Shown one piece after another: positions 1 through 64,000 of a stretch of 64,000 bases of DNA. The DNA comes from Myxococcales bacterium (GTDB lineage Bacteria > Myxococcota > Myxococcia > Myxococcales > Myxococcaceae). Both the position numbers and the translations under genes were made by a program. The DNA lies in contig JACPVI010000061.1 of NCBI GenBank assembly GCA_016191815.1, positions 1 to 64,000 on the forward strand, written 5' to 3'. Position 1 is the stretch's first letter, and each line of letters opens with the position of its first letter. The notes under the pieces are model-generated. The model had not been told where the DNA came from. It searched no databases and saw only the letters and a list, made by a program, of their open reading frames with translations.

Positions 1-993
1 CCGGTGAGCAACGGCACCGTCAACACCAACCTCAATGCGGACCTGCTCGACGGCCAGGATTCCTCGACCTTCGTGAAGAGCGTCACCGCCAGCGCGCCGC
101 TTGCCTCCTCGCTAGGACAGAACCCGAACATCACCATCACCCAGTCCGCCACTGCCGCCGACGGGTACCTCTCCTCGACCGACTGGAACACCTTCAACAA
201 CAAGGTGAGCAGCGTCGCCGCGGGGAACACTTCCATCACCTTGGGGGGCACGGCAAAGGACCCCACCGTGGCCACCAACCCCACGGTGGTACAGAACCGC
301 GTCAACGTCACCTGCCGCCCGGGCTCGACCATCACTACCGTCAACCAGGACGGCACGGTCAACTGCTCGCCGATCCGGGTCATCCGGTACAACGTGTTCA
401 ACACCTACGAGTACTGGTACGGCTGGTCGATGGGGAACAATGACATCATGTTTGGCGGGGTCAACCCTTCGACCTGGAGCGACGGCAACGGGAGGGCTTG
501 GAATATCAACCCCGCCGCCGGATACGCGCGTTCGTTCTTCAACAAGAAGCTCTACCCCGGGCCCAACGCGCTGGTGCACATGGAGACCTACGCGGAATAC
601 GGCTCCAGCACCAACGGCAAGCACGTGGCCGCGCTGATGCGCATTAGAAACACCACCGGAGGCGCCATCAGCTGGACTCCCTGCTTCTACTACACCAGCT
701 ACGGGAGCTGGAACGAGTGGGCCTCGCTGAGCCTGAATGGTGGGGGAAATTGGGACACTGGAGGAGGCAACAACTGGTCCGCCAACGGCGTCTGCCCCAC
801 CTTGAGCATCCCCGCCAGCCGCACCAGCTCGGTCGTGGTGGTGGTGGGCTCCTTCTACCAGGGCTCCTGGAACACCTACTGGCGCAGCGTCGGGCTTGCC
901 TTCTACAACAACAGCCTCAACCTGCCCGCTGGCCTGGAATGGGCGGACGACCTGGATACGCTTTCGGACGGCACCAACATCTGGAGCCAGTAG
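1..993 (+). CDS. Secreted/surface protein with tail-fibre-like repeats (5' end possibly outside window)
   Basis: The frame is open from the first base, so the GTG at 4 may be internal; at least 329 residues are present. The N-terminal ~85 residues carry motifs seen in phage tail-fibre and large bacterial surface proteins: 'LNADLLDGQDSSTF' and 'TAADGYLSSTDWNTFNNK'. The C-terminal ~200 residues are rich in Trp, Tyr, Asn and Gly and match no family I recognise; they look like a beta-rich extracellular domain. The gene is convergent with the amidase downstream, with only three bases between the two stop codons. Function is unknown; adhesion or receptor binding is an inference from the repeat type only. 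Confidence 0.7.
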   Translation, partial: PVSNGTVNTNLNADLLDGQDSSTFVKSVTASAPLASSLGQNPNITITQSATAADGYLSSTDWNTFNNKVSSVAAGNTSITLGGTAKDPTVATNPTVVQNRVNVTCRPGSTITTVNQDGTVNCSPIRVIRYNVFNTYEYWYGWSMGNNDIMFGGVNPSTWSDGNGRAWNINPAAGYARSFFNKKLYPGPNALVHMETYAEYGSSTNGKHVAALMRIRNTTGGAISWTPCFYYTSYGSWNEWASLSLNGGGNWDTGGGNNWSANGVCPTLSIPASRTSSVVVVVGSFYQGSWNTYWRSVGLAFYNNSLNLPAGLEWADDLDTLSDGTNIWSQ

Positions 994-996
994 CTT

Positions 997-3561
997 CTAC
1001 CGCCGCCGGCGGAGGAGCGGCAGCGCCAGCAGCACCGCGGAGAGTCCGAGGCCGGGCATCGAAGCGCAGCCCGCCCGCACCATGCGGTCCTCGTTCGAGG
1101 CTTCCGCCTGGGGAATGGGCGACTGCGCCTGAGGCGCTTGCCGGACGACGCGGAGAGTGCCGCTCACCGTCTCGCCCTTGGCGCCAGTGGCGACCGCGGC
1201 GAGGGAGTTCTCTCCCACCGTAAGCGGCACGGTGGCGGAGAAGCCGCCTGCCCCCAACAGCTCCCCCGCCACCCCGTTCACGTCGATGGAGACGAGCTGC
1301 ATGCCGGTCACCGTCCCGTAGACGGTGACCGCGTCGGTGCTCACCACCGCCCCGTCCTGCGGATCATTGAAGGCCAGGGAGACGTTGCTCGGGTTCGGGT
1401 CGGAGCCGCTGGTGAGCGGCAGAGCGATGGTCAGCCGCTGGTCGTCGGGGATGGTGACGGTCTCGGTGTGGGTGATGAAGCCGTTCCCCCTGGCGATGAG
1501 CAGGTAGTCGGCCGGCACCTGGCCCACGTTCAGCGCGAAGCGGCCGTCGGAGGAGGTGACCGCGGAATCCACCTTGGCGCCGCCCGCGTCCAAAAGCTCC
1601 AGGGTGATGTCCGGCAGCCGGGTGGCCTCGTCCTCCACCAGGTGGACGAAGCCGGAAATCCCGGCGTTGAAGGTGGCGGTCACGGTGTCGGAGGCGGAGT
1701 TCCCCGCCGCGTCGGTCGCCGAGACTTTCAGGGTGTTCTGGCCGGGCGAGAGCTTGAGCGGATGGGAGAAGCTCCCTCCGGACACCGGAACTTCCACCGG
1801 GGCGCCGCCGTTGAGGCTGAGGCTCACCTTGGTCACCGGCCCGCGGTCGTCGCTCGCCGTCCCGGCGACGGTGTGGGCCGCCAGGTCGAGCTGCGAGTTG
1901 TTGCCCGGGAAGGTGATGGACACCACGGGCGGCTGCTGATCCGGCGCGGCGTTGGCGGTGAGGCCGACCGAGCCCCAGGTGGTGCTGCCGGAAGTCACCG
2001 CCCGGGTGACCGAGTTGGGCGCGTAGCCGGACATGGTGACGTTGACGGTGTAGGTGCCGGGCGAGAGGGTGAAGAGGTAGAAGCCGCTTCCATCGGAGGT
2101 GACCGTCTTCCCCGCGGTGGTGACGGTGGCGCCGGGGATGCCCTGGCTCATGTCGGTGGGGTTGGCGGCGTTGTAGACGAACACCTTGCCCCTGAGCGTC
2201 CCGGTGGAGCTGGCCGGATTTATCTCCATCGAGCCCCAGATGGTGGTGCCGGCGGTGACGGAGCGAGACACCGAGTTGGAGCCGTAGCCGCTCTTGGTGA
2301 CGGTGGCGGTGTAGGTGCCGGGGTTGAGGACGAACTCGTAGAGGCCGTCCGAGCCGGTGGTCTTGCTCTGGCCGTTCAGGGTGACCACCGCGCCGGAGAC
2401 GCGGTTGTTGGTGCTGCCGCCCTCGTAGATGACGCCCATCAGCTTGCCGCTGGTGGGAGTGGGGGTGCTCCCGTTGACCAGGCTCATGTACTTGGTCCAG
2501 TTCCAGCCCGAGCCCGGGTCCCAGTGGCCGCCGGTGTTGCAGGCCGAGGGCACCTCGTAGTGCCCGATGATGTTGGAGCGCGTCTTGGGGATGCCGTGGC
2601 GGTCCGCGATGTACCGGGTCAGCTTGGCGGACTCCTGGTACATCGCCTCGGTGTACCAGGCGGAGGGGTTCTGGGCGTATCCCTCGTGCTCGATGCCGAT
2701 GGACTTCCCGTTGTAACACTGGGCGTGCCAGGCGGTGTTCTTGTGCTCCACCATCTGGGTGACTTGCCCGTCGGAGGAGCGCACCACGTAGTGGGCGGAG
2801 ACGTTGGAGTTGGGGTTCTGGAACCAGCCGATGCAGCCGGAGTAGCTGCCCTGGACGGTGTGGATGAGGACGTAGCTGTAGCTCGAGCGCCCGTAGCTGA
2901 AGTTGGGCGAGGCCACCCACTGGTAGGCGCCGGGGTATTCCTTGAGCGCGTCGCGCCGCTGTCCGGCGGGCGCGTGCTTCCTCCAGTCGATGAGGCTGGG
3001 GGAGAGCGCAACGGTGCCGTCCTCGCGGGTGACCTCGAAGCCGCGCTCGATGGCGGTGAAGACGTCGGCGGCGTAGGCGTGGGCCATCGGGGCGGAGTCG
3101 ATACCGGGGTAGAGGGAGACCGCGTGGTAGAAGCCGGAGGGGTCATTCGGGTCCAGGTCGGCGTACTGGGCGAAGGACTTGTCGGCCAGCTCGCGCAGCA
3201 CTGCCGCCGCCCCCAGGATGTTGGCGTGCGGGTCGAGCTGCACTCTTCCCAGCTCGGCACCGGTGAGCTTCGCGGCGCGGGTGAGGGTGTCCCAGTCCTC
3301 GCGCTTGACCAGGTGCATCACGCCGTGGCCTCCGGTGAGCGAGGGGCCGGGAGAGGCGCTCACTCGCGTCTCCACGTAGGCGATGGCCTTGAGCACCGAG
3401 ACGGGCACCTGGTACTCGGAGGCGGCTCGCTCGAAGGAGGCCTCGAGCGGAGAGGTGCCTCGGCCTTGGGGCTCGCTCTCCACCAGCGAGTCGATCGGCC
3501 CTTGCCCGCAGGAAGCGGCGAGCGAGACGAGAAGGGGAAGGGCTGCGCGGGAGGGAGTCAT
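997..3561 (-). CDS. Multidomain N-acetylmuramoyl-L-alanine amidase lipoprotein, MYXO-CTERM-like tail
   Basis: The 854-residue protein starts with a lipoprotein signal (LVSLAASC). Residues ~40-185 look like a lysozyme/transglycosylase-type domain ('VLKAIAYVETRVS'). Residues ~220-365 are an Amidase_2 domain that cleaves the MurNAc to L-Ala bond of peptidoglycan; likely zinc ligands are His in 'VLIHTVQG', His in 'IIGHYEVP' and Asp/His in 'GGHWDPGSGW'. After it come two near-identical carboxypeptidase-regulatory-like repeats ('SDGLYEFVLNPGTYTATV', 'SDGSGFYLFTLSPGTYTV'), an Ig-like domain, a third regulatory-like domain and a second Ig-like domain. The C-terminus is a Cys, a hydrophobic stretch and four Arg, resembling MYXO-CTERM but with a single Cys. 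An in-frame start lies 15 codons upstream (3606); ATG 3561 is preferred because the signal peptide follows it directly. Confidence 0.88.
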   Translation of the reverse strand: MTPSRAALPLLVSLAASCGQGPIDSLVESEPQGRGTSPLEASFERAASEYQVPVSVLKAIAYVETRVSASPGPSLTGGHGVMHLVKREDWDTLTRAAKLTGAELGRVQLDPHANILGAAAVLRELADKSFAQYADLDPNDPSGFYHAVSLYPGIDSAPMAHAYAADVFTAIERGFEVTREDGTVALSPSLIDWRKHAPAGQRRDALKEYPGAYQWVASPNFSYGRSSYSYVLIHTVQGSYSGCIGWFQNPNSNVSAHYVVRSSDGQVTQMVEHKNTAWHAQCYNGKSIGIEHEGYAQNPSAWYTEAMYQESAKLTRYIADRHGIPKTRSNIIGHYEVPSACNTGGHWDPGSGWNWTKYMSLVNGSTPTPTSGKLMGVIYEGGSTNNRVSGAVVTLNGQSKTTGSDGLYEFVLNPGTYTATVTKSGYGSNSVSRSVTAGTTIWGSMEINPASSTGTLRGKVFVYNAANPTDMSQGIPGATVTTAGKTVTSDGSGFYLFTLSPGTYTVNVTMSGYAPNSVTRAVTSGSTTWGSVGLTANAAPDQQPPVVSITFPGNNSQLDLAAHTVAGTASDDRGPVTKVSLSLNGGAPVEVPVSGGSFSHPLKLSPGQNTLKVSATDAAGNSASDTVTATFNAGISGFVHLVEDEATRLPDITLELLDAGGAKVDSAVTSSDGRFALNVGQVPADYLLIARGNGFITHTETVTIPDDQRLTIALPLTSGSDPNPSNVSLAFNDPQDGAVVSTDAVTVYGTVTGMQLVSIDVNGVAGELLGAGGFSATVPLTVGENSLAAVATGAKGETVSGTLRVVRQAPQAQSPIPQAEASNEDRMVRAGCASMPGLGLSAVLLALPLLRRRR

Positions 3562-3820
3562 GGGCTCGCCTGGGTACGGGTTGGTGGGCGCCCCACGCTG
3601 ATCCAAGAAGAATGCCTGGTTGGGCCGGCGGCCCGGCCCTGGCGGCAGCCTCCAGAAAGAGCTGTAAGGCGGCGCGGCGGCGGAGGTTTTTGGGCCGACA
3701 CCGGGGCGTGTCAGCGGGGCTCGCAGCCTTTGCGTAAGGTGCGCTTACCGGAAATCTGTCCGCCCACTGGTCAGCGAACGTCCAATTCCGGTGCGAAACC
3801 GCGAGGTTACACTGTCGCGA

Positions 3821-4852
3821 TCAGATGTCGCGGAGGGCTTTTGAGAGAACCTGGGCGGTGAATTTCACCAGGGGGATGACGCGCTGGTAGTTCATGCGGG
3901 TGGGGCCGATCACCCCGACGGTGCCGAGGACCTGCTCCCCGGTGCCGTAGGGGGTGGCGATGACGGAGACGTCTCCGGCGGAGGAGAAGTCGCTCTCGGC
4001 GCCGATGAAAATCTGCATCTCCCGGGCTCGCTGGACGCGGTCGAGGAGGGCAAGCAGCTTGGTCTTCTCCTCGAGGGCGCGGAAGAGAGCGCGGACGCGT
4101 TCGACGTCGGCGAAATCGGGCTGCTCGAGGAAAGAGCCGGTGCCTTCGATGAGGACGCGCTCGGTGGATTGCAGCTCGGTGGCGGCGGCGGCGAGCTTGA
4201 GGGCCTTCTCGATGAGCTTGTCGTACTGGGCCCGGTCGCGTTCCAGCTCGGAGAAGATGCGGTTGCGCACCTCTTCCACGGCGAGCTGCTCGAGAAGGCC
4301 GCTGAGGTAATTGGAGGCGGCGACCAGCTCGTCGGGGGTGACCGGAAAGTCGACCGCGAGCACCTTGTTCTGCACCTCGCCGTTCTTCCCGATGAGGATG
4401 GCGAGCACACGGTCTTCCCGCAGCTTGACGAACTCGATGCGGTGCAAGAGGAGTGCGGTGGGCCTTGGGGTGAGGACGACGCCGGCGTGGCGGGTGAGGA
4501 AGTGGAGAACCTTTCCAGCCTCGAGGAGCTTCTCTTCCGCCCCGGAAGAGGAGGAGAGTCCCTGCTCGATGAGCACCCGCTCCTTGGGGGGAGGCTCTCT
4601 CAGGCTGAGGAGTGCGTCGCAAAAGAAGCGGTAGCCGCGGTCGGTGGGGACGCGGCCGGCGGAGGTATGAGGCTTCTCGAGGTAGCCAAGCTCCTCGAGG
4701 TCGGCCATCACGCCCCGGACGGTGGCGGAGGAGACGTCGAAGTCCGAGCGGCGGGCGAGGTGCTGGCTGCCGACCGGGTCGCCCGAGGAGATGAACTCCT
4801 GGACGACCGCTCGAAGGACCTCGCGCTCGCGCTCGCCCAGCTCTTCGGCCAT
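3821..4852 (-). CDS. hrcA: Heat-inducible transcription repressor HrcA
   Basis: HrcA represses class I heat-shock genes by binding CIRCE operators. The 343 residues match the family's usual length: an N-terminal winged helix ('LGEREREVLRAVVQEFI', 'SSATVRGVMADLEELGYL', 'HTSAGRVPTDRGYRFF') and a C-terminal GAF-like dimerisation region ending 'MNYQRVIPLVKFTAQVLS'. An in-frame ATG at 4885 would add eleven residues; I choose 4852 because related HrcA proteins begin M-x-E-E-L-G-E-R. Neither start has a clear ribosome-binding site. The usual partners grpE, dnaK and dnaJ are not in this window and I found no CIRCE sequence near the gene, so its operators must be elsewhere. A short inverted-repeat-bounded segment lies directly upstream. 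Confidence 0.95.
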   Translation of the reverse strand: MAEELGEREREVLRAVVQEFISSGDPVGSQHLARRSDFDVSSATVRGVMADLEELGYLEKPHTSAGRVPTDRGYRFFCDALLSLREPPPKERVLIEQGLSSSSGAEEKLLEAGKVLHFLTRHAGVVLTPRPTALLLHRIEFVKLREDRVLAILIGKNGEVQNKVLAVDFPVTPDELVAASNYLSGLLEQLAVEEVRNRIFSELERDRAQYDKLIEKALKLAAAATELQSTERVLIEGTGSFLEQPDFADVERVRALFRALEEKTKLLALLDRVQRAREMQIFIGAESDFSSAGDVSVIATPYGTGEQVLGTVGVIGPTRMNYQRVIPLVKFTAQVLSKALRDI

Positions 4853-4890
4853 CTCAATCGCCAATGACTTCAAGAGGATAGGCATGATCC

Positions 4891-5064
4891 GAGTCGAGCG
4901 TCGAGGGTCCAGTGTCGAGCGCAAAACGTCGAGTGACCGTCGAGGGTGCTGCCGGCTTTGCCGTCCACGGAACTTCGCCGACCGGCTGCTTCCGCGTTCG
5001 ACCGGCAGCCCGAGCAGCGCTGGACGGCCGCGCGACGGCACACTCGACGCTCGACGCTCGACTC
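4891..5064. repeat. 174-bp segment bounded by 15-bp perfect inverted repeats, with internal TCGA-rich repeats
   Basis: Bases 4891-4905 (GAGTCGAGCGTCGAG) are the exact reverse complement of 5050-5064 (CTCGACGCTCGACTC). Further GTCGAG/CTCGAC words occur inside, near 4914, 4929, 4939 and 5043. The segment fills the gap between hrcA and the neighbouring gene. The structure fits a small non-autonomous element or a dispersed intergenic repeat; only one copy is in this window, so mobility is not shown. Confidence 0.5.
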
Positions 5065-5986
5065 AGGGTTCCGGCGCACTGCACGGCAGCCCCTCACAGG
5101 CATGCACGTAGATGCCTGCCTTGGGCAACAGCGCGGACTCCGTCCTTTGCCGCCGCGGCGCTGCCTCCTTCTCCCCGCTCTCCACCTGCAGGAGAAGCGC
5201 CCAGCTGCCCCGCGGCGCACAGGACACCAGCGCCCGCGAAGCCTCGACCGCGCTCCACCAGAGGTACTCCACCTGGCATGGCCCCTCGGCCCGAAGGAGG
5301 CGGAGGTCCTGCGCGCGGAAGAGGAATAGACCAGTGCCTGCCACCACTGAGAGGAGCGTGCCCTCGGAGTTCGAGGCGAGTTGAGCCCCACCCACAGGCG
5401 CTGAGGGGAGCTGCGCGAAGCCCATGGCGTCGCCCGCGCCCGAGAGGGAAAGAAGCCGGCCCGCCACATCCAGCGCCGCCACTCCGTGCGAGTGCCCCGA
5501 GAGGGCGATGGGAGCGATATCGCCAATGCGCGCAGGCTCCCCGCCGTGAAGGCGCCACAACCCACCTTCCCGTTCCGCCTCCCGCCCGGTGGCTAGCCAT
5601 AGCGCCCCGGCGAAGTCGAAGGCGGCGGCGGTCACTCCGGGGAGTTGAAAGCGGCGCCCGGCGGCGCGCTCCCCGCCGTCTCCCTTCTCCAACCAGCAGA
5701 CCGCCAACGCTCCCGCTCCGTAGCTGCAGGCCCCTCTCCCGTCCGCGGATGCCGCGAATCCCACTTTCGGCTCCTGCAGGGAATCGATCAGGCATCGGTT
5801 CAGCTCGCCGAACCGCGGATCCGCCGTCGGAGAGGACGCCAGGTAGGGGAGACTGGTGCTCGCGGCGTAGAGGACCAACCCCAATGCTCCCGCCGTGCAG
5901 AGCGAGAGCGCCAAGGTGAACGCCGGGCGGACGCCCAGACGGGCCCGCGCCCTCGCGAAGGCTCCTCTGGGCGCGTGGGAGCTCAC
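5063..5986 (-). CDS. Membrane-anchored protein of unknown function
   Basis: About 307 residues from a GTG at 5986; the start is uncertain because there is no Met before the membrane segment and another in-frame GTG lies at 6004. One transmembrane helix ('PAFTLALSLCTAGALGLVLY') near the N-terminus is followed by a ~270-residue extracytoplasmic domain. That domain has repeated short strands of the type 'GVAALDVAGRLLSLSGAGDA' and 'GALWLATG', suggesting a small beta-propeller, and several Cys. It matches no family I recognise. It is divergent from the M19 peptidase gene, with about 40 bases between the start codons, so the two probably share a control region. Confidence 0.6.
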   Translation of the reverse strand: MSSHAPRGAFARARARLGVRPAFTLALSLCTAGALGLVLYAASTSLPYLASSPTADPRFGELNRCLIDSLQEPKVGFAASADGRGACSYGAGALAVCWLEKGDGGERAAGRRFQLPGVTAAAFDFAGALWLATGREAEREGGLWRLHGGEPARIGDIAPIALSGHSHGVAALDVAGRLLSLSGAGDAMGFAQLPSAPVGGAQLASNSEGTLLSVVAGTGLFLFRAQDLRLLRAEGPCQVEYLWWSAVEASRALVSCAPRGSWALLLQVESGEKEAAPRRQRTESALLPKAGIYVHACEGLPCSAPEP

Positions 5987-6029
5987 CTTTGGAGGACATA
6001 GCACGCGGGCCGTGGTAACGACCGCCCAA

Positions 6030-7253
6030 GTGCGCCACTCCCTCGCCGCCTTCCTCCTGGCCGGCTGCCTTCCCGCGCGGCCCATTGGAACCGTGCCGCC
6101 TCCCTCGCCGGCCTTGAAGCTCGGCGTGGACAGCCACCTCCACCTCTCGATGAGCGCCGCTGCGAAACCCATCTTCCTGGGGGAGCCCGGGAGAGGAGCG
6201 CTGGCCTCCTCGCCGGATCAGCTCCTCCTCAATCAGGTGGATGCTCCTTCCTTGGAGGCCGCCGGAGTGAGACTGATCCTCGGGGCGCTGTGGCCGCCGT
6301 TCGCAATTCGCCCAGCCCGTTCCACCACCCAGGAGGCCCTCCACCAACTCGAGGAGCTCGCCCTCTTCGCCAAGCGGCATCCACGGTTTGGAATCGCCCG
6401 CGATGCGGCCCGCGCCCGCCAGCTATTGGCGAGGGGACGGATCGCCGTGCTCCCCGCCATCGAGGGCGGAGAGGGCATCGGCTCCCTGGAGGACCTGGAC
6501 CTCTACTATGCCGCCGGAGCAAGGGCGCTGACCTTGGTGCACTTCACCGGGAACCGCCTCGGCGGGGCGGCACACGGCCAGCTCGGCCGGGTCTTCGGAG
6601 GCTCCACCGAGGCGCGCACTCCGGAAGGGCTGACGCCGCTCGGCCGAGAGGTGGTACGGAGGATGATCAAGCTCGGGGTGGTGATCGACCTCGCCCACGC
6701 CAGCGACCGGGCCAGCCTGGACGCGCTGTCCATCGCCGAGGCCGAGGGAGTGCCGGTGATCAACTCCCACACCGGAGCGCGCGCGCTCACTCCGATGGAG
6801 CGGAACATCTCCGACGAGCTGGCCGCGCGGATTGCCCATGGCGGCGGAGTCGTCGGAGTCACGCTGTTCCGCTCTTTCGTCGCCGGGGTGCCCGAGGGCG
6901 CGCGGATTCCTGGGCACCAGCCGGACACCTGCGACGACGTGGTGGCGCACTGGCTCCACTTGGCGCGGGTGGCGGGGGCTGAGTCGCTGGTGCTGGGAAG
7001 CGACCTGAATGGATTCGTGCTCCGCCCGCGCGAGGGCGGGAGTTGCCCGCGAGGAGTGAGAAGCTCGGAGGACCTCCCCGAGCTGTTCGCGGCGCTGGAG
7101 GCAAACGGTTTCCCGAGGAGTGCGTTGGACGCGATGGGCGAGCGGCTGCTGCTGGTCCTCGAGGCGGTAGAGGCGAGGGCGGATCCGTCCGTGCAGGCGG
7201 CCGCCAGCTCCCGGAAACCCACCCGGGTGGACCTCTTCGATGTGCCAATCTGA
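6030..7253 (+). CDS. Membrane dipeptidase (peptidase M19) lipoprotein
   Basis: 407 residues from the GTG at 6030, chosen because a lipoprotein signal follows at once (FLLAGC); an alternative GTG lies at 6012. M19 enzymes are zinc dipeptidases that cleave dipeptides, including D-amino acid dipeptides. Visible family motifs, in order: 'GVDSHLHLS' (metal His pair), 'VLPAIEGGEGIG' (bridging Glu), 'VVIDLAHASD', 'VINSHTGARAL' (His) and 'LVLGSDLNGF' (Asp). The lipid anchor places it in the outer or inner membrane facing the periplasm or exterior. It is followed after 72 bases by another lipoprotein gene on the same strand. Confidence 0.87.
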   Translation: MRHSLAAFLLAGCLPARPIGTVPPPSPALKLGVDSHLHLSMSAAAKPIFLGEPGRGALASSPDQLLLNQVDAPSLEAAGVRLILGALWPPFAIRPARSTTQEALHQLEELALFAKRHPRFGIARDAARARQLLARGRIAVLPAIEGGEGIGSLEDLDLYYAAGARALTLVHFTGNRLGGAAHGQLGRVFGGSTEARTPEGLTPLGREVVRRMIKLGVVIDLAHASDRASLDALSIAEAEGVPVINSHTGARALTPMERNISDELAARIAHGGGVVGVTLFRSFVAGVPEGARIPGHQPDTCDDVVAHWLHLARVAGAESLVLGSDLNGFVLRPREGGSCPRGVRSSEDLPELFAALEANGFPRSALDAMGERLLLVLEAVEARADPSVQAAASSRKPTRVDLFDVPI

Positions 7254-7325
7254 GGCAGATCTTCTTCCCGGGCGGGCCGTTCAAGCTGCCCTGCACTCTT
7301 GGCGGGCCGGCATTCGGGAGGCGAC

Positions 7326-8147
7326 ATGACTCGCGGCACTTTCGGTCTGATCGCGGCCTCGCTCGCCACCGGCGTAGCCCTGCTCGCGCCGAGTTGCGCG
7401 CACCCGACGAGGGCCGCACGCCCTCCGCACCCAGGTGAGCGGCACCTCCGCGTCGCCACCTACAACGTCAACTTCGGCATCCCGGGCGACGAGGCCACCC
7501 TCGCCGCGATCGAGGCCACCGAGGCAGAGCTGGTGCTCCTCCAGGAGACAACCCCTGCCTGGGAGGCCTTCCTTCGCTCCAGGTTCCGGAATCGCTATCC
7601 ACGCATGGCCTTCCGCCACTGCTGCGGGGCCGGAGGCCTCGCCGTCCTTTCGCGCTACCCCTTCGCCGAAGGGCACCTCGAAGGCCCCAAGGAGGGCTGG
7701 TTCCCCGCCCAGCGGCTCGTGGTGAAGACGCCGCTCGGGCTGGTGCAGGTCCTCAACGTCCATCTCCGGCCGCCGGCATCCGACTCCGGCAGCTACCTGA
7801 GCGGCTACTTCACCACCCCAAAAGTGCGCGAAGCGGAGATAGCCCTCTTCCACCGGCAGCTGGACCCCAACCTCCCCACGCTGGTGGTCGGCGACTTCAA
7901 CGAGGACCACGGAGGGCGGGCCGTTCGCTATCTCCGCGCGCGCGGCTTCGCCACGGCCCTTGCCGAGTTCCAGCCGGGGCGCCACACCTGGCGCTGGCCC
8001 ACCAGTGTGGGGACTCTCTCGCATCAGCTCGACCATCTCGCCTACGACCGGAGCCTGGTTCCACTCGAGGCCGAGGTGCTGGAGGCGGGCAATTCCGATC
8101 ACCTTCCGGTGATCGGCGTATTCGCCCTCGCCGAGCCGGGGCGCTGA
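7326..8147 (+). CDS. Endonuclease/exonuclease/phosphatase (EEP) family lipoprotein
   Basis: 273 residues, starting at the ATG preceded by GGGAGG at 7316-7321; an upstream in-frame ATG at 7299 lacks a site. The lipobox is APSC. The EEP fold (DNase I, sphingomyelinase, inositol phosphatase) is shown by 'RVATYNVNFG' (Asn), 'LVLLQETTP' (catalytic Glu), 'VLNVHLRPP', 'LVVGDFNEDHGG' (Asp/Asn) and 'AGNSDHLPVIG' (terminal Asp-His). The substrate cannot be told from sequence: nucleic acid, phospholipid or phosphoinositide are all possible. A second secreted EEP protein lies at 9767-10792 on the other strand, but the two are only distantly alike. Confidence 0.85.
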   Translation: MTRGTFGLIAASLATGVALLAPSCAHPTRAARPPHPGERHLRVATYNVNFGIPGDEATLAAIEATEAELVLLQETTPAWEAFLRSRFRNRYPRMAFRHCCGAGGLAVLSRYPFAEGHLEGPKEGWFPAQRLVVKTPLGLVQVLNVHLRPPASDSGSYLSGYFTTPKVREAEIALFHRQLDPNLPTLVVGDFNEDHGGRAVRYLRARGFATALAEFQPGRHTWRWPTSVGTLSHQLDHLAYDRSLVPLEAEVLEAGNSDHLPVIGVFALAEPGR

Positions 8148-8179
8148 GGCGCAACCGCGAGCGCGCAAGTCGGTCCCAA

Positions 8180-8190
8180 GGCATAATGCC
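8180..8190 (+). promoter_or_regulatory. Possible -10 element inside an 11-bp palindrome
   Basis: GGCATAATGCC (arms GGCAT/ATGCC around one A) contains CATAAT, close to the -10 consensus, 35 bases before the lipoprotein ATG at 8226. No convincing -35 hexamer is seen. Confidence 0.3.
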
Positions 8191-8225
8191 GCTCGCGGCC
8201 GGGCGGGACCCGAGGGGAACCGACC

Positions 8226-9770
8226 ATGAGATGGCGATTCGCAGCACTCGCCGCTTGCTGCTTTCTTGCAGCGGCCTGCCTGAACCCGGTGGCCTCTTGG
8301 AACCAAGATGGCGGCGAAGGCGACACCCCAGCCGACGGCGGGCAGGACGCCGGGCGCGACGGGGGGGCTGACGCAGGCAGCCCCGACGGTGGACGCTCGG
8401 GCGAGTACTCGGCCTGCGCGTACATCGGAGCCCTGGACCGCATCGCCATCTCCCGCACCAACCTCGCTCGCGGAACCAGGGTGAGGCTCATCTTGGTGAG
8501 CCCCGCGACCGGAGGCCCGCTGGGAATCACCGTGCCCCCGGGCTGGGGAGGGCAGAACGCTGTGCTCGAGACCGCCACCACCTCGGTCCAGGCCACCTCC
8601 GGCTCCGGTGAAGTGCGCTTCCGCCAAGCAGACGGCGGGCTGTGGCCCTATCCCGAGTCGCTGGACGTGCACCTCTCGCTCAGCTTCCCCGGCGTCGGAA
8701 CCGAGCGGCTCGACTCCGACGGGCTACCGCTGTCGGGAGACTGCCTCTACTCGAACCTCAAGGGCCGCTGGATCTCGGTGACCGGCACCGGCGCGCTGAC
8801 CGCCAACGACCTCAAGGGCGTCTGGGCCACTTCTCCCGGGCAGGCCTGGGCGGTCGGAAAGAGAAACACCGCCCTCGGCTGGGACGGCGCGCGGTGGACG
8901 GTGGGCTACTCCATGACCGCCGCGCTGGTCGACTACGAGGGCGTCTGGGCGAGCGGCCCGGCCGACTATTGGCTCGTGGGCAACCACTCCTCGGGGATGA
9001 TTCTTCACCTCACCGGCGGCTTCTGGCAGCCGTCGATGTTCTCCAATCCGTCGGCCCATCGGCTGAACGCCATCTGGGGCTCGCGCGCCTCCGACATCTG
9101 GGCGGTGGGCGGCTCCACCTTCGCGGGCGCGGCGTGGCGCTGGAACGGCTCCTCCTGGTCCAGCTTCAACACCCAGGCCGGCCGACCCCTCACGGCGATA
9201 GCCGGGCTCTCCTCCACCGACGTATGGACCATCGTGGAGCCGGGAAGCCTCTCTCGGTACGACGGCGCCAAGTGGACCCTCTACCCGCTTCCGCCCGGCG
9301 CGCTCACCGGAGGGCTCTGGGTGCGCAGCTCCTCCCCGGTGGACGTGTGGGCAACCGGCGCCTCCGGAAAGCTGTACCACTTCGACGGCTCAGCCTGGAC
9401 GACCGCCTACTCGGGCTCCAACACCCTCTCTGACATCTGGGCTTCCGGCGCCAACGACGCCTGGGCGGTGGGGGCGGGCGGAGCCTTGGCCCACTTCGAT
9501 GGCATCTCCTGGCGCGGGCTGCCCAGCCCGACCACCGCCGACCTCCACTCGGTCCACGGCACCGGCGAGGCCGACGTGTGGGCAGTGGGGAACGCCGGCA
9601 CCATGCTGCACTTCGGAGAGGGGACAAAGGGCGCGCTGTGCAACGGCGACTGGACCTGCAACAGCGGGCTCCTCTGCTGCTTCCCCTACCCCTCCTGCGG
9701 CGCCCCTGGCTGCCACAACCGCTGCTCAGTGCCGCTGGACGGGGGCTTGGGCTGTCCTTCTGAGCTCTAA
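8226..9770 (+). CDS. Lipoprotein with tandem propeller-type 'WAVG' repeats
   Basis: 514 residues; ATG preceded by GAGGGG. The signal ends in a lipobox AAAC, followed by an Asp/Gly-rich linker of the type 'DGGQDAGRDGGADAG'. From residue ~195 there are about seven repeats of roughly 40 residues built on 'L..VWas...DvWAVG..g...hwDG..W', the myxobacterial beta-propeller type. The C-terminal 45 residues are Cys-rich ('CNGDWTCNSGLLCCF'), probably disulfide-bonded. Such proteins are exported and surface-associated; no enzymatic function is established. It overlaps the next, convergent gene by four bases at the stop codons. The small lipoprotein at 28544 carries two of the same repeats. Confidence 0.8.
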   Translation: MRWRFAALAACCFLAAACLNPVASWNQDGGEGDTPADGGQDAGRDGGADAGSPDGGRSGEYSACAYIGALDRIAISRTNLARGTRVRLILVSPATGGPLGITVPPGWGGQNAVLETATTSVQATSGSGEVRFRQADGGLWPYPESLDVHLSLSFPGVGTERLDSDGLPLSGDCLYSNLKGRWISVTGTGALTANDLKGVWATSPGQAWAVGKRNTALGWDGARWTVGYSMTAALVDYEGVWASGPADYWLVGNHSSGMILHLTGGFWQPSMFSNPSAHRLNAIWGSRASDIWAVGGSTFAGAAWRWNGSSWSSFNTQAGRPLTAIAGLSSTDVWTIVEPGSLSRYDGAKWTLYPLPPGALTGGLWVRSSSPVDVWATGASGKLYHFDGSAWTTAYSGSNTLSDIWASGANDAWAVGAGGALAHFDGISWRGLPSPTTADLHSVHGTGEADVWAVGNAGTMLHFGEGTKGALCNGDWTCNSGLLCCFPYPSCGAPGCHNRCSVPLDGGLGCPSEL

Positions 9771-10792
9771 CGCCAAACCCGCGCCGACACGCCGATGTGG
9801 TCGGAGGCCCAGAGCACCCCGCCGGGGAGCTGGAAGGGCTGCTCGAAGATGGACGCGCAGCTCGACGCTGCGGTGCCGCGGACCCACAGGTAGTCCAGCT
9901 TCTGCGAGGTGCGGTTACCCGCCTGCGCGAGCGGGAAAGTCTCGTTGGTGCATCCGCGGTTGTCGTTCGCAGAGCAGACCAGCCCGGCCGCCGCCCCCAA
10001 GTCCACGAAGCCGGCGCTCCGCAGCAGTTGGTACACCGGCGCGGACTCGGGGGAGTTGAGGTCTCCTCCCAGCAGGGCCAGGCCGCCGGGCGCGCTCTGG
10101 GTATTGACGAAGGCCAACACGTCGCTCATCTCTTGGTTGGCTTTGGTCGCGTCCGAGGGGCCCTGGAGGTGGGCGTTGAAGAGGTCCAGCGGCCCCAATC
10201 CCGTGGAGACTCGCACGTGGAGGACCGAGCGCGGGCTGAGCGCCTGCACCTGCACCACCGAGTGGTTGGCCTTCGAGAGCACCGGAAGCAGGGTGATGGT
10301 CGCCTGCCCGAGCCCGCTGCCGGAGTTCACCGTGGGCGCGCCGCCCAGGATGCCGCCGAAGACGGCAGTGTAGGGCTGACCGCCGCCTCGGTTCAGCTCT
10401 CCGAGCATGGTCCCGAGCACGTCCGGGTATCCGAGCAAGGTGGACTGATTCACCTCCTGGAGCAGGATGACGTCCGGCCGAAGCTGGGCGAGCGTCTGGG
10501 CGATGCGAGGCAGCCGCTCCGGGAAACGGTCGTAGGGGGAAGCCGCTGGATCCTCATCGAGCAGCCCGTGCAACAGGTTGAAGGTGACGACCGTCACCCC
10601 ACCGTCGACTCCCGCGTCGGCCGAGCTAGAGGCGTCCGCCGTCCCGCCGTCGACTGGACCGGCGTCGCCATCGCCGGCATCGGCCACCGCGGCGTCGGCC
10701 GGCCCCGGGGCGCCACCGTCGTGGTCGGGCGCAGGCCCTGCCGCACGGCCGCAGGCGAGCAGACCCCAGAGCGAGAGCGCGAGGAGACGCAT
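9767..10792 (-). CDS. EEP-family (endonuclease/exonuclease/phosphatase) lipoprotein with Asp-Ala linker
   Basis: 341 residues from ATG 10792; the same frame is open far upstream but only this start gives a signal peptide with lipobox LLAC. Residues ~20-65 form a linker rich in Asp, Ala and Gly. The catalytic domain shows 'TVVTFNLLHG', 'DVILLQEVNQ' (Glu), 'DLFNAHLQGP' (His), 'ALLGGDLNSPE' (Asp/Asn) and a terminal 'WASDHIGVSA' (Asp-His). This is the sphingomyelinase/DNase I fold; substrate unknown. It faces the gene at 10893 divergently, with 100 bases between the starts. Confidence 0.83.
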   Translation of the reverse strand: MRLLALSLWGLLACGRAAGPAPDHDGGAPGPADAAVADAGDGDAGPVDGGTADASSSADAGVDGGVTVVTFNLLHGLLDEDPAASPYDRFPERLPRIAQTLAQLRPDVILLQEVNQSTLLGYPDVLGTMLGELNRGGGQPYTAVFGGILGGAPTVNSGSGLGQATITLLPVLSKANHSVVQVQALSPRSVLHVRVSTGLGPLDLFNAHLQGPSDATKANQEMSDVLAFVNTQSAPGGLALLGGDLNSPESAPVYQLLRSAGFVDLGAAAGLVCSANDNRGCTNETFPLAQAGNRTSQKLDYLWVRGTAASSCASIFEQPFQLPGGVLWASDHIGVSARVWR

Positions 10793-10892
10793 CGGCGCGC
10801 CAATAATCGACCCCCGAGGGCGGTGCAAGCATGCGCCATGCACCTCGTCCATAGTGGAAGTTTGACGTTGCGCTGCGGCGGCGGTCGCCGCG

Positions 10893-11882
10893 ATGCTCTC
10901 GGCGGTGCTCGAAGGAATTGAGCGTCCTCTCTTCCGCGCGGCGGTAGCGCTTTCGGCGGCCATCGCCGCCGTGAGCGGTTGCGCCCACCAGGCGAAGGGT
11001 TCCAGCCGCCTCGGCGAAGCACGCCAGCTGGAGCTGATCGACACCCTCCCCGCTTTTGCCGCCTCGCTGCGCGAGAGCGTGAAGGACTTCCCCGACGGGC
11101 CGATGCTCGCCTGGCAGGCGTACGAGCGGGAGCACTCGGCGCTCCTCGACGCCGCCGGCGCCAGGGAGGAAGACCCCGGAGACCACCAGCTCCGGAAGCT
11201 GTGCGTAGGCCCGGAGGCGGTGCTCTCGCTGCTCGACGGCTTCGAGGCCAAGGCGCCGCGCGAGCTGGAGAGGCTGAGCGCGGACCTCTCCTCCAAGCTG
11301 GGAGGCGTGCCGAGGATGGCGGTGGCGTTCGCGGCGCTCCGCTCCGAGCGCTCCTTCTTCCGCGGCCTCGAGGACGGGAAGCCCCTCTTGGTGGTCAACG
11401 CCCGAAAGCCGGAGCTCTCTCGGCCGGAGGCGCGGCAGGTGCTCTTCGCCCGCGAGCTGTTCGGCCAGCTCCACCGCGAGCGGGAGCCGGACTCCGCCTC
11501 CCTCTCCCCGCTCGCCCGCCGCCTCTTTCGCGAGGGCGCGGCCCTGTTGGCGGTGAGGCAGCTCGTCCCCCGCGCGGAGGAGCACCTGCTCTTGGGAGTG
11601 AGCGAGGGCTCGCTGCCGCAGCTCCGCGCCCGGCAGGCGCTCGCCGCCAAGGAGCTGTTGGCTGTCCTGGACAGCGGGCGCGAGAGCGAGTCGGGGCGCT
11701 TCTTCGACCCCGAAGTGAAGGACCCGCTCATTCCCTCCGGGGCCGGCCTCTACCTGGCCGACCGGCTGTTCCAGAGGCTCGCGGGCGAGCTTGGCTCCGC
11801 CTTGAGGCCGCTCAAGCTCTCCTCGGCCGAGTTCGTCCCGAGCGCGAGGAGGCACCTTTTGGAGATGGCCTCCGGGAGGTGA
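10893..11882 (+). CDS. Lipoprotein of unknown function, alpha-helical
   Basis: 329 residues. A rather long N-terminus precedes a hydrophobic stretch and lipobox VSGC, then a 'CAHQAKGSS' mature start. The rest is predicted mostly helical, with many charged residues and a pattern that recalls secreted zinc-protease-like proteins of the DUF2268 type. However, the place where HExxH would be expected ('LFARELFGQLHRERE') lacks the motif, so protease activity is not supported. No family is recognised. The ribosome-binding site is poor and the start is tentative. It precedes glnA by 116 bases on the same strand. Confidence 0.65.
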   Translation: MLSAVLEGIERPLFRAAVALSAAIAAVSGCAHQAKGSSRLGEARQLELIDTLPAFAASLRESVKDFPDGPMLAWQAYEREHSALLDAAGAREEDPGDHQLRKLCVGPEAVLSLLDGFEAKAPRELERLSADLSSKLGGVPRMAVAFAALRSERSFFRGLEDGKPLLVVNARKPELSRPEARQVLFARELFGQLHREREPDSASLSPLARRLFREGAALLAVRQLVPRAEEHLLLGVSEGSLPQLRARQALAAKELLAVLDSGRESESGRFFDPEVKDPLIPSGAGLYLADRLFQRLAGELGSALRPLKLSSAEFVPSARRHLLEMASGR

Positions 11883-11998
11883 GGCCTTCGCCCAGAGGAC
11901 CTTCCGGCCGGTTCGGGCTTCCCTCCCGGGCTTTGGGTGTCTAGTGTGCGGCGTCCATTTTTTCGGCGGCCGCGCAAGGGCGGTCCGCGAGGAGAGAG

Positions 11999-13423
11999 AT
12001 GATGACCAAGTCGCCCAAGGAAGCGCTGGCGCTGGCCAAGGACCGCGGCGCGGTGATGGTGGATTTGAAGTTCATGGACTTCGTGGGGCTCTGGCAGCAC
12101 TTCACGGTGCCGGTGGCGGAGCTGACCGAGCCGGTGTTCGAGGAGGGGTTGGGCTTCGACGGCTCCTCCATCCGCGGCTGGCAGGAGATTCACGCCTCCG
12201 ACATGCTGGTCATCCCCGACGCCACGACGGCGGTGATGGATCCGTTCATGAAGGACCCCACCCTCTCGCTCATCTGCAACATCTCCGACCCCATCACCAA
12301 GGAGACGTATAGCCGGGACCCCAGGAACATCGCGCTCAAGGCGGAGAAGTACCTCAAGTCTACCGGCATCGCGGACGCGGCCTACTTCGGGCCGGAGGCG
12401 GAGTTCTTCATCTTCGACGAGGTGCGCTTCGAAACCAAGCCGAACGAGTGCTTCTACTCCATCGACTCGGTGGAGGGCTTCTGGAACACCGGCCGGCCGG
12501 AGGAAGGCGGCAACCGCGGCTACAAGACTCGCTACAAGGAGGGCTACTTCCCGGTCCCGCCGATGGACAGCCAGCAGGACCTGCGCGGCGAGATGTGCCG
12601 GGTGATGGCCGAGGTGGGAATCCAGGTCGAGCGGCAGCACCACGAGGTGGCCACCGCCGGCCAGGCGGAGATCGACATCCGCTACAATACCCTGGTGCGG
12701 ACTGCCGACGACTTGATGTGGTTCAAGTACATCATCAAGAACGTCGCCTGGAGGCAGAACAAGACGGTGACCTTCATGCCCAAGCCGCTCTTCGGAGACA
12801 ACGGCAGCGGCATGCACACCCACCAGTCTCTGTGGAAGGCGGGCAAGCCGCTCTTCGCCGGCGACGGCTACGCCGGCCTCTCGGACATGGCGCTCTGGTA
12901 CATCGGCGGGGTGCTCAAGCACGCGAGGGCGCTGGCGGCGCTCTGCAACCCGACCACCAACAGCTACAAGCGGCTGGTGCCGGGGTTCGAGGCGCCGGTG
13001 AATCTGGCCTACTCGAGCCGCAACCGGTCGGCGGCGATCCGGATTCCGATGTACTCGCCCGCCCCGAAGACGAAGCGAATCGAGTTCCGCTCGCCGGATC
13101 CGTCGTGCAACGGCTACCTGGCGTTCGCGGCGATGCTGATGGCGGGGCTGGACGGGATCGAGAACAAGATCGACCCAGGCGAGCCGATGGACAAGGACAT
13201 CTACGGGCTGTCGCCGGAGGAGCTGAAGGACGTGCCGAAGATGCCGGGCTCCTTGGACGAGGCGTTGGACTGCCTGAAGAAGGACCACAAGTTCCTGCTC
13301 AAGGGCGACGTCTTCACCGAGGACGTGGTCCAGACCTGGGTGGAGTACAAGATGAGCAAGGAGGTGAACCCCATCCGGCTGCGGCCGCACCCGATGGAGT
13401 TCGCGCTCTACTTCGACATCTGA
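11999..13423 (+). CDS. glnA: Glutamine synthetase, type I
   Basis: GlnA makes glutamine from glutamate, ammonia and ATP in the cytoplasm. The 474 residues are full length for GSI. Visible signatures: '[13 protein letters not shown]' near residue 50, '[13 protein letters not shown]' (metal Glu), '[11 protein letters not shown]' (ATP/ammonia site), '[16 protein letters not shown]' and '[13 protein letters not shown]'. Tyr402 in '[13 protein letters not shown]' corresponds to the tyrosine adenylylated by GlnE in the GSI-beta class, so covalent control is likely. Two consecutive ATG codons (11999, 12002) follow GGAGAG; either could start. No PII or NtrBC gene is beside it. A perfect hairpin follows the stop codon. 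Confidence 0.97.
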
Positions 13424-13436
13424 CCAACCCACCATT

Positions 13437-13461
13437 CCCTCTCCCTCTGGGCGGGAGAGGG
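13437..13461. terminator. Hairpin between convergent genes, likely bidirectional terminator
   Basis: CCCTCTCCC at 13437-13445 pairs perfectly with GGGAGAGGG at 13453-13461 across a seven-base loop. It lies between the stop of glnA (13423) and the stop of the convergent CAP-domain gene (13462). There is no U-tract, and CCCTCTCCC/GGGAGAGGG hairpins are also a common dispersed intergenic repeat. Confidence 0.55.
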
Positions 13462-15234
13462 TCACGGTGAGGGTGCCGCCATGGACACCTTCATCTCCGC
13501 CTGGCATTCGCAGGTACGCGGAGCGCTGGCCGAGGCGGTCTGGGTCGGCCCCACGTCGGTCAGCACCAGCAGCACCACGTAGTTCGTCCAGGGCTCTGCC
13601 CGCTCCTTGTGCTGCCCCACCACCGCGATGATTCCGAGTTGCTGCCGCTGGAGCAGCTCCTCCGGAATCTGCAGCTCCTCCAGCGAGTGGGTGGTCAGAA
13701 TCCACCCGCTCACCCGCCGGTTCAGCACCCGGCCGCACTCCCTCATCAGGAAGGTCAGCGCACCGTCCGGATCCTCCCCATCCTTCATCAAGGCCACGGT
13801 CCGCTCCGCCGAATCCCCCGGCGCCGAGACCCAGAGCGCCGGCGCCATCCCCTTCTCCGCCCGCCGCTCGTTGATGAGGTCCACCACCTCCTTCACCCGC
13901 TCCGGGTGCCTCCGCTCGTCCATCAGGGCGTACCCGCTCACCACCACCCCCAGCGCTCCCCGCGCCGAATCGACGATCGGCCCGAACGCCACCTCCGTCA
14001 CCTTGGAGTCCAAGAGCGCCTCGCGCCCCCATGGGTGCGCCAGCATGTCCCCCACCACCGCGCTCACGTCGCCCCCGGACATCACCCACGAGGAGGTGAA
14101 GGTTCCAAACAGCACCGGCCCACCCACGTTCCAACCCGCGCGCAGCCCCATCACCACCGTGTCCGCCACCATCTCCTCCGCTTGGCCGAACACCGCCGAG
14201 AAGTAGTGCGGCGCCAGCCTGGCCGCCGTCTCGCTCTGCTTCGCGGAGAGCCGAAGCTGCCCCAGCCCCGCCTGCGCCCGCACTTGATTCACCAGCGTCA
14301 GGAGCTCCGGAGAGAAGTCACCTACGTCCTTCGCCATCAGCGGCGCGGTGTACGGCACTCGCAGGTACTCCTTGGGCCCCGAGCCGCCAGGCAAGGCGAG
14401 CACCTCCGCCACCAGCTCACCCAGAATTCGACCGGGAGGAAACGCCGTCACCTGGACCCAGGCCACCTCGTCCTCCGGCGCCACCTGGCAGCGGACGGAA
14501 AACCGCGGCAGCACCACCTTGCTGTCCACCTCGCACTCGGAAAAGCCGTAGCGGCCCCGGTTGGCCAGCGCCCGCACCTTCTCCGCCTTGATGAACAGCT
14601 CTCCCCGCAACGTCACCGCGCCGCCCTCCGCCGCCAGCTCCATCGGTTCGATCAGCGCCTTGCGCTCACCGCTGGCGAAGGCCACCACCGCCCGCCCGCC
14701 CTTCCTGCCGAACCACACCCCCGCGGCTCGGTTTCCCACCAGCTCCTCGCGAAGCTGCTTCTCCAAGTCCCCCTTCCACCGCTCGAAGACCTTCTCGTCG
14801 GAGACGTCCTCCGGCACCTCCCCGTGAATCCAGTTCGTCCACACCCGCACCACGCTGGCGCCGCACCGCCCCTCGATGAAGTTGTGGAGATCCGCCGAAG
14901 GCTGCGAGCCGTGCTCCAGGGCGAAGCGCCCCACCTCGCGCGCCACGCAGTGCATGTCCTCCGAGGGCGTCAGCGCTCCGGCCCTCGACTGGGCAAGCTG
15001 CGCCAACAGCCCTTCCCACGGAGTGCTCCCCGAGCGCGGGCTCAGCGCCACATGGGTGGCCAGCGGGCCGGACAATTCCCACTTCTCCACCGACACCCGC
15101 TTGCTCTTGAACACCTCCGCGGGCGGAGGCTTCGCCGCCAGCTTCTCCAGCGCCTCCAGGCTGGGAAACTGCGAGCGGTGCGCGCAGGCCAAAAAGCTTG
15201 CGAGAGCGAAGGGGAATACGCGCAGTGCTTTCAT
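13462..15234 (-). CDS. CAP-domain (SCP/PR1-like) lipoprotein
   Basis: 590 residues, lipobox FLAC. Residues ~20-290 form an N-terminal domain without recognised family. At ~310 the sequence 'LLTLVNQVRAQAGLGQLRLS' is the start signature of a CAP/cysteine-rich secretory domain, and a second helix with the same spacing, 'VVDLINERRAEKGMAPALWV', occurs near residue 465. CAP proteins are secreted and often bind lipids or act on other cells; the activity here is unknown. The C-terminal tail is Thr/Ser/Ala-rich. Transcribed toward glnA and sharing the hairpin with it; starts 162 bases from the divergent TMEM43-type gene. Confidence 0.7.
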   Translation of the reverse strand: MKALRVFPFALASFLACAHRSQFPSLEALEKLAAKPPPAEVFKSKRVSVEKWELSGPLATHVALSPRSGSTPWEGLLAQLAQSRAGALTPSEDMHCVAREVGRFALEHGSQPSADLHNFIEGRCGASVVRVWTNWIHGEVPEDVSDEKVFERWKGDLEKQLREELVGNRAAGVWFGRKGGRAVVAFASGERKALIEPMELAAEGGAVTLRGELFIKAEKVRALANRGRYGFSECEVDSKVVLPRFSVRCQVAPEDEVAWVQVTAFPPGRILGELVAEVLALPGGSGPKEYLRVPYTAPLMAKDVGDFSPELLTLVNQVRAQAGLGQLRLSAKQSETAARLAPHYFSAVFGQAEEMVADTVVMGLRAGWNVGGPVLFGTFTSSWVMSGGDVSAVVGDMLAHPWGREALLDSKVTEVAFGPIVDSARGALGVVVSGYALMDERRHPERVKEVVDLINERRAEKGMAPALWVSAPGDSAERTVALMKDGEDPDGALTFLMRECGRVLNRRVSGWILTTHSLEELQIPEELLQRQQLGIIAVVGQHKERAEPWTNYVVLLVLTDVGPTQTASASAPRTCECQAEMKVSMAAPSP

Positions 15235-15396
15235 GGCCGGTTCCCTAGACCCTCTGGCGCGACAGGGTCAAGCCGGCGCTGTCCGAAGAATTGCTCGCCG
15301 CCGAAGTGTCGCCGGATGGGCGGTTGCACTCTTCTTCCTCGCCGGGGGTCAGCTCTGGGCTAGCGTCGCCACCCACACCCACACGGGGGAGAGACC

Positions 15397-16560
15397 ATGG
15401 CCTATACCGAAGTCACCACGCAGTCCTGGGGCAGCCGGCTGGTGAAGTCCATCAAGTCGGTGCTCGTGGGGCTTTTCCTGTTCGTCGTCTCCTTCCCGCT
15501 GCTCTTCTGGAACGAGGGCCGCGCGGTGCAGACCGCCCAGAGCCTCGAGGAGGGCGCCGGAGCGGTGAAGACCGTCCCGGTGGACAAGGTGGAACCCGGC
15601 TTCGAAGGGAAGCTGGTCCACACCACCGGCGACGCCAAGACCGACGAGACCTTGAGGGACCCGGAGCTGTTGGTCTCCGCCGCGGCGATCAAGCTCGAGC
15701 GCAAGGTGGAGATGTACCAGTGGGAGGAGGAGAAGAAGTCCGAGGAGAAGAAGAAGGTCGGCGGCAGCACCGAGACCATCACCACCTACGACTACAAGAA
15801 GACCTGGTCGGACGACCTCATCCACTCCTCCAACTTCAAGCAGTCCGCCGCCCACTCCAATCCGGGCAGCATGCCCTACGAGTCGAAGACCTGGAGCGCG
15901 AAGGACGTCACCGTGGGCGCCTTCACCCTCTCGCCGGAGCAGATCGCGAAGATCGACAACTCCGAAGACCTGACCATCACCGCCGCGCATGTGGAGGCCC
16001 TCCCCAAGGGCACCGCCAAGCACGAGGCCGGCCAGTTCTACATCGGCGATGACCCGGGCAGCCCGGAGATCGGCGACGTGCGGATCAGCTACGAGCTGGT
16101 GAAGCCGGGCCCGGTGAGCCTGGTGGGCGTCCAGACCGGGAAGACCTTCGCCGCCTGGCAGGCGCCGGCGGGGGACCAGATTCTCCTGCTGCAGACCGGC
16201 ACCCACACCGCCGAGGCGATGTTCAAGGCGGCGCAGGAGGCCAACGTGGTGATGACCTGGATCCTCCGGCTGGTGGGCTTCGTGATGATGTTCGCGGGCC
16301 TGACCATGGTGTTCAAGCCGGTGAGTGTGATGGGCGACGTGGTGCCGCTGGTCGGCACCATGCTGGGCGCGGGGCTGGGGCTGTTCGCCTTCGTCATCTC
16401 CGCGGCGCTCTCGGTCATCACCGTGGGGGTCGCCTGGCTGTTCTACCGGCCGGTGCTGGGAGCGGTCCTCCTGGCGGTCTCGGTGGCGGGCATCGTCGGG
16501 CTGGTGATGCTGGGCATCAAGCGGAAGAAGGCCCGCGCGGCTGTGCCCTCTGCCGCCTGA
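15397..16560 (+). CDS. TMEM43 family membrane protein
   Basis: 387 residues, ATG preceded by GGGGGAGAG. One N-terminal transmembrane helix ending in the family hallmark 'FPLLFWNEGRAVQTA', a ~230-residue extracytoplasmic domain (with a charged stretch 'EEEKKSEEKKKVGG' around residue 110), then three to four C-terminal helices (~285-380). TMEM43/LUMA proteins occur in eukaryotic nuclear envelopes and scattered in bacteria; the bacterial role is not established. The gene stands alone, divergent from the CAP lipoprotein and convergent with the secreted protein at 16607. Confidence 0.85.
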   Translation: MAYTEVTTQSWGSRLVKSIKSVLVGLFLFVVSFPLLFWNEGRAVQTAQSLEEGAGAVKTVPVDKVEPGFEGKLVHTTGDAKTDETLRDPELLVSAAAIKLERKVEMYQWEEEKKSEEKKKVGGSTETITTYDYKKTWSDDLIHSSNFKQSAAHSNPGSMPYESKTWSAKDVTVGAFTLSPEQIAKIDNSEDLTITAAHVEALPKGTAKHEAGQFYIGDDPGSPEIGDVRISYELVKPGPVSLVGVQTGKTFAAWQAPAGDQILLLQTGTHTAEAMFKAAQEANVVMTWILRLVGFVMMFAGLTMVFKPVSVMGDVVPLVGTMLGAGLGLFAFVISAALSVITVGVAWLFYRPVLGAVLLAVSVAGIVGLVMLGIKRKKARAAVPSAA

Positions 16561-16606
16561 GGTTGGGGGCCGGGGGGCGCCCGGAGCAGCTCGGGCGTCC
16601 CTTCGC

Positions 16607-17758
16607 CTACTCGGCCGCGACCGAGATGTTGAGCCCGCTTCCGTCGGCAAACTCGCTCTTCTTCTCCGTCTTGTTGCCGAGGCCTCCGGAGCCCTTCCGG
16701 ACATAGCTCCAGTCGATCGAGCCGCGGGTGGCGAGCCAGAAAGGCTTTCGCGCCCCTTTCCCGTAGCGCGCCTCGAAGAACTTGGGCACGCTCCAGCTGA
16801 AGACGTCGTTCTTCACCGTGGGGAACACTCCCGAGGAGGCCGAGGAGCTTTCGCCGGCGGGCACGTCGGGGTTTCCGGGGAAGCTCCACTCGTAGCTCTC
16901 CTCGGTCACCTTCCAGGTGGTGGTGCCGGTGGCCGCGCCGGTGTTCACGGTGAACTCGAACTCCCAGGGAGAAGACTTGGCCACCGCGGCGTTGCGGGTC
17001 GGGTTCTTGGCCTTTTCCAGGATGAGCTTCCGGGTGTCGGTCATCGCCTCCGCGCGGACCTTGAGCACCCTGTCCGCGGGCACCGGCACGTCCGCCTTCT
17101 GCCCGGGGTCGAGGCGGACGCCGTTGACGATGAAGGCCACTGCCTTCGCGTCGTTCTTGAGCTGGATCGGCTTCGCGAGCCCGGAGATGGCGCTGGTCTT
17201 CGCCTGCAGGCCCTGCACCGCCCCGACGAAAGCATTGACGTCCGAGCCGAGCGCCCGCTGCCGGGCGATGAGCTGCTGGCCCATCCGCTCCATGTCCTGC
17301 GGCTTGAGGCCCTGCACCAGGCGGAAGAAGTCCTTGAGGGAGTTCTTCAGCCTCAAGGCCTGCTGGTCCCGCGCCTTGACGGTCTTCTCCCGCTGCGCCT
17401 TGAGCTCCCTGTACTTGGCGCGCTCCGCCTGGGCCTCCTCGGTGTTGCCCCAGGCGTCCGGGTTCGCCCCGCGGCTTCTCTCCATGTCGCCGACCTGGGT
17501 GTCGATCTCCCTGACCAGGGCGTCGAACTTGTCCGAGACCGCGTTCACCTGCTTCGCCTGCGCCGTCGTGATGTCGACCAGCTTGTTCCAGTTCTTCTCG
17601 TTGATGGCCTGCGCCATCTGGTTCTGAATCCCGGCCTGCAGCTCCATCCCGGCGTTGTTCAGCTCATTAAGTGCGCCGGCGATGAGGATCTGCGCCGAGG
17701 CCGCTTGGCCAATCAGCAGGACTGCAAGGCAGAGAGAACGCTTCGTTGGAGACGACAT
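16607..17758 (-). CDS. Secreted coiled-coil protein of unknown function
   Basis: 383 residues from ATG 17758, which has a strong site (AAGGAAGGTGG); the frame is open further upstream but lacks a start with signal. The signal peptide ends at 'GQAASA|Q'. Residues ~25-190 are helical and likely coiled coil ('ERAKYRELKAQREKTVKARD'). Residues ~190-383 are beta-rich and include 'VAFIVNGVRLDPGQKADVPV', resembling a short Ig-like region. No family recognised. It lies 55 bases downstream of the secreted gene at 17814 on the same strand, so the two are probably one operon and act in the periplasm or outside. Confidence 0.65.
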   Translation of the reverse strand: MSSPTKRSLCLAVLLIGQAASAQILIAGALNELNNAGMELQAGIQNQMAQAINEKNWNKLVDITTAQAKQVNAVSDKFDALVREIDTQVGDMERSRGANPDAWGNTEEAQAERAKYRELKAQREKTVKARDQQALRLKNSLKDFFRLVQGLKPQDMERMGQQLIARQRALGSDVNAFVGAVQGLQAKTSAISGLAKPIQLKNDAKAVAFIVNGVRLDPGQKADVPVPADRVLKVRAEAMTDTRKLILEKAKNPTRNAAVAKSSPWEFEFTVNTGAATGTTTWKVTEESYEWSFPGNPDVPAGESSSASSGVFPTVKNDVFSWSVPKFFEARYGKGARKPFWLATRGSIDWSYVRKGSGGLGNKTEKKSEFADGSGLNISVAAE

Positions 17759-17813
17759 GACCACCTTCCTTGTGCGAGGTGCCTGATGATCGGCGTTTTC
17801 AACGGATGCGCTT

Positions 17814-18293
17814 TCAGCGCCCGATGGAGCGGGCCAGCCGCTGATGCCGGCCGGAGGAGCCCACCTGGTTGTCGGGGGCGACCGACGCCTGGTATCCGGC
17901 GGCCGGGGCCTTGAGGGTGCCGGTCTGGGGAGTGTGCCCCGCCTTCCAGACGATGACGGTGTAGTCGCCGGCCGGGACGCTCGCGGTGAAGCTCCCGCTG
18001 GCATCGGTGCTCGCCTCGGCGGCGATCGCCTTGCCCTTGACGGTGTCCACTCCGGCGCCGCCGACGTCGAGCGAGAGGTCTTTCCCGATGATGACGGTGG
18101 CTCCGGCCAGGGCGACTTCCTTGGGAAGGTCCGCCTGCGACTTCTTGACCGAGGTCGTCACTCGACCGCTCACCGCTGCCTTGCTCGCCACCTGGACGGT
18201 GGCGTCGTCGGCGAAGGGGTTCTTCTGGCCCAGCGCGGGAGCTGCCAAAGAGAGAACGACGAGCGCGGGCAACGCTCTCAGATGGATTTCCAT
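17814..18293 (-). CDS. Small secreted protein with carboxypeptidase-regulatory-like domain
   Basis: 159 residues from ATG 18293 (site AAGGAAA). The signal peptide ends near 'APALGQ'. The mature part contains one beta-sandwich of the carboxypeptidase-regulatory type: 'LAGATVIIGKDLSLDVGG' then 'DASGSFTASVPAGDYTVIVW'. These domains are carbohydrate-binding-like or structural modules and are normally part of larger proteins; here the domain stands nearly alone. First gene of a likely two-gene unit with 16607-17758. Confidence 0.65.
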   Translation of the reverse strand: MEIHLRALPALVVLSLAAPALGQKNPFADDATVQVASKAAVSGRVTTSVKKSQADLPKEVALAGATVIIGKDLSLDVGGAGVDTVKGKAIAAEASTDASGSFTASVPAGDYTVIVWKAGHTPQTGTLKAPAAGYQASVAPDNQVGSSGRHQRLARSIGR

Positions 18294-18426
18294 GGTGGTT
18301 TCCTTGGTTAGGGAGCGGGCGGGCGAGCCCGGGCCCGGCACCCTAGCGAAACGGGCGACGGACTCCCACTGAATTGCAGACTTCGCCGTCGATGCCGGAG
18401 GCGGAGGGAGAAGGACTCCTCGGCCT

Positions 18427-18942
18427 TCAGCGGAGCGACTTGAGGAGGGCTTCGGTGAAGACGCCGAGGTCCTCCGGCTTTCGGCTGGTAATCCAGTTCC
18501 GGTCCAGCACCAGAGGCTCATCTCTCACGTCGGCGCCGGCGGCCTTGAGGTCCGCCTGGACCGTCTTCCAGCCCGTCATGGCGCGCCCCTTCACCAGCCC
18601 GGCGGTGAGGAGCAGTTGCGGGCCGTGGCACACCGCGGCGATGGGCTTGCCCAGCCTGTCGAAGCGGCGGACGAACTCCACGAAGCGCTCGTCCGCCCGG
18701 AGCTTGTCGGGAGAGTACCCGCCGGGGATGAGCAAGGCGTCGTAGTCCTCCGGCCGCACTCCGTCGATGGACTTGTCGGTGAGGGCGGTCTCCTCGTGTC
18801 GCTTGCCCTCGAGCTGCTCTCCCGCCCTGCCCCCGATGATGTCCACCTGGATGCCCGCGCCCGTGAGCCTGTCGTAGGGGACCTTGAGCTCCGAATCCTC
18901 GAAATCGCCTGCCAGCAGGCAGGCGACCTTCGGTTTCGCCAT
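18427..18942 (-). CDS. DJ-1/PfpI family protein (class I glutamine amidotransferase-like)
   Basis: 171 residues, normal length for the stress-protein branch of DJ-1/PfpI. The nucleophile Cys sits in 'IAAVCHGPQLLLTAGLVKG' at the elbow, with the conserved Glu in 'GDFEDSELKVP' and 'ALLIPGGYSPDKLR' ahead of it. Members act as glyoxalases or protein/nucleotide deglycases, or as PfpI-type peptidases; which one cannot be read from the sequence. Cytoplasmic, apparently monocistronic; the vapBC pair lies upstream on the same strand. Confidence 0.88.
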   Translation of the reverse strand: MAKPKVACLLAGDFEDSELKVPYDRLTGAGIQVDIIGGRAGEQLEGKRHEETALTDKSIDGVRPEDYDALLIPGGYSPDKLRADERFVEFVRRFDRLGKPIAAVCHGPQLLLTAGLVKGRAMTGWKTVQADLKAAGADVRDEPLVLDRNWITSRKPEDLGVFTEALLKSLR

Positions 18943-18976
18943 CGCGCACCTCTACTCGAGCAAGTTGGCGACGGGC

Positions 18977-19381
18977 TCAGAACGGCGCCAGCAGGGGAAT
19001 GACCTCACGCCCGTTCCGCCGATAGACCTCGAAGTCCCTGTCCAAGGTCAGCACTCGGGCGCCTGGCAGCTTTTCGGAGAGCCGCACGAGGTAGGCGTCC
19101 GCGTAGGTGATTGGAACGTCGCTGTACTTCCTCATCAGCTTGCGCAGCGCCGGTCCATCCGCTCCGAGGGCAGCCAGCTTGAGGACTCCGTCCTCGACAC
19201 GCTCGAGGACCTGCTCGAAGGCCTCAGGCCACCGCCGCAGCAGAAAGCAGGTCTCCGTCAGCACTGCCTCGCAAGTCGCCAGCGGGCCTTCAACGGCGGC
19301 GAAGGCCTCGACCGCCCACCGATGGCGCCGCTCGCGCGCATCGAGCAAGGCCACGAGGGGACCGGTGTCCAGCAGCGTCAC
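18977..19381 (-). CDS. vapC: PIN-domain toxin, VapC family
   Basis: 134 residues from a GTG at 19381 that overlaps the antitoxin stop (GTGA), indicating translational coupling. PIN toxins are Mg-dependent ribonucleases that cleave tRNA or rRNA. The four acidic positions are visible: Asp in 'TLLDTGPLVALLD', Glu in 'EAVLTETCFLL', Asp in 'ITYADAYLV' and Asp in 'LTLDRDFEVYR'. Frame extension upstream of the GTG would run through the antitoxin and is not used. Confidence 0.88.
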   Translation of the reverse strand: MTLLDTGPLVALLDARERRHRWAVEAFAAVEGPLATCEAVLTETCFLLRRWPEAFEQVLERVEDGVLKLAALGADGPALRKLMRKYSDVPITYADAYLVRLSEKLPGARVLTLDRDFEVYRRNGREVIPLLAPF

Positions 19382-19617
19382 CTGCGCCAACGGCCGAAAC
19401 CCTTGAGGTGCTTCGGGTTGGTGGCCAGGTCGCGAGGACCTTCCTCCACCATTCCCACCACCTCCCGCCAATCGTCGAGAGCGCTCTTCCGCTCGCCGCG
19501 TTCGAGCGCGGCGAGCGCCTGGCGAACGAGCTCAGAGCGCGAGACCTTGCGCTTCTTCGCCAGCGTGGCGATTCGCGCGCTCTCTGCCCCGGACAAGCGA
19601 ATGGTCATCAGCGGCAT
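19378..19617 (-). CDS. vapB: Ribbon-helix-helix antitoxin (VapB-like)
   Basis: 79 residues from the ATG at 19617, preceded by AGGTGG; longer in-frame starts lack a site. The N-terminus is a ribbon-helix-helix DNA-binding domain: strand 'LMTIRLSG', then 'IATLAKKRKVSRSELVRQAL'. The C-terminal ~35 residues ('VGMVEEGPRDLATNPKHLKG') would wrap the toxin. It is the upstream gene of the pair, as usual for type II systems, and is expected to autorepress the promoter just upstream. Confidence 0.88.
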   Translation of the reverse strand: MPLMTIRLSGAESARIATLAKKRKVSRSELVRQALAALERGERKSALDDWREVVGMVEEGPRDLATNPKHLKGFGRWRR

Positions 19618-19651
19618 TGGGCCACCTGTAATACGCTGCTGCCAACTGTGT

Positions 19652-19680
19652 ATAGTATGCGCTCGATGCCAGACGGGCAA
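19652..19680 (-). promoter_or_regulatory. Sigma-70-type promoter of vapBC
   Basis: On the minus strand TTGCCC (19680-19675), a 17-base spacer and TACTAT (19657-19652) precede the vapB ATG at 19617, leaving a leader of about 28 bases that contains the AGGTGG site. Position and spacing fit well; no experimental support. Confidence 0.5.
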
Positions 19681-19685
19681 GCGGC

Positions 19686-21155
19686 CTATCGATGCGCTCG
19701 GCGGCACCGCCTCTTGAGAGCCACCATGGCCAAAAGCGCCGGCAGCAGCGACAAGGAAGGCGCGGCGCCGCAGCCGCAGCCTCCCTCAGCGCCATCGCCG
19801 TATGCGACCGCGCCAGTTCCGGCGTCCTGAGTCTCGGCCGGGGAGCCGCCTCCCGCATCGGACTGGCCGGCGTCAGCGGGCCCGGGGTCTCCGGCGTCGA
19901 AGGAGGCGCCGCCATCCTCGGGCGCTCCTGCGTCCGCGACCAAGCCAGCGTCAACCGGCGCTCCGGCGTCCTGAGGCGCGCCCGCGTCTGAAACCGTGCC
20001 GGCGTCGGGCTTTCCCGCGTCGGGAGTCCCGGCGTCGGTGGCTCCACTGGGTCCGGTGCAAGCGGTGGCCGTCCGCGCGCTCGCCCAGCTCTGAAGCGCG
20101 GTGTAGGCCTGCTTGGGCGCGAGCGCCGAGTCGAGGATTCCCCAGCCGGAGCCCGGATCGTAGGGGAAGTGGTAGTAGTAGGTGCGGGTCCAGTTCTTCC
20201 ACGGGTCGCTGGTGCTGGCGGAGTAGCTGCCGGCGCAGACCTCCTCCTGCTTCGCGAAGAGGTCCACGATGCGCGAGGCCACCTGGGCGTCGGTGTACGA
20301 GCCCTGCGGCTGGTGCTCCCAGCCGGTCTCGGTGAGCCAGAACTCCTTGCCGGCGCCACCGTTCGAGTCGACCACCCGCCGGACGGCGTCGTGGGTGAGC
20401 AGGCTGCCGAAGTACTCCCCGTCGATGAGCGCGGTCATCACTCCCGGGGCGTCGCCTTTGTAGACATGGTGGGTGACGATGTCGATCTGCCCGCCCACCC
20501 GGGTGAGCAGGTTGGCGAGGTCGATCTCCCAGCCGTTCCGGATGCAGCTCCCGGCAACGCACTGGCCCTTCTTCCCGCTCCAGTTGGAGGAGGTGGTCAG
20601 CCCCGCCAGCTCCGGGCCGCAGATCTTCCCGGACGGATCCGCCGCCCTGACGGCCGCCGCCGCGGGGACGAAAATCTCGTTCACGAAGTCGTCCTCGGTG
20701 CCGTCGAAGAACACCCGGAGGTTGGGCTCGTTCCAGATGCCCCAGCACTCCACCTGCCCCTTGTAGCGAGCGACCACCGCGGTGACAGCGGCGGTCCAGT
20801 CCGCGGTGCTGGCCGGCCGCTTGTTCTCGCAGCGGGTGGTGGCGTCCGATGCGCCCAAGACGCAATTCGGGTCGCTCGAGGCCCACTTCGGGGTGTAAGC
20901 CACCGTGGCGTAGATGGCGAGGTTGTTCGCCCGCGCCGCCTGCACCAAGGGGTCGAGGTACCCGAAGGAGAAAGCCCCGGAAGCCGGTTGGAAGTCAAAC
21001 CAATTGAAATCCATCCGCACCGCCCGGGCCCCGAGGGCGGCCATCGCCGCGGAGTCCGAAGCGGAGGGAAGGTGCCCGTTCATCGCGACAGTGGGGGCCG
21101 CGGCGCGGGCGGCGCTCGCCCAGACGATGGCGAGCGCAAGCGCACGGGTGCTCAT
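19686..21155 (-). CDS. Secreted glycoside hydrolase (TIM-barrel, GH39/GH5-like) with MYXO-CTERM tail
   Basis: 489 residues with an N-terminal signal peptide (cleavage near 'ASAARAAA'). The catalytic (beta/alpha)8 domain covers ~22-365. The acid/base Glu is in 'VECWGIWNEPNL' (~145) and the nucleophile Glu in 'EFWLTETGWEHQ' (~278), the clan GH-A arrangement; substrate unknown. Residues ~370-455 are a linker of repeated 'DAGxPxDAG' units. The tail 'EGGCGCGAAPSLSLLPALL' plus a C-terminal Arg/Lys/His cluster is a MYXO-CTERM signal with Cys-Gly-Cys-Gly, which in myxobacteria directs cleavage and lipid attachment at the outer membrane. Thus likely a surface-displayed polysaccharide hydrolase. Confidence 0.82.
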   Translation of the reverse strand: MSTRALALAIVWASAARAAAPTVAMNGHLPSASDSAAMAALGARAVRMDFNWFDFQPASGAFSFGYLDPLVQAARANNLAIYATVAYTPKWASSDPNCVLGASDATTRCENKRPASTADWTAAVTAVVARYKGQVECWGIWNEPNLRVFFDGTEDDFVNEIFVPAAAAVRAADPSGKICGPELAGLTTSSNWSGKKGQCVAGSCIRNGWEIDLANLLTRVGGQIDIVTHHVYKGDAPGVMTALIDGEYFGSLLTHDAVRRVVDSNGGAGKEFWLTETGWEHQPQGSYTDAQVASRIVDLFAKQEEVCAGSYSASTSDPWKNWTRTYYYHFPYDPGSGWGILDSALAPKQAYTALQSWASARTATACTGPSGATDAGTPDAGKPDAGTVSDAGAPQDAGAPVDAGLVADAGAPEDGGASFDAGDPGPADAGQSDAGGGSPAETQDAGTGAVAYGDGAEGGCGCGAAPSLSLLPALLAMVALKRRCRRAHR

Positions 21156-21282
21156 GACTGCTCCTGCCCCCTTCTAAGGCCAGGCAGAGGAGCACAACCG
21201 CCGCCGCGTTTTCAACCCGCCGCCGCCGCGCGCTCATGGGCCGTCTCGACTTCTGAGAAATGCCGCGGCCCGCGGAGGGTGG

Positions 21283-22998
21283 TCAGGCGCGCATCGCGGC
21301 CGCAGCCACTCCGGGCACCTTGAGCCAGCTTGGATCCATCTCCAGGTCCGCCAGCCGCCGCCCGAGCGTGTGCACCGAGCGGTGCCCGGGCAGCCACGGG
21401 GCCACCGGGAAAGCCTTGATCGGCGCGCGGAGCACCGACTTCTCGATGCTCTCCAGCATCAGGGAGTTGTGGATCCATCCCCGCCCGCTCTGGATGTCCT
21501 GCAAGGTGGAGGAGGGGTGCCCTCCCCAGGGAGGCGCGCCCAGCCCGTAGGCCGCCGCGGGCCAGGTGTTGATCGCCACCGTCCCGTAGCGAAGCTCGCG
21601 GATAGCCCGCTCCACCGCCTCGCCGATCGCCGGATCGGCCATCGACTTGGGGTGCACGATGAGAGTCGCGCAGAGGGTGCCCCAGACCTTCTCGTTGAGG
21701 AACTTCACCGCCTCGGCCAGGAAGGCCACCGGATCGCTCTGCGACAGCCCCAGCTCGGAGAGGATGGTGCACCAGGGCTCCTGGGTGAAGACCCGGTCCT
21801 CGGGCTTGGAGGGATCCACGTCCTGGATCAGCGCATAGGGGAGCTTTCCCGGGCTCGCCGCGCCGATCAGCTTCACGTTCGGGCGGCCCTCGGTGAACTG
21901 ACGGAACCGGTCCTCCGCTCCCGGGTACCAGGCCCTGCGGGTGCTGGTCCGCTCGAGCCCGCGAGAGATGGCCGCCAGCAGCCGCGCCCGGCCTTCCCAC
22001 TGCCTGGGGAAGACCAGCAGCTTGGCCGAGTTGCAGTTGAACGAGGCGTTGTTGCAGACCATTCCGGCGATGTTCGCGCCCTGGTAGGCGATCTCGTCTT
22101 CCGAGTAGGGCCCGGGCACCACCACGAGCGGAGAGACGTTGCCCAGCTCGGAGGTGATTTCCTTCTTGAGCAGAGGCTCGTTTCGCTTCTTCCTCGCCTC
22201 GCGCTCCGGGCCGGGCGGACCCCACACCATGAGGTCGTGGGTGTGGTTGGAGCCGGTGATGTGCACCTCGTCCACCGCGGGGTGGTTGACCAGGTACTTG
22301 CCCTCTTCGGCGCCTCCGTACACCACCGCCAGGAAGCCCCGGTCGATGGCCGACTTGAAGGCGTTTTCGAGCAGCGGCCCCAGGTAGGCGTTCACCGGAT
22401 TCATCTTGAGGATGCAGGTCTTCCCTTCGGCGAACATCTTGTAGGCGCAGTCCGAGGGAGGAATGGAGTTCACGTTCCCCGCCCCCATCACCGCGCACAA
22501 CTTCCCCTCGTGGGGCTTTCGGTAGAAGGAGGCCTGGTGCTCCTTGAGGTTCTCCGCGGTCGCTCCCGGCTGGAGGTGGACCTCGACGGTGTTCTTGGCC
22601 AGGAGCGTCGCGTCCAACCGGTTGTGCGGGAAGACCCGCACCGCCAGCCGGCCGTCGGGGAGCGGGCGGAGCCACGAAGGGTCCAGCTCCGGAGCACCCC
22701 GGCTCTGAATCTGCTTGAGCGTCTGCTGGGTGAGCCTCAGAGTGCGGCTGGTGATCACCGGGCCGGTCAGCCATTCTTCGCCGGAGATGGGGCTGGAGAA
22801 GTCGATTCCCTTGGCCTGGCAGGTGGCCCGGACGCTCTCCTCGAAGATGGCCTGATAGCCGCGGCGCATCTCCTCCAGAAGCTGGACGCGCTCTCCGATG
22901 GAGAGCTTGGCGAAGGTCCGGCTGCCTTCCTTCACCTTGGCGATCACCTGATCCAACTGCGAGGACTGGGTGGGGGCCGGGGCGGTCGCGGCACTCAT
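21283..22998 (-). CDS. Aldehyde dehydrogenase superfamily protein, divergent
   Basis: 571 residues from ATG 22998 (site GGAGGTG); a longer in-frame start lies at 23034. The fold is recognised from 'LCAVMGAGNVNSIPPSDCAY' (nucleotide-binding region), 'VDEVHITGSNHTHD', 'ITSELGNVSPLVVV' (general-base Glu) and 'MVCNNASFNCNSAKLLV' (catalytic Cys replacing the usual GQxC surroundings). It is ~80 residues longer than typical ALDHs and lacks a canonical GQ-C motif, as in some fatty-aldehyde or CoA-acylating relatives. Cytoplasmic; substrate unknown. Stands alone on the minus strand, downstream of the cluster of broken genes. Confidence 0.75.
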   Translation of the reverse strand: MSAATAPAPTQSSQLDQVIAKVKEGSRTFAKLSIGERVQLLEEMRRGYQAIFEESVRATCQAKGIDFSSPISGEEWLTGPVITSRTLRLTQQTLKQIQSRGAPELDPSWLRPLPDGRLAVRVFPHNRLDATLLAKNTVEVHLQPGATAENLKEHQASFYRKPHEGKLCAVMGAGNVNSIPPSDCAYKMFAEGKTCILKMNPVNAYLGPLLENAFKSAIDRGFLAVVYGGAEEGKYLVNHPAVDEVHITGSNHTHDLMVWGPPGPEREARKKRNEPLLKKEITSELGNVSPLVVVPGPYSEDEIAYQGANIAGMVCNNASFNCNSAKLLVFPRQWEGRARLLAAISRGLERTSTRRAWYPGAEDRFRQFTEGRPNVKLIGAASPGKLPYALIQDVDPSKPEDRVFTQEPWCTILSELGLSQSDPVAFLAEAVKFLNEKVWGTLCATLIVHPKSMADPAIGEAVERAIRELRYGTVAINTWPAAAYGLGAPPWGGHPSSTLQDIQSGRGWIHNSLMLESIEKSVLRAPIKAFPVAPWLPGHRSVHTLGRRLADLEMDPSWLKVPGVAAAAMRA

Positions 22999-23082
22999 GG
23001 CTTCACCTCCGATGGGCGGCGCACCATACCGCAAGCTTCGGCCGGCGGGTGGCCCCAGCAGAGGATTGTCCGGCAGTCGCCG

Positions 23083-23426
23083 TCACCTCGCCCAGCGCAG
23101 GGTGAGGTGGCAGCCGGCGCAGGAGGACGACAGCTCTCCGGCCGCCCGCGGCAGGCGGAGGACGTCCCGCTCGCGCGCTACCCGTTCGACCTCGGCGGCG
23201 TTCTTTTCCAGGATCTCCGCCATCTGGGAGAGCATCGCCGCTCGCCCGCCCTGCCACTGGGGAAGCTCGCCGGCACGCTCGCGTCGCCGGCGAAGGTCCA
23301 TCTCTCCGAGCGCCGAAGCGCGGCCATCGCGTAGGCGAGCACCAAGAGCGGCACCGCCCCCACAGTGAAGTGGAGCAGCGCGGGGTGGAGCGTGCTCTGG
23401 CGGAGGAACTCGAACTCCGAGCCCAC
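23083..23426 (-). pseudogene. Frameshifted remnant: DUF2231-type membrane N-terminus joined to a cytochrome c C-terminus
   Basis: From a GTG at 23426 the frame reads a DUF2231-like start ('LHPALLHFTVGAVPLLVLAY'), then degenerates after 'WTFAGDAS'. A second frame, ending at 23083, reads 'GGRAAMLSQMAEILEKNA' and finishes with a haem-binding Cys-x2-Cys-His ('SSCAGCHLTLRW'), the C-terminus of a class II-like cytochrome c. The switch is near 23290-23305. Either a deletion fused two genes or one gene lost its middle with a frameshift. It lies 13 bases downstream of the P460 fragment on the same strand, so an old respiratory operon has decayed here. Confidence 0.6.
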
Positions 23427-23439
23427 GCCGCCCCCCAGG

Positions 23440-23709
23440 CTACTTGCCGAAGTCGTGGGTGAAGACTTCGTCCGCGGGCGCCTGAGCGTGGCAGCCGGCG
23501 CACATCGCCACGTCCTTCCCCGCGATTGGCTGCCCCTTGTCGGTGAAGACCTTCTTCGCGTCAGGGGTGGCCTTGATCCAGAACCACCGGCCGCCTTCCT
23601 TGGCCATCACCGTCAAGGCCTCGGGCTTGGCGTCCGCCTTGGCGCGGTTCTCCTTCACGATGATGCTGCCGCTTCGCCTCCGCCGAGGGCTCGACTCTCC
23701 GACCGGTTT
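23440..23709 (-). pseudogene. Cytochrome P460 family, 3' fragment only
   Basis: The readable protein starts at a GTG at 23658 and contains the C-terminal half of a P460-type cytochrome: 'IIVKENRAKAD', 'GGRWFWIKATPDAKKV', 'GKPIAGKDVAMCAGCH'-like haem motif (here 'AGKDVAMCAGCHAQ') and 'DEVFTHDFGK' at the end. Upstream the frame is open only to a TGA at 23710-23712 and encodes an Arg/Ser run unlike the family, so the N-terminal half and signal peptide are missing. The break coincides with the promoter of the ATPase gene on the other strand. Confidence 0.65.
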
Positions 23710-23717
23710 TCATCGAA

Positions 23718-23745
23718 TTGAAAATTGGTCACGACCAATTATCAT
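23718..23745 (+). promoter_or_regulatory. Sigma-70-type promoter whose spacer is a perfect inverted repeat
   Basis: TTGAAA (23718-23723), a 16-base spacer and TATCAT (23740-23745). The spacer plus one base each side is AATTGGTC-AC-GACCAATT (23723-23740): two perfect 8-bp arms. The ATG at 23757 is only 11 bases beyond the -10 box, so a transcript would have a very short leader. The site is AT-rich against a GC-rich background. An operator for a repressor is the simplest reading. Confidence 0.5.
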
Positions 23746-23756
23746 TCTGCTGAGAA

Positions 23757-24744
23757 ATGGTCGCCCCATCGCTGCACCCTCGATACCTGGCACGTGCCGT
23801 CTCCGAGGACGCGCTGGCCAGCCACAAGATGGCGTTCGTGAGCGGCCCGCGTCAGGTCGGCAAGACGACGCTGGGCAAGAGTCTGCGGCAGCGCTCGACT
23901 CGATCTCTACCGTCGAGGGGGCGAGAGCCTGCTGGGCCGCTATCTTCCATACCGCTTGCACCCCTTCTCCGTCGGGGAGGCAGAATCTCCCCCAGCGCCC
24001 GACCGGATCCTCGGCAGCGCTCCACCCCACTATCGTTGGGCGGACCTAGTGGCGCTCGGAGGATTCCCCGAGCCATACCTGAGCGGGTCTGAGCAGAAGG
24101 CCTTGCGATGGAGCCGCCTGCGGCTCGAGCGGCTGCTTCAAGAGGATCTTCGAGATCTGCGGGCCATCGCCGACTTGCAGGCAGTGCGTGTCCTCGCGGA
24201 TCTGCTACCGGAGCGTGTCGGCTCTCTGTTGTCCGTCAACTCTCTACGAGAGGACGTCGGAGTTTCGTACGGCACCGTGCGGGCGTGGCTCGCGGCCTTC
24301 GACGCGCTCTACCTCTGCTTCTTGGTGCGGCCCCACGCTGGACGATTGGCTCGCACCTTGCGGGCTGAGCCGAAGCTGTACCTCTATGATGTGCTATCGG
24401 TGAGAGAGTTGGCCGCTCGCCGAGAAAACCTGGTGGCTTTGCATCTACTCAAGGCATGCCACTACTGGACCGATACCGCGCGGGGCGAGTTCGACCTGCG
24501 CTTCGTCCGCGACAAGGAAAAGCGAGAGGTTGACTTCCTCGTCCTGCGCGATCGCAAGCCGTGGCTGGCGGTGGAGTGCAAGTCGGACCAACGCCAGCCC
24601 AGCCCCGATCTCGTACGCTTCGCTGAGCTGCTCGGCGCTCCACTCCGGTTCCAGCTCGTCAGCGATGAGCGATTCGACCGCTTCTTCGCAGATCCCAAAG
24701 TCCGCGTTCTTGGCTACGAGCGCTTCTTGGCGGGGCTGGTCTGA
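23757..24744 (+). pseudogene. AAA ATPase with DUF4143 domain, internal deletion and frameshift
   Basis: The first frame (from 23757) gives 'VSEDALASHKMAFVSGPRQV' with Walker A 'GPRQVGKTTLGKS', then becomes non-homologous. From about 23890 a different frame continues the family: 'SARLDLYRRGGESLLGRYL' and 'YRLHPFSVGEA', the strand after sensor 1. The ~80 residues in between, including Walker B, are absent. The rest (to 24744) is intact: winged-helix part 'VSYGTVRAWLAAFDALY' and a DUF4143 PD-(D/E)xK-like end, 'KREVDFLVLRDRKPWLAVEC'. These ATPases occur widely as solitary, often horizontally moved genes of unclear role. An intact relative lies at 55493-56668. Confidence 0.75.
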
Positions 24745-24772
24745 CCCAATACCCAGTCGCCTGAGCGGCGGA

Positions 24773-26083
24773 TCAGCGCTCGAAGTCGGCGCCCACGCCC
24801 AGGCTGGCGAATATTCCGCGCACCAGGGTGGAGTCCTCCGGTTGGGGGAAGAACACCGTGCCCCCGGCGGCGACCGCGTAGAGGGCGGGGGCGAACCGGT
24901 ACCGCGCCTCCGCCGAGGCCGAGTACCTGGGCCAGACCCCCATCCCTACGCCGGAAAGGCGGACGGTGCCGGTGGCCCGCCCCTCCAGCGCGCGCAGGGA
25001 AAGCTCGAGGTCGCCGTCGGTGCGGCCGGAGGCGAAGTACTCGGCGGCGAGCGAGAGGAACAGGCGCCCCGCGCGCTCCGGGCCCATCTCCAAAGGCCCA
25101 CTGGAGACCGACAGCTCGGCGTACCCCGAGAAGGAGTCGGCCAGGCGCTCTCGGGCCAGCGGCTCGCCGCTGAAGCCGAGGCCGGCGAAGCGGGACAGCT
25201 CATAGGAGGGGCCGAACAGGCCTTGGCGAAACAATCCGGCCTGCTTGCGAAGCTCGAGCTTCCCTTCCAGCCCCAGCGTCCCCGGCCGGCCGGAGGCGGA
25301 GAGGCCGGCCACCGCGCCCAGGTCCGCGGCCTCCACGAGGAGGCGCGAGCCGAGCCCGAGGAAGGCGAACACCTGCGCCTGTTCGCCCCTGTGGAGGGCG
25401 GCGTCCACGTCCAGGTGGATGAGCGTGGCCGGCGGCGCCTGGTAGCCGGCCTGGCCGATGTCGTGGGCGATGGAGAACGAGGCGTGGTAGCGGTCGAAGC
25501 GCTGCTCGTCTCCGGAGAGGATGCGGCCCAGGTCGGCGGTCAGCTCCGCCGCGAAGAGGCGCGCGCCGAGGATGTCGGAGGCGAAAACCTCGGTCCGGGT
25601 CGGGCCGAGCACCAGCTCCGCCGAGGCCGACGCCGGGTGGTAGTCGGGGTTCTCCCGGTTGGAGTAGCGGTTCAAAAGGTGCCCATGCCCCAGGGTGTAG
25701 GAGAGCGCCGGGCCGGCCCGCAGGGAGAAGGAGGCGCCCTCGCGGCCCAGCCGCAGCTCCCGGAGCAATTGCCCGAAGTCGCTCGGCTGGTCCCAGTCAG
25801 CGCGGCGGATGAGCTTCCCGTAGTCGGACTCTCTCTGCTCGGGAGGGTCGTCGAAGACGCGCAGGCTCAAGGAAGCGCCAAGCTCGAAGCCGAAGTCGTC
25901 GCCGCCATCGAAGCCGATGAGCGGGGTGAAGCGGGCGAACAGGTCCTGGGAGCCTCCGGGCGTCCCGGAGGGGAAGCTGTGGGCGGCGGCCTCCACCGCG
26001 CCTCGAAAGCGGGTGGGCGGGAGGTCTTCCGGCTTGGCCTGCGCGAAGAGCGCGCAGCCGGCCAGCGCGAGTGCGGGACCCAT
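24773..26083 (-). CDS. Outer-membrane beta-barrel-like protein of unknown function
   Basis: About 436 residues from ATG 26083 (an in-frame GTG is at 26089). A short hydrophobic N-terminus ends 'ALFAQA|KPEDLPP', a likely signal peptide without the usual basic residues. The mature protein has regular alternating strands with aromatic ends ('SFSLRAGPALSYTLGHGHLL', 'RLFLSLAAEYFASGRTDGDL', 'ASAEARYRFAPALYAVAAGG') and no long hydrophobic helix, fitting an outer-membrane barrel. No named family recognised. Divergent from the kinase operon, with 85 bases between starts. Confidence 0.6.
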   Translation of the reverse strand: MGPALALAGCALFAQAKPEDLPPTRFRGAVEAAAHSFPSGTPGGSQDLFARFTPLIGFDGGDDFGFELGASLSLRVFDDPPEQRESDYGKLIRRADWDQPSDFGQLLRELRLGREGASFSLRAGPALSYTLGHGHLLNRYSNRENPDYHPASASAELVLGPTRTEVFASDILGARLFAAELTADLGRILSGDEQRFDRYHASFSIAHDIGQAGYQAPPATLIHLDVDAALHRGEQAQVFAFLGLGSRLLVEAADLGAVAGLSASGRPGTLGLEGKLELRKQAGLFRQGLFGPSYELSRFAGLGFSGEPLARERLADSFSGYAELSVSSGPLEMGPERAGRLFLSLAAEYFASGRTDGDLELSLRALEGRATGTVRLSGVGMGVWPRYSASAEARYRFAPALYAVAAGGTVFFPQPEDSTLVRGIFASLGVGADFER

Positions 26084-26168
26084 CGGCACGGCCGAAGTCT
26101 AGCCCCACCGAAGGCACACCGGAGCGCTGTCACCCCTTCGGCCCGTGGACTAGCATTCCGCCGTCCCG

Positions 26169-27683
26169 ATGGCGCACCCACCGAGCTGCTCTATTTGCGG
26201 AGAAAGCGCTCCGCTCGGCGCCCAAAGCTGCCCCCGCGACGGCGCCGCGCTGGACTTGGGGCCGGACCCGCTGGTCGGCTCGCAGCTCGGCGAGTACCTA
26301 GTCCAGGAGCGGCTGGGCGAAGGGGGCATGGGCTTCGTCTACCGCGGAGTCCACCCGGTGAGCGGCAAGCCGGTGGCCATCAAGCTGCTCCGCCAGGAGA
26401 TCGCCGGCGACGCCGAGCAGATGCGGCGGCTGGTGGCCGAGGCTCGGGCAGTCAACGCCATCCGCCACCGCGGCATCATCGACATCTTCGGCTTCGGCCA
26501 GCTCGACGGCGGCCGGCAATACCTGGTCATGGAGCTGTTGGAGGGGACTGCGCTCGACAAGTTCATCGCCGCCCGGGCGCCCATCGCCCCCGCCGAGGCG
26601 CTCCCCATCCTCGAGGAGGTCACCGACGCGCTCCGGGCGGCCCACGAGGTGGGCGTCATCCACCGGGACCTCAAGCCGAGCAACGTCTTCGTGGTCAGCC
26701 CGCCCCACGGCGCGCCGTACGTGAAGCTGCTCGACTTCGGCCTCGCCAAGCTGGCCCCCATCTCCGGGGGCGTCACTCCCCAGACCCGCTCCTCGGTCCT
26801 GGTGGGCACTCCCCATTACATCGCTCCCGAGCAGGCCCGGGGAGAGCCCGTCGGCCCCGCCACCGACCTCTACGCGCTCGGCGCGGTGGCCTTCGAGATG
26901 CTCACCGGGCGGGTGCCCTTCGACGGCTCCTCGCCGATCGAGATCATCTATCGCCACATGACGGCGGCCCCGCCCCGCGCCTCTTCGCTGCTCCCGCTGC
27001 CCGCCGAGCTGGACGAGCTGCTCCTGAGGCTGATGCAGAAGCGGCCGGAGCAGCGGCCCGCCTCGGCCGACGAGGTGCTCCGCGAGCTACGCCGCATCCG
27101 CGAGGGCGTGGCGACTGCGCCCGAGCCCCAGCCCCTCCTTCTGCCGAAGAGCGGAAAAGCCCCGAATGGGCCAGCGGGCCGCCGCCTGGGGCTCGCCCTC
27201 ACTCTGGTGGCCGTCCCGGTGGCCGCCGCGGCGCTGGCTGCCTACCAGTTCTGGCCGGGGGGTGGCGCTGCTCGGGTCACCGTCCAGGCCGGCACCGCTG
27301 AGCCGGAGCAGCCGCTCCCGATAGCGAAGGAGACGCTCGCCGAGCCCGCTCCGGTTGCGAGGTCTCCCGCCCCCGCGGTGGCTCCGGCGCCGGCTGCCGC
27401 TTGGGAGCCCGAGACGACGCGCACCCGCCGCCGGAGCGAGCGCAACAGGACGCGCGCTGCCTCAGAGCCCAGCGCGGGACGGCTCCGGAAACGGCTGGCG
27501 CGGGTGCAGGCGGCCTGGGCGGTGGAGCGAGCCCGCCGCCCTGAGCACGACGTGAAGATCTATGATTTCGCGCTCAAGGAAATCGAGCAGCAGATCGCCC
27601 AGGGCAAGGCGGAGGAGCTGGAGCAGGCCGGGGACAGCCTCGACGATTTCGTCCTGCGGGCGCTCAAGGGAAGGGAGCCATAG
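26169..27683 (+). CDS. Ser/Thr protein kinase with N-terminal zinc-ribbon-like motif and one transmembrane helix
   Basis: 504 residues. The N-terminus has 'CSICGESAPLGAQSCPRDG', a zinc-ribbon-like Cys pattern common before myxobacterial kinases (only three Cys here). The kinase domain (~40-315) is complete: P-loop 'LGEGGMGFVYRG', Lys in 'PVAIKLLRQ' (~70), 'VIHRDLKPSNVF' (~164), 'LLDFGLAK' and 'HYIAPEQARGEP'. One transmembrane helix lies at ~338-360, followed by a Pro/Ala-rich stretch and a basic, helical extracytoplasmic tail (~410-504). This is the PknB/Hanks type. The next gene starts at the base after its stop codon, so it is the first gene of a three-gene operon. Confidence 0.9.
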   Translation: MAHPPSCSICGESAPLGAQSCPRDGAALDLGPDPLVGSQLGEYLVQERLGEGGMGFVYRGVHPVSGKPVAIKLLRQEIAGDAEQMRRLVAEARAVNAIRHRGIIDIFGFGQLDGGRQYLVMELLEGTALDKFIAARAPIAPAEALPILEEVTDALRAAHEVGVIHRDLKPSNVFVVSPPHGAPYVKLLDFGLAKLAPISGGVTPQTRSSVLVGTPHYIAPEQARGEPVGPATDLYALGAVAFEMLTGRVPFDGSSPIEIIYRHMTAAPPRASSLLPLPAELDELLLRLMQKRPEQRPASADEVLRELRRIREGVATAPEPQPLLLPKSGKAPNGPAGRRLGLALTLVAVPVAAAALAAYQFWPGGGAARVTVQAGTAEPEQPLPIAKETLAEPAPVARSPAPAVAPAPAAAWEPETTRTRRRSERNRTRAASEPSAGRLRKRLARVQAAWAVERARRPEHDVKIYDFALKEIEQQIAQGKAEELEQAGDSLDDFVLRALKGREP

Positions 27684-28544
27684 GTGCTCGTCATCGCGGC
27701 CTTGCTCGCTGCCACCGCTGGCCCGCCCACTTTCTCCGCCGCGGTGACCAGGCGGGAGGGCGTCGAGGCTCAGGCCGCCCTCGAGCTGGCGGAGTCCCTC
27801 TCCCTTTCGCTCGAGCGCGCCGGAGGCGAGGCGCTTGGCAAGCGAATCTCCCCGCGGGCGTTACAGGTCGCGCTCTCGGCGGCGAACGTCACCGACGCGG
27901 CCACCTGCTCGGGCGACGCGGACTGTGCGGTGCGCCTGGGGCAGATCGGCGGCGTGCGACGGCTCTTGGCGCTGCAGTTGGTGAAGCTCGGCCGGAACCT
28001 GATCATCGACGTCAGCGTGATCGACGTGGAGAGTGGGGCGAAGGTGGCGGCGGCGAGCGCCAGGGCGTCCATCAAGGCGCCGGAGGAGGCGCTGGCGGAG
28101 CTGGCGGCGCAGCTCGCCCGCTCTCTCCCGCCCTACGAGGTTCCCAAGCCCAAGGAGCCGGAGCGTGCGATGGCGCCTCCGGCGATCGCCGCTTCGGCCA
28201 GCGCCCCTCCCGGGGCTCCGCGAGCGATTCGGCCTTCCACTCGCACCCTGGTGGTGGGCGGCATCGGCGGCGGCCTGGTGACGGCCGGAACGGTGATGGG
28301 CGGGCTGGCACTGCTCTCCTTTGGCGCTGAGCGCTCCGCGGCGGAGAGCTGGAACCTCCCGGCCTACGAGCGGGCGCGAGCCGAGGCGAAGGGCAGGGCC
28401 TTGGCGGCCGACCTCTTGCTGGGGGCCGGGGCCTTGGCGCTCGGGGCGGCGGCGGTGCTTCACTTCACCGGCCCGGGTGGAGTGTCGGTGGGCGCCGCGC
28501 CTTCTCCGGGCGGAGGCGGGGCGTTCGTTTCGGGGAGCTTCTGA
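27684..28544 (+). CDS. Exported FlgO/TolB-like protein
   Basis: 286 residues from a GTG immediately after the kinase stop codon. Signal peptide 'MLVIAALLAATAG', then a ~130-residue domain with 'LAESLSLSLERAGGEALGKR', a 'ATCSGDADCAVRLGQIGGVR' Cys pair and 'LLALQLVKLGRNLIIDVSVI'. This is the pattern of FlgO/CsgG-like proteins that sense or assemble at the outer membrane. A Pro/Ala linker and a C-terminal region with two hydrophobic helices (~195-215 and ~240-258) follow. The paralogue-like gene at 38910 has the same order with a PEGA domain added. Its coupling to a kinase suggests a sensor or effector of that kinase; this is inference. Confidence 0.65.
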   Translation: MLVIAALLAATAGPPTFSAAVTRREGVEAQAALELAESLSLSLERAGGEALGKRISPRALQVALSAANVTDAATCSGDADCAVRLGQIGGVRRLLALQLVKLGRNLIIDVSVIDVESGAKVAAASARASIKAPEEALAELAAQLARSLPPYEVPKPKEPERAMAPPAIAASASAPPGAPRAIRPSTRTLVVGGIGGGLVTAGTVMGGLALLSFGAERSAAESWNLPAYERARAEAKGRALAADLLLGAGALALGAAAVLHFTGPGGVSVGAAPSPGGGGAFVSGSF

Positions 28545-28909
28545 TGTCCAGGCTCGCCTCGATGCAATGCTGCTGGGCCGCGCTCGCCGCCATCGCCTCG
28601 GGGTGCCAGCTCATCTTGCCGGCAGACGAGGTCCGGGCGCCGAGAGTGTGCAGCCCCGACCGCTGGTGCTGGGAGAGCCCGCTGCCGCAGGGGAAAACGC
28701 TGTATTCGGTGTGGGCCGCGTCCTCCGCGGAGGCCTGGGCAGTGGGAGCAGAGGGGACCATCCTCCGCTGGAACGGGAATGGGTGGGCGCCATTTCTCTC
28801 CGCGGCCGACTCCGCGCTGACGCTGTACGGCGTGTGGGGAAGTGGGCCGAGTGACGTGTGGGCGGTGGGGCAAGGAGGGACGGTGCTTCGTTTCCGGCCC
28901 CAGAAATGA
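28544..28909 (+). CDS. Small lipoprotein with two propeller-type 'WAVG' repeats
   Basis: 121 residues; its ATG shares bases with the preceding stop codon (TGATG). Lipobox IASGC. After a short Cys-containing segment ('VCSPDRWCWESPLPQ') there are two repeats, 'LYSVWAASSAEAWAVGAEGT' and 'LYGVWGSGPSDVWAVGQGGT', the unit found seven times in the 514-residue protein at 8226. Two units cannot close a propeller, so it either oligomerises or is a shortened gene. It ends the kinase operon. Confidence 0.7.
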   Translation: MSRLASMQCCWAALAAIASGCQLILPADEVRAPRVCSPDRWCWESPLPQGKTLYSVWAASSAEAWAVGAEGTILRWNGNGWAPFLSAADSALTLYGVWGSGPSDVWAVGQGGTVLRFRPQK

Positions 28910-29017
28910 GCCCCCGTCTCGAAGCCCGCTACTCGAGGTGCGCCATGGATGCCGATCTCCCCGCCGGTGTAACCCTGTCGCGCTTTGGGGATGGAAGTGC
29001 CGCGGATCACGAGCGAA

Positions 29018-30277
29018 TCACCGGGCCAGCGCGTCCCAGCCGCTGCCGGTCGCGGTCCGGTGCCGCGGCTCGTGGGTCGCGACGGGTTCGGACCAGCCTC
29101 TCACATGGATCGCCGGGTAGTCGCGCCATGCGTAGGCCTCACCGGCCATCTCGCGTGCCGCGCTCGATACCAGCACCGCTGTTCCGTGCTGCTTGGTCAA
29201 CGCCTCGATGCGAGACGTGAGGTTGACGGCGGCGCCGATGACGGTGAACTCCCGGCGTAGCTCGGAGCCGACGTCGCCCACCACCACCCGGCCCGAATGA
29301 ATTCCAACGCCGATCGCGAGGGCCGGTTCGCCGCGCCGCGCGCGGACTTCGTTCAGCCCGCACAGCGCGTCCGTCATGGCCAGCGCGCAGTCGACCGCCG
29401 CGCACGCATGATTCGGGAGGTCGAGGGGCGCGCCAAAGTACGCCAGGATGCCGTCGCCGATGAACTTGTCGAGTGTGCCGCCGTGGGCGAAGACGACCTC
29501 GACCATCGCGCTCAGGTACTCGTTGAGCAGCGCGGTGACGGCCGACCCGTCCATCCGCTCGCTCATCGCAGTGAAGTCGCGCAGATCGGCGAAGAGGATC
29601 GAGACAATCCGGTGCTCGGGCGCCCCAGTTCCGCGATTGAGGATCTGCTGCGCCACCGAGGGTGAGAAGTATCTCCGCAAGCGGGTTCGCGTCTGCTCCC
29701 CCTCGGCCACGGCGTGGACGAGCGCCAGGATCCGTCTGGCCCCATACCTCGCGGTCGCCGCACAGATGGCCAGGAGGATTGCGGCGGCGGCCAAGCTATC
29801 GATTCCGAGGCCTGCCCGCGAAATGAGGGCAATCGCGAACCCTGCGGCGGCGACGGTCGCCGCAGCCAGCATCCAGCCTTCCAAGGTGAGCGCTGCGAGC
29901 ATCAGCGCGATGGCATAGAGCGCGACCGACACCGCCGCGTCGAAGTGCGAGGTCGGAGACACCGCGAGGTCCGCCAAGAGCACGATGAAGACCATCGGGA
30001 GATCGATCAGGATGACGGCCAGCTGCGTCCAGGATGCCGCCCTAGCGTGAGCGAACCGCACCAACCAGAGGACCGCGGCGATCCCGACATATGCCGCGAG
30101 AGGCGGCACTTGGGCCCGCCATTCGACAAGCCCGGCGCCGTAGCCGACTACCGCGGCGAAGGCCAGCCAGACCACCGTGGCGAACAGACGGATCGTAACG
30201 AGCGAAGAGGCGATCCGGCGCCGCTCTTCGGCCAGAGTGTCCTTCACTATCGCTTCGAGCCCCTCGGCTTCGCCCAT
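29018..30277 (-). CDS. Class III adenylate/guanylate cyclase with membrane domain
   Basis: 419 residues from ATG 30277. Residues ~25-190 contain about six transmembrane helices (for example '[17 protein letters not shown]'). A linker '[17 protein letters not shown]' leads to the catalytic domain: '[19 protein letters not shown]' (metal Asp), '[16 protein letters not shown]' (second metal Asp), '[20 protein letters not shown]' and '[15 protein letters not shown]'. It should make cAMP (or cGMP) from the membrane in response to an unknown signal. A small open frame ends four bases before its start codon. Confidence 0.92.
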
Positions 30278-30281
30278 GCCG

Positions 30282-30452
30282 TCAACGATAGGATGGATTG
30301 ACGAACGACACCGCCTCGTCCACATGCTTGGGCAAGACTCGGCTACCGCCAGCGACGGCCAGCACCTTCGCGGCGCCCAGCCGATAGCCACCGACGTTCC
30401 GTTCGGGCACCCGGCGCCCACTCAACCAGCGCAAGAAGTCGTCCACCTCCAT
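30282..30452 (-). CDS. Small open frame upstream of the cyclase, possible recombinase N-terminal remnant
   Basis: 56 residues, ATG 30452, stop four bases before the cyclase ATG. The sequence '[20 protein letters not shown]' then '[16 protein letters not shown]' resembles the helical core-binding (SAM-like) start of tyrosine recombinases, but no catalytic part follows. It may be a truncated gene, a coincidental frame, or a small protein translated together with the cyclase. The ribosome-binding site is not convincing. Confidence 0.3.
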
Positions 30453-30852
30453 CCGCTAGTCCCGGCGCCGCGGCGCGGGGAAGGCGCTCATCACCGGCCT
30501 GTGGCACGTGCTGCCCAACAACTTGATGAGGTGGGCGTAGCTGACGAGCTGAGGATGGCACCCGAGTCGACGAGGAAGAGAAGAAAGGAGGCGAAGGCAA
30601 GACGCGGGAGAGTGGCGGCGACGATCGCCTCCCGCGAAGCCGACCGGAATCAACGATGACCAAGCCCGCTACCAACGGGCAGAAGCACCAGGGGTACGTC
30701 CCACCGCGCCGGACAGGCGCGGCCCCGCGATCCCCGATCCAACCTGGGCCGCGGTGGGGGTGGGTATTCCTGCGCCCGCGAACGGGTGCTAGAAGGCCAG
30801 GACTCAGCGCCAGCTCCTGAAGGGGTGGCGACTTCTCCGTGGAGGGGTTCGA
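30453..30852. other. 400-base interval without a supported gene
   Basis: Short frames on both strands here have no recognisable domain. The last bases hold GTGGAGGGG (30839-30847), the ribosome-binding site of the lipase gene. No tRNA, terminator hairpin or clear promoter was found. It may contain decayed sequence related to the small frame at 30282-30452. Confidence 0.4.
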
Positions 30853-33800
30853 ATGAAGAAGCTGCTCTGGTTCGGTGTGCTCGCGGCGGCTGCGCTGGGA
30901 TGCGATCCGAAGCTCGAACGGGTCGCGCCACCGGTTGTCGTGGTGGCACGGTTTGATCCGTCGTTGGTTCCCCCGGTCGTGCCGACGCCGAACGATCTGG
31001 CGGCGGACCCGGCAACCGGTCGGCTGAAGATCACCCCGGCGCCCGACGCCTCGGAAGCCGACAAGGAGTTCTACGCCTACCTCAACACGCTCAACGGGTT
31101 TCCGACCGGGGCCACCGCCACCGCGACCTTCGACGGGAAGCTGGGCTCCGCATCGGTGACGGACGCGACGGTCCTCGTGCTCGACGTCGACGATGGGTAC
31201 AGGAAGGTGGACGGCGTCCGCCGGGCGTACGAGGAGCTTTCGACCGCGGGGGCCGCCGCCAAGGTGACCGCGAAGCCGCCAGTCACGGGCTGGAAGCGCG
31301 GGAACCGCTACGCGGTCGCGATCGTCGGCGGCGCCAGCGGGGTCAAGGGCGCCGATGGCCAGGCGGTGGTGGCCTCGTCGACCTGGAAGCTCGCCCGGTC
31401 CAAGAGCTCGCTGGTGACGTGCCAGGACCTCAGCTCGGCCGACTGCCGGTCGGTGACGGAGATCATCCCCACCACGAAGACCGAGCCCGCCGAGCGCGTG
31501 GCCGATCAGGCCGCCAAGGCGGTGTCGCTGGAGGGGCTGCGCCGCAAGTACGCTCCCGCCGTCGACGCGGTCATCGCTGCCGGCGTCGCCCGCGAGGACA
31601 TCGCGCTGCTGTGGACGTTCCGGACCACCGATGACCCGCAAGTGGTGTTCAACCCCTCGGCCACGCCACCGCAGGTGCCAGTGCCGAATGACCTGGCGAT
31701 CGACCCTTTGACCGGTCTGGTGAACGCGCCGATCGACCCCAGCGCCCCGGAGGCCCAGCAGGAGTTCACCCGCGACTACCTGAACACGCTCGACGGGTTC
31801 CCGGTGTCCGCGACGGCGACGGCGAGCTTGCTGGGGGCGGATCTGGATCCGGCCAGCGTGACGGCCCAGACGGTGCTGCTCGTCAACCTCACCGGGGGGC
31901 CGGCGGTGACGCCCACCATCGGGTACGACAGCGACAAGCGAACGGTGAAGGTCGCTCCGCCAGCGACTGGCTGGCCCAAGGGAGCGCGCTTCGCGGTGGC
32001 AGTGCTCGGGGGCGCCTCGGGTGCCAAGACGAGCAGCGGTGGCACGCTCGTCGGTTCGGACGTGTGGGCGCTGGCCCGGAGCGCCGCGTCGCTGGTCACC
32101 TGCCAGGACCTCGCCGACGCCACCTGCGCTCCCACCATCACCGCCGCTCCGCTGACCAAGGAAGAGGCGCTGAAGCTCGAAGCGCTGCGGCGGGGCTACG
32201 CGCCGGTCCTGGTGGCGCTGGAGGCCCAAGGCGTGGTCCGCGCGGACGTCGCGTTGCTGTGGACGTTCCGGGTGGTGAGCCAGTCGGAGGCGGTGTTCGA
32301 CCCGGCGAAGTCCGTCATCCCCTTCCCGAACAACCTGCTGCTCGCCAACGGCAAGGTGAACTTGCCCATTCCTCCGGGCGCGACTCCGGCGCAGCAGCAG
32401 CTCATCGGCGGCCTCAACACGCTGGATGGGTTCTCCACCACCGCGCCCAGCGTTTCCGAGAACAGCGACGCCCTGGGGGCCACCGACGTGGCGGCGCTGG
32501 ACGCGGCCACCCTGGCTGCGGCGACCGGCTTCGTCAAGCTCACTCCCGGAGGGACTCCGCCGAAGGTGAAGGCATGCCTGAACTGCGCCTCCAGCCTGCT
32601 GCCGGACGGCGGCACTCCGACGTCGCCACCGCAGCTCCAGTTCGTCCCCGAGGTGCCGCTGGACGAGAAGGCCACCTACGCCGCTTTCCTTTCCACAGCC
32701 CTCAAGGACACCCGGGGCAAGCCGGTGATGGCTTCGCCGACGTTCGCGCTCATGCGCAGCAAGGCCACCTTGGTCGACGCCGGGAAGAGCCAGGTCTCGG
32801 GTGTGAGCGACCTCCAGGCGGCTGCGCTCGAGCCGGCGCGGCTCGCCCTCAAGCCACTGATGGACGCCCTAGAGCTCAACGGAGTGCCGCGCAAGAACGT
32901 CGCCCTGACCTGGGCGTTCACCACCCAGAGCGCGGCGAGCGTGCTCAAGCAGCTTCACGCGCTGCCGCAGACCATCAACCTTCCGACCGCCCCGGCGTAC
33001 CTCGCGGACGTGACGACGCCGACGAAGGCCGGCAGTCCGTTCCCCACGACGAACATCGGCAAGGTGTATGTGGGCACGTTCACCGCCCTGTTCCTGCTCA
33101 ACGGGCCCGGAGGGACGATTTCCACTCCCCCGCCGGCGGTGACGCGCCGGGTGCCGTTCATGCTGACGCTGCCGTCGGCCGCCGCCCCCTCTGGCGGTTA
33201 CCCCGTCGCGATCTGGGGTCATGGGCTCGGCAGCCACCACAAGACGATGCTGGGCATGGCTGACGCGCTGGCGGCTGCGGGGCACGCGCTGATCGCCGCC
33301 GATGTGGTGTTCCACGGAGAGCGGTCCATCTGTCACGGCGCCGCCGCCGTGCTGGGGACGGGGGCCACCGACGACAACGCCTGTGCCAACCCCACCACCC
33401 AGAAGTGCGACGTCGCCACCGGCCGCTGCGTGGGCAGGACGGCGATGGGCATGGTCTGCAACCCAACCGGAACGCCGCCCGGCGACCTGGCGTGCGCCGC
33501 GATGGGTGAGGGGGCCTGCGTTTCCGACGGTGCCGGCGGCTACGCCTGCGAGGGGGGCGACTTCCTGCGCAACGCCCAGGGGGCTCCGGTCATCTCCGGA
33601 TGGAACTTCCTCAACACCGCCAACCTCTTCGCCACTCGGGACAACTTCCGCCAGCAGGTGGTGGACCTGGCCCAGCTCACGCGGGTGATTGCCGGCACGT
33701 CGGGAACCGGCCTCAGCGCCCTGCTGGTGGCCGATGGCCAGGGAGCCCTCGACGCGACGCAGGTGGATTACGCGGGGCAGAGCCTGGGAGGCATCCTCGG

Positions 33801-34311
33801 CACGCTGTTCACCGCCGCCTCGCCGACGATCCGAAGATCGACGCTCAACGTTCCTGGAGGCGACCCTGCGGGGATTCTGCTCACCGCTCCCGCCTTTGCG
33901 GCTCAGCGTCAGGCTTTCATCGGCACGCTCGCCGCCCAGGGCATCACCGAGGGCACGCCAGCCTTCGACAACTTCATCGGCATCGCCCGGTGGATCCTCG
34001 ACCCGGCTGACCCGCGCAACGCGGGCTACGAGACGTCGAATGGCTCGACGGTGCCGGCGAACCGCAAGGTGTTCATCCAGTACATCGACACCGACCTGGT
34101 GGTGCCCAACGCGACCACCGATGCGCTCATCGGCGCGGCGAACCGGGCCTCGACCGCGAAGCTGGCGGCGACCCACAAGTTCACCACGCCGCTGGCCGAC
34201 CTCGCGCTGGCGGATCGGCACGGTTTCCTGATCAACTTCAAGAACCCCACGGTCACGGGCCTGGCGCAGCAGCAGGTGGTGACCTTCTTCAGCACGGGCG
34301 TGACCCCGTAG
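30853..34311 (+). CDS. VolA-like surface-exposed lipase lipoprotein
   Basis: 1152 residues; lipobox AALGC. Three tandem copies of a 'bacterial virulence factor lipase N-terminal' type unit begin near residues 34, 265 and 481, each opening FxP...P.PNDL/NNL ('VPTPNDLAADPATGRLK', 'VPVPNDLAIDPLTGLVN', 'IPFPNNLLLANGKVNLP'). The alpha/beta-hydrolase domain follows from ~730: oxyanion 'IWGHGLGSHHKTML' (~789), nucleophile Ser in 'YAGQSLGGILG' (~974) and a late 'ALADRHGF' His. Between them (~820-890) is a Cys-rich insert with eight Cys. The VolA family hydrolyses lysophospholipids at the cell surface and feeds the fatty acid to FadL; the fadL-type gene is 16 bases downstream. Confidence 0.82.
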   Translation: MKKLLWFGVLAAAALGCDPKLERVAPPVVVVARFDPSLVPPVVPTPNDLAADPATGRLKITPAPDASEADKEFYAYLNTLNGFPTGATATATFDGKLGSASVTDATVLVLDVDDGYRKVDGVRRAYEELSTAGAAAKVTAKPPVTGWKRGNRYAVAIVGGASGVKGADGQAVVASSTWKLARSKSSLVTCQDLSSADCRSVTEIIPTTKTEPAERVADQAAKAVSLEGLRRKYAPAVDAVIAAGVAREDIALLWTFRTTDDPQVVFNPSATPPQVPVPNDLAIDPLTGLVNAPIDPSAPEAQQEFTRDYLNTLDGFPVSATATASLLGADLDPASVTAQTVLLVNLTGGPAVTPTIGYDSDKRTVKVAPPATGWPKGARFAVAVLGGASGAKTSSGGTLVGSDVWALARSAASLVTCQDLADATCAPTITAAPLTKEEALKLEALRRGYAPVLVALEAQGVVRADVALLWTFRVVSQSEAVFDPAKSVIPFPNNLLLANGKVNLPIPPGATPAQQQLIGGLNTLDGFSTTAPSVSENSDALGATDVAALDAATLAAATGFVKLTPGGTPPKVKACLNCASSLLPDGGTPTSPPQLQFVPEVPLDEKATYAAFLSTALKDTRGKPVMASPTFALMRSKATLVDAGKSQVSGVSDLQAAALEPARLALKPLMDALELNGVPRKNVALTWAFTTQSAASVLKQLHALPQTINLPTAPAYLADVTTPTKAGSPFPTTNIGKVYVGTFTALFLLNGPGGTISTPPPAVTRRVPFMLTLPSAAAPSGGYPVAIWGHGLGSHHKTMLGMADALAAAGHALIAADVVFHGERSICHGAAAVLGTGATDDNACANPTTQKCDVATGRCVGRTAMGMVCNPTGTPPGDLACAAMGEGACVSDGAGGYACEGGDFLRNAQGAPVISGWNFLNTANLFATRDNFRQQVVDLAQLTRVIAGTSGTGLSALLVADGQGALDATQVDYAGQSLGGILGTLFTAASPTIRRSTLNVPGGDPAGILLTAPAFAAQRQAFIGTLAAQGITEGTPAFDNFIGIARWILDPADPRNAGYETSNGSTVPANRKVFIQYIDTDLVVPNATTDALIGAANRASTAKLAATHKFTTPLADLALADRHGFLINFKNPTVTGLAQQQVVTFFSTGVTP

Positions 34312-34327
34312 CACCGAGAGGACCAAC

Positions 34328-35512
34328 ATGAGGACGCTCGTTTTCGTGACGATTCTCGCTGCCGGCGCGGCGCACGCGGCCGGCTTCGCCCTCGACACCC
34401 ACGGCGCCCGCGCCACCGGCATGGCCACCGCGGTCGCCTCTCAGATCGACGACGCCTCCGCGGCCTTCTACAACCCGGCCGGGCTGGCGCAGGGGAAGCG
34501 CCTCGAGCTGATGCTGGGCGACACGCTCATCCTTCCCACGATTCAGGTCGTGGGGCCCAGCGGCACACCCACGACGATCTCGGGGATGTCGCCTCCGCCG
34601 CACCTGTTTGCGGCCTACGGCATCACCGAGGAACTCTCCGCGGGGCTCGGAGTGTTCGCCCCGTTCGGCGCCTCCAGCAAGTGGCCGGCGGACTGGGAGG
34701 GCCGGCAGCGGACGCTGGTCTCAAGCCTCCAGGTCTTCACCGTCAACCCCGAGCTGGCCTATCGGCCGCACGAGTCGGTTCGGGCAGGAGTGGGGCTGCA
34801 GGTCGTCCGCTCGGCGGTGGTGCTGGAGCGCGGCACCGACTTCGTGGACTCGACCGGCACGGTGACGCTGGGCGGCGCGACCTGGGGCACCGGCTTCAAC
34901 GCCGGAGTGCAGGCCACGGTGGTGCCCGAGCTACTCAGCCTGGGTGTCTCGTACCGCTCGCCCGTGACACTCGCGTTCGCCGGCGGCGTGCAGTTCACCG
35001 GCGTGCCGGTGGAGCTGTCCAGCCGGATGAAAGACCAGGGCGTGTCGACGCAGATCACTCTCCCCGACGTGGTGATGGCGGGCGTTTCGTCGAAGCCGAT
35101 GAAGGGGCTGACGGTGGCGTTCGACGTCAATTACTTCGCCTGGTCGAAGTTCCAGGAGCTGGCCTTCACGTTCGACGACCCCGATCTGAACTCCAGCCTG
35201 CAGAAGCGGTGGCGGGACACGATCAACTTCCATCTGGGTGCGGAGTACGCGGTGAGCGACGAGCTGCAGGTCCGGATCGGAGGGGTGTTCGACCCCACGC
35301 CGTCGCCGGCGGACACGCTCACTCCTGACATTCCGGATGCCGACCGCATCAAGGTGGCGGCCGGAGCGGGCTACCGGTTCGACGCCTTCGCCGCTGACCT
35401 CGGCTACCAGCTCGTGCTGCTGAACAGCACGACCAGCACCTCGCCGTTCTTCCCGGCGACGTACAGCGGCATGGCGCACGTGCTGGGGCTGACGCTCAGC
35501 TACCGAAATTGA
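34328..35512 (+). CDS. FadL/OmpP1 family long-chain fatty acid outer-membrane transporter
   Basis: 394 residues with a signal peptide (cleavage at 'AHA|AGF'). The family start is classic: 'AGFALDTHGARATGMATAV' and 'DDASAAFYNPAGLAQGKRLE', forming the N-terminal hatch, followed by ~14 beta strands and a C-terminal aromatic-rich strand ('HVLGLTLSYRN'). It admits fatty acids through a lateral gate. Same strand and 16 bases after the lipase gene, so one operon. The stop codon abuts a tRNA-3'-end-like sequence. Confidence 0.92.
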   Translation: MRTLVFVTILAAGAAHAAGFALDTHGARATGMATAVASQIDDASAAFYNPAGLAQGKRLELMLGDTLILPTIQVVGPSGTPTTISGMSPPPHLFAAYGITEELSAGLGVFAPFGASSKWPADWEGRQRTLVSSLQVFTVNPELAYRPHESVRAGVGLQVVRSAVVLERGTDFVDSTGTVTLGGATWGTGFNAGVQATVVPELLSLGVSYRSPVTLAFAGGVQFTGVPVELSSRMKDQGVSTQITLPDVVMAGVSSKPMKGLTVAFDVNYFAWSKFQELAFTFDDPDLNSSLQKRWRDTINFHLGAEYAVSDELQVRIGGVFDPTPSPADTLTPDIPDADRIKVAAGAGYRFDAFAADLGYQLVLLNSTTSTSPFFPATYSGMAHVLGLTLSYRN

Positions 35513-35537
35513 CCCTGCCGGGATTCGAACCCGTAGA
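35512..35537 (-). other. tRNA-3'-end-like sequence (T arm and part of acceptor strand only)
   Basis: On the minus strand: GTCTACGGGTTCGAATCCCG then GCAGGG. The T-loop TTCGAAT is flanked by CGGG and CCCG (outermost pair mismatched). No D arm or anticodon arm precedes it and there is no CCA, so it is not a functional tRNA. Truncated tRNA 3' ends are typical of integrase attachment scars. Confidence 0.4.
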
Positions 35538-35563
35538 CAAGTGAAACCCTCGAGCGCGGCGGG

Positions 35564-35653
35564 ATGAAGCTGGTCAGCCCACGCCTCAAGGGGCGGGCCG
35601 AGGGGAAGGCGATCGCCGAACAGGTGAAGGCGCAGCTCTCCAAGCTCTCCTGA
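35564..35653 (+). pseudogene. 3' remnant of a GatB/YqeY-domain gene
   Basis: The last 29 codons read 'MKLVSPRLKGRAEGKAIAEQ' and end 'VKAQLSKLS', matching the C-terminal helix-turn signature of YqeY proteins (V-x-P-x-[LV]-K-G-R-A-[DE]-G-K). Reading upstream in the same frame meets a TAG at 35534-35536 with unrelated residues between, so the first ~120 residues are gone. A chance match is unlikely given the signature, but the piece itself is not a gene. Confidence 0.55.
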
Positions 35654-35754
35654 AGGCCGGCCCGGAAGAATCCGTCACTGCGTGGCTCGCCGGTGCGCGT
35701 TGCCCCGCATCCCCCGACGAGATATTTGGTCGGCTCCCGCAATGGAGATCAGTG

Positions 35755-38700
35755 ATGATCCAGGCCGATGTCCCCAGGAGCCGGAGCCGCTTGGCCTCTG
35801 CATGGATAGTGTCGCTCCTCGTCCTCGGCGGCTGCCCCGGGTATCGCCAGCACCAACCGAACGCCATTCCCAGCGCCAATGCGGGCGCGGATTTCTCGGT
35901 GGAGGGGGGGGCGCAGGTCACCCTCCGAGGCGAAGGGGAAGACCTGGACGACGGCCCCGGCGCGCTCTCCTTCCGCTGGGAGCAGCTCGCCGGCGACATG
36001 GCCGCGCTCTCCGGCACCTCCGACCGCGAGGTGACCTTCCTCGCCCCGGAGCGCTCGCAGGCGATGGTGTTCTCCCTCCGCGTCTCCGACGGCATCGAGG
36101 AGAGCCAGCCGGACCTGGTCCAGGTGACGGTGCGATTCAACCGCCGCCCGCTCGCGGACGCCGGCGGACGGCGGGAAGTCGCCAACCTCTCTCCGCTGCG
36201 CCTGGATGGCGCCGCCACCGACCCGGACGGCGACGCCATCGAGTCCTGGGAATGGACGGTGGAATCCGGACCGGCCGGCTCGAACCTGGCGAGCCGCCTG
36301 GTGGGCGAGCGCTCGCGCTACGCGGTCTTCACTCCGGACAAGAAGGGCGAGTACTCCGTCTCGCTCGTGGCCGGCGACGGCAAGGCGAAGAGCGGGAAGG
36401 CCCACGTTTTCGTCACTTCCGTGAACAACCCGCCAGTGGCGGACGTGGGAGCCGAGCCCATCCGCAGCATCGCGAACCGGCAGAGCCTGGCGGTGAGCGG
36501 CACCGCTTCGGACCCTGACGGGGACGCAGTCGCCTCCTACCAATGGGATGTGTCCGAGATTCCGCCCGGCGGCAGCTTCGCCCTCGCCAACGACCAAGCC
36601 AAGGACGCCACCTTCACTCCACAAACCAAGGGCACCTGGGTTCTCTCCTTCCACGCGAGCGACGGCGACCGCGAGAGCGCGCCGGCGAAGCTGCTCGTCA
36701 TCTCCTCCAACAACACGCCCCAGGTCGCCGTCCCGGCGCAGTTGTCGACTCCGAACGGCGCGGCGGTATCGGTGGCCGCGACCGGCAGCGACCTCGACGG
36801 CGACCTGCTCACCTACCAGTGGAAGGTGACGTCGGCGGCCGGGGCGTACAACCTGAGCGGCGCGGCCAGCGCGGAGGCCACGCTGATTCCCCAGCAGAAG
36901 GGAACCTACGTGCTCCAGGTCACCGTCACCGACGGCGCGCCTCAGAGCACCGCGGCGGTCGCCATCGCCCAGGTGCAGGCGACCAACCGGCCGCCGACGG
37001 CGGCCGTCACTTCGGTCCCGGCAGTCTCCGCGGGCGACACGGTGACCTTGGATGCCTCCTCGAGCAGCGACCCGGACGGGGACTCTCTGTCGTACGAGCT
37101 GGTGTACGTCGCCGGGCCGGCGGTGCCCGGCGTTCCGCTCCAGGCGAGCCCCTTGCTGAGCTTCACCGCCCCCGCGCAGAAGGGGATGGTGCAGTTCCAG
37201 CTACTGGTGACCGACTCCGACGGCGCCAAGAGCGGGGCCCTGCCGGTTCAGGTGTCGATCAGCAACCTCCCTCCGGTGGCGGAGGCGGGCAAGCCGGTGC
37301 TCTACGCCGAGGCCGGCACCGCGGTGATGCTCAGCGCCTCGCAGAGCTCGGATCCGGAGAACGATCCGATCAGCGCCTGGAGGTGGGCGCAACCCCAGGG
37401 CCAGAGCGTGGCGCTCTCTTCGGGGTCGACCGGCTCCCCCTCGTTCACTGCGCCCGCGTACGATCCGATGGCTCCCCCGGAGCTCACCTTCTACCTCGAG
37501 GTCTTCGACGGCCGGGTGTGGAGCACCAACCAGGACGAGGTCGAGGTGCGCATCACCCCGGACGACAACTCCTACGTGTTCCTGTCCCCTGGCGCGACCG
37601 GCCTGGGCACCCGCGCACAGCCCATGTCCGATGTGGTGCAAGCGCTGGCCAGGGCGAGCACGGAGGGAAAGGACGTGGTCTTCGCCGGAGGCACCTACCC
37701 GGCGGCGAGCGCGAGCGCCATCTCCCTCAAGAACGGGGTCAGCCTGTTCGGCGGCTTCAAACCTCCGGCGGCAGGGGCCGATGACGCCTGGACTCGAAAC
37801 CTGGGCGCCTTCCAGTCGGTGATCGAGGGCTGGAACGGGACTGCCTCCGGGCTCGTTTCGGTGCTCGCGGCGGGCACCGACATCGACGATCCGACCGCGG
37901 TGGACGGGCTCACCTTGAAGTACAACCGGTTCACGGCGTGCGGCCCCACCGAGGCGTACGCCGTCCACGCGAGCGGAGCGGCCAACTTGACCATCTCGCG
38001 GTCGCGGCTGATCAGCGAGAGCGGCGACTGCCAGTACGACTATGCCGCGCTGCTCATGAACGGCCAGGGGCCGAACCGCTTCTTGGACAACGTGGTGGTG
38101 ACCGGTGCCCGGTACCGGACGGCGGGAGTGGTGGTGGCCACCTCCTCGGACGTGGTGATCCGGGGCAACGACATCACCACCAACGTCGATTCGGCCGTCA
38201 AGTACCGTTCAGACGGAATCGTGGTGGGCCCCGGGAACATCAACGTCGACGTGCTGGCGAATCGCATCACCGTGCAGGGCTTCCAGACGCAGAACGGCAG
38301 CAGCGGCATCTTCGTGGGCAAGGGGCAGGAGGCGTGCGTCGTGCCCGTCGGCTCGCAGCCGTGGGGCCTGCTGGCGGGAAACGACTCCCAGCCCTCGGAC
38401 GTGCTGCTGGCCAACAACCAGATAAGAACCCGGGCGCCCGCTTCGATCGGCGTCTACGTCCACCGGGGAAACACGGTCCGCCTCCGGCACAACACCGTGA
38501 GCGGCTTCCCGCGCGATTCGAGCAAGGTCGCGGTGCGCTTCGCCGACGCCGGGGGCTGCGGCACTTGCAGCCCCTGCTTCCCGTCGTCCGCCGTCACCAG
38601 CAACTTCTTCAAGTCGGTGGATCGGGCGATCACCTGGGGCGATCCTCGGACCATCTTCTCCAACGCCTACACCGACCTGGCCTGTATCCTGGTCCACAAC

Positions 38701-38913
38701 CAAGGAAGCGATTGCAACGCGGATACCGCCCGCGACGACCGGATGGTGAATTGCCAGCTCGTGGATGAAGCGAGTTTCGACTTCCACCTCAAGCCCGCCT
38801 CTCTGTGCCGGGACACGGTGGCCTGCTCCACGGAGGTGATGCAGGACATGGATGGAGAGACCCGACCCAACGGAAGCCAGTGCGACATCGGCGCGGACGA
38901 GGTGACCCCATGA
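35755..38913 (+). CDS. Large lipoprotein with PKD-type repeats and a right-handed beta-helix
   Basis: 1052 residues from ATG 35755 (site GGAG; a GTG precedes it at 35752). Lipobox VLGGC. Residues ~35-600 hold about six PKD/Ig-like repeats, each with a 'SDPDGDxxxxYxW' core ('TDPDGDAIESWEWTVESG', 'SDPDGDAVASYQWDVSE', 'SDPENDPISAWRWAQPQG'). Residues ~620-1045 carry parallel beta-helix repeats ('SDVVIRGNDITTN', 'NVDVLANRITVQGFQ', 'NTVRLRHNTVSGF') with several Cys, ending 'CDIGADEVTP'. Such proteins are surface-exposed and often bind or cut polysaccharides; no catalytic residues can be assigned. Its stop codon overlaps the next start (ATGA). Confidence 0.8.
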   Translation: MIQADVPRSRSRLASAWIVSLLVLGGCPGYRQHQPNAIPSANAGADFSVEGGAQVTLRGEGEDLDDGPGALSFRWEQLAGDMAALSGTSDREVTFLAPERSQAMVFSLRVSDGIEESQPDLVQVTVRFNRRPLADAGGRREVANLSPLRLDGAATDPDGDAIESWEWTVESGPAGSNLASRLVGERSRYAVFTPDKKGEYSVSLVAGDGKAKSGKAHVFVTSVNNPPVADVGAEPIRSIANRQSLAVSGTASDPDGDAVASYQWDVSEIPPGGSFALANDQAKDATFTPQTKGTWVLSFHASDGDRESAPAKLLVISSNNTPQVAVPAQLSTPNGAAVSVAATGSDLDGDLLTYQWKVTSAAGAYNLSGAASAEATLIPQQKGTYVLQVTVTDGAPQSTAAVAIAQVQATNRPPTAAVTSVPAVSAGDTVTLDASSSSDPDGDSLSYELVYVAGPAVPGVPLQASPLLSFTAPAQKGMVQFQLLVTDSDGAKSGALPVQVSISNLPPVAEAGKPVLYAEAGTAVMLSASQSSDPENDPISAWRWAQPQGQSVALSSGSTGSPSFTAPAYDPMAPPELTFYLEVFDGRVWSTNQDEVEVRITPDDNSYVFLSPGATGLGTRAQPMSDVVQALARASTEGKDVVFAGGTYPAASASAISLKNGVSLFGGFKPPAAGADDAWTRNLGAFQSVIEGWNGTASGLVSVLAAGTDIDDPTAVDGLTLKYNRFTACGPTEAYAVHASGAANLTISRSRLISESGDCQYDYAALLMNGQGPNRFLDNVVVTGARYRTAGVVVATSSDVVIRGNDITTNVDSAVKYRSDGIVVGPGNINVDVLANRITVQGFQTQNGSSGIFVGKGQEACVVPVGSQPWGLLAGNDSQPSDVLLANNQIRTRAPASIGVYVHRGNTVRLRHNTVSGFPRDSSKVAVRFADAGGCGTCSPCFPSSAVTSNFFKSVDRAITWGDPRTIFSNAYTDLACILVHNQGSDCNADTARDDRMVNCQLVDEASFDFHLKPASLCRDTVACSTEVMQDMDGETRPNGSQCDIGADEVTP

Positions 38914-39908
38914 GCGGATTGGGTGTGTCGCTTTGCGGTGCGCTGACTTTGGCCTTGCTCTCGGCTTCCATCGCCGCCGAGGCCTCGGAGGGCCGGCTCA
39001 AGGTCACGGTGATGGACCTCGCGGTGCACGACGCCGAGCGGGAGGTGGCGGCGTTGGTCCGCGACATCGCCGCCCAGGAGCTCGCCAAGGCCAGCGAGCT
39101 GGAAGTGCTGACCCACGAGGACCTGAGCAGCCTCATCTCGGTGGAGCGGCAGAAGCAGCTCTTCGGGTGCAACGAGGAGGCGAGCTGCGCCAGCCAGCTC
39201 GGCAGCGTGGTGCAGTCGGACCGCCTGCTCAAGGGGAGCGTCAGCAAGGTCGGAGGCTCGTACCTGGTCAGCCTCCAGATGGTGGACGTGCACCGGGGAC
39301 AGGTGGAGCGCCGCGCCACCTTCCGGAGCGGAGGCACCACCGACGCCCTCGCCGCGGCCACTCGCTCCGCGGTGGCTCAGCTCAGGCAAGTGCCCGCGAA
39401 GCTCCATCTCTACGACCAGGTGCCGGGGGCAAAAGTGCTCCTCGACGACGAGCTGTTGGGCACCACTCCTTTGAGCCCGGTGCCCGTCCACGCCTCGGGA
39501 GAGGCGACGCTCAGGGTCGAGCACCACGACTACCCGGCCTTCGAGAGGAGAGTGTCGCTGGTTCCCGGAAACACCACCCGGGTCCGGCTGGGGATGATGT
39601 CCTTCGCGGAGCTGGAGTCGGCCTCCTCGCGCCGGCGCGCCTGGGGATATGGCTCGGCCGGGCTGGCGGTGGCCGGGTTCGCCGGCGGCGGCCTCTTGGT
39701 GGGCGGCGGAATGACTCAGTGGCGCCGCCTCGACGCCGCCGACCCCAGGCGGGTCACCCAGGCGGAGCTGAACGGCATCGCCGACAGCGCCCGGATGCAG
39801 TTGGCCACCGGCTACGCGGCGCTGGGGACGGGGGCCGCGGCAGCGGCGCTCTCCGCCTATCTCCTCCTGGCCGACCCCTGGCGCGAAGAGCTCGAGGCGG
39901 CCAAGTAG
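38910..39908 (+). CDS. Exported FlgO-like protein with PEGA domain and C-terminal helices
   Basis: 332 residues from ATG 38910, overlapping the preceding stop. Signal peptide to about residue 25, then an FlgO/TolB-like domain ('LKVTVMDLAVHDAEREVAAL', 'LEVLTHEDLSSLISVERQKQ', 'CNEEASCASQLGSVVQSDRL'), a PEGA domain ('PGAKVLLDDELLGTTPLSPV') and two hydrophobic helices near the C-terminus. It has the same domain order as the protein at 27684 apart from the PEGA insert. Translational coupling to a beta-helix lipoprotein suggests the pair forms an envelope complex; the role is unknown. Confidence 0.68.
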   Translation: MSGLGVSLCGALTLALLSASIAAEASEGRLKVTVMDLAVHDAEREVAALVRDIAAQELAKASELEVLTHEDLSSLISVERQKQLFGCNEEASCASQLGSVVQSDRLLKGSVSKVGGSYLVSLQMVDVHRGQVERRATFRSGGTTDALAAATRSAVAQLRQVPAKLHLYDQVPGAKVLLDDELLGTTPLSPVPVHASGEATLRVEHHDYPAFERRVSLVPGNTTRVRLGMMSFAELESASSRRRAWGYGSAGLAVAGFAGGGLLVGGGMTQWRRLDAADPRRVTQAELNGIADSARMQLATGYAALGTGAAAAALSAYLLLADPWREELEAAK

Positions 39909-39915
39909 AGTCCGG

Positions 39916-40716
39916 CTACTGCTTGGTGAGCGTGGCGGTGCCCCGCTCCACCGCCTGGCCGGTGGTCTCCCGGTACTTCAAGTCCAGCCCCTGCACGCAG
40001 TACTCGTAGGTGCGTTGGTTGCCGGCGTCCGGGTTGGTGGTGAGTGTGTTGACGCTGGTGGTGTACGGCGAGGAGTCGGCCACCGCCCGGGTGAGGCCCA
40101 CGTTGCAGCGGCAGCCTGTGCCGGAGGCAGTGCAGGCAGCGGTGGTGAAGGACTGCCGGAGTGCGTTCTCCACCACCCCGCAGCCTGCCGGCGCGCAGGA
40201 GGAGGGGAGGTCGATGGTGGCGGTGATGGTCAAGAGCACGTCGCGGGTCACCGTGGTGGAGGTGAACACCACGCTCCCGCGCTGGGTCCCGGCCAGGTTG
40301 GACACCGCCGCGCTCGGGCAGTACTGCCCCACCTCGGGGAAGGTGTCGGGGGCGCAGACCGCCGTGTAGAACCAGCTACCCACCACCGCGCCGCCGCAGG
40401 GAGTCAAAGGACAGCTCGCGGCGAAGGTGATGGTGACGTTCTGCGGAGTGCCCGCGTCGGTGCCCGCATCCACCCCGGCGTCGGCCCCCGCGTCCACTCC
40501 CGCGTCGAAGCCGGCGTCGAAACCGGCATCCTGGTCGCCTCCGCCCCCGCCTCCTCCTCCAGCCCCGCCTCCCCCTCCTCCCCCAGCCCCGCCGCCGGCG
40601 CCTCCTCCCGAGCCGCCTCCCGCCCCTCCACCTCCGCCGTCGCCCCCGGAGGGAGGGGTGCCGCTGCACGCAGCCAGCATCGAGAGCACTGCGAGGGCAC
40701 AAAGGGCGTGGCGCAT
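39916..40716 (-). CDS. Lipoprotein with Gly-rich and Asp-Ala-Gly linker, unknown C-terminal domain
   Basis: 266 residues. Lipobox LAAC, then ~40 residues almost entirely Gly with Ala and Ser, then repeated 'DAGxDAG' units. The folded part (~95-266) contains ten or so Cys ('CPLTPCGGAVVGSWFY', 'CAPAGCGVVENALRQ', 'CTASGTGCRCNVG') and looks beta-rich and disulfide-bonded. No family recognised. Linkers of this kind usually carry a domain away from the outer membrane. Ends eight bases from the stop of the convergent FlgO-like gene. Confidence 0.7.
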   Translation of the reverse strand: MRHALCALAVLSMLAACSGTPPSGGDGGGGGAGGGSGGGAGGGAGGGGGGGAGGGGGGGGDQDAGFDAGFDAGVDAGADAGVDAGTDAGTPQNVTITFAASCPLTPCGGAVVGSWFYTAVCAPDTFPEVGQYCPSAAVSNLAGTQRGSVVFTSTTVTRDVLLTITATIDLPSSCAPAGCGVVENALRQSFTTAACTASGTGCRCNVGLTRAVADSSPYTTSVNTLTTNPDAGNQRTYEYCVQGLDLKYRETTGQAVERGTATLTKQ

Positions 40717-40931
40717 CGCTTCCTCCAGTCCGCGTTCCGCGGGGCGGGCGGTTGTATTCGGTGCCCGGCTCGGCGGTCAACCTACGCCACCGCGACAGAG
40801 GCTCGAGGCCCCTCGACAAGCTCGGGGGGAGCGGGATTCCGCTTGGGGCGGGCGCCGCTGCGCCCGAGCAGCTTGCAGAAGGTGCCGATCATCCGGTAGT
40901 TGCATCCCCCTGTCCGCCCGGGAGGGGCCTG

Positions 40932-43900
40932 ATGCACGCCGAGCGTTTCATTGGAATCGACATCGGAGCGGAGACCGTCAAGGTCGCCGAGGTGACCCGC
41001 GAGGGCGAGTCCCTGCGCTGGACCCGCCGCGCGATCGCCGAGCACCACCAGGAGCCGAGGTGGGCGCTCACCTTGCTGCTGCAGGACTTCGATTGGGGCG
41101 GCCTCAAAGGCGCCGCCTCCACCGGCCGCCTGAGCCGCCTGCTCGGCCTTCCCCGAGTTCCCCCAAAGCAGGCGCTCTCCAGCGGACTCAAGCAGCGCTT
41201 CGGCGACGAGCCGGCCACGGTGGTCTCCATCGGGGCGCACGGCTTCTCCGTCCTGGAGGTGCGGCAAAACGGCACCGACGTCTTCCGGGAAAACTCCCGC
41301 TGCAGCCAGGGGACCGGCAACTTCCTCCGCCAGTTGGTGGAGCGGTTCGACCTCAGCGTGGAACAGGCCAACGAGCTGGTCACCTCCGTGTCGCAGCCGG
41401 CGCCGCTCTCCGGTCGCTGCCCGGTGATTCTCAAGACGGACATGACCCACCTCGCCAACAAGGGCGAGGACCGGGCGCGAATCCTGGCCGGCCTGTTCGA
41501 CGCGGTCTGCGAGAACGTGCAGGTGCTCATCAAGCCCCGCGTCAGCCCTCCGCGGGTGGTGCTGAGCGGGGGCGTCACCCGCTCCCGGCGGGTCCAGGAG
41601 AGCTTCCGCCGCTTCCTCGCCCGGCACGAGATGCAGCTCCTCCCGCCGGAGGGCGACGACGCCCTCTTCCTCGAAGCCCTCGGCGCCGCGGTGGAGTCCG
41701 CCGCCCGGCCCCTGCGAGTGCCCTCGCTACAGGGGCTGTTCCTCGCGCCGCCCGAGGCCTCGCTGGAGCGGGTGCCGGCGCTCTCCAAGTCCCTCGCCAA
41801 GGTGCGGAGGATGTCCCGCCCGCCCCTTTCCCCGGAGGGCGACTCGCCGGTCATCCTCGGCTTCGACATCGGCTCCACCGGCTCCAAGGCGGTGGCGGTG
41901 GACGCGCGGAATAGGGCGGTGGCCTGGGAAGGCTACCTCCGCACCAATGGGGACCCGGTGGGGGCGGCGCAGTCTTTGGCGCGGAAGTTCCTCGAAGGGC
42001 CGGCCGGGAAGCGGCCGGTGGTGGCGTTGGGCGCGACCGGCAGCGGCCGGGAGATCGCCGGCTCGCTGATGTCCGTCTGCTACGGGCCGGAGTCGGTCTT
42101 CGTGCTGAACGAGATCGCCGCGCACGCCGAGGGCGCGCTGCACTACGACAGCCGGGTCGACACCATCTTCGAGATCGGCGGCCAGGACGCCAAGTACATC
42201 CGGCTGGCGGAGGGCCGGGTGGTGGACTCGGCGATGAACGAGGCGTGCAGCGCGGGCACCGGCTCCTTCATCGAGGAGCAGGGCCGCCGCTTCTCCGGCA
42301 TCTCCGACGTCACCCAGCTCGGCGAGGAGGCCCTCCAGGCTTGCACCGGCGTCTCCTTGGGCCAGCACTGCTCGGTGTTCATGGCGGAGATCATCGACGA
42401 GGCGGTGGCCTCGGGCGTCGAGCAGCGCTCCATCGTGGCCGGCATCTACGACTCCATCATCCAGAACTACCTGAACCGGGTGAAGGGCAACCGCTCGGTG
42501 GGCCAGGTCATCTTCTGCCAAGGGATGCCCTTCTCCGCCGACGCCCTCGCCGCGGCGGTGGCTCGCCAGACCGGCGGCGAGGTGATCGTCCCTCCCAACC
42601 CGGGGACGGTGGGGGCGTTGGGCATCGCGCTCCTCTCCCTCAAGGAGCTGGGCGCAGGCGGCACGCCGGTGGACCTGAGGCTGTTCCTCTGTGCCAAGGT
42701 GGAGAAGAAGGACACCTTCGTCTGCAACTCCACCCAGGGCTGCGGCGAGGCGGGCAACCGTTGCCGGATCGACCGGCTCACCACCGCGGTGGGCGAGGAG
42801 AAGAGGCGCTTCACGTGGGGCGGCGGCTGCTCGCTCTACGACAAGGGCACCCGGAAGAAGAAGCTGCCCGACCTCTCCCCGGATCCGTTCCGCGAGCGGG
42901 CGGACCGGGTGCGCGCCTTGGTGGAGCGGCTCTCCGACCGGCGGGGCCGGAAGGTGGTGGGCCTCACCGACGAGTTCTCCCTCAAGGGGCTGCTCCCCTT
43001 CTTCGCCACCTACCTCCACGAGCTGGGGTTCGACCTCTTGGTGCGCACCGGGGCGGACCGCAAGTCGCTCAAGCGCGGCATCGAGGAGGCCAACGTCCCC
43101 TTCTGCGCCCCGATGCAGCTCTTCCACGGGCTGGTGAGCGAGCTCTCCGAGCAGCACCTCGACTACCTCTTCGTGCCGATGCTGCGCGGGCTGCCGAGGA
43201 TGGGCGACGAGCGCTACTCCACCCTCTGCCCCATCGTCCAGGCTTCGGGCGACATGCTGCGGTGGAACCTGGGGGAGCGGCTCCGGTCCAAGATTCTCTC
43301 CCCGGTGATCGACATCGGCCCGGAGAACCTGAGGTCCAGGCAGTTCATCGAGGGCTGCCACTCGCTGGGGGACCTGCTCGGGGCGCCCGAGTCGTTGCGG
43401 GAGCGGGCCTTCCTCGCGGCGCTGGAGGCGCAGACCGAGTTCGACGAGCAGTGCCGCCGCTCCGGCCGGAGGGCGCTGGAGTTCTGCGCCCAGAACGGAG
43501 TGGTTCCGGTGGTGGTCTTGGGCCGGCCCTACACCCTGCACAACGACGTGCTCAACTCCAACGTCCCGGCCATCCTCCGCGAGCAGGGCGCCGTCGCCAT
43601 TCCGGTGGACTGCTACCCGGTGGAGGGCGAGGTGCCGGTGTTCCAGGACATGTTCTGGGCCCACGGCCAGCGAAACCTCCGCGCCGCGCACCAGATTCGC
43701 CGCGCTGCCGGCATCTACAGCCTCTTCTGCAGCAACTACTCCTGCGGGCCGGACAGCTTCACCATCCACTTCTACTCCTACCTGATGGAGGGCAGGCCCT
43801 TCGCGATCATCGAGACCGACGGGCACTCCGGGGACGCCGGCACCAAGACCCGGGTGGAGGCCTTCCTCCACTGCGTGCGGGAGGACATCGCCGCACCGAG

Positions 43901-45158
43901 GAGCCAGACTCCCAACTCGCTCAAGCGAATCGAGCAGGACCGCGACCGCCTGCCGGAGGTCCGGCGCCGCGAGGAGCGGGTGCTCATCCCCAGGATGGGC
44001 CCGGCCGCCGAGACCTTCGCCGCAGCGCTCCGGGGTATCGGGGTGCCCGCCGAGGCCCTGCCCACCCCCGACCGGGAGGCGTTGCAGATCGGCCGCCGGT
44101 ACACCTCGGGGAAAGAGTGCGTGCCGATGACCATCACCCTGGGCTCGCTGCTCAAGCGGCTGGAGCGGGAGAGAGACACCAAGCAGCGCTTCTGCTTCTT
44201 CATGCCCACCTCCCAGGGGCCCTGCCGCTTCGGCACCTACCAGGTGCTGCACAAGATCACCCTCGAGCGGCTGGGCTGGAAGGACCGGGTGAAGGTCTGG
44301 TCCCCTCGCAACGAGGACTACTTCGAGGACGTGCCCGACGGCTTCGCCGCGCTGGTCTTCGCCGGGCTGATCGCCGCGGACATGCTGCTCGACGCGCTCC
44401 ACGACGTGCGCCCGGTGGAGTCCAAAAAGGGGGCGGCCAACGAGCTGTACCGCCGCTACCAGGAGGAGCTGAGCCGCAAGCTGGAGGCGGCGGACTGCGA
44501 CCTCAACGTGGCCCAGGTGCTCTGGGAGGCCGCCAGCGGCCGGATGTTCGGGCTGGCCGAGCTTTTGGAGCGGGCCGCGGCGGACTTCGCCCGCGTCAAG
44601 GTGGACCGGCCGATGCCCACCGTGCTGGTGGTGGGCGAAATCTACGCCCGGTGCGATCCGTTCGCGAACGACTACGTCATCGACCGGCTGGAGAAGCACG
44701 GCATCCGCTCCAAGCTGGCTCCCTTCACCGAGTGGCTGGAGTACACCGACTTCGTCAACAAGCGCCGCGGGGTGAACGGGTTCGGCGACCGCCTGAGCAG
44801 CCTGGTGCAGAAGCGGGTGCGAGAGCGCTGCTACCAAATCATGGCCGCCAAGCTCGGCTGGCCCTCTCGCACCAAGGTGGAGCAGACCCTGGAGGCGGCA
44901 GAGCCCTACTTGCGCGATTGGCTGGAGGTGGAGTCGGTGCTCACCCTGGGAGGCGGGGTACACGAGGTGACCTCCGGGCACGTGGACGGGGTGATCAGCC
45001 CCGGCCCGCTGGAGTGCATGCCGAACAAGATCGCCGAGTCGCAGTACTTCCACGCCGCCGAGAAGGACGGGGTGCTCTCGCTCACCTTGGCCTTGAACGG
45101 CGACCCGGTGGACGAGGAGCTGCTCGAGGGCTTCGCCTTCGAGGTGCACGCGCGCTAA
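40932..45158 (+). CDS. Giant acyl-CoA dehydratase activase (two BadF/BcrA-type ATPases fused to dehydratase-like domains)
   Basis: 1408 residues from ATG 40932 (site GGAGGGG). Two actin-fold ATPase domains of the HgdC/BadF type: the first at ~1-295 ('ERFIGIDIGAETVKVAEV', 'CSQGTGNFLRQ'), the second from ~306 ('ILGFDIGSTGSKAVAVD', 'FEIGGQDAKYI', 'NEACSAGTGSFIEEQGRR'). Next is a DUF2229-like region (~640-870; 'FCAPMQLFHGLVSE') and a C-terminal region resembling 2-hydroxyacyl-CoA dehydratase subunits (~870-1400) with conserved Cys ('GKECVPMTITLG', 'PTSQGPCRFGTY'). Family members use ATP to inject a high-energy electron through a [4Fe-4S] cluster into a dehydratase or reductase. No partner dehydratase gene is near, so the substrate is unknown. 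Confidence 0.88.
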   Translation: MHAERFIGIDIGAETVKVAEVTREGESLRWTRRAIAEHHQEPRWALTLLLQDFDWGGLKGAASTGRLSRLLGLPRVPPKQALSSGLKQRFGDEPATVVSIGAHGFSVLEVRQNGTDVFRENSRCSQGTGNFLRQLVERFDLSVEQANELVTSVSQPAPLSGRCPVILKTDMTHLANKGEDRARILAGLFDAVCENVQVLIKPRVSPPRVVLSGGVTRSRRVQESFRRFLARHEMQLLPPEGDDALFLEALGAAVESAARPLRVPSLQGLFLAPPEASLERVPALSKSLAKVRRMSRPPLSPEGDSPVILGFDIGSTGSKAVAVDARNRAVAWEGYLRTNGDPVGAAQSLARKFLEGPAGKRPVVALGATGSGREIAGSLMSVCYGPESVFVLNEIAAHAEGALHYDSRVDTIFEIGGQDAKYIRLAEGRVVDSAMNEACSAGTGSFIEEQGRRFSGISDVTQLGEEALQACTGVSLGQHCSVFMAEIIDEAVASGVEQRSIVAGIYDSIIQNYLNRVKGNRSVGQVIFCQGMPFSADALAAAVARQTGGEVIVPPNPGTVGALGIALLSLKELGAGGTPVDLRLFLCAKVEKKDTFVCNSTQGCGEAGNRCRIDRLTTAVGEEKRRFTWGGGCSLYDKGTRKKKLPDLSPDPFRERADRVRALVERLSDRRGRKVVGLTDEFSLKGLLPFFATYLHELGFDLLVRTGADRKSLKRGIEEANVPFCAPMQLFHGLVSELSEQHLDYLFVPMLRGLPRMGDERYSTLCPIVQASGDMLRWNLGERLRSKILSPVIDIGPENLRSRQFIEGCHSLGDLLGAPESLRERAFLAALEAQTEFDEQCRRSGRRALEFCAQNGVVPVVVLGRPYTLHNDVLNSNVPAILREQGAVAIPVDCYPVEGEVPVFQDMFWAHGQRNLRAAHQIRRAAGIYSLFCSNYSCGPDSFTIHFYSYLMEGRPFAIIETDGHSGDAGTKTRVEAFLHCVREDIAAPRSQTPNSLKRIEQDRDRLPEVRRREERVLIPRMGPAAETFAAALRGIGVPAEALPTPDREALQIGRRYTSGKECVPMTITLGSLLKRLERERDTKQRFCFFMPTSQGPCRFGTYQVLHKITLERLGWKDRVKVWSPRNEDYFEDVPDGFAALVFAGLIAADMLLDALHDVRPVESKKGAANELYRRYQEELSRKLEAADCDLNVAQVLWEAASGRMFGLAELLERAAADFARVKVDRPMPTVLVVGEIYARCDPFANDYVIDRLEKHGIRSKLAPFTEWLEYTDFVNKRRGVNGFGDRLSSLVQKRVRERCYQIMAAKLGWPSRTKVEQTLEAAEPYLRDWLEVESVLTLGGGVHEVTSGHVDGVISPGPLECMPNKIAESQYFHAAEKDGVLSLTLALNGDPVDEELLEGFAFEVHAR

Positions 45159-45193
45159 CGGAGGCGCCAGGCCGGAGAGCGGCCGCAGCCCGA

Positions 45194-45242
45194 GCCGGCG
45201 CCGATGCGCCTGATGCGGAAGCTGGCGCGGGTGCGCTGAGGG
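45194..45242. repeat. 49-bp intergenic repeat, copy 1
   Basis: Identical at 48 of 49 positions to 48029-48077. It lies between the convergent stops of the activase gene and the sigma-54 activator gene. It contains GCGCC...GGCGC arms and reads 'MRLMRKLARVR stop' on the plus strand. Confidence 0.75.
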
Positions 45243-45259
45243 TCCCGGCGCGAGGCCAT

Positions 45260-46300
45260 CTAGGCGCCAGAGCGCCTGCGACAAGCGGCCGGCTCGACCC
45301 CGCGCCGCCGCAGCAGCCGGTAGAGCGTCACCGAGTCCACGCCCGCGCGCCGCGCCGCCTCGCGCACGTTGCCGGCGGTGCTCTCCAGCAACTCGGTCAG
45401 GTACCGCCGCTCCAAAGGAGCGAGCGCCGCCTCCCGCACCTCGCGCAGCGCCGGGGTGGAGGAAGCCGGCTTTTCCTCGGGAGGCCGAAACGGCGCCGCG
45501 GTGATGGTGCGGGGCAGGTGCTCGGGCCGCAGCGTCTCCCCTCCGCTGAGGATGACCGCGTGCTCCAGTGCGTTCTTCAGCTCGCGGACGTTGCCGGGAA
45601 AACCGTAGCCCGCGATTGCCGCCAGGCACTCCGCAGACACCGCGGGCACCGGCAGCTCGTGCCGCTCCGCCGCCTGCTGGGCGAAGACTCCGGCGAGCAC
45701 CTCGAGCTTCTCCTTGTACTGGCGCAGCGGAGGCAGCTCCAGGGTGATGACGCTCAGCCGGTAGTACAGGTCGTCGCGAAACCGCCCCGCGCGCGCCAGC
45801 TCGGCCAAGTCCCGGTGCGTCGCCGCCAAAAGCCGCACGTCCACCCGGTCGGGGGCGAGGTCGCTGCCCACCGGCTGCACCTCGCACAGCTCGACCGCAC
45901 GCAGCACCTTGGCCTGCAAAGACAGAGGCAGCTCGCCCACCTCGTCGAGGAAGAGGGTGCCCCCGCGCGCCTTGTGAAACTCCCCCTTCTTGTCCCGCAC
46001 CGCCCCGGTGAACGCCCCCCGGACGTGGCCGAACAGCATCGACTCGAGCAACGCCTCGGGAATGGCGGCGCAATTCACCACCACCAGCGGCTCCTCGGCG
46101 CGGCGACTGTGGAAGTGAATCTCCCGCGCCAAAAGTTCCTTGCCGGTGCCGCTCTCGCCGAGGATGAGCACCGGGGCGTCCGTGGGAGCGATGCGCGCGA
46201 GCCGCCGCTCCACCTCGAGCCACTCGGGCGAGAGGCCCTTGATGAGCAGCGGCCGCGGCGGCCCGGCCCGACTCGCGCGCAGCGGCTGCGCCCGCCGCAA
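45260..46300 (-). CDS. Sigma-54-dependent transcriptional activator (AAA+ plus Fis-type HTH)
   Basis: 346 residues counted from a TTG at 46300; the frame stays open to about 46410 without ATG, so the true start is uncertain. Complete AAA+ domain: Walker A 'LILGESGTGKELLAREI', the sigma-54 contact motif 'VRGAFTGAVRDKKGEF', Walker B 'GGTLFLDEVGEL', 'FRDDLYYRLSVITLELPPLR' and 'YGFPGNVRELKNALEHAVIL'. The C-terminus is a Fis-like helix-turn-helix ('NVREAARRAGVDSVTLYRLL'). No sensory domain (receiver, GAF, FHA) is recognisable N-terminally. Expected to activate promoters with -24/-12 elements; I saw no convincing one nearby. Confidence 0.85.
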   Translation of the reverse strand: MRRAQPLRASRAGPPRPLLIKGLSPEWLEVERRLARIAPTDAPVLILGESGTGKELLAREIHFHSRRAEEPLVVVNCAAIPEALLESMLFGHVRGAFTGAVRDKKGEFHKARGGTLFLDEVGELPLSLQAKVLRAVELCEVQPVGSDLAPDRVDVRLLAATHRDLAELARAGRFRDDLYYRLSVITLELPPLRQYKEKLEVLAGVFAQQAAERHELPVPAVSAECLAAIAGYGFPGNVRELKNALEHAVILSGGETLRPEHLPRTITAAPFRPPEEKPASSTPALREVREAALAPLERRYLTELLESTAGNVREAARRAGVDSVTLYRLLRRRGVEPAACRRRSGA

Positions 46301-46489
46301 GCAGTCCGGCGAGGCGCGGGTGCTGGCGTGGTGCCCCGACCTCCCCGGGTGCTCGGCGTCGGGCCAAAGCGAGGCCTTGGCGCTCGAGGAGTTGCGGCGG
46401 AGGGTGGCGGCCTACTTCGCGCCGCCCCGTCGCCAGCCGCAGCCCGGAGCCCGAAGGACGTCAATCGAACTTTGAACCCGAGGTGAACG

Positions 46490-47899
46490 ATGCCTGCCCG
46501 CCCCATTCCCGTTGTGCTGATGCTGGCGCTGGCCGGCTGCGGCGCCGAGCTGGAGCTGTACCAAGACGAGCAGCTCGACAGCTCGGCCTTCGCGCTGAGC
46601 CTGCCGGCAGCAGACGCGGCGGCGCTGTTGGACTTCGTCAACCACCCGGGCACCGAGCTGCCGGTCCTCGACTCGAAGGTCGGCCTGGACGTCCGGGCGG
46701 CGAGGAACATCATCGCTTACCGCGACGGCGCGGACGGGGTGACTCCCAGCGCCGACGACAACCGGTTTGACACCATCACCGAGCTTGACGCGGTGCCGTA
46801 CGTCGGTGACGCGGCGCTGACCCGGCTGCGCGACTACGCGGTGGCCTATCCGCCTCCGCCCGGCGAGCTGGTCGAGGGCGTGGCCTTCCTCGGCTGGCAG
46901 GCCGAGTCGGTCATCTGGGCCGCCAACGGCGTCACCCGCGGCGAGCTGACCGAGATTGGCCTCAGCACCCGGGCGGCCGACAACATCATCCTCAAGCGCC
47001 CGTTCAGCACCGTGGGCGCCATCGGGGCGGTGCCGTACGTCGGCTCCGCCTCGCTGGTGAAGCTGCGGGATCACGCGCTGACCTGGTGGAACGCCAAGCG
47101 GGGCATCGCCGCCACCAGCGAGGCTGTCTACGACGGAGTGGCCTTCGACGCCGCCGCCGAGAGGGTGGCGCTGAACATCTCCAACCAGGCCACCTACCAG
47201 CAGCTCACCCAGGAGGCGAAGGTGTACGCCAGCGGCGCCTCCGCCATCACCTCCTCGCGGCCCTACGCCACCCTCGGCGCGGTGGCGAACCTCTCCGGGG
47301 TGGGGACGGTCACGATGCAGGCGCTGCACGACTACGCCGTCTCCGGCACCTGGAGCGTTCCCCCATCGCCGGGGGACTGCTCCACCGGCATCGCGCTTCG
47401 CGGCGACGCCGACGTGGCCGACCTCGACCGGTTGCTCGAGCTGGCCACCACCCTCGACTGGCCGTATGCCGAGGTGGTGGCGTTTCAGGCCACGGCCTGC
47501 ACCGACATGGGCGACGCCTCGCACCGCGACGCCGTCTTCGAGGAGATGGTCGCCACCCCGTACCTCGACTGGACCTACAGCCGGACCGTCTACCCCGAGG
47601 GCGAGGACTTCATGAAGCCGGCCTCCCGCTTCGTCGCCTTGATGGACTACACCAAGCAGGCCATCCAGGACCGCGTGGCTGGCGGCGTCTGGAGCCCAAG
47701 CAGTCCCGACGAGCAGACTCTGTATAGCCGCCTGGGGACGCTGCACCAGTCGCTGACCGCGGCGCCGCGGGCCAACCCGTCGGCCTTCTACGAGGCCACG
47801 CTGCGCATCGAAGCCGCGGAGTGCTCCCAGGACGCAGCGGTGCTGATGGACCCTACCAACAACCGCATCTGGGTGGTGCACCGCTTCCCGCGTTGCTAG
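46490..47899 (+). CDS. Lipoprotein with tandem helix-hairpin-helix-like repeats
   Basis: 469 residues; lipobox LALAGC. Residues ~35-290 hold three units resembling helix-hairpin-helix (ComEA-type) folds, each ending in a 'L..VPYVG.a.L..LrdyA' motif: 'ELDAVPYVGDAALTRLRDYA', 'IGAVPYVGSASLVKLRDHA' and 'VANLSGVGTVTMQALHDYA'. The 'VG.aaL..L' hairpin normally contacts DNA backbone. The C-terminal ~170 residues are different, with four Cys and many aromatic residues, unrecognised. An outer-membrane DNA- or nucleic-acid-binding role is an inference. Divergent from the sigma-54 activator gene, about 190 bases from its tentative start. Confidence 0.72.
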   Translation: MPARPIPVVLMLALAGCGAELELYQDEQLDSSAFALSLPAADAAALLDFVNHPGTELPVLDSKVGLDVRAARNIIAYRDGADGVTPSADDNRFDTITELDAVPYVGDAALTRLRDYAVAYPPPPGELVEGVAFLGWQAESVIWAANGVTRGELTEIGLSTRAADNIILKRPFSTVGAIGAVPYVGSASLVKLRDHALTWWNAKRGIAATSEAVYDGVAFDAAAERVALNISNQATYQQLTQEAKVYASGASAITSSRPYATLGAVANLSGVGTVTMQALHDYAVSGTWSVPPSPGDCSTGIALRGDADVADLDRLLELATTLDWPYAEVVAFQATACTDMGDASHRDAVFEEMVATPYLDWTYSRTVYPEGEDFMKPASRFVALMDYTKQAIQDRVAGGVWSPSSPDEQTLYSRLGTLHQSLTAAPRANPSAFYEATLRIEAAECSQDAAVLMDPTNNRIWVVHRFPRC

Positions 47900-48028
47900 C
47901 GGTAGCGAGCCTCCGTGCCCGCCGGTCGTCTCCAACCAGTGCGCGGTCGCCCCGGGAGGCAGGCGAGACCGCGCTCGGGCATGCGAGGTGGGGCCTCTTG
48001 GGCGCCGCGCCGGCGGCCGCGTCCTCGC

Positions 48029-48077
48029 GCCGGCGCCGCTGCGCCTGATGCGGAAGCTGGCGCGGGTGCGCTGAGGG
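48029..48077. repeat. 49-bp intergenic repeat, copy 2
   Basis: 48 of 49 positions match 45194-45242 (only position 48040 differs, C instead of A). Like copy 1 it lies between two convergent genes, here the helix-hairpin-helix lipoprotein and the AraC regulator. Confidence 0.75.
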
Positions 48078-48106
48078 CGGCGGTCCTCGGGGGCGGCAGC
48101 AGCCCC

Positions 48107-49111
48107 TCAGCGGTTCCGCCGGAAGGCCGCCGGGGTCGCCCGGGTCCAGCGCTTGAAGGCGCGGTGGAAGGCGCTGGCCTCGGAGAAGCCGAGCAGGAAG
48201 GCCACCTCGGTCAGCGGCAGGCGCCGGTCCTGCACGTAGGAACGCCCCAGCGCCGCTCGCGTGGAATCGAGCAGCTCGCGGAAGCTGGTGGACTCCTCGG
48301 CGAGGCGCCTGCGCAAGGTTCGCTCACTCATCGCCATCCGCCGGGCGACCGTCGAAAGCGCCGGCACTCCCTGGCTCAGCTCCTCGGCGATGAGCTGGCT
48401 CACCTGCTCGGGCACCGAACGCGGCTGGGCCTGGCGGGCCAGCGCCTGGTTGGCCAGCTCGCGCAGGAAATCCGCAAGCTGCGCGTCAGCCTGGGGAATG
48501 GGGATGTCGAGCTGGTGGCGGGCGAAGCGGAGTCGCGAGTGGGGCCGGCCGAAGCGAACGCGGGTTCCAAAGAAGGCATCGTGGGCCGCGCGGTCGGCGG
48601 GAGCGGGATGAGAGAGCTCTACCTCCTCGGGCGTCAGGGGCCGCTGGGTGAGCGCCCGCGCGCCGTGGAGGACTTCGGCGAACGCCGCCTCGGCGGCGAG
48701 CCTCCGGCCGGGCCGGTCGGCCCCGGGGTAGCGGTAGTCCAGCCGCAGCTCGCCCTCGCCGGAGAGCGCCAGCTGCGGCTCGTCGGTCCACAGTCGCGCG
48801 TAGCGCACCAGCTGCCTTAGCCCCTCTCCCAGGTTCGGGCTGGCCATGCACACGAAGCCGACCAGCCCGTAGTCGCCAGGGGAGTAGTGCCCAGCCACCA
48901 CCAGCGCCAAGTCGGGCCGCGGCGCCCGGCGCTGCACCGCTTCCCAGAGCGCGTAGAGCAGCTCCAGGGGCACCCTGGCGTCCGCCGACTCGCAGACAGA
49001 GGCCTCGAACGCCACCTCGGCGCAGACATCGCCGCCGTCCACTCCCAGCGACGGCAGCGCCCCGAGCAGCTTCCTGATGGCGCCGGAAGCGATGGCGGGC
49101 ACCGCGGCCAT
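48107..49111 (-). CDS. AraC family transcriptional regulator
   Basis: 334 residues, the length of the OruR/ArgR-type branch. The N-terminal ~180 residues form the 'arabinose-binding-like' domain of that branch ('HYSPGDYGLVGFVCMASPNL', 'LGEGLRQLVRYARL'). The C-terminal ~100 residues are two helix-turn-helix motifs: 'VPALSTVARRMAMSERTLRR' and 'PLTEVAFLLGFSEASAFHRA', with the family end 'FKRWTRATPAAFR'. Ligand unknown. Divergent from the lysozyme-like gene, and a 14-bp palindrome lies between them. Confidence 0.92.
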   Translation of the reverse strand: MAAVPAIASGAIRKLLGALPSLGVDGGDVCAEVAFEASVCESADARVPLELLYALWEAVQRRAPRPDLALVVAGHYSPGDYGLVGFVCMASPNLGEGLRQLVRYARLWTDEPQLALSGEGELRLDYRYPGADRPGRRLAAEAAFAEVLHGARALTQRPLTPEEVELSHPAPADRAAHDAFFGTRVRFGRPHSRLRFARHQLDIPIPQADAQLADFLRELANQALARQAQPRSVPEQVSQLIAEELSQGVPALSTVARRMAMSERTLRRRLAEESTSFRELLDSTRAALGRSYVQDRRLPLTEVAFLLGFSEASAFHRAFKRWTRATPAAFRRNR

Positions 49112-49165
49112 GGCGACCGTTCACGCTAGCTCCGGCGCGGACCGCTGGCCACCGTGGCCGGAGGA

Positions 49166-49179
49166 GCCAATCGATTGGC
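49166..49179. promoter_or_regulatory. 14-bp perfect palindrome in a divergent control region
   Basis: GCCAATCGATTGGC lies 54 bases from the AraC-type start and 66 bases before the lysozyme-like ATG. A two-fold symmetric site in this position could be an operator, although AraC proteins usually bind direct repeats. Confidence 0.35.
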
Positions 49180-49245
49180 CGGAAGCGTCAAGCCGCCGGC
49201 GGGGCCTCCGTGGCATCGGTGCGCCTTCCCAAGGAGGTATCCACC

Positions 49246-50628
49246 ATGCGCGCCCGGCTGGCCCTGCTCTCCCTGGCCTCGTGGCTCTCAGCCTGCGGCG
49301 AGGATTCGCTGGCGGAGCTGCAGCTCGACGATCAGGGCCCCGCGGTCGAGGCCTCGCCCCTCTTCCTCGGAGATCCGGCCAACGCCGCGGTCTTCGCGGT
49401 GGACGTCTCGCACTGGGAGGGCCCCATCAGCCAGTACGAGATGGACTGCTTCTGGACCTCGGGGGTGCGGCACCTGGTCTCCGGCACCCAGGTGCGGGAA
49501 GTCACCTACCACCAGCTCGACATGGCGGTGTCGCGCGGCCTCACGGTGGATGCCTACGTCTACCTCTACTGGGATCGCGACATGGCGTCGCAGGTGGGCG
49601 AGGCGCTCGACCGCGCGAAGGGCTTCCCCATCGGGCGGCTGTGGCTCGACGTCGAGCAGGACCCCGCTGGGCGCACCGCCTCCGCCCTCATCGCGCTGGT
49701 GCAACAGGCCGTCGATGCCTGCCGCTCGCAGTCGGCGGTGGGCTGCGGCATCTACACCGGCCCAGGTTTCTGGAGAAGCTACATGGGCAACACCACCCGC
49801 TTCGCCGACCTGCCGCTCTGGTACGCGCAGTACAACCGGCGCACCTCGCTGTCCGACTGGTCCACGGAGAAGTTCGGCGGCTGGGCGCGGCCGGCGGCCA
49901 AGCAATTCATCGAGGAGGCGCTGTGCGGCGTGGGCGTCGACAAGGACGTGATGCAGGTGTCGACCGAGCCCCTGGTGGTGGACCGCTCGCTGCCGCCGGA
50001 CACCTGGCTGCCGCCTGCCGCGCCGGCGCGCCTCTACCCGGAGGACGGCGCGGTGGTGACGGTGCCCTACGCCAAGCTGATGACCGCCACCGTTCCGCGG
50101 GCCACCCGGTACCAGTTCGCCCTGGAGGCGTGGGACGGAGCGGCCTTCCGCCCCTACTATTCCTGGACGGTCAGCAGGCCCTTCCACAAGGTGGTTCCCT
50201 ACTGGCGCAACCGCGTCTACCGCTTCCGCGCCCGCGCGATGAACGCCCATGGCTGGGGAGCTTGGTCGGGGTGGGCCACGTTCGACTACGGCACCTGGAT
50301 CGGCCCTCGCCCCGGCCCCGAGCAGCCTCCTTCCCCGCCCCCGCCGGCCAGCGGAGCTCCCACCGGCCTCTCGCCCGACGGAGTCACCGTCTCCCAAAGT
50401 GGCGTCACCCTCTCCTGTGGCCCCGTCTCGGGCGCGACCCGCTACGAGTTCCTCATCGAGTACGACGCTGGTGCCGGCTGGAAGCCCTACACCAGCTACG
50501 CCAGCGGCACGCCGTCGAAGCAGTTCTGGCCGCAACTCCGCTCGGCGCGGTACCGCTGGAAGGTGCGAGCCGAAGTGGTCGGGACCTTCGGCCCGTGGTC
50601 CAGCCCGGCGAGCTTCTGGTTCCCCTGA
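49246..50628 (+). CDS. GH25-like lysozyme lipoprotein with C-terminal beta-sandwich domains
   Basis: 460 residues from ATG 49246 (site AAGGAGGT). Lipobox LSAC. Residues ~45-255 form a TIM-barrel of the GH25/DUF1906 type: 'VFAVDVSHWEGPISQYEMDC', 'GLTVDAYVYLYWDRDMA', 'IGRLWLDVEQDP' (Asp/Glu pair) and 'GCGIYTGPGFWRSY'. Two Fn3-like domains follow (~265-360 and ~385-460), separated by a Pro-rich linker ('EQPPSPPPPASGAP'). Expected to cleave peptidoglycan beta-1,4 bonds outside the cell, fitting predation or wall remodelling. Divergent from the AraC regulator. Confidence 0.8.
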   Translation: MRARLALLSLASWLSACGEDSLAELQLDDQGPAVEASPLFLGDPANAAVFAVDVSHWEGPISQYEMDCFWTSGVRHLVSGTQVREVTYHQLDMAVSRGLTVDAYVYLYWDRDMASQVGEALDRAKGFPIGRLWLDVEQDPAGRTASALIALVQQAVDACRSQSAVGCGIYTGPGFWRSYMGNTTRFADLPLWYAQYNRRTSLSDWSTEKFGGWARPAAKQFIEEALCGVGVDKDVMQVSTEPLVVDRSLPPDTWLPPAAPARLYPEDGAVVTVPYAKLMTATVPRATRYQFALEAWDGAAFRPYYSWTVSRPFHKVVPYWRNRVYRFRARAMNAHGWGAWSGWATFDYGTWIGPRPGPEQPPSPPPPASGAPTGLSPDGVTVSQSGVTLSCGPVSGATRYEFLIEYDAGAGWKPYTSYASGTPSKQFWPQLRSARYRWKVRAEVVGTFGPWSSPASFWFP

Positions 50629-50678
50629 CTCGGACTCTTGGTCCGACCTGGCGCCGGCTACGGCGGGCGGCGCTCGCC

Positions 50679-51152
50679 TCAGCCTTCCACGGAGGTCGCC
50701 CGGTGGGGCGGCGGCAGCCGGCGCGGGCGGACTCCCTCCGCCGGGGAGAGCACCAGCCACAAGTCCCCGCCCCCGTGCTGGCCGGAGGCGATGTACAGCG
50801 AGCCCTCCCGGCCCAAGGTGTACACCGTCTCCATCGGCGGGTTGTTCACCTTCACCTTGGCGATGCCGTCCTTCAGCTCCTCCAGCTTGAAGGTCACCTT
50901 CTTGTTGGGAAGCTGCAGCTCGGTGACGCCCTTGGTGATGACCACCTTCTGCACCGAGAGCCGCTTGAAGGAGGTGTACTTGAACTTCTCGGCGAACTTG
51001 GCCTTCATCGAGGCGAGGCTGGGCGGGTCGATGACGTTTCCGGAAGTCGAGGCCAACACCACCTCCGCCGTCACCCCCACCTTGTCCTCCGCCCGCGCCG
51101 CGACCGCGGACAGGGCCACCAGCAGCGCCAACGACCGGCCCAGATGTGTCAC
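50679..51152 (-). CDS. Small secreted protein, third gene of the ECF sigma operon
   Basis: 157 residues from a GTG at 51152 that overlaps the anti-sigma stop (GTGA). Signal peptide ends 'AVAARA|EDK'. The mature part is mainly beta ('VVLASTSGNVIDPPSL', 'VTFKLEELKDGIAKVKVNNP', 'TVYTLGREGSLYIASGQHGG') with no Cys and no recognised family. Coupling to the anti-sigma factor suggests it is a periplasmic modulator of signal sensing or a conserved target of the sigma factor; this is inference. Confidence 0.7.
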   Translation of the reverse strand: MTHLGRSLALLVALSAVAARAEDKVGVTAEVVLASTSGNVIDPPSLASMKAKFAEKFKYTSFKRLSVQKVVITKGVTELQLPNKKVTFKLEELKDGIAKVKVNNPPMETVYTLGREGSLYIASGQHGGGDLWLVLSPAEGVRPRRLPPPHRATSVEG

Positions 51153-51766
51153 AGCTCTCCTCCCGTGGGTGCATCCTGCCTGGGCTTGGTCCGATCCGCA
51201 TCAGGATCCACGTCCAGCTCCTCCTGGCGCTCCTCGTCGGCCACGCCCGGCTTCTCGTGGGTGTGCTCCACCGTCCAGATGATGGTGTCCCCGGACTCTG
51301 TCTCCATCACCACCGGCGCCACGTGGGCGGACTCGTCGATGCTCACTGCCTGCACTTCCAAGCGCTGGCTGGCGTAGCCCGCCGGAGTCCCGCCGCGCAT
51401 GATGAGCGGCAGCGCCAACAGGAGCACCGCCGCCGCGGTGGCCAAGGAGGTCACCATCATCCCCCGGTGATAGGTGAACAGCTCCGAGACCGAGAGGCGG
51501 ATCCGCTCGAGGAGCGGCGGCCTCTCCGGGGTGATGCGGGCCAGTACTTTCTGGGCGAAGTCCTTGAAGTCGACCTCGTCGGCCGCCATCTCCATCCCTA
51601 CCCGAACCAGCCCGGACTCGGCCCTGAGGTCCGCCGCCCGCATCGCGCACTGCTGGCAGGCGACGAGGTGCCGCTCCACCGTCATCCGCTCGGCCGGAGA
51701 AAGCTCGCCGTCGATGAAGGGGGAGAGCATCGGAATGAACGTCTGGCAGGCTGGATTGGAGCTCAT
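51149..51766 (-). CDS. Anti-sigma factor with zinc-finger (zf-HC2) domain
   Basis: 205 residues. Cytoplasmic N-terminus with the ZAS motif H-x3-C-x2-C ('VERHLVACQQCAMR', ~32-45) and an upstream 'LSPFIDGELSPAERM'. One transmembrane helix at ~105-125 ('TSLATAAAVLLLALPLIM') and a ~75-residue acidic periplasmic domain. It should hold the ECF sigma factor encoded 45 bases upstream and release it on an envelope signal. Confidence 0.9.
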   Translation of the reverse strand: MSSNPACQTFIPMLSPFIDGELSPAERMTVERHLVACQQCAMRAADLRAESGLVRVGMEMAADEVDFKDFAQKVLARITPERPPLLERIRLSVSELFTYHRGMMVTSLATAAAVLLLALPLIMRGGTPAGYASQRLEVQAVSIDESAHVAPVVMETESGDTIIWTVEHTHEKPGVADEERQEELDVDPDADRTKPRQDAPTGGEL

Positions 51767-51811
51767 GGCAGGCTCCTCGACGGGGCCCTCCGCCGGTTAT
51801 TCCAAGTCGGC

Positions 51812-52429
51812 CTACTCATTGCCGATTCCGCTCTTCGCCTCGTCCAACTCCAGGTACTCGCTCAAGATTTTCTGCATCTTCGCCCGGGCGTGGAACAGCC
51901 GAGACATCACCGTGCCCTTGGGGATTTCCAGGGTGCGGGCCAGCTCCTCGTAGGACATTCCCTCGATCTCCCGGAGGAGGAGGATGGCCCGGTGCTTCTC
52001 CGGAATCTGCTCGAGGGCTTCCTGGATTTTCTGCGCCAGCTCCTTCCGCAAGGCGCTCTTCTGAGGATTGGTGCCCAGCTTCGTGCCCAGGGCGCCGATG
52101 TTCGCCTCGGCGGAGTCGACCTTCAGCGAGTCGTCATACTCCACCGGATCTCCCCGCGCCGCCGCCTTCCTCCGCAAGACGTCGATGCAGATGTTGACGG
52201 TGATCCGATAGAGCCAGGTGTAGAACGAGGAGTCGCCCTTGAAGTGGTCGAGGTACTTGTAGACCTTGACGAAGGCCTCCTGGGCGATGTCCAGAGCCTC
52301 CTCCTTGTCCCGCACCATGCCCAGGGCCACCGAGTACACCTTCCGCTGGTACCGCTCGAGCAGAAGCTTGAAGGCGCGCTGATCACCGCTGCGAGCTCGC
52401 TTGACGAGGGTGAGGTCGTCGGTGGCCAA
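51812..52429 (-). CDS. ECF RNA polymerase sigma factor (RpoE-like)
   Basis: 205 residues. Region 2: 'FKLLLERYQRKVYSVALGMV', 'DKEEALDIAQEAFVKVYKYL' and 'FYTWLYRITVNICIDVLRRK'. Region 4: 'LEQIPEKHRAILLLREIEGM', 'SYEELARTLEIPKGTVMSRL'. The linker between is slightly long, with 'ALGTKLGTNPQKSALRKEL'. First gene of a three-gene operon with its anti-sigma factor and a secreted protein; such operons are normally autoregulated, but I could not pick out a paired -35/-10 of ECF type upstream. Confidence 0.95.
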   Translation of the reverse strand: MATDDLTLVKRARSGDQRAFKLLLERYQRKVYSVALGMVRDKEEALDIAQEAFVKVYKYLDHFKGDSSFYTWLYRITVNICIDVLRRKAAARGDPVEYDDSLKVDSAEANIGALGTKLGTNPQKSALRKELAQKIQEALEQIPEKHRAILLLREIEGMSYEELARTLEIPKGTVMSRLFHARAKMQKILSEYLELDEAKSGIGNE

Positions 52430-52501
52430 AGCGGGCGGACCTTAGCAGAATGGGCCTCGCAACCCCGCGGGTTTCGGGGCGAGAATCATTCGAAGGGGCC
52501 T

Positions 52502-52521
52502 CCTCGGGCGGCCGCCCGAGG
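52502..52521. promoter_or_regulatory. 20-bp perfect palindrome between divergent genes
   Basis: CCTCGGGCGGCCGCCCGAGG lies between the sigma factor start (52429) and the divergent ATG at 52536, ending 14 bases before the latter. It could be an operator or form a hairpin in the leader of the downstream gene. Confidence 0.35.
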
Positions 52522-52535
52522 CCTTGGAGCGGCGC

Positions 52536-53645
52536 ATGGGCAGCAACATCAGCGAGCTCATCCAGGCCCTCAAGTCGCGCAACACCACCCGCGCCGCGCC
52601 GGAATACATCCGCGGGCTGATCGAGCGGGCGTACGCGGAGAGCGCTCGGGGCTCGGCCCCCAGCCAGGCGGACCTGGCCCAGGTGCAGGAGTTGTTGCGC
52701 TCGCCGGGGATGACCGACGGCTTCAACGCCGAGCTCAAGAAGAGCATCGAGGGCTTCGTGCGCGGGAACCTCAAGGCCGCCCCCGCGCCTTCGGTGGACC
52801 AGCTCACGCCCGACCTCACCCGACTGAAGAACGCCCAGGAAGTGCCGGCGCGGTTCGCCTCGGACTTCGTGGTGGTGAGAGATCAGCTCATCGACCGGCA
52901 GGGGCTCACCGCCACCGAGAAGGCGAGCCGGGCGTTCGAGTTCTTCTCGCGGTACGCGGAGCGCTTCGTCACGCTGGCCGGCGAGTCGCAGAGGCTCGGC
53001 TCGCAGGGCAACCCGGACTCCCAGGCGGCGGAGAAGTTCCTCGACGTTTTGAAGGGCGCCGGCTTCGACCAGATGACCGAGATTCGCACCGGGAGGGATG
53101 CCCTCGCGGTGGCGCGGGCGCTGCTCATGGCGGGGACGCCGGCGGAGGTGGCGCGGAGGGCTTCGTTGCAGGCCTTCGATGCGCCCTCCTGGGAGTCCCC
53201 TCGCCACTACGCGCCGTCGGCCCCGGCTTCTCCGAGGACGGAGCAGCGGGCGGTGGTGTCTGGGTTGGACGCCAGGGTCCCGGTGCAGGACGCGGCCGCG
53301 GGAGCCAAGCTCCACGAGCGGCGGGCCGAGCTATTGCCGGTTCAAGGCCGGACGGACCTGGCGCGAGTGAATGCGATGGCGGCGGACGCGGCGAGGGCGA
53401 GCATGCGCTCGGTGGATGCGGCGCCGAAGCGGGAGGGGCCTCCCTGGGTGAAGCTGCTCGACCGGGTGCGGGACAAGGTGCTGGGGCCGAACCTCTTGTG
53501 GAACTTCCTCCACCGCTACCGCAAGGGGGCCGACCAGGACGAGGACACCGCGATCGGCCGCGACACCATCGACAAGATTGCCTTCGGCGCGGCGATGGTG
53601 CTGCTCGGGATTGCGCTCTTGGCCATCCTCATCGTCAACCTCTGA
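52536..53645 (+). CDS. Tail-anchored protein of unknown function
   Basis: 369 residues from ATG 52536 (site GGAG at 52527); an in-frame TTG lies four codons upstream. No signal peptide. Residues ~1-210 are helical ('ISELIQALKSRNTTRAAPEY', 'RAFEFFSRYAERFVTLAGES'), ~210-300 are low-complexity, and the extreme C-terminus is a single hydrophobic helix ('KIAFGAAMVLLGIALLAILI') followed only by VNL, so the protein would be anchored by its tail. No family recognised. Divergent from the ECF sigma operon and 91 bases before the lipase gene on the same strand. Confidence 0.7.
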   Translation: MGSNISELIQALKSRNTTRAAPEYIRGLIERAYAESARGSAPSQADLAQVQELLRSPGMTDGFNAELKKSIEGFVRGNLKAAPAPSVDQLTPDLTRLKNAQEVPARFASDFVVVRDQLIDRQGLTATEKASRAFEFFSRYAERFVTLAGESQRLGSQGNPDSQAAEKFLDVLKGAGFDQMTEIRTGRDALAVARALLMAGTPAEVARRASLQAFDAPSWESPRHYAPSAPASPRTEQRAVVSGLDARVPVQDAAAGAKLHERRAELLPVQGRTDLARVNAMAADAARASMRSVDAAPKREGPPWVKLLDRVRDKVLGPNLLWNFLHRYRKGADQDEDTAIGRDTIDKIAFGAAMVLLGIALLAILIVNL

Positions 53646-53736
53646 GCTCGTCTCCTCCTCCCACGACGAGCCCGCGAGTGGTATGTAAGATCTACTGGCG
53701 AAACTCGGTTTCCCGAGCTCCGAGAATGTTTCCGCG

Positions 53737-55254
53737 ATGAAGATTCCTTCGTTCAAGTTGCCGGCGGTTACGCCACCCAAGCTCGAGCTGGGCAAGTTGG
53801 CCAACACCGTCCGGAAGGCGATCGAAGACCGGTTCCAGAAGTTGAATTGCCTGGTGAACCCGGGAGCCACTGAAGTGGCGTTGGCGAGGGGGCTGCTCGG
53901 GCCGGGGAGCTCCGAGCTGGAGGCGCGGCATCTGCTCGCGACCAGCCCGGGCCTCGCCGAGCGGCTGACGCTCTTCGCGGACCTGGGTGCGGCGGCGGCG
54001 ACGGATGACGAGCTGCGCGAGGTGGCGATGCGCGCGCTCCGGAGCGGGCTGATGGACGGCACCGTGCGCGCCCCCTTGCTGGTGGAGAAGTTGGGGCTCT
54101 CCGCGCTCGCCGCCCAGTGCGCGCGCGACCTGGGCTTCGAAAAGATCGAGGTGAAGGACGGCCGTTCCTGGGTCGACGGCCATGACCTCGGGCCGGCCGG
54201 GCAGGACTTGAGCGCGCTCGGCAAGGCGCTGCACCGCCTTCGCTACGGGGTCGACGCGATGATTCCCCCGAACTCGCCGGTGGACGCGTCGGCCAAGGAC
54301 TTCTCGGTGGCAAACGCGCAGTGGTCGAGCCAGCTATCGTTGCTCGCCTACCGCGACGAGGCGACCATTCGCCGGCAGCTCTCCGCCTGGGGCTTCGACC
54401 TCGACACCTTGAGCTTCGTCAACGACCCGGCCAGCGACACCCAGGGCTACGTGGTGGCGGACAAGAAGGGAAACCTGTTCACCATCTTCCGCGGCACCGA
54501 GTCGAACCGCGACTGGGAGACCGACGTGAAGTTCGGGATGACATCGCCCGATTGGGGTGGTGGGAGCCTCAAGGTTCACGGCGGGATGTCGGAGGCGTTG
54601 GACTCCGCCTGGCCGCAGGTGGAATCAGCGCTGGCCAAGGCGCGGGGAAAGGTGGGCTCCGAGGCGCCGGTGATTTTCGCCGGCCACAGCCTGGGAGGGG
54701 GCCTGAGCGAGTTGGCGGCGATGCGAGCGGTGAAGACCGGCCTGGTGAGCTCCGCCGCCGCCCAGGTCTACCCGCTCGGAGCGCCGCGTGCGGGCGACGT
54801 CGGGTTCGCCACCGAGTTCCAGCGGCTGTTGCCCCGGACGTACCGGATCGTGAACTACCGCGAGGGGCCGATTGCGACTCAGGACCTGGTCACCCAGGTG
54901 CCGCCGGTGTGGATGGGCTTTCGGCATGCCGGGAACATGATCCGCCTCGACGAGGGCGGCTTCCAGAAGATTGGAGCCGGCGATGGCCGCGCCCGCGCGC
55001 CGCTCCCTCCCGGCGAGGAGCCGGTTCCCGCCGACCCGGCGATCGAAGCGATGACCGAGGAGCAGCTTCGGGCGCTGCTCTCGAAGCCTCGCCCAGTGGG
55101 CGGCATGCCCGAGTCCGGCCCCCAGGGAGCGCTCTCGCTCACCCTGCCGAGCTTGCAGTTCCACAGCGGCGTCGAGTACTCGGTGCGGCTCGGCAATGCC
55201 TCGGTGCGCGCCGAGGTTCCCTGGCAGGCGCCTCCCCAAGCGCTGTGGCGGTGA
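53737..55254 (+). CDS. Lipase, class 3 (alpha/beta hydrolase)
   Basis: 505 residues, no obvious signal peptide. The N-terminal ~170 residues are helical and unrecognised. The Lipase_3 domain (~185-405) shows 'LFTIFRGTESNRDWETDVKF', 'VHGGMSEALDSAW', the nucleophile Ser in 'VIFAGHSLGGGLSELAAMRA' (~315), 'YPLGAPRAGDVGFATEF' (Asp region) and a candidate His in 'VWMGFRHAGNMIRL' (~395). A Pro/Gly-rich tail follows. Class 3 lipases hydrolyse acylglycerols; the missing signal peptide suggests a cytoplasmic enzyme or non-Sec export. Confidence 0.85.
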   Translation: MKIPSFKLPAVTPPKLELGKLANTVRKAIEDRFQKLNCLVNPGATEVALARGLLGPGSSELEARHLLATSPGLAERLTLFADLGAAAATDDELREVAMRALRSGLMDGTVRAPLLVEKLGLSALAAQCARDLGFEKIEVKDGRSWVDGHDLGPAGQDLSALGKALHRLRYGVDAMIPPNSPVDASAKDFSVANAQWSSQLSLLAYRDEATIRRQLSAWGFDLDTLSFVNDPASDTQGYVVADKKGNLFTIFRGTESNRDWETDVKFGMTSPDWGGGSLKVHGGMSEALDSAWPQVESALAKARGKVGSEAPVIFAGHSLGGGLSELAAMRAVKTGLVSSAAAQVYPLGAPRAGDVGFATEFQRLLPRTYRIVNYREGPIATQDLVTQVPPVWMGFRHAGNMIRLDEGGFQKIGAGDGRARAPLPPGEEPVPADPAIEAMTEEQLRALLSKPRPVGGMPESGPQGALSLTLPSLQFHSGVEYSVRLGNASVRAEVPWQAPPQALWR

Positions 55255-55492
55255 GCGACCATCCGCCCGCGCCGCCGCCCACGAAGAGCCCAACTTCCAC
55301 GGACTGGCCCGCGCCAGCGTGCGCCCACCACCTCCTCCAGTGACGGCTTCGCGTGGGTTCAGGTCAGCCGGAACTGCCTCCCGCCACGCTCCCCGTCCTG
55401 CTACCCTCCGGAGGGGTCGGGCGGTTCACCGGTTTGATCGTCTGATTGGCTCGGCCGCTTTCATCCAGGTGTGCAGCTTCTCCTCGACCCCT

Positions 55493-56668
55493 TCACGCGG
55501 GCAACTGCTCGAGGAGCTCCTCGACGCTCAGCGCGCTGACGCCTCTGGCGACCGCCTTGAGGACGCGCCCGGCGGCCGGCGCTCGGTGGACGATGACCGC
55601 ACTGGGGACTCTGGTCTTCAACGCCGCGGCGAGCTTCTGGAGCGGGAGCGCCATTTCCGGAGTGAGCGTCTTGCTCCACTTTGCTTCCACCAGCCATAGC
55701 GCCGCGCCAGGTCCAGGAACGAGGAAGTCGACCTCCAGCCCTTGCTGATCGCGGAAGAAGTAGAGCTCTCGCGCGCGCCCGGCATTGACTTGGTTCTTGA
55801 TGATCTCCGCCGCGATGAAGCCCTCGAAGATGGAGCCCAGGAAGGGCGACTGCTCGAGCTGCCGCGGGCTGTCGATCCCCAGCAGGAAGCAGAGCAGGCC
55901 CGGATCCACCCAGTACACCTTGGGCGACTTGACCAGGCGCTTGCCCAGATTCTCGAAGTAGGGCGGAACGAGCAGGACGTGTCCGGTCGTCTCCAGGACG
56001 GTCACCCACTCGGACACGGTCGGGACTGACACCCCGAGCGGAGCAGCCAGCTCGGTGCGGTTGAGGAGTTGGCCGTTTCGGCTGGCCAGCAGGGTGAGGA
56101 AGCGGCGGAAGGTGCCCAGATCCTTCACCGCCTTGAGCGAGCGCACGTCCCGTTCGAGATAGGTCTGCACGTACGAACGAAACCAAGGCCGGGCCGCGGA
56201 CGGCCGCTTCACCACCTCGGGGAACCCACCTCGCAAGAGGCTCCAGGAGCGGAGCTCACGGTAGGAGAGCGGCAAGAGCTGGAAGACCGCTGCCCGACCG
56301 GTCATGGACTCAGTCACTCCCGCCATCAGCGAGAAATCCTGCGAGCCCGTCAGCAGCCACTGGCCGTGCCGGTTCGGCGCCTGGTCAATGCGCGTGCGGA
56401 CATAGGAGAACAACTCGGGAGCGTTCTGGATCTCGCCGACGATCGCCGGTGTTTTCACGTCGTCGAGCCACCCTCGCGGGTCGGCCTTGACCGCCGCCAA
56501 CACGTCCGGGTCCTCCAGCAGGTGGTAGCTGGCTCCCGGGAAGGTGTGTTGAAGCAGAAAGGTCTTGCCGGCCCGGCGAGGGCCAGTCACCACCAGCGCG
56601 CCGAACTGCCGCGCCGCAGCCTTGAGGCTCTTCTCCAGCTCGCGCGTGAACACCACCCGTTTGGCCAC
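55493..56668 (-). CDS. AAA ATPase with C-terminal DUF4143 (intact)
   Basis: 391 residues from a GTG at 56668. Walker A 'VVTGPRRAGKTFLLQ' (~29-36), Walker B region 'TPAIVGEIQNAPELFSYV', sensor 'GQWLLTGSQDFSLM', then 'GRAAVFQLLPLSYRELRSW'. The second half is DUF4143: a winged-helix segment 'LGVSVPTVSEWVTVLETTGH', 'SPKVYWVDPGLLCFLLG', and a PD-(D/E)xK-like end 'GLEVDFLVPGPG' plus 'LWLVEAKWSK'. The family is widespread, often solitary and of uncertain role. The upstream promoter overlaps the start so closely that the mRNA is probably leaderless. A broken relative is at 23757-24744. Confidence 0.88.
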   Translation of the reverse strand: MAKRVVFTRELEKSLKAAARQFGALVVTGPRRAGKTFLLQHTFPGASYHLLEDPDVLAAVKADPRGWLDDVKTPAIVGEIQNAPELFSYVRTRIDQAPNRHGQWLLTGSQDFSLMAGVTESMTGRAAVFQLLPLSYRELRSWSLLRGGFPEVVKRPSAARPWFRSYVQTYLERDVRSLKAVKDLGTFRRFLTLLASRNGQLLNRTELAAPLGVSVPTVSEWVTVLETTGHVLLVPPYFENLGKRLVKSPKVYWVDPGLLCFLLGIDSPRQLEQSPFLGSIFEGFIAAEIIKNQVNAGRARELYFFRDQQGLEVDFLVPGPGAALWLVEAKWSKTLTPEMALPLQKLAAALKTRVPSAVIVHRAPAAGRVLKAVARGVSALSVEELLEQLPA

Positions 56669-56674
56669 GTGATA

Positions 56675-56703
56675 AATATAAGCTGCGACTTTAAATTCCT
56701 CAA
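56675..56703 (-). promoter_or_regulatory. Sigma-70-type promoter directly abutting the ATPase start codon
   Basis: On the minus strand TTGAGG (56703-56698), a 17-base spacer and TATATT (56680-56675). The GTG start begins at 56668, seven bases after the -10 box, where transcription would start. The stretch is strikingly AT-rich for this genome. Confidence 0.55.
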
Positions 56704-56947
56704 AGAGACCGAGGAGATGTCCCCCAGGGCGGCAAGCCCGACCGCCAGTCGGCCGAGCAGCTGGTGGCGGCACCCCTATTCGGGCTCTGGCTGGCCTCCA
56801 CCGCCCTGGCCACTCGAGGCGATTGGTTTCTTCGGGCGGTACGGCTCGGCGGCGCTGATCGACGTGCACGCGCTCTAGCGTTCTTCGTGGAGACCCGAGC
56901 CGCGAGGGTGGTAGGGTCCGCCAACTCAAGTCCACAAGGAGCGTTGC

Positions 56948-57277
56948 ATGAGACGGATGTCGATCGCCCTCTTCGGTGTCGCTGCTATCCTCTTCGTCGC
57001 GCCGGTCAACGAGGCCTGGGCCTGTGGCTCGGATTCGGACTGCAAGGTGGGGCATTGCTCCGGCGGCAAGTGCGGCTCCTGCGGCTCGGACTCCGACTGC
57101 AAGGGGCACAGCAAGTGCTCCGGCGGCAAGTGCAACAGCTGCGGCTCGGACTCTGATTGCGCGGTCGGCCACTGCTCCGGCGGCAAGTGCGGCTCCTGCG
57201 GCTCGGACTCCGACTGCAAGGGCGGCCGGTGCTCGAGCGGCAAGTGCTCGAACAAGGACGACTACCTCAAGGGCTAG
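56948..57277 (+). CDS. Small secreted Cys-rich repeat protein
   Basis: 109 residues: signal peptide to about residue 25 ('ILFVAPVNEAWA'), then four tandem ~20-residue repeats of the form CGSDSDCKxGHCSGGKCGS, sixteen Cys in all with spacing C-x5-C-x4/5-C-x4-C-x2. The DNA is repetitive too, leaving other frames open, but only this frame has a signal peptide and a coherent protein. The Cys density suggests either four small disulfide-knotted modules or metal binding. I recognise no characterised family; similar 'SDC..G.C..G.C' units occur in myxobacterial secreted proteins. It precedes the Ser/Thr kinase gene by 43 bases on the same strand. Confidence 0.75.
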   Translation: MRRMSIALFGVAAILFVAPVNEAWACGSDSDCKVGHCSGGKCGSCGSDSDCKGHSKCSGGKCNSCGSDSDCAVGHCSGGKCGSCGSDSDCKGGRCSSGKCSNKDDYLKG

Positions 57278-57320
57278 TCCGTAGGCGCGCCACACGGAAA
57301 CCGGCCTGGCTTCCCCCGCG

Positions 57321-58358
57321 GTGGCACCTCCCGAAGAGACGCCGGATCGCTCCGTGGACCATCCGCGGGGCGAAGGGAATGACCTGCGGCCGGGGGAGGA
57401 TCCGCTCCTCGGCGCCACCCTGGGCGATTACCAGGTGCGCCACCGGGTCGGCGAAGGGGGCATCGGCATCGTCTATCAGGCCTTGCAGCAGAGCACCGGC
57501 AGGCGAGTGGCGATCAAGGTGCTCCGACCGGAGCTTTCCTCCAGCCCGAAGTCGGCCCGGCGGCTGCTCGAAGAGGTCCAGGCGGTGGGCGCCATCAGGC
57601 ATCCGTCGATCGTCGAGACGCTCGGCTGGGGTCAGCTGCCCTCCGACGGGCGGTGCTACCTGGTGATGGAATACCTCGACGGTGTTTCACTCGAGCAGCT
57701 GCTCGAGAAGGAAGCCCCGCTGTGCGCCGACGAGGTGATGGCGCTGCTCGACCAGGTGCTGGAAGGCCTCGGCGTGGCCCACGCCGCGGGAGTGGTGCAC
57801 CGCGACGTCAAGGCCGGCAACATCTTCGTCACCAGCGCTGCCGGCGGCGCGCGGCGGGTGAAGCTGCTCGATTTCGGGCTGGCCATGCATCCCGGCCGGT
57901 CGGCCCGCATGCGGCTGACCGGCGAGTCCTGTGTGGTGGGAACGCCGGACTACATGGCGCCCGAGCTGACCCAGCGCGAACCGGCCACCGCGCAGAGCGA
58001 CCTCTACTCGGTGGGAGTGCTTGCCTTCCACCTGCTCACCGGGCGCCTGCCCTTCATCGCTCCTTCCGCTCACGAGGTGATGCGCGCGCACGCGCGGGAG
58101 GTTCCCCCTCGGCCGCTGCTCTTCGAGTCCAGCGTCCCGGTCGAGCTGGACGCGCTGGTGATGCGGCTATTGGCCAAGCGGCCGGCGGATCGGCCTCCTT
58201 CGGCCGAGGCGGTGCGGCAGGAGCTCTTCCGTATCGCCCGCCACCTGGCCGAACACCCGCGTAGGAAAAGGAAACCGCGCACGGCGCTGGCCATGATCGC
58301 TCTCGCCGTCCTCGCCTCTGCCGCGGCCCTCGCCTATCTGGCGCTCGGGGGCCGCTGA
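57321..58358 (+). CDS. Ser/Thr protein kinase with C-terminal membrane anchor
   Basis: 345 residues from a GTG at 57321 without a clear ribosome-binding site, so the start is tentative. Kinase domain ~35-305: 'VGEGGIGIVYQAL', Lys in 'RVAIKVLRPEL' (~63), 'VVHRDVKAGNIF' (~160, with Lys-Ala-Gly-Asn), 'LLDFGLAM' and 'TPDYMAPELTQREP'. A basic stretch ('EHPRRKRKPR') then a transmembrane helix at ~323-342 end the protein; there is practically no extracytoplasmic sensor. Followed after 71 bases by a histidine kinase gene on the same strand, an unusual pairing of the two phospho-signalling types. Confidence 0.88.
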   Translation: MAPPEETPDRSVDHPRGEGNDLRPGEDPLLGATLGDYQVRHRVGEGGIGIVYQALQQSTGRRVAIKVLRPELSSSPKSARRLLEEVQAVGAIRHPSIVETLGWGQLPSDGRCYLVMEYLDGVSLEQLLEKEAPLCADEVMALLDQVLEGLGVAHAAGVVHRDVKAGNIFVTSAAGGARRVKLLDFGLAMHPGRSARMRLTGESCVVGTPDYMAPELTQREPATAQSDLYSVGVLAFHLLTGRLPFIAPSAHEVMRAHAREVPPRPLLFESSVPVELDALVMRLLAKRPADRPPSAEAVRQELFRIARHLAEHPRRKRKPRTALAMIALAVLASAAALAYLALGGR

Positions 58359-58429
58359 GCCGGCAGGGACGCGGGCGCCATGCCCGAGGGCCATCATTGG
58401 AAGCCCTGCCCTTGTAGGATGCAGGTCCG

Positions 58430-59530
58430 ATGAGGTTGCGAAGGAGGCTAGCGCTGCTGCTCGGCGCGACCGCGCTGGTGCCGCCGTTGGCCGCCGCCGC
58501 CGCCTGGGCGATGGAGGTGAACCCGTGGGCGGCAGCCGCCGCCTCCGGAGCACTCGCCGCGGCCGCCTCGCTCGCCCTCGCTCGCGCCTCCATCACCCGG
58601 CCCATCCAGCGCACGCTGGACCTTCTCGACCAGGGCTCCCAGGAAATCGCTGCCGCCCGCTACAGCCACCGCCTCTTGGCCGAGCAACCGGACGAGCTGG
58701 GCAACCTGGTCACGCACTTCAACGACATGGCCAAGGGCGTCGAGACTTCGAACGAGACGCTCTTGGCGATGTTCGGCGACCTGCTAAAGGAGATCGAGGA
58801 GCGCGAGCGGCAGCTCCGGGAGGCCCAACAACAAATATTGCGCAGCCAGCGGCTCTCGGCGATCGCCGAGCTCGCCGCGGGGGTGGCCCACGAGGTCAAC
58901 AATCCGCTGCAGGGCATCATGGGCAACGCCGAGCTGGTCTCCGGCGAGCTGCCCGAGGGCCCCTCGAAGCAGGCGCTGGAGGAGGTGGTCGAGTCCGCGC
59001 GCCGCATCGCCAACGTCACCCGCACCTTGCAGGCCCTCGCCACCGCCGAGCGTTCGGCGCATGTCCCGCTCGAGCTGAACGAGCTGGTGCGGCGCGTTCC
59101 CGACGTGTTGGAGGCGGCGGGAAACGGGGTCGCGGTGCAGCTCGACCTCTCGACCGAGCCGCACCTCGTCTTGGGGCACGAGGCGGCGCTCGTCGACCTG
59201 GTCGGCCACCTGGTGCGGAACGCGGTCGTCTCGATGGACGGCAGGCCGCTCCGCGAGCTGAGGCTCACCACTCGCCGCGTCGAGGGGCAGGCGGTGCGCC
59301 TCGAGGTGGCCGACACCGGCTGCGGCATTCCCGAGGAGCACATGGGGCGGCTGTTCAACCCGTTCTTCACCCAGAATCGCCAGCGGCGCGCGCAGGGGTT
59401 GGGGCTCAGCCTCTGCCACCGCATCGTCGAAGACCACGGGGGGCGAATCTCGGTGCGCAGCGAGGTCGACCTGGGGACCACGGTGAGCGTGCTCTTGCCG
59501 CTCGCCCCGTCGGCGCCCAGCTTGCGCTGA
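58430..59530 (+). CDS. Membrane sensor histidine kinase
   Basis: 366 residues. Two N-terminal transmembrane helices (~5-27 and ~32-50) with almost no periplasmic loop, a HAMP-like segment ('ASITRPIQRTLDLLDQGSQE'), a coiled coil ('EEREREQ'-type, ~110-140), the phospho-acceptor H-box 'AAGVAHEVNNPLQGIMGNAE' (~152) and an ATPase domain with N-box 'DLVGHLVRNAVVSMDG', 'VADTGCGIPEEHM' and 'GLGLSLCHRIVEDHGG'. No partner response regulator is adjacent. It is convergent with a STAS-like gene, five bases between the stops. Confidence 0.92.
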   Translation: MRLRRRLALLLGATALVPPLAAAAAWAMEVNPWAAAAASGALAAAASLALARASITRPIQRTLDLLDQGSQEIAAARYSHRLLAEQPDELGNLVTHFNDMAKGVETSNETLLAMFGDLLKEIEERERQLREAQQQILRSQRLSAIAELAAGVAHEVNNPLQGIMGNAELVSGELPEGPSKQALEEVVESARRIANVTRTLQALATAERSAHVPLELNELVRRVPDVLEAAGNGVAVQLDLSTEPHLVLGHEAALVDLVGHLVRNAVVSMDGRPLRELRLTTRRVEGQAVRLEVADTGCGIPEEHMGRLFNPFFTQNRQRRAQGLGLSLCHRIVEDHGGRISVRSEVDLGTTVSVLLPLAPSAPSLR

Positions 59531-59535
59531 CCGGG

Positions 59536-59943
59536 CTACTCGGTGCCTTGCGGGCCGTTGCCGTTCCCGCTCGAGACGACCCGCACCTTCGATTGGCGCT
59601 GCGGCAGGCGGCGGACCACGTGCTGCAGTCCGTCGAACGAGCGCTGCTGCCACTCGAGCTTGGGCTCATAGACCATGTCGAGCTCGACGCCGCTCTGATG
59701 CGCGGTGGTGATGAACTGCAACAGCGCGGCGATGGTCGACGAGTTGAAGTAGGCGAGCTGCTCGAAGTGCATTTCGATCGCCGACTTCGACGCCAACGCC
59801 GTCCGGATGAGCTGGTCGAACCACTGCCGCAGCGCTTTCTGCGGCTCACGGTGATCGCTCCGGCCGGTCCACATCACGCGGATCCGATTCTCATCGGGCT
59901 CAAAGACCTCGAGCGTCAGCGCGTCCAGCCGAAACGAGCTCAC
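59536..59943 (-). CDS. STAS-like regulatory protein
   Basis: 135 residues from a GTG at 59943 preceded by GGGGGA; a longer frame from 59979 lacks a site. 'LTLEVFEPDENRIRVMWTGR' and 'AIEMHFEQLAYFNSSTIAAL' match a SpoIIAA/SiaC-type STAS fold in which a Ser/Thr in 'FNSST' is the phosphorylation site read by a partner kinase or phosphatase. The C-terminus ('RRLPQRQSKVRVVSSGNGNG') is basic and flexible. It sits tail-to-tail with the histidine kinase. Partner-switch function is inference from the fold. Confidence 0.65.
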   Translation of the reverse strand: MSSFRLDALTLEVFEPDENRIRVMWTGRSDHREPQKALRQWFDQLIRTALASKSAIEMHFEQLAYFNSSTIAALLQFITTAHQSGVELDMVYEPKLEWQQRSFDGLQHVVRRLPQRQSKVRVVSSGNGNGPQGTE

Positions 59944-60045
59944 CTTGAATCCCCCGGCGGCTGGTGAACGTAACACCACGTACTTCTTCGGGCCAACGCA
60001 AGCCGCGCGGAGGCGGGAGCGCGCTTTGAGGGGGCCGGCGGGCGG

Positions 60046-62193
60046 TCACGCCGGCTCGACGCGGCAGGTGAGCGAGCGGTAGGCGGGGAAACCGGTGAGC
60101 GGGTCGAGCTGGCCTCCATCGGTGAGCAAGTTGGCGTTGGCATTCTCCCAGCCCGCCGGCAGCACTACCGTCTCCGGGTGGATTCGCTCGGTGACTCTGG
60201 CCCTGAGCACGATTCGCCCGCGCAAAGACACCACCGCCACCCTCTGGCCGTCCTTCACTCCCGCCCTCCGCGCCGCCTCCGGGTGAAGCTCGGCCAACGG
60301 CTCCGGCATCTTCCCGGCGATGGAGGGGATGCGCCGGAACTGCGAGTTGATGTACGGGCGCGTCCTGGGGCCGGTGAGGAGGATGAACGGAAACTCCGCG
60401 GTGGGCTTCTCGCCCGGCTCGGTCCATTCCGGCAGCGGCGGCGCGCCGAAGCGCTCCATGGTGCCGCTGCGAAGCTCGATCCTCCCCGAGGGAGTGGGAA
60501 AGCGCGGCAAGGGTGTCCCCGGCGCCGCCGCCAGCGGAGTCAGCGCGCGCGATTCGTCCCTCATGAAGGGCACCCTCGGCGCGTCGATGGCCTCCTGGAA
60601 GCTGCCCCAGGGGAAGTAGCGGCCCAGCCCCAAGGCCCGCGCCAGCTCGAAGAGCACCTTCCAGTCCGGCCAGCTCTGGTGCTGCTCCGGCACCAGGCTG
60701 CTCCGGGCCACCTTGGCGTCCTCCTCGCCGGGGCCCACCTCCACCGCCTCGGCGAAGGTGGCCGCGGGCAACACGTAGTCGGAGCGCTCTCCCGAAGCGG
60801 TGAGGAAGGGGTCCACCGTCACCAGCAGCTCCAGCTTCTCCGCCGCCTCCAGCATCCGCGCCGAGCCGGGTGAAGTGACCAGCGCGTTGGAGCCGATGAG
60901 GATGAGCGCCCGGAGCGGATAGGGCTTGTCCTCCAGGATGGCCCGGGGGAAGAGCATCCCCTGGGCCTGGCGGTTGAAAACCTCGTAGAGCGGAATCTCC
61001 TCGTAGCCGATGGGGCGCGCCTGAGCCTTTGGAGGCAAAGGCTCAGGAGTCGCCAGCCGGTACAAAGGAGGGAGCAGCTCGCCGAAAAAGCCCGGCCCGG
61101 GCCTGTTCATCAGCTGCGCGCCGCCCGGCACGTCCACGTAGCCGCAGAGCGCGGAGAGCGCCGCCACCGCCCGCACCGTCTGGAGCCCGCTGCGATGATG
61201 CTCGATGCCCAGCCCATCCCACACCGAGGCCGGACCATGTTGGGCGAACATCCTCGCCGCCTCGGCAATCTTCGCTGCCGGCACCGATGTCACCTCGGCG
61301 GCGCGCTCCGGGGGGAATTGGGCCGCGAGAAGGCGGAACTCCTCGAAGCCCACCGCCTCCTCGGCGTGCTTGTGGTAGAGGCCCAAGGAGAGCAGCACCT
61401 GGGCCATCGCCAGCGCCAGGGCCCCGTCCGAGCCAGGCCGGACCTGGAGGTGCAAGGTGGCCCTCTCCGCCAGCTCGGTGCGGATGGGGTCCACCACGAT
61501 GAGCTTCTTTCCATCCAGCGACATCGCCTCGCACAGGTGCGCAAACGGCGGCGCGGTGAAGGTGGGGTTGGCGCCCCAGACCACCAGCGTCCGGGCGTGG
61601 CGCAGATCCGCCCTGGCGTTGGAGCCGTAGGTGAGCGCCTTTCCCATCCTCCCCGCGGCCTCGCACTGGCTCGCCACCGTGGCCAGGTTGGGCGTGCCGA
61701 AGGCCTGGCAGAAGCGGTGCAGCATGTGGATGAGCGGATGGCGAACGAAGGGCCAGCCGGTCTGGATGGCCAGGGCCTGCGGTCCGTATTGAGCCTTCAC
61801 CTGGTTCAGCCGGGAGGCGATTTCCGCGAGCGCCTGCTCCCAGGGCACTTCCCGGAAGCCGCCCTCCTCCCGGCGCAGGGGGCGCCTTATCCGGTGATGG
61901 GAGTGCACCACCTCGCGCAGCGCCCAGCCGTGGTGGCAGACGAAGCCCTTGGTCTGCGAGGCGGGGTCTCCCTCCACCCTCAGCAAGCGGCTCCCGCGCG
62001 AGGTGGCGATGACGCCGCAGTGCATGGTGCAGATGCGGCAGGTGCCCTTCACCTCCCGCTCGGCCAAGGCCTTCTTCCCGAACAGCCCCAGCCCCGCGCC
62101 GCAGGCGCCCAGCCCGGCTAGTTGGGCGAGCTGGAGCGCCCTCCTCCGGCTCATCGCGGTGCCCAGGATGGCCCGGAGAGGATTGCGCCTCAT
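60046..62193 (-). CDS. Tat-exported molybdopterin oxidoreductase (DMSO reductase superfamily)
   Basis: 715 residues from ATG 62193 (site GGAGGTGAAGGG). Twin-Arg signal 'SRRRALQLAQLAGL' near residue 15. A [4Fe-4S] site follows: 'GTCRICTMHCG' and 'GFVCHHGWA' (C-x2-C-x3-C-x26-C). The molybdenum ligand is probably Cys in 'VASQCEAAGRMG', as in Nap-, formate- or thiosulfate/polysulfide-type enzymes. The body has bis-MGD-binding motifs ('LVVWGANPTFTAPPF', 'LILIGSNALVTSPGSARM') and the C-terminal 'VLPAGWENANANLLTDGG'. Shorter than NapA. It is the last gene of an ATGA-coupled operon with NapG- and NapH-like electron carriers; substrate unknown. Confidence 0.9.
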   Translation of the reverse strand: MRRNPLRAILGTAMSRRRALQLAQLAGLGACGAGLGLFGKKALAEREVKGTCRICTMHCGVIATSRGSRLLRVEGDPASQTKGFVCHHGWALREVVHSHHRIRRPLRREEGGFREVPWEQALAEIASRLNQVKAQYGPQALAIQTGWPFVRHPLIHMLHRFCQAFGTPNLATVASQCEAAGRMGKALTYGSNARADLRHARTLVVWGANPTFTAPPFAHLCEAMSLDGKKLIVVDPIRTELAERATLHLQVRPGSDGALALAMAQVLLSLGLYHKHAEEAVGFEEFRLLAAQFPPERAAEVTSVPAAKIAEAARMFAQHGPASVWDGLGIEHHRSGLQTVRAVAALSALCGYVDVPGGAQLMNRPGPGFFGELLPPLYRLATPEPLPPKAQARPIGYEEIPLYEVFNRQAQGMLFPRAILEDKPYPLRALILIGSNALVTSPGSARMLEAAEKLELLVTVDPFLTASGERSDYVLPAATFAEAVEVGPGEEDAKVARSSLVPEQHQSWPDWKVLFELARALGLGRYFPWGSFQEAIDAPRVPFMRDESRALTPLAAAPGTPLPRFPTPSGRIELRSGTMERFGAPPLPEWTEPGEKPTAEFPFILLTGPRTRPYINSQFRRIPSIAGKMPEPLAELHPEAARRAGVKDGQRVAVVSLRGRIVLRARVTERIHPETVVLPAGWENANANLLTDGGQLDPLTGFPAYRSLTCRVEPA

Positions 62194-62762
62194 CCCTTCA
62201 CCTCCGGGGGCACGATGCGGATGGCGTGGGCCAGCTTGGGGCAGGCCTCCTCGCAGAGGCCGCAGCCCACGCACTTCTCCGGCTCGAAGAGCGGCGCCTG
62301 CTGCGGGCCGACCAAGACCACCGCCGAGCCGGCGTAGGGGCAGGCGTAGAAGCAAATCCGGCAGACGCCCTGGCCCGCCCAGGGGATGCACTTCTTCCGG
62401 TCCAGCACCGGCTTGCCCATCTTCACCTTGGCCTGCACCGCGGCGGGGTCTCCCGGAGTCGGCTCCAAGGCGCTGGTGGGGCAAACCTCGGTGCACTTCA
62501 TGCACAGGATGCAGCCCCTCGCATCCAGCTCGAGGAAGGGCAAGTCGGCCGAGAAGAAGTCGAGCCCGCTGTGGAAGCGGATGGCCTTGGGCGGGCACAC
62601 CTCGGCGCAGCGGAAGCACCTGATGCAACGGCGCTCGAAGTCGCCCAGCTTGGCGCCCGGCGGACGGATGCGCGAGGCCGCCTTGGCCAGCTTGGCCTTG
62701 AGGCCGGCTGTGGCACCGGCCAGGAGGGCGAGCGCGCCGCCGATGAAGCCGCGGCGATTCAT
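62190..62762 (-). CDS. NapG/MauM-type periplasmic ferredoxin with four [4Fe-4S] sites
   Basis: 190 residues from ATG 62762 (site GGAGGGCGGAG). N-terminal twin-Arg-like 'MNRRGFIGGALALLAG'. Four cluster motifs in order: 'CIRCFRCAEVCPP', 'CILCMKCTEVCPT', 'CIPWAGQGVCRICFYACP' (C-x8-C-x2-C-x3-C) and 'CVGCGLCEEACPK', the NapG arrangement. In Nap systems NapG takes electrons from the quinol dehydrogenase NapH. Its ATG overlaps the napH-like stop and its stop overlaps the oxidoreductase start, both ATGA. Confidence 0.92.
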   Translation of the reverse strand: MNRRGFIGGALALLAGATAGLKAKLAKAASRIRPPGAKLGDFERRCIRCFRCAEVCPPKAIRFHSGLDFFSADLPFLELDARGCILCMKCTEVCPTSALEPTPGDPAAVQAKVKMGKPVLDRKKCIPWAGQGVCRICFYACPYAGSAVVLVGPQQAPLFEPEKCVGCGLCEEACPKLAHAIRIVPPEVKG

Positions 62763-63793
62763 GCTCCGCCCTCCCCGCGGGGAAGTGGGGCCCCTCGGCC
62801 CCGCTCGGGGCGAGAGGGGACGGGGCGGGCGGGGGCGCCGGCCGAAAGAGCCGCGCGGCCTACCTCGAACTTGAGCGCGCCGGTGGGGCACACCGCGATG
62901 CAGCGGCCGCATCTTTCGCAGCCCGAGTCCAACCGGTCGCTCATCGGCTGCTGCCCCAGGTTGCACACCACGTCGCAGAGGGTGCAATCGGTGCAGGCCT
63001 GCTTCGCCCTCCGCACCCGGATGGGGGAGAGCGCTCCCAGGAGGGAGAACAGCGCCCCGCCCGGGCAAAGGGAGCGGCAGAAGCCCGCCCGGGAGACGAA
63101 GGTGTCGAAGAGGAAGGCCGCCAGTAGCACCAGCGCCCCACCTCCCAGCCCTCCGTAGAAGACGGCCCGGAATACCTCCCGGCCAATCAAGGAAGGCGGG
63201 TAGACGAGGCCGATGAGCTGGGTCCCGCCGAGCGCGGTGGCCAACAGCAGCGCGGCGAGGAGGAAAAGCGGCGCTCGCCGGGGCAGCCTCACCTCGGGCA
63301 GCCGAACGCCCACTCGGCGAAGGAGCGCCCTCGCCGCGTTGCTCGCCGCGAGCAGGGGCAGATAGGGACAGAGCCAGCCGCAGAAGAACCGCCCCAAGAG
63401 CACCACCAGGAGCAGCGTGGGGAGGACGCCGATGGCCACCTCCCAGTCGAAGGAGCGCGCGGCGAGGAGGGCGGCGGCGGCGAGCGGGTCCAGCATCTCC
63501 AGGCCGAGCAGCTCCACCGTCCAGGGAGCGCCCACCAAAGGAGGAAGCTCGAGGTGCGGAACCCGCGCGGCGAGGCCGACCCAGCGGCCGCCTCCGGTCA
63601 GGCCGGCGCTGTCCAGCTCGTTGCGCGAGAGGTGCCACAGCGGCGCCAGGAAGACCAGCGCCACCGAAAGCGAGAGAAAAAGCCGGCGGGTGCGCTGGTA
63701 GCGCCGCGCCCGCTTGAGGAACAGGTCTGCGGGCCCGATGCGCGAGAGGGCGGACTGCCTACCGGCGCGCTCCGGACGGCGGGCGCTGGCCAT
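62759..63793 (-). CDS. NapH/MauN-type membrane ferredoxin (quinol dehydrogenase subunit)
   Basis: 344 residues. Four to five transmembrane helices, with the two conserved Cys motifs of the family on the membrane face: 'FFCGWLCPYLPLL' and 'RAGFCRSLCPGGALF'. After the last helix are two [4Fe-4S] motifs, 'CTDCTLCDVVCNLG' and 'CERCGRCIAVCPT', and a charged Pro/Arg-rich tail. The N-terminal insert between helices 1 and 2 is longer than in NapH of enterobacteria. First gene of the operon; it would oxidise menaquinol and pass electrons to the NapG-like protein. Confidence 0.92.
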   Translation of the reverse strand: MASARRPERAGRQSALSRIGPADLFLKRARRYQRTRRLFLSLSVALVFLAPLWHLSRNELDSAGLTGGGRWVGLAARVPHLELPPLVGAPWTVELLGLEMLDPLAAAALLAARSFDWEVAIGVLPTLLLVVLLGRFFCGWLCPYLPLLAASNAARALLRRVGVRLPEVRLPRRAPLFLLAALLLATALGGTQLIGLVYPPSLIGREVFRAVFYGGLGGGALVLLAAFLFDTFVSRAGFCRSLCPGGALFSLLGALSPIRVRRAKQACTDCTLCDVVCNLGQQPMSDRLDSGCERCGRCIAVCPTGALKFEVGRAALSAGAPARPVPSRPERGRGAPLPRGEGGA

Positions 63794-63841
63794 TTCCCCT
63801 TCGATGCTAGTCGCCGCTCGGCGAGGCCGGCAAGGCGAGCG

Positions 63842-64000
63842 CTACACCTCGAGAGGAGGCTGGGGGCCGGGGACGACTCCCGCGATGTCCGGGTCCTCCT
63901 CCCCGGGCTGGCGCGGCGGCCGCTCGGACTTGAGGCGCTTGCGCTCCGCCCGCTTGGCCTCCTTCTCCTGCCGGTGCTGCAAGCGTGCCTGCTCCTTCTG
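63842..64000 (-). CDS. C-terminal part of a charged, helical protein (truncated by window edge)
   Basis: 52 residues before a TAG at 63842-63844; the 5' end lies beyond the window. The visible part is strongly charged and probably coiled coil ('QKEQARLQHRQEKEAKRAER', 'KRLKSERPPRQPGEEDPDIA') with a Pro-rich end. Too little to assign a family. It lies 48 bases upstream of the NapH-like gene on the same strand and may belong to the same transcript. Confidence 0.55.
   Translation of the reverse strand, partial: QKEQARLQHRQEKEAKRAERKRLKSERPPRQPGEEDPDIAGVVPGPQPPLEV

Follow-up and report, generated by a model that had tools for sequence, protein, structure and literature searches.

A small myxobacterial protein built from cysteine-rich modules and its relatives, with a possible role as a headless extracellular stalk

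We report here that a short gene within a stretch of myxobacterial DNA (the window, by which we mean the whole 64,000 nucleotides analysed) encodes a real protein under purifying selection. Our preferred reading of this protein, which we hold with middling confidence, is that of four beta-hairpin modules, each closed by disulfides, in a row of fixed length: in effect a 'stalk without a head' that would serve the envelope or matrix as a structural element, a spacer or an adhesive. As judged from sequence, it belongs with its CGSDSDC relatives to a set of myxobacterial proteins of this kind.

The open reading frame (56948-57277, plus strand) starts at an ATG and specifies a precursor of 109 residues with 16 Cys. 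Indeed, ORF and repeat analysis confirmed the original prediction of a frame of this length with four Cys-rich tandem repeats and 16 Cys. All of these Cys lie downstream of the putative AWA/C cleavage site, i.e. in the mature part, which comprises 84 residues arranged as four modules of the form CGSDSDC-x4/5-C-x4-C-x2 and a short tail (Table 1). The spacing that had been claimed, C-x5-C-x4-C-x4-C-x2, is exact in three of the four modules, the exception being module 2, which has five residues between its second and third Cys. The mature part is rich in Gly, Ser and Lys (44% Gly plus Ser), 19% of it is Cys, and only four of its residues are V, I, L, M, F, W or Y. Tandem Repeats Finder placed the array at the top of the 10 rows that it returned for the window (period 57, 3.9 copies, score 273). 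Such an arrangement is not due to chance: when the mature residues were shuffled, two consecutive units arose in 11 of 200,000 shuffles, compared to the four present in the protein. The tail, KDDYLKG in the window protein, has its counterparts in RDDYTNG (L068), KDDYLK (L069) and AAEYYK (L070).

Table 1. Features of the peptide gene and its surroundings, in window coordinates
Feature	Position	Strand	Basis
Possible minus-10-like element (TAnnnT), TAGGGT	56912..56917	+	Motif count across family genes
Shine-Dalgarno AAGGAG, ending 6 nt before ATG	56936..56941	+	Sequence
Predicted signal peptide, residues 1-25	56948..57022	+	Hydrophobic core 2-26; signal peptidase I type site AWA/C by inspection
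Module 1, CGSDSDC-KVGH-CSGGKC-GS, loop 4	57023..57079	+	Alignment, loop-length analysis
Module 2, CGSDSDC-KGHSK-CSGGKC-NS, loop 5	57080..57139	+	Alignment, loop-length analysis
Module 3, CGSDSDC-AVGH-CSGGKC-GS, loop 4	57140..57196	+	Alignment, loop-length analysis
Module 4, CGSDSDC-KGGR-CSSGKC-SN, loop 4	57197..57253	+	Best TIGR04201-matching stretch
Tail KDDYLKG and stop	57254..57277	+	Sequence, alignment
Ser/Thr protein kinase, one C-terminal membrane helix	57321..58358	+	Pfam PF00069 (Pkinase), 174.1 bits

Upstream of the gene, a TAnnnT motif, which was picked after inspecting the upstream sequences, starts 25-50 nt before the ATG in eight of the 15 family genes, whereas 1000 mononucleotide shuffles gave 1.9 on average and never as many as eight. 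A sigma-70 scan found no plus-strand promoter upstream of the peptide gene, and the most widespread 7-mer in the upstream regions of the 15 family genes was present in at most five of them. The divergent gene on the other side (55493-56680, minus strand) encodes an AAA_14/DUF4143 ATPase, the open frame of which continues across the peptide gene as an antisense reading.

We compared substitutions in the coding frame with those in the five other frames, using four of the five four-module genes and six of the ten six-module genes. For both sets, pN/pS was lower in the coding frame (0.21 and 0.17, respectively) than in each of the other frames, and the differences at codon positions 1, 2 and 3 (50, 42 and 139 in the four-module genes; 201, 164 and 751 in the six-module genes) revealed an excess at the third position. 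Pairwise dN/dS (Nei-Gojobori) ranged from 0.07 to 0.27 over six pairs. Frameshifted relatives, which would indicate a frame that is not translated, were looked for and not found, the frame being intact in all 14 aligned relatives. The claim that the protein is exported, Cys-rich and translated is therefore supported by the signal peptide, by purifying selection and by this intact frame. That the array is merely an artefact of repetitive, GC-rich DNA, untranslated or read in antisense, is extremely improbable, even though an antisense frame (56926-57255, minus strand) is open over an equal length, and a crude codon-position caller preferred the antisense strand at many loci and, in the window, overlooked the peptide frame. 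We set this preference of the caller aside because the substitution test overrides it: the antisense frame with the same wobble position gave pN/pS values of 0.34 and 0.30 and contains one stop among the four sequences and eight among the six, and the remaining four frames each gave more than 1.6. Shine-Dalgarno-like sites (GGAG, AGGA or GAGG no more than 18 nt before the ATG) in 12 of the 15 family genes likewise argue against an artefact. The antisense frame at 56926-57255 would encode 109 aa with QSESEP repeats and recurs opposite family genes in other loci; this recurrence is an effect of codon use in the repeat.

To place the protein among its relatives, one genome per species was scanned across 84,980 species, which returned 74 stretches with the pattern and 16 confirmed loci. 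All but one of these loci encode the family of the window protein, L083 being a different protein, and the family loci carry the titles Myxococcales, Myxococcaceae, Kofleriaceae, Deltaproteobacteria and Minicystis rosea (L072). The alignment (A1) holds 15 proteins, namely the window protein, those of 13 of the 16 confirmed loci and L010; L081 and L082 (from the same isolate and cut by contig ends) were omitted together with L083. Organisms were counted once each (L070 is the contig of G061/G196 and L069 apparently that of G005). All 14 aligned relatives, which come from Myxococcota or deltaproteobacterial assemblies, share the same build, with six modules in ten of the aligned proteins and four in five, the window protein among the latter. 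Every Cys of the array is kept, giving 16 or 24 per protein, with one to three extra Cys outside the array in L073, L079 and L080. The DSD and the Gly residues near the last two Cys of a module are conserved almost as strictly as the Cys, and conservation within the array is highest in the last module.

The modules are also ordered. Loop lengths run 5,5,4,5,4,4 in all ten six-module proteins and 4,5,4,4 in the window protein, L068, L069 and L070, which is the pattern of modules 3-6 of the six-module form; MAFFT aligns these four proteins to the same modules of the longer form. The Minicystis rosea protein has loop lengths of 5,5,4,4. Modules 1 and 2 of the window protein may correspond to positions 3 and 4 by loop length and by MAFFT, a correspondence left unsettled by identity scores. 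Across the ten six-module proteins, the best match of 50 of the 60 modules was the same position in other proteins; when modules were shuffled (n=500), this count averaged 9.8 and never exceeded 21. Such position-specific modules would fit a fixed three-dimensional shape better than a loose repeat expansion. Both forms can coexist, as in assembly G195, where L068 has four modules and L074 has six. A variable-number repeat is not supported, since counts are four or six only and the order is kept in this comparison across species.

A profile built from A1 matched 53 of 195 Myxococcota genomes at E <= 1e-8, only four of them below 1e-30 (G000, G005, G043 and G061). Because the spread among Myxococcota genomes is patchy, the window family is not a core structural part. 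A mobile-element origin was tried and rejected, no match at E <= 0.01 being found in 72,556 plasmid and 50,697 phage records. Lipoprotein candidates among the 15 proteins numbered five under a loose lipobox rule and none under a strict rule. In four of the five loose fits, the lipid-site Cys is the first Cys of the array, and lipidation there would leave an odd number of Cys for disulfides. The L080 protein (165-740) has a possible lipobox, ASGC, by the loose rule only, followed by a stretch of about 45 residues rich in Ala and Pro and then by six modules; it is a possible lipoprotein, which would place it at the envelope, and is the sole hint of location.

The best library match of the window protein was NCBIfam TIGR04201 (Myxo_Cys_RPT), which it matched in four stretches with 23.1 bits (E 5.8e-05), just under the curated cut-off of 25 bits. 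All seven relatives scanned singly were over this cut-off (L068, 29.6; L069, 32.8; L070, 29.7; L010, 35.6; L074, 35.9; L077, 37.3; L080, 38.4 bits), and the model was found in all 15 family proteins at E <= 0.1. The close relatives thus fall within TIGR04201, being myxobacterial, of exported type and with four Cys per module kept. The window's own genome holds seven matches over the cut-off, in five other, larger frames, one of them with an OmpA-like C-terminus, so the original description of the repeats as unusual for bacteria was too broad; no match over the cut-off was present in 14 control genomes, ten of which had low-scoring ones. TIGR04201 was defined on the Cys-rich repeats of the TraA stalk of Myxococcus xanthus, which has been proposed to be rigid (PMC3325183), and in a later preprint the TraA shaft is modelled as successive beta-hairpins that disulfides are presumed to stiffen (PMC12045341). 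The window protein resembles the TraA stalk and TIGR04201 in its similar tandem Cys module, in being of exported type and in its occurrence in Myxococcota. Unlike TraA, however, its mature part consists of modules alone, with neither a head domain nor a C-terminal membrane helix. It scored 8.4 bits against the TraA receptor model NF033759 (cut-off 750) and falls outside that family. No TraA match was found in its own genome at E <= 1e-20, so the small protein does not depend on TraA; matches to TraA below the cut-off were present in two of the 15 family genomes (G198 and G204).

Other libraries offered more distant likenesses. The window protein matched nothing in Pfam, even when E values up to 10 were allowed. 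DUF7107 (PF23416) matched seven of the 15 family members at E <= 1, with a best value of 1.8e-05, and L029, a member of a sister set described below, was over its cut-off. The modules of DUF7107, EB (PF01683), WAP and Dickkopf_N have similar Cys spacing, but there is no evidence of common descent. OmpA-type proteins, for example L003/L118 in the window's own genome, carry the same kind of repeat and are also of exported type, but by inspection their repeats precede a C-terminal OmpA-like domain. Proteins of this type (L003/L118, L012, L090, L092 and L102; 250-310 aa) recur in the searched Myxococcota genomes.

AlphaFold, supplied with 15 sequences, modelled the window protein with a mean pLDDT of 75.3 and a pTM of 0.51, the block means over residues 31-100 being 82-88. 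The model has a short helical turn at every DSDC and one beta-hairpin per module. The model of a six-module protein was much weaker (mean pLDDT 63.8, pTM 0.36). No relative of the window protein was found in the PDB by sequence at E up to 10, and by fold there was nothing significant, the sole two matches (E 3.8 and 9.5) extending over about 20 residues. In a viral fold library, two matches fell below 0.001, one of them to a Pithovirus protein and the other to an unnamed protein; with TM-scores of 0.33 or less, they were rejected as composition-driven.

A mechanism can be proposed along these lines. The precursor would be exported through Sec and cleaved at AWA/C, and its 16 Cys would then be oxidised to disulfides outside the cytoplasm. 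Since the exported protein is nearly free of hydrophobic residues and has four Cys per module, disulfides would have to hold the fold. The product would be a rigid hairpin rod of defined length, a shape to which the model and the position-specific modules lend support. By analogy with the TraA shaft, although headless, such a rod could form a structural, spacer or adhesive part of the envelope or extracellular matrix. No lipobox was found in the window protein under the loose or the strict rule, so its retention at the surface is a conjecture.

Sister sets with other motifs share this all-repeat build. Five proteins of the CYSDSEC set were inspected (L015, L017, L034, L037 and L116), and each consists of a signal peptide and five to six near-identical four-Cys modules and nothing else; unlike the window protein, they have a TTAGGQ-like spacer separating the modules. 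With 50.4 bits, L015 exceeds the TIGR04201 cut-off. The CNFSSDC set comprises all-repeat exported proteins with three (L011) or five (L029) modules, and the exported proteins of the CSTSSDC set (L113 and L115) have a pre-sequence between the signal peptide and four modules. When an alignment of the CYSDSEC set was used, matches at E <= 1e-12 came from 41 of 195 Myxococcota genomes, including 14 with E below 1e-24.

Cysteine-rich exported proteins invite other explanations, and the original prediction had named a toxin and a metal-binding protein among them. It seems unlikely that the window protein is a secreted knottin-kind peptide for defence, predation or inhibition, directed at other microbes or their proteases. 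Such a role draws on the sister protein L015, which exceeds the cut-off of PF08116, a family named for a spider neurotoxin (42.1 bits against 25), probably through its Cys spacing, and which also matches EB, WAP and Dickkopf_N below their cut-offs; furthermore, the sole PDB fold matches noted above, neither significant, were to a squash trypsin inhibitor and a conotoxin. However, no toxin, WAP or knottin family in Pfam was matched at E <= 1 by the 15 members of the window's own set, one of which matches EB (E 0.36). The conservation of modules across species and the pN/pS of 0.21 show no sign of arms-race divergence, and no neighbour kept across loci was found that could be an immunity or export partner. 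We also doubt that the thiols, reduced or modified, serve to bind extracytoplasmic metals (copper, zinc or mercury) in the manner of metallothioneins or MNIO metallophores. Metallothioneins are Cys-rich, nearly without hydrophobic residues and rich in Gly, Ser and Lys, and the composition of the mature part is similar in each respect. At E <= 0.1, three of the 15 family members matched the HvfA metallophore model, the best with 4.5e-05, although among members scanned singly the HvfA scores (L074, 16.4; L080, 12.6; L077, 11.5 bits) are to be read against a cut-off of 95; L068 weakly resembles the CzcI efflux model (18 of 100 bits), and L069 lies 400 bp from a MerC gene, a neighbour seen in one locus only. 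The gene of an MNIO enzyme normally lies beside that of its precursor. The enzyme (PF05114) is present in 11 of 16 genome entries, but was not found in the window's own genome (98.8% complete), G061 (97%), G203 or G206, and in the five entries compared it is not on the contig that carries the peptide gene, except in Minicystis rosea, where about 270 kb separate the two. An MNIO-modified RiPP (HvfA, bufferins) was therefore rejected for the window gene, and this form of the metal-binding claim fails; plain metal binding through thiols is unlikely. Pfam matches of the 15 members at E <= 1 (five families listed) included no metallothionein model, and the near-Cys-strict conservation of DSD and Gly speaks for a fold and against metal binding.

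The gene's position beside a Ser/Thr kinase, as had been described, is correct, the kinase frame beginning 43 bp past the peptide stop codon. It had further been suggested that the peptide could be a ligand sensed through the adjacent phospho-signalling genes. We consider it very unlikely that it is a signal sensed by this kinase or by the histidine kinase that follows, despite the order of all three genes on one strand and the lack of a plus-strand terminator in the interval between peptide and kinase. Kinases do occur within several kb elsewhere, at L068 (Ser/Thr) and, at a distance of 3 kb, at L077, where the histidine kinase groups distantly with that of the window, and also in four CYSDSEC-search loci (L150, L152, L159 and L160) at no more than 37% identity. 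Yet in the 15 other family loci, the flanks of which were compared over 6 kb at most, several being cut by contig ends, the only match to the Ser/Thr kinase was that at L068, 30% identical and 2.5 kb away. Moreover, neither adjacent kinase has an exterior sensor domain. The sole membrane helix of the Ser/Thr kinase spans residues 319-344 of 345, so that the chain ends one residue later. In the histidine kinase the first helix ends at residue 28 and the HAMP domain covers 55-104, with residues 29-54 between them hydrophobic themselves, below the helix threshold used. Such kinases are also abundant in five family-bearing genomes (at least 57, 11, 5, 65 and 72 at E <= 1e-40), so one kinase neighbour is unremarkable. 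The ligand claim is thus not supported, no neighbour kept across loci having been found and there being no room for an outside sensor domain, and the adjacent Ser/Thr kinase is most likely a bystander, unrelated in function. The two kinases form a tandem at 57321-59530, each with hydrophobic helices. A small protein beside them (59536-59979, minus strand) has weak SiaC/STAS matches (17.2 bits, under the cut-off) and is a possible regulator.

Neighbours were compared all-against-all over the 16 CGSDSDC loci and the window, 13 CYSDSEC-search loci and two CNFSSDC loci, and a conserved operon was rejected, with no neighbour family in most loci compared. The largest cluster, with members in six loci, consists of antisense translations of the repeat; next come histidine kinases, found in five loci including the window with identities of no more than 37%, and Ser/Thr kinases, found in four including the window with no more than 34%. 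Pfam on 20 neighbours from ten loci yielded no recurring function beyond methyltransferases in two. A B12-binding radical SAM protein is 80% identical between two loci (L077:3763-5943 and L076:10339-12279), at differing distance and orientation to the peptide gene.

To conclude, the reading of the window protein as a stalk without a head extends to a wider and more speculative idea, to which we give little weight as yet: Myxococcota may export free, headless disulfide rods (the CGSDSDC, CYSDSEC, CNFSSDC and CSTSSDC sets), with a fixed module order at least in the CGSDSDC set, each of which would be a ruler or cross-link of set length between surface or matrix partners, for example by pairing with Cys-rich receptor stalks. 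The papers that we found describe the myxobacterial Cys-rich repeat as a part of larger proteins such as TraA, and in the literature searched we found no description of stand-alone proteins of the Myxo_Cys_RPT or 'Cys-rich repeat-containing protein' kind. These proteins would represent an exported set for which we found no study, and they come from a phylum noted for its predatory habits and cell-cell contact. Consisting of repeats only and with a conserved module order, they may offer a small and easily made model for the disulfide pattern, stiffness and binding of this repeat.

Follow-up and report, generated by a model that had tools for sequence, protein, structure and literature searches.

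How is a Tat-exported molybdoenzyme supplied with electrons when the only carriers encoded beside it are NapH- and NapG-like proteins, and on which compound does it act? The genes that raise this question lie at the right end of the window, a 64,000-nucleotide stretch of DNA (G000:C46:1-64000) from a myxobacterial genome of 6.77 Mb in 89 contigs that is 98.8% complete, and all three are encoded on the minus strand. The napH-like gene (62759..63793) encodes a 344-residue polytopic membrane ferredoxin-type protein, the napG-like gene (62190..62762) a protein of 190 residues, and the third gene (60046..62193) the 715-residue catalytic subunit of a molybdoenzyme assigned to the DMSO-reductase (MopB) family by Pfam and an AF2 model. 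The napH stop codon and the napG start codon, an ATG at 62762, overlap in an ATGA (62759..62762, minus strand); a second ATGA joins the end of napG to the beginning of the molybdoenzyme gene (62190..62193, minus strand), and at least 17 other loci retain this four-base overlap. The coordinates, the strand and the gene order, as well as the two junctions, agree with those given in an initial annotation of the locus, and from the overlaps the three proteins would be expected to be produced stoichiometrically.

The two carriers had been described there as NapH- and NapG-like, an identification that the profile searches bear out, as NapH (E 1e-37) and NapG (E 2e-25) are the best NCBIfam matches, both below the curated equivalog cut-offs. 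In the NapH-like protein, a pair of CxxxCP motifs lies within the membrane part and a pair of [4Fe-4S] motifs at the C-terminus, with 12 cysteines that do not vary among 14 aligned sequences, E. coli NapH being one of them. The NapG-like protein combines a Tat-type signal (MNRRGFIGG) with four [4Fe-4S] motifs, and all 16 cluster cysteines are invariant in an alignment of 16 sequences that contains E. coli NapG. Identity to the E. coli counterparts is 30-32%, and the cysteine motifs together with the gene pair place both proteins among the NapG/NapH ferredoxin-type proteins; when compared with solved structures, their profiles match in ferredoxin stretches only. The structure prediction for NapG is poor (pLDDT 66.5, with a weak N-terminal half) and the fold search with this model listed no PsrB/DmsB-type match, so that a B-subunit-like role for NapG is argued from the number of clusters and the gene context only.

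The molybdoenzyme scores above the cut-offs of PF00384, PF01568 and PF04879, which establishes its membership in the MopB family, and the match to the DMSO-reductase fold spans residues 40-715. Its features were examined in a full-length alignment of 27 orthologs; the following positions are all on the minus strand. The initial annotation of a Tat-exported enzyme with a cysteine-type metal ligand is confirmed at the level of individual residues: the twin arginine R16-R17 (62143..62148) is present in 26/26 orthologs covering the site, with the motif SRRRALQL in this protein and the consensus TRRDLxKAAP, and the ligand Cys177, followed by Glu178 (61660..61665; C-E in 27/27), lines up with Sec140 in FdhH and with the cysteines that bind the metal in acetylene hydratase and PsrA. 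The N-terminal [4Fe-4S] cysteines C52, C55, C59 and C86 (CxxCxxxC...C; 61936..62040) are invariant in all 27 sequences, as is E331-H332-H333 of a GLGxEHH motif (61195..61203). A clade signature, TGWPxVRHP at residues 145-153 (61735..61761), is invariant in the orthologs and absent from the other aligned families, and His141 and Arg333 of formate dehydrogenase have no counterpart. The AF2 model (pLDDT 86.8) adopts the DMSO-reductase fold and is about equally similar to acetylene hydratase (Z 38.4), formate dehydrogenase (37.0), NapA (36.7) and ArrA (36.3).

None of the NCBIfam equivalog cut-offs is reached by this protein (best 312/666 bits), whereas three other enzymes encoded in this genome, NarG, a formate dehydrogenase and an arsenite oxidase, exceed theirs in the same test. 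In a 36-row tree inferred under LG+C20, from which ArrA, TtrA, SoeA and NasC were left out, the NapGH-linked molybdoenzymes form one clade with support 100/99. Identity with NapA is rejected by the family score (99/931 bits) and by the AU test against a joint clade (p 9e-86). The best-scoring family, formate dehydrogenase alpha (TIGR01591), is rejected at p 7e-8, and the enzyme has C-E in place of C/U-H and lacks the RGQNN motif. Identity with PsrA/PhsA is likewise rejected (244/694 bits against the PhsA cut-off; AU p 7e-4 for joining PsrA and its relative). ArrA and NasC, both outside the tree, are judged by family score alone, which speaks against each (81/1600 bits for ArrA, NF041714). Joining the clade to acetylene hydratase and a Rhizobium relative gives an AU p of 0.045, and the long branches involved make this rejection marginal. 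The phylogeny proposed with the initial annotation thus leaves the enzyme outside the characterised clades among those tested, with NapA, formate dehydrogenases and PsrA rejected by the AU test and acetylene hydratase only marginally so. That it represents a new lineage, defined by C-E at the metal and the GWPxVRHP and GLGxEHH motifs, receiving electrons straight from NapGH and acting on a substrate outside the assigned MopB families, is a tentative proposal that we hold to be rather unlikely in this complete form.

The contig runs past the end of the window (64000) to 274,580. The first gene upstream of napH is a small ORF that matches no Pfam family; it is followed by an NAD-synthase-like gene and then by a regulator of the Crp/FNR type, which faces away. 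No napA, napB, napC, napD or napF was found beside the operon, in the window or in the contig sequence beyond it, and a search for NapD (PF03927) across the entire genome, 98.8% complete, gave no match, with a positive E. coli control; the absence of NapB, NapC, NapD and NapF noted initially therefore extends past the window, where nothing napAB- or napD-like follows. NapG is present in a single copy. No TorD/NarJ-family chaperone (PF02613) was recognised in the whole genome, although NarG is present, and an unrecognised chaperone may exist. The genome contains 12 PF00384 matches, including NarG, an NAD-type formate dehydrogenase and arsenite oxidase; three further PF00384 proteins share the contig with the operon (L010, L011; C46, 86-135 kb), and two of them align without a cysteine at the metal-ligand position. 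The Crp/FNR-type regulator carries N-terminal cysteines and lies about 1.9 kb upstream of napH (L009:9693-10340; C46, ~65.7-66.3 kb), and a relative of it occurs near the operon in genome G048. An FNR-like box, TTGATGGTGGTCAA, precedes the regulator's own gene, this being one match where about one is expected by chance; the scan found no box upstream of napH, and matches were no commoner than chance.

Orthologs of the molybdoenzyme occur in 23/96 genomes of the same family, including the genome of the window, at 48-66% identity, and the next matches in these genomes drop to 34%, leaving a clear gap. Four more genomes from other families of the phylum bring the total to 27 Myxococcota genomes in five families (47-66% identity). 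The napH-napG-molybdoenzyme order, whose recurrence across the phylum had been suggested as a check, is found in these 27 genomes, with napG directly before the molybdoenzyme gene in 27/27 and napH before napG in 24/27, the gene being off the contig in the remaining three; the arrangement is therefore not due to chance. Other neighbours are variable and housekeeping-like (Dus, RsgA, RecJ, acyl-CoA dehydrogenase, desaturase), and this change of flanking genes among genomes indicates that the unit consists of these three genes and no others. Only 3/23 same-family carriers have NarG, which means that the distribution of the operon does not follow that of membrane nitrate respiration, and this co-occurrence gives no clue to the substrate. 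Further searches, which sampled the range outside the Myxococcota only sparsely, gave few relatives: a single-protein search of genome contigs returned two loci only, 1/245 Bacillota genomes carries a relative, of a flavoprotein-linked type, and one relative was found on plasmids (29% identity). In another Myxococcota genome (G135, L069:6259-9684), a DMSO-reductase-family molybdoenzyme is fused to a class-V aminotransferase/cysteine-desulfurase-like domain (PF00266, E 1e-76) in a protein of 1141 residues, a curious combination because cysteine desulfurases can supply sulfur to a Mo site.

Taking these observations together, we favour, with modest confidence, one membrane-bound unit in which electrons would pass from menaquinol through NapH and NapG to the molybdoenzyme and from there to a periplasmic inorganic oxyanion. 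The gene unit, its synteny, the conservation of cysteines and metal ligand and the separate clade are observed; the quinol partner, the direct transfer from NapG to the enzyme, the reducing direction and the substrate class are what we infer. NapH would exchange electrons with the (mena)quinone pool from the cytoplasmic membrane, and NapG, with its four [4Fe-4S] clusters on the periplasmic side, would be the direct electron donor to the [4Fe-4S] cluster of the molybdoenzyme, which after Tat export would reduce a small inorganic oxyanion (of S, Se, As or N) at the Cys177-ligated Mo/W-bis-PGD. In such a chain NapG and NapH would play the roles of the four-cluster B subunit and the membrane C subunit of Psr/Phs/Dms complexes, and no c-type cytochrome (NapB/NapC) would take part. 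Such a path from quinol oxidation at NapH, by way of the NapG clusters, to reduction at the periplasmic Mo site is the simplest interpretation. It draws support from the gene unit, the conserved redox cysteines, the modular use of NapH-type proteins, which work with many different reductases and oxidases of the periplasm (PMC8238504), and earlier proposals of direct NapGH-to-NapA transfer in Caldithrix abyssi and Desulfovibrio desulfuricans (PMC5317091).

The class of acceptor is suggested by the ligand and the location of the enzyme. In a published table of MopB proteins, those that are characterised, periplasmic and Cys-ligated have nitrate or compounds of S, Se or As as substrates, whereas a Ser or Asp ligand is listed for the reductases of organic N/S-oxides (PMC10100899). 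The cysteine ligand and the periplasmic location therefore favour an inorganic oxyanion and disfavour organic N/S-oxides, so that, of the acceptors listed in the initial annotation, the inorganic oxyanions are more likely than the organic oxides. Since the enzyme falls outside the families tested here, if only marginally in the case of acetylene hydratase, it probably respires a so far unknown compound with membrane electrons. The minimal quinol-linked chain with an open acceptor that had been suggested is upheld by both the phylogeny and the search past the window, its reducing direction being probable.

Other ways of operating the same three proteins have to be weighed against the reductive chain. 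The direction of electron flow cannot be read from the sequence, and NapH-type modules are also linked to oxidases (PMC8238504), while MopB members such as ArxA oxidise their substrate with a cysteine ligand (PMC10100899); the molybdoenzyme might accordingly oxidise a periplasmic donor such as arsenite, sulfite or another compound, with NapG and NapH delivering the electrons to quinone. The characterised NapGH pairs, however, work with reductases, and we consider this reverse operation unlikely; with formate as the donor it is disfavoured further, because the histidine after the ligand and the arginine of the RGQNNVQG motif are missing. The NapGH partners, the cysteine ligand and a structural match to D. 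desulfuricans NapA about as good as that to any relative (Z 36.7) would also fit a divergent nitrate reductase, that is, a shortened Nap system in which the usual partners of NapA have been lost. The NapA family score and the AU test make such a descent improbable, and the rarity of NarG among the carriers points the same way, although it alone does not exclude nitrate as the substrate.

There is no agreement that NapGH functions as a quinol dehydrogenase, and a maturation role has been proposed for these proteins in Epsilonproteobacteria (PMC6195509). Applied to this operon, NapGH would be a maturation or redox-priming device, and the real electron partner of the molybdoenzyme would be a soluble carrier from another locus. 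The neighbourhoods of the operon in the 27 genomes share no carrier gene, and we regard such a maturation role as distinctly improbable. Independently of maturation, a cytochrome whose gene lies elsewhere could carry the electrons in place of NapGH. In the Nap systems studied so far, where quinol dehydrogenase and maturation factor are the contested alternatives, other electron routes exist (PMC6195509). With NapGH as the sole encoded partner, the operon described here makes the disputed role directly testable.

The operon is a real, conserved combination of known parts that is undescribed in the literature searched: no published description was found in open-access literature, and a subscription paper could hold one. 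The best-known myxobacterial species are aerobes, and if the proposed chain is correct, this three-gene system adds a respiratory route to the myxobacteria.

Among known systems, the NapGH branch of Nap in E. coli, Wolinella and Campylobacter shares NapG and NapH with all cluster cysteines and a Tat-exported, Cys-ligated molybdoenzyme. It differs in that the operon described here lacks NapA, NapB, NapC, NapD and NapF, in its gene order (H-G-enzyme, compared with napFDAGHBC in E. coli) and in the catalytic subunit, which belongs to another clade than NapA. Acetylene hydratase (2e7z) is the top match among solved structures (322 bits by sequence, Z 38.4 by structure), only slightly ahead of other families that are nearly as good; unlike the molybdoenzyme of the operon, it is cytoplasmic, non-redox and without NapGH. 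Relatives at ~29-30% identity are encoded in a Solobacterium MAG (L033) and on the Rhizobium plasmid NZ_CP121664 (L066). The GVEH and GWENANAN...DPISGFP stretches recur in the Solobacterium protein, which reaches 418 bits against the family profile and in which no Tat arginines were seen; both relatives are adjoined by a pyridine-nucleotide (NAD(P)H-type) flavoprotein and a ferredoxin instead of NapGH, and they are probably an NAD(P)H-linked version. The overall plan is that of PsrABC, PhsABC and DmsABC, in which a catalytic subunit is combined with a four-cluster FeS protein and a membrane anchor. With PsrA, the molybdoenzyme has in common the N-terminal Tat signal, the cysteine ligand and the C-terminal DPISG region, whereas the FeS and membrane subunits of the operon are NapG and NapH rather than the PsrB/DmsB and PsrC/DmsC types.
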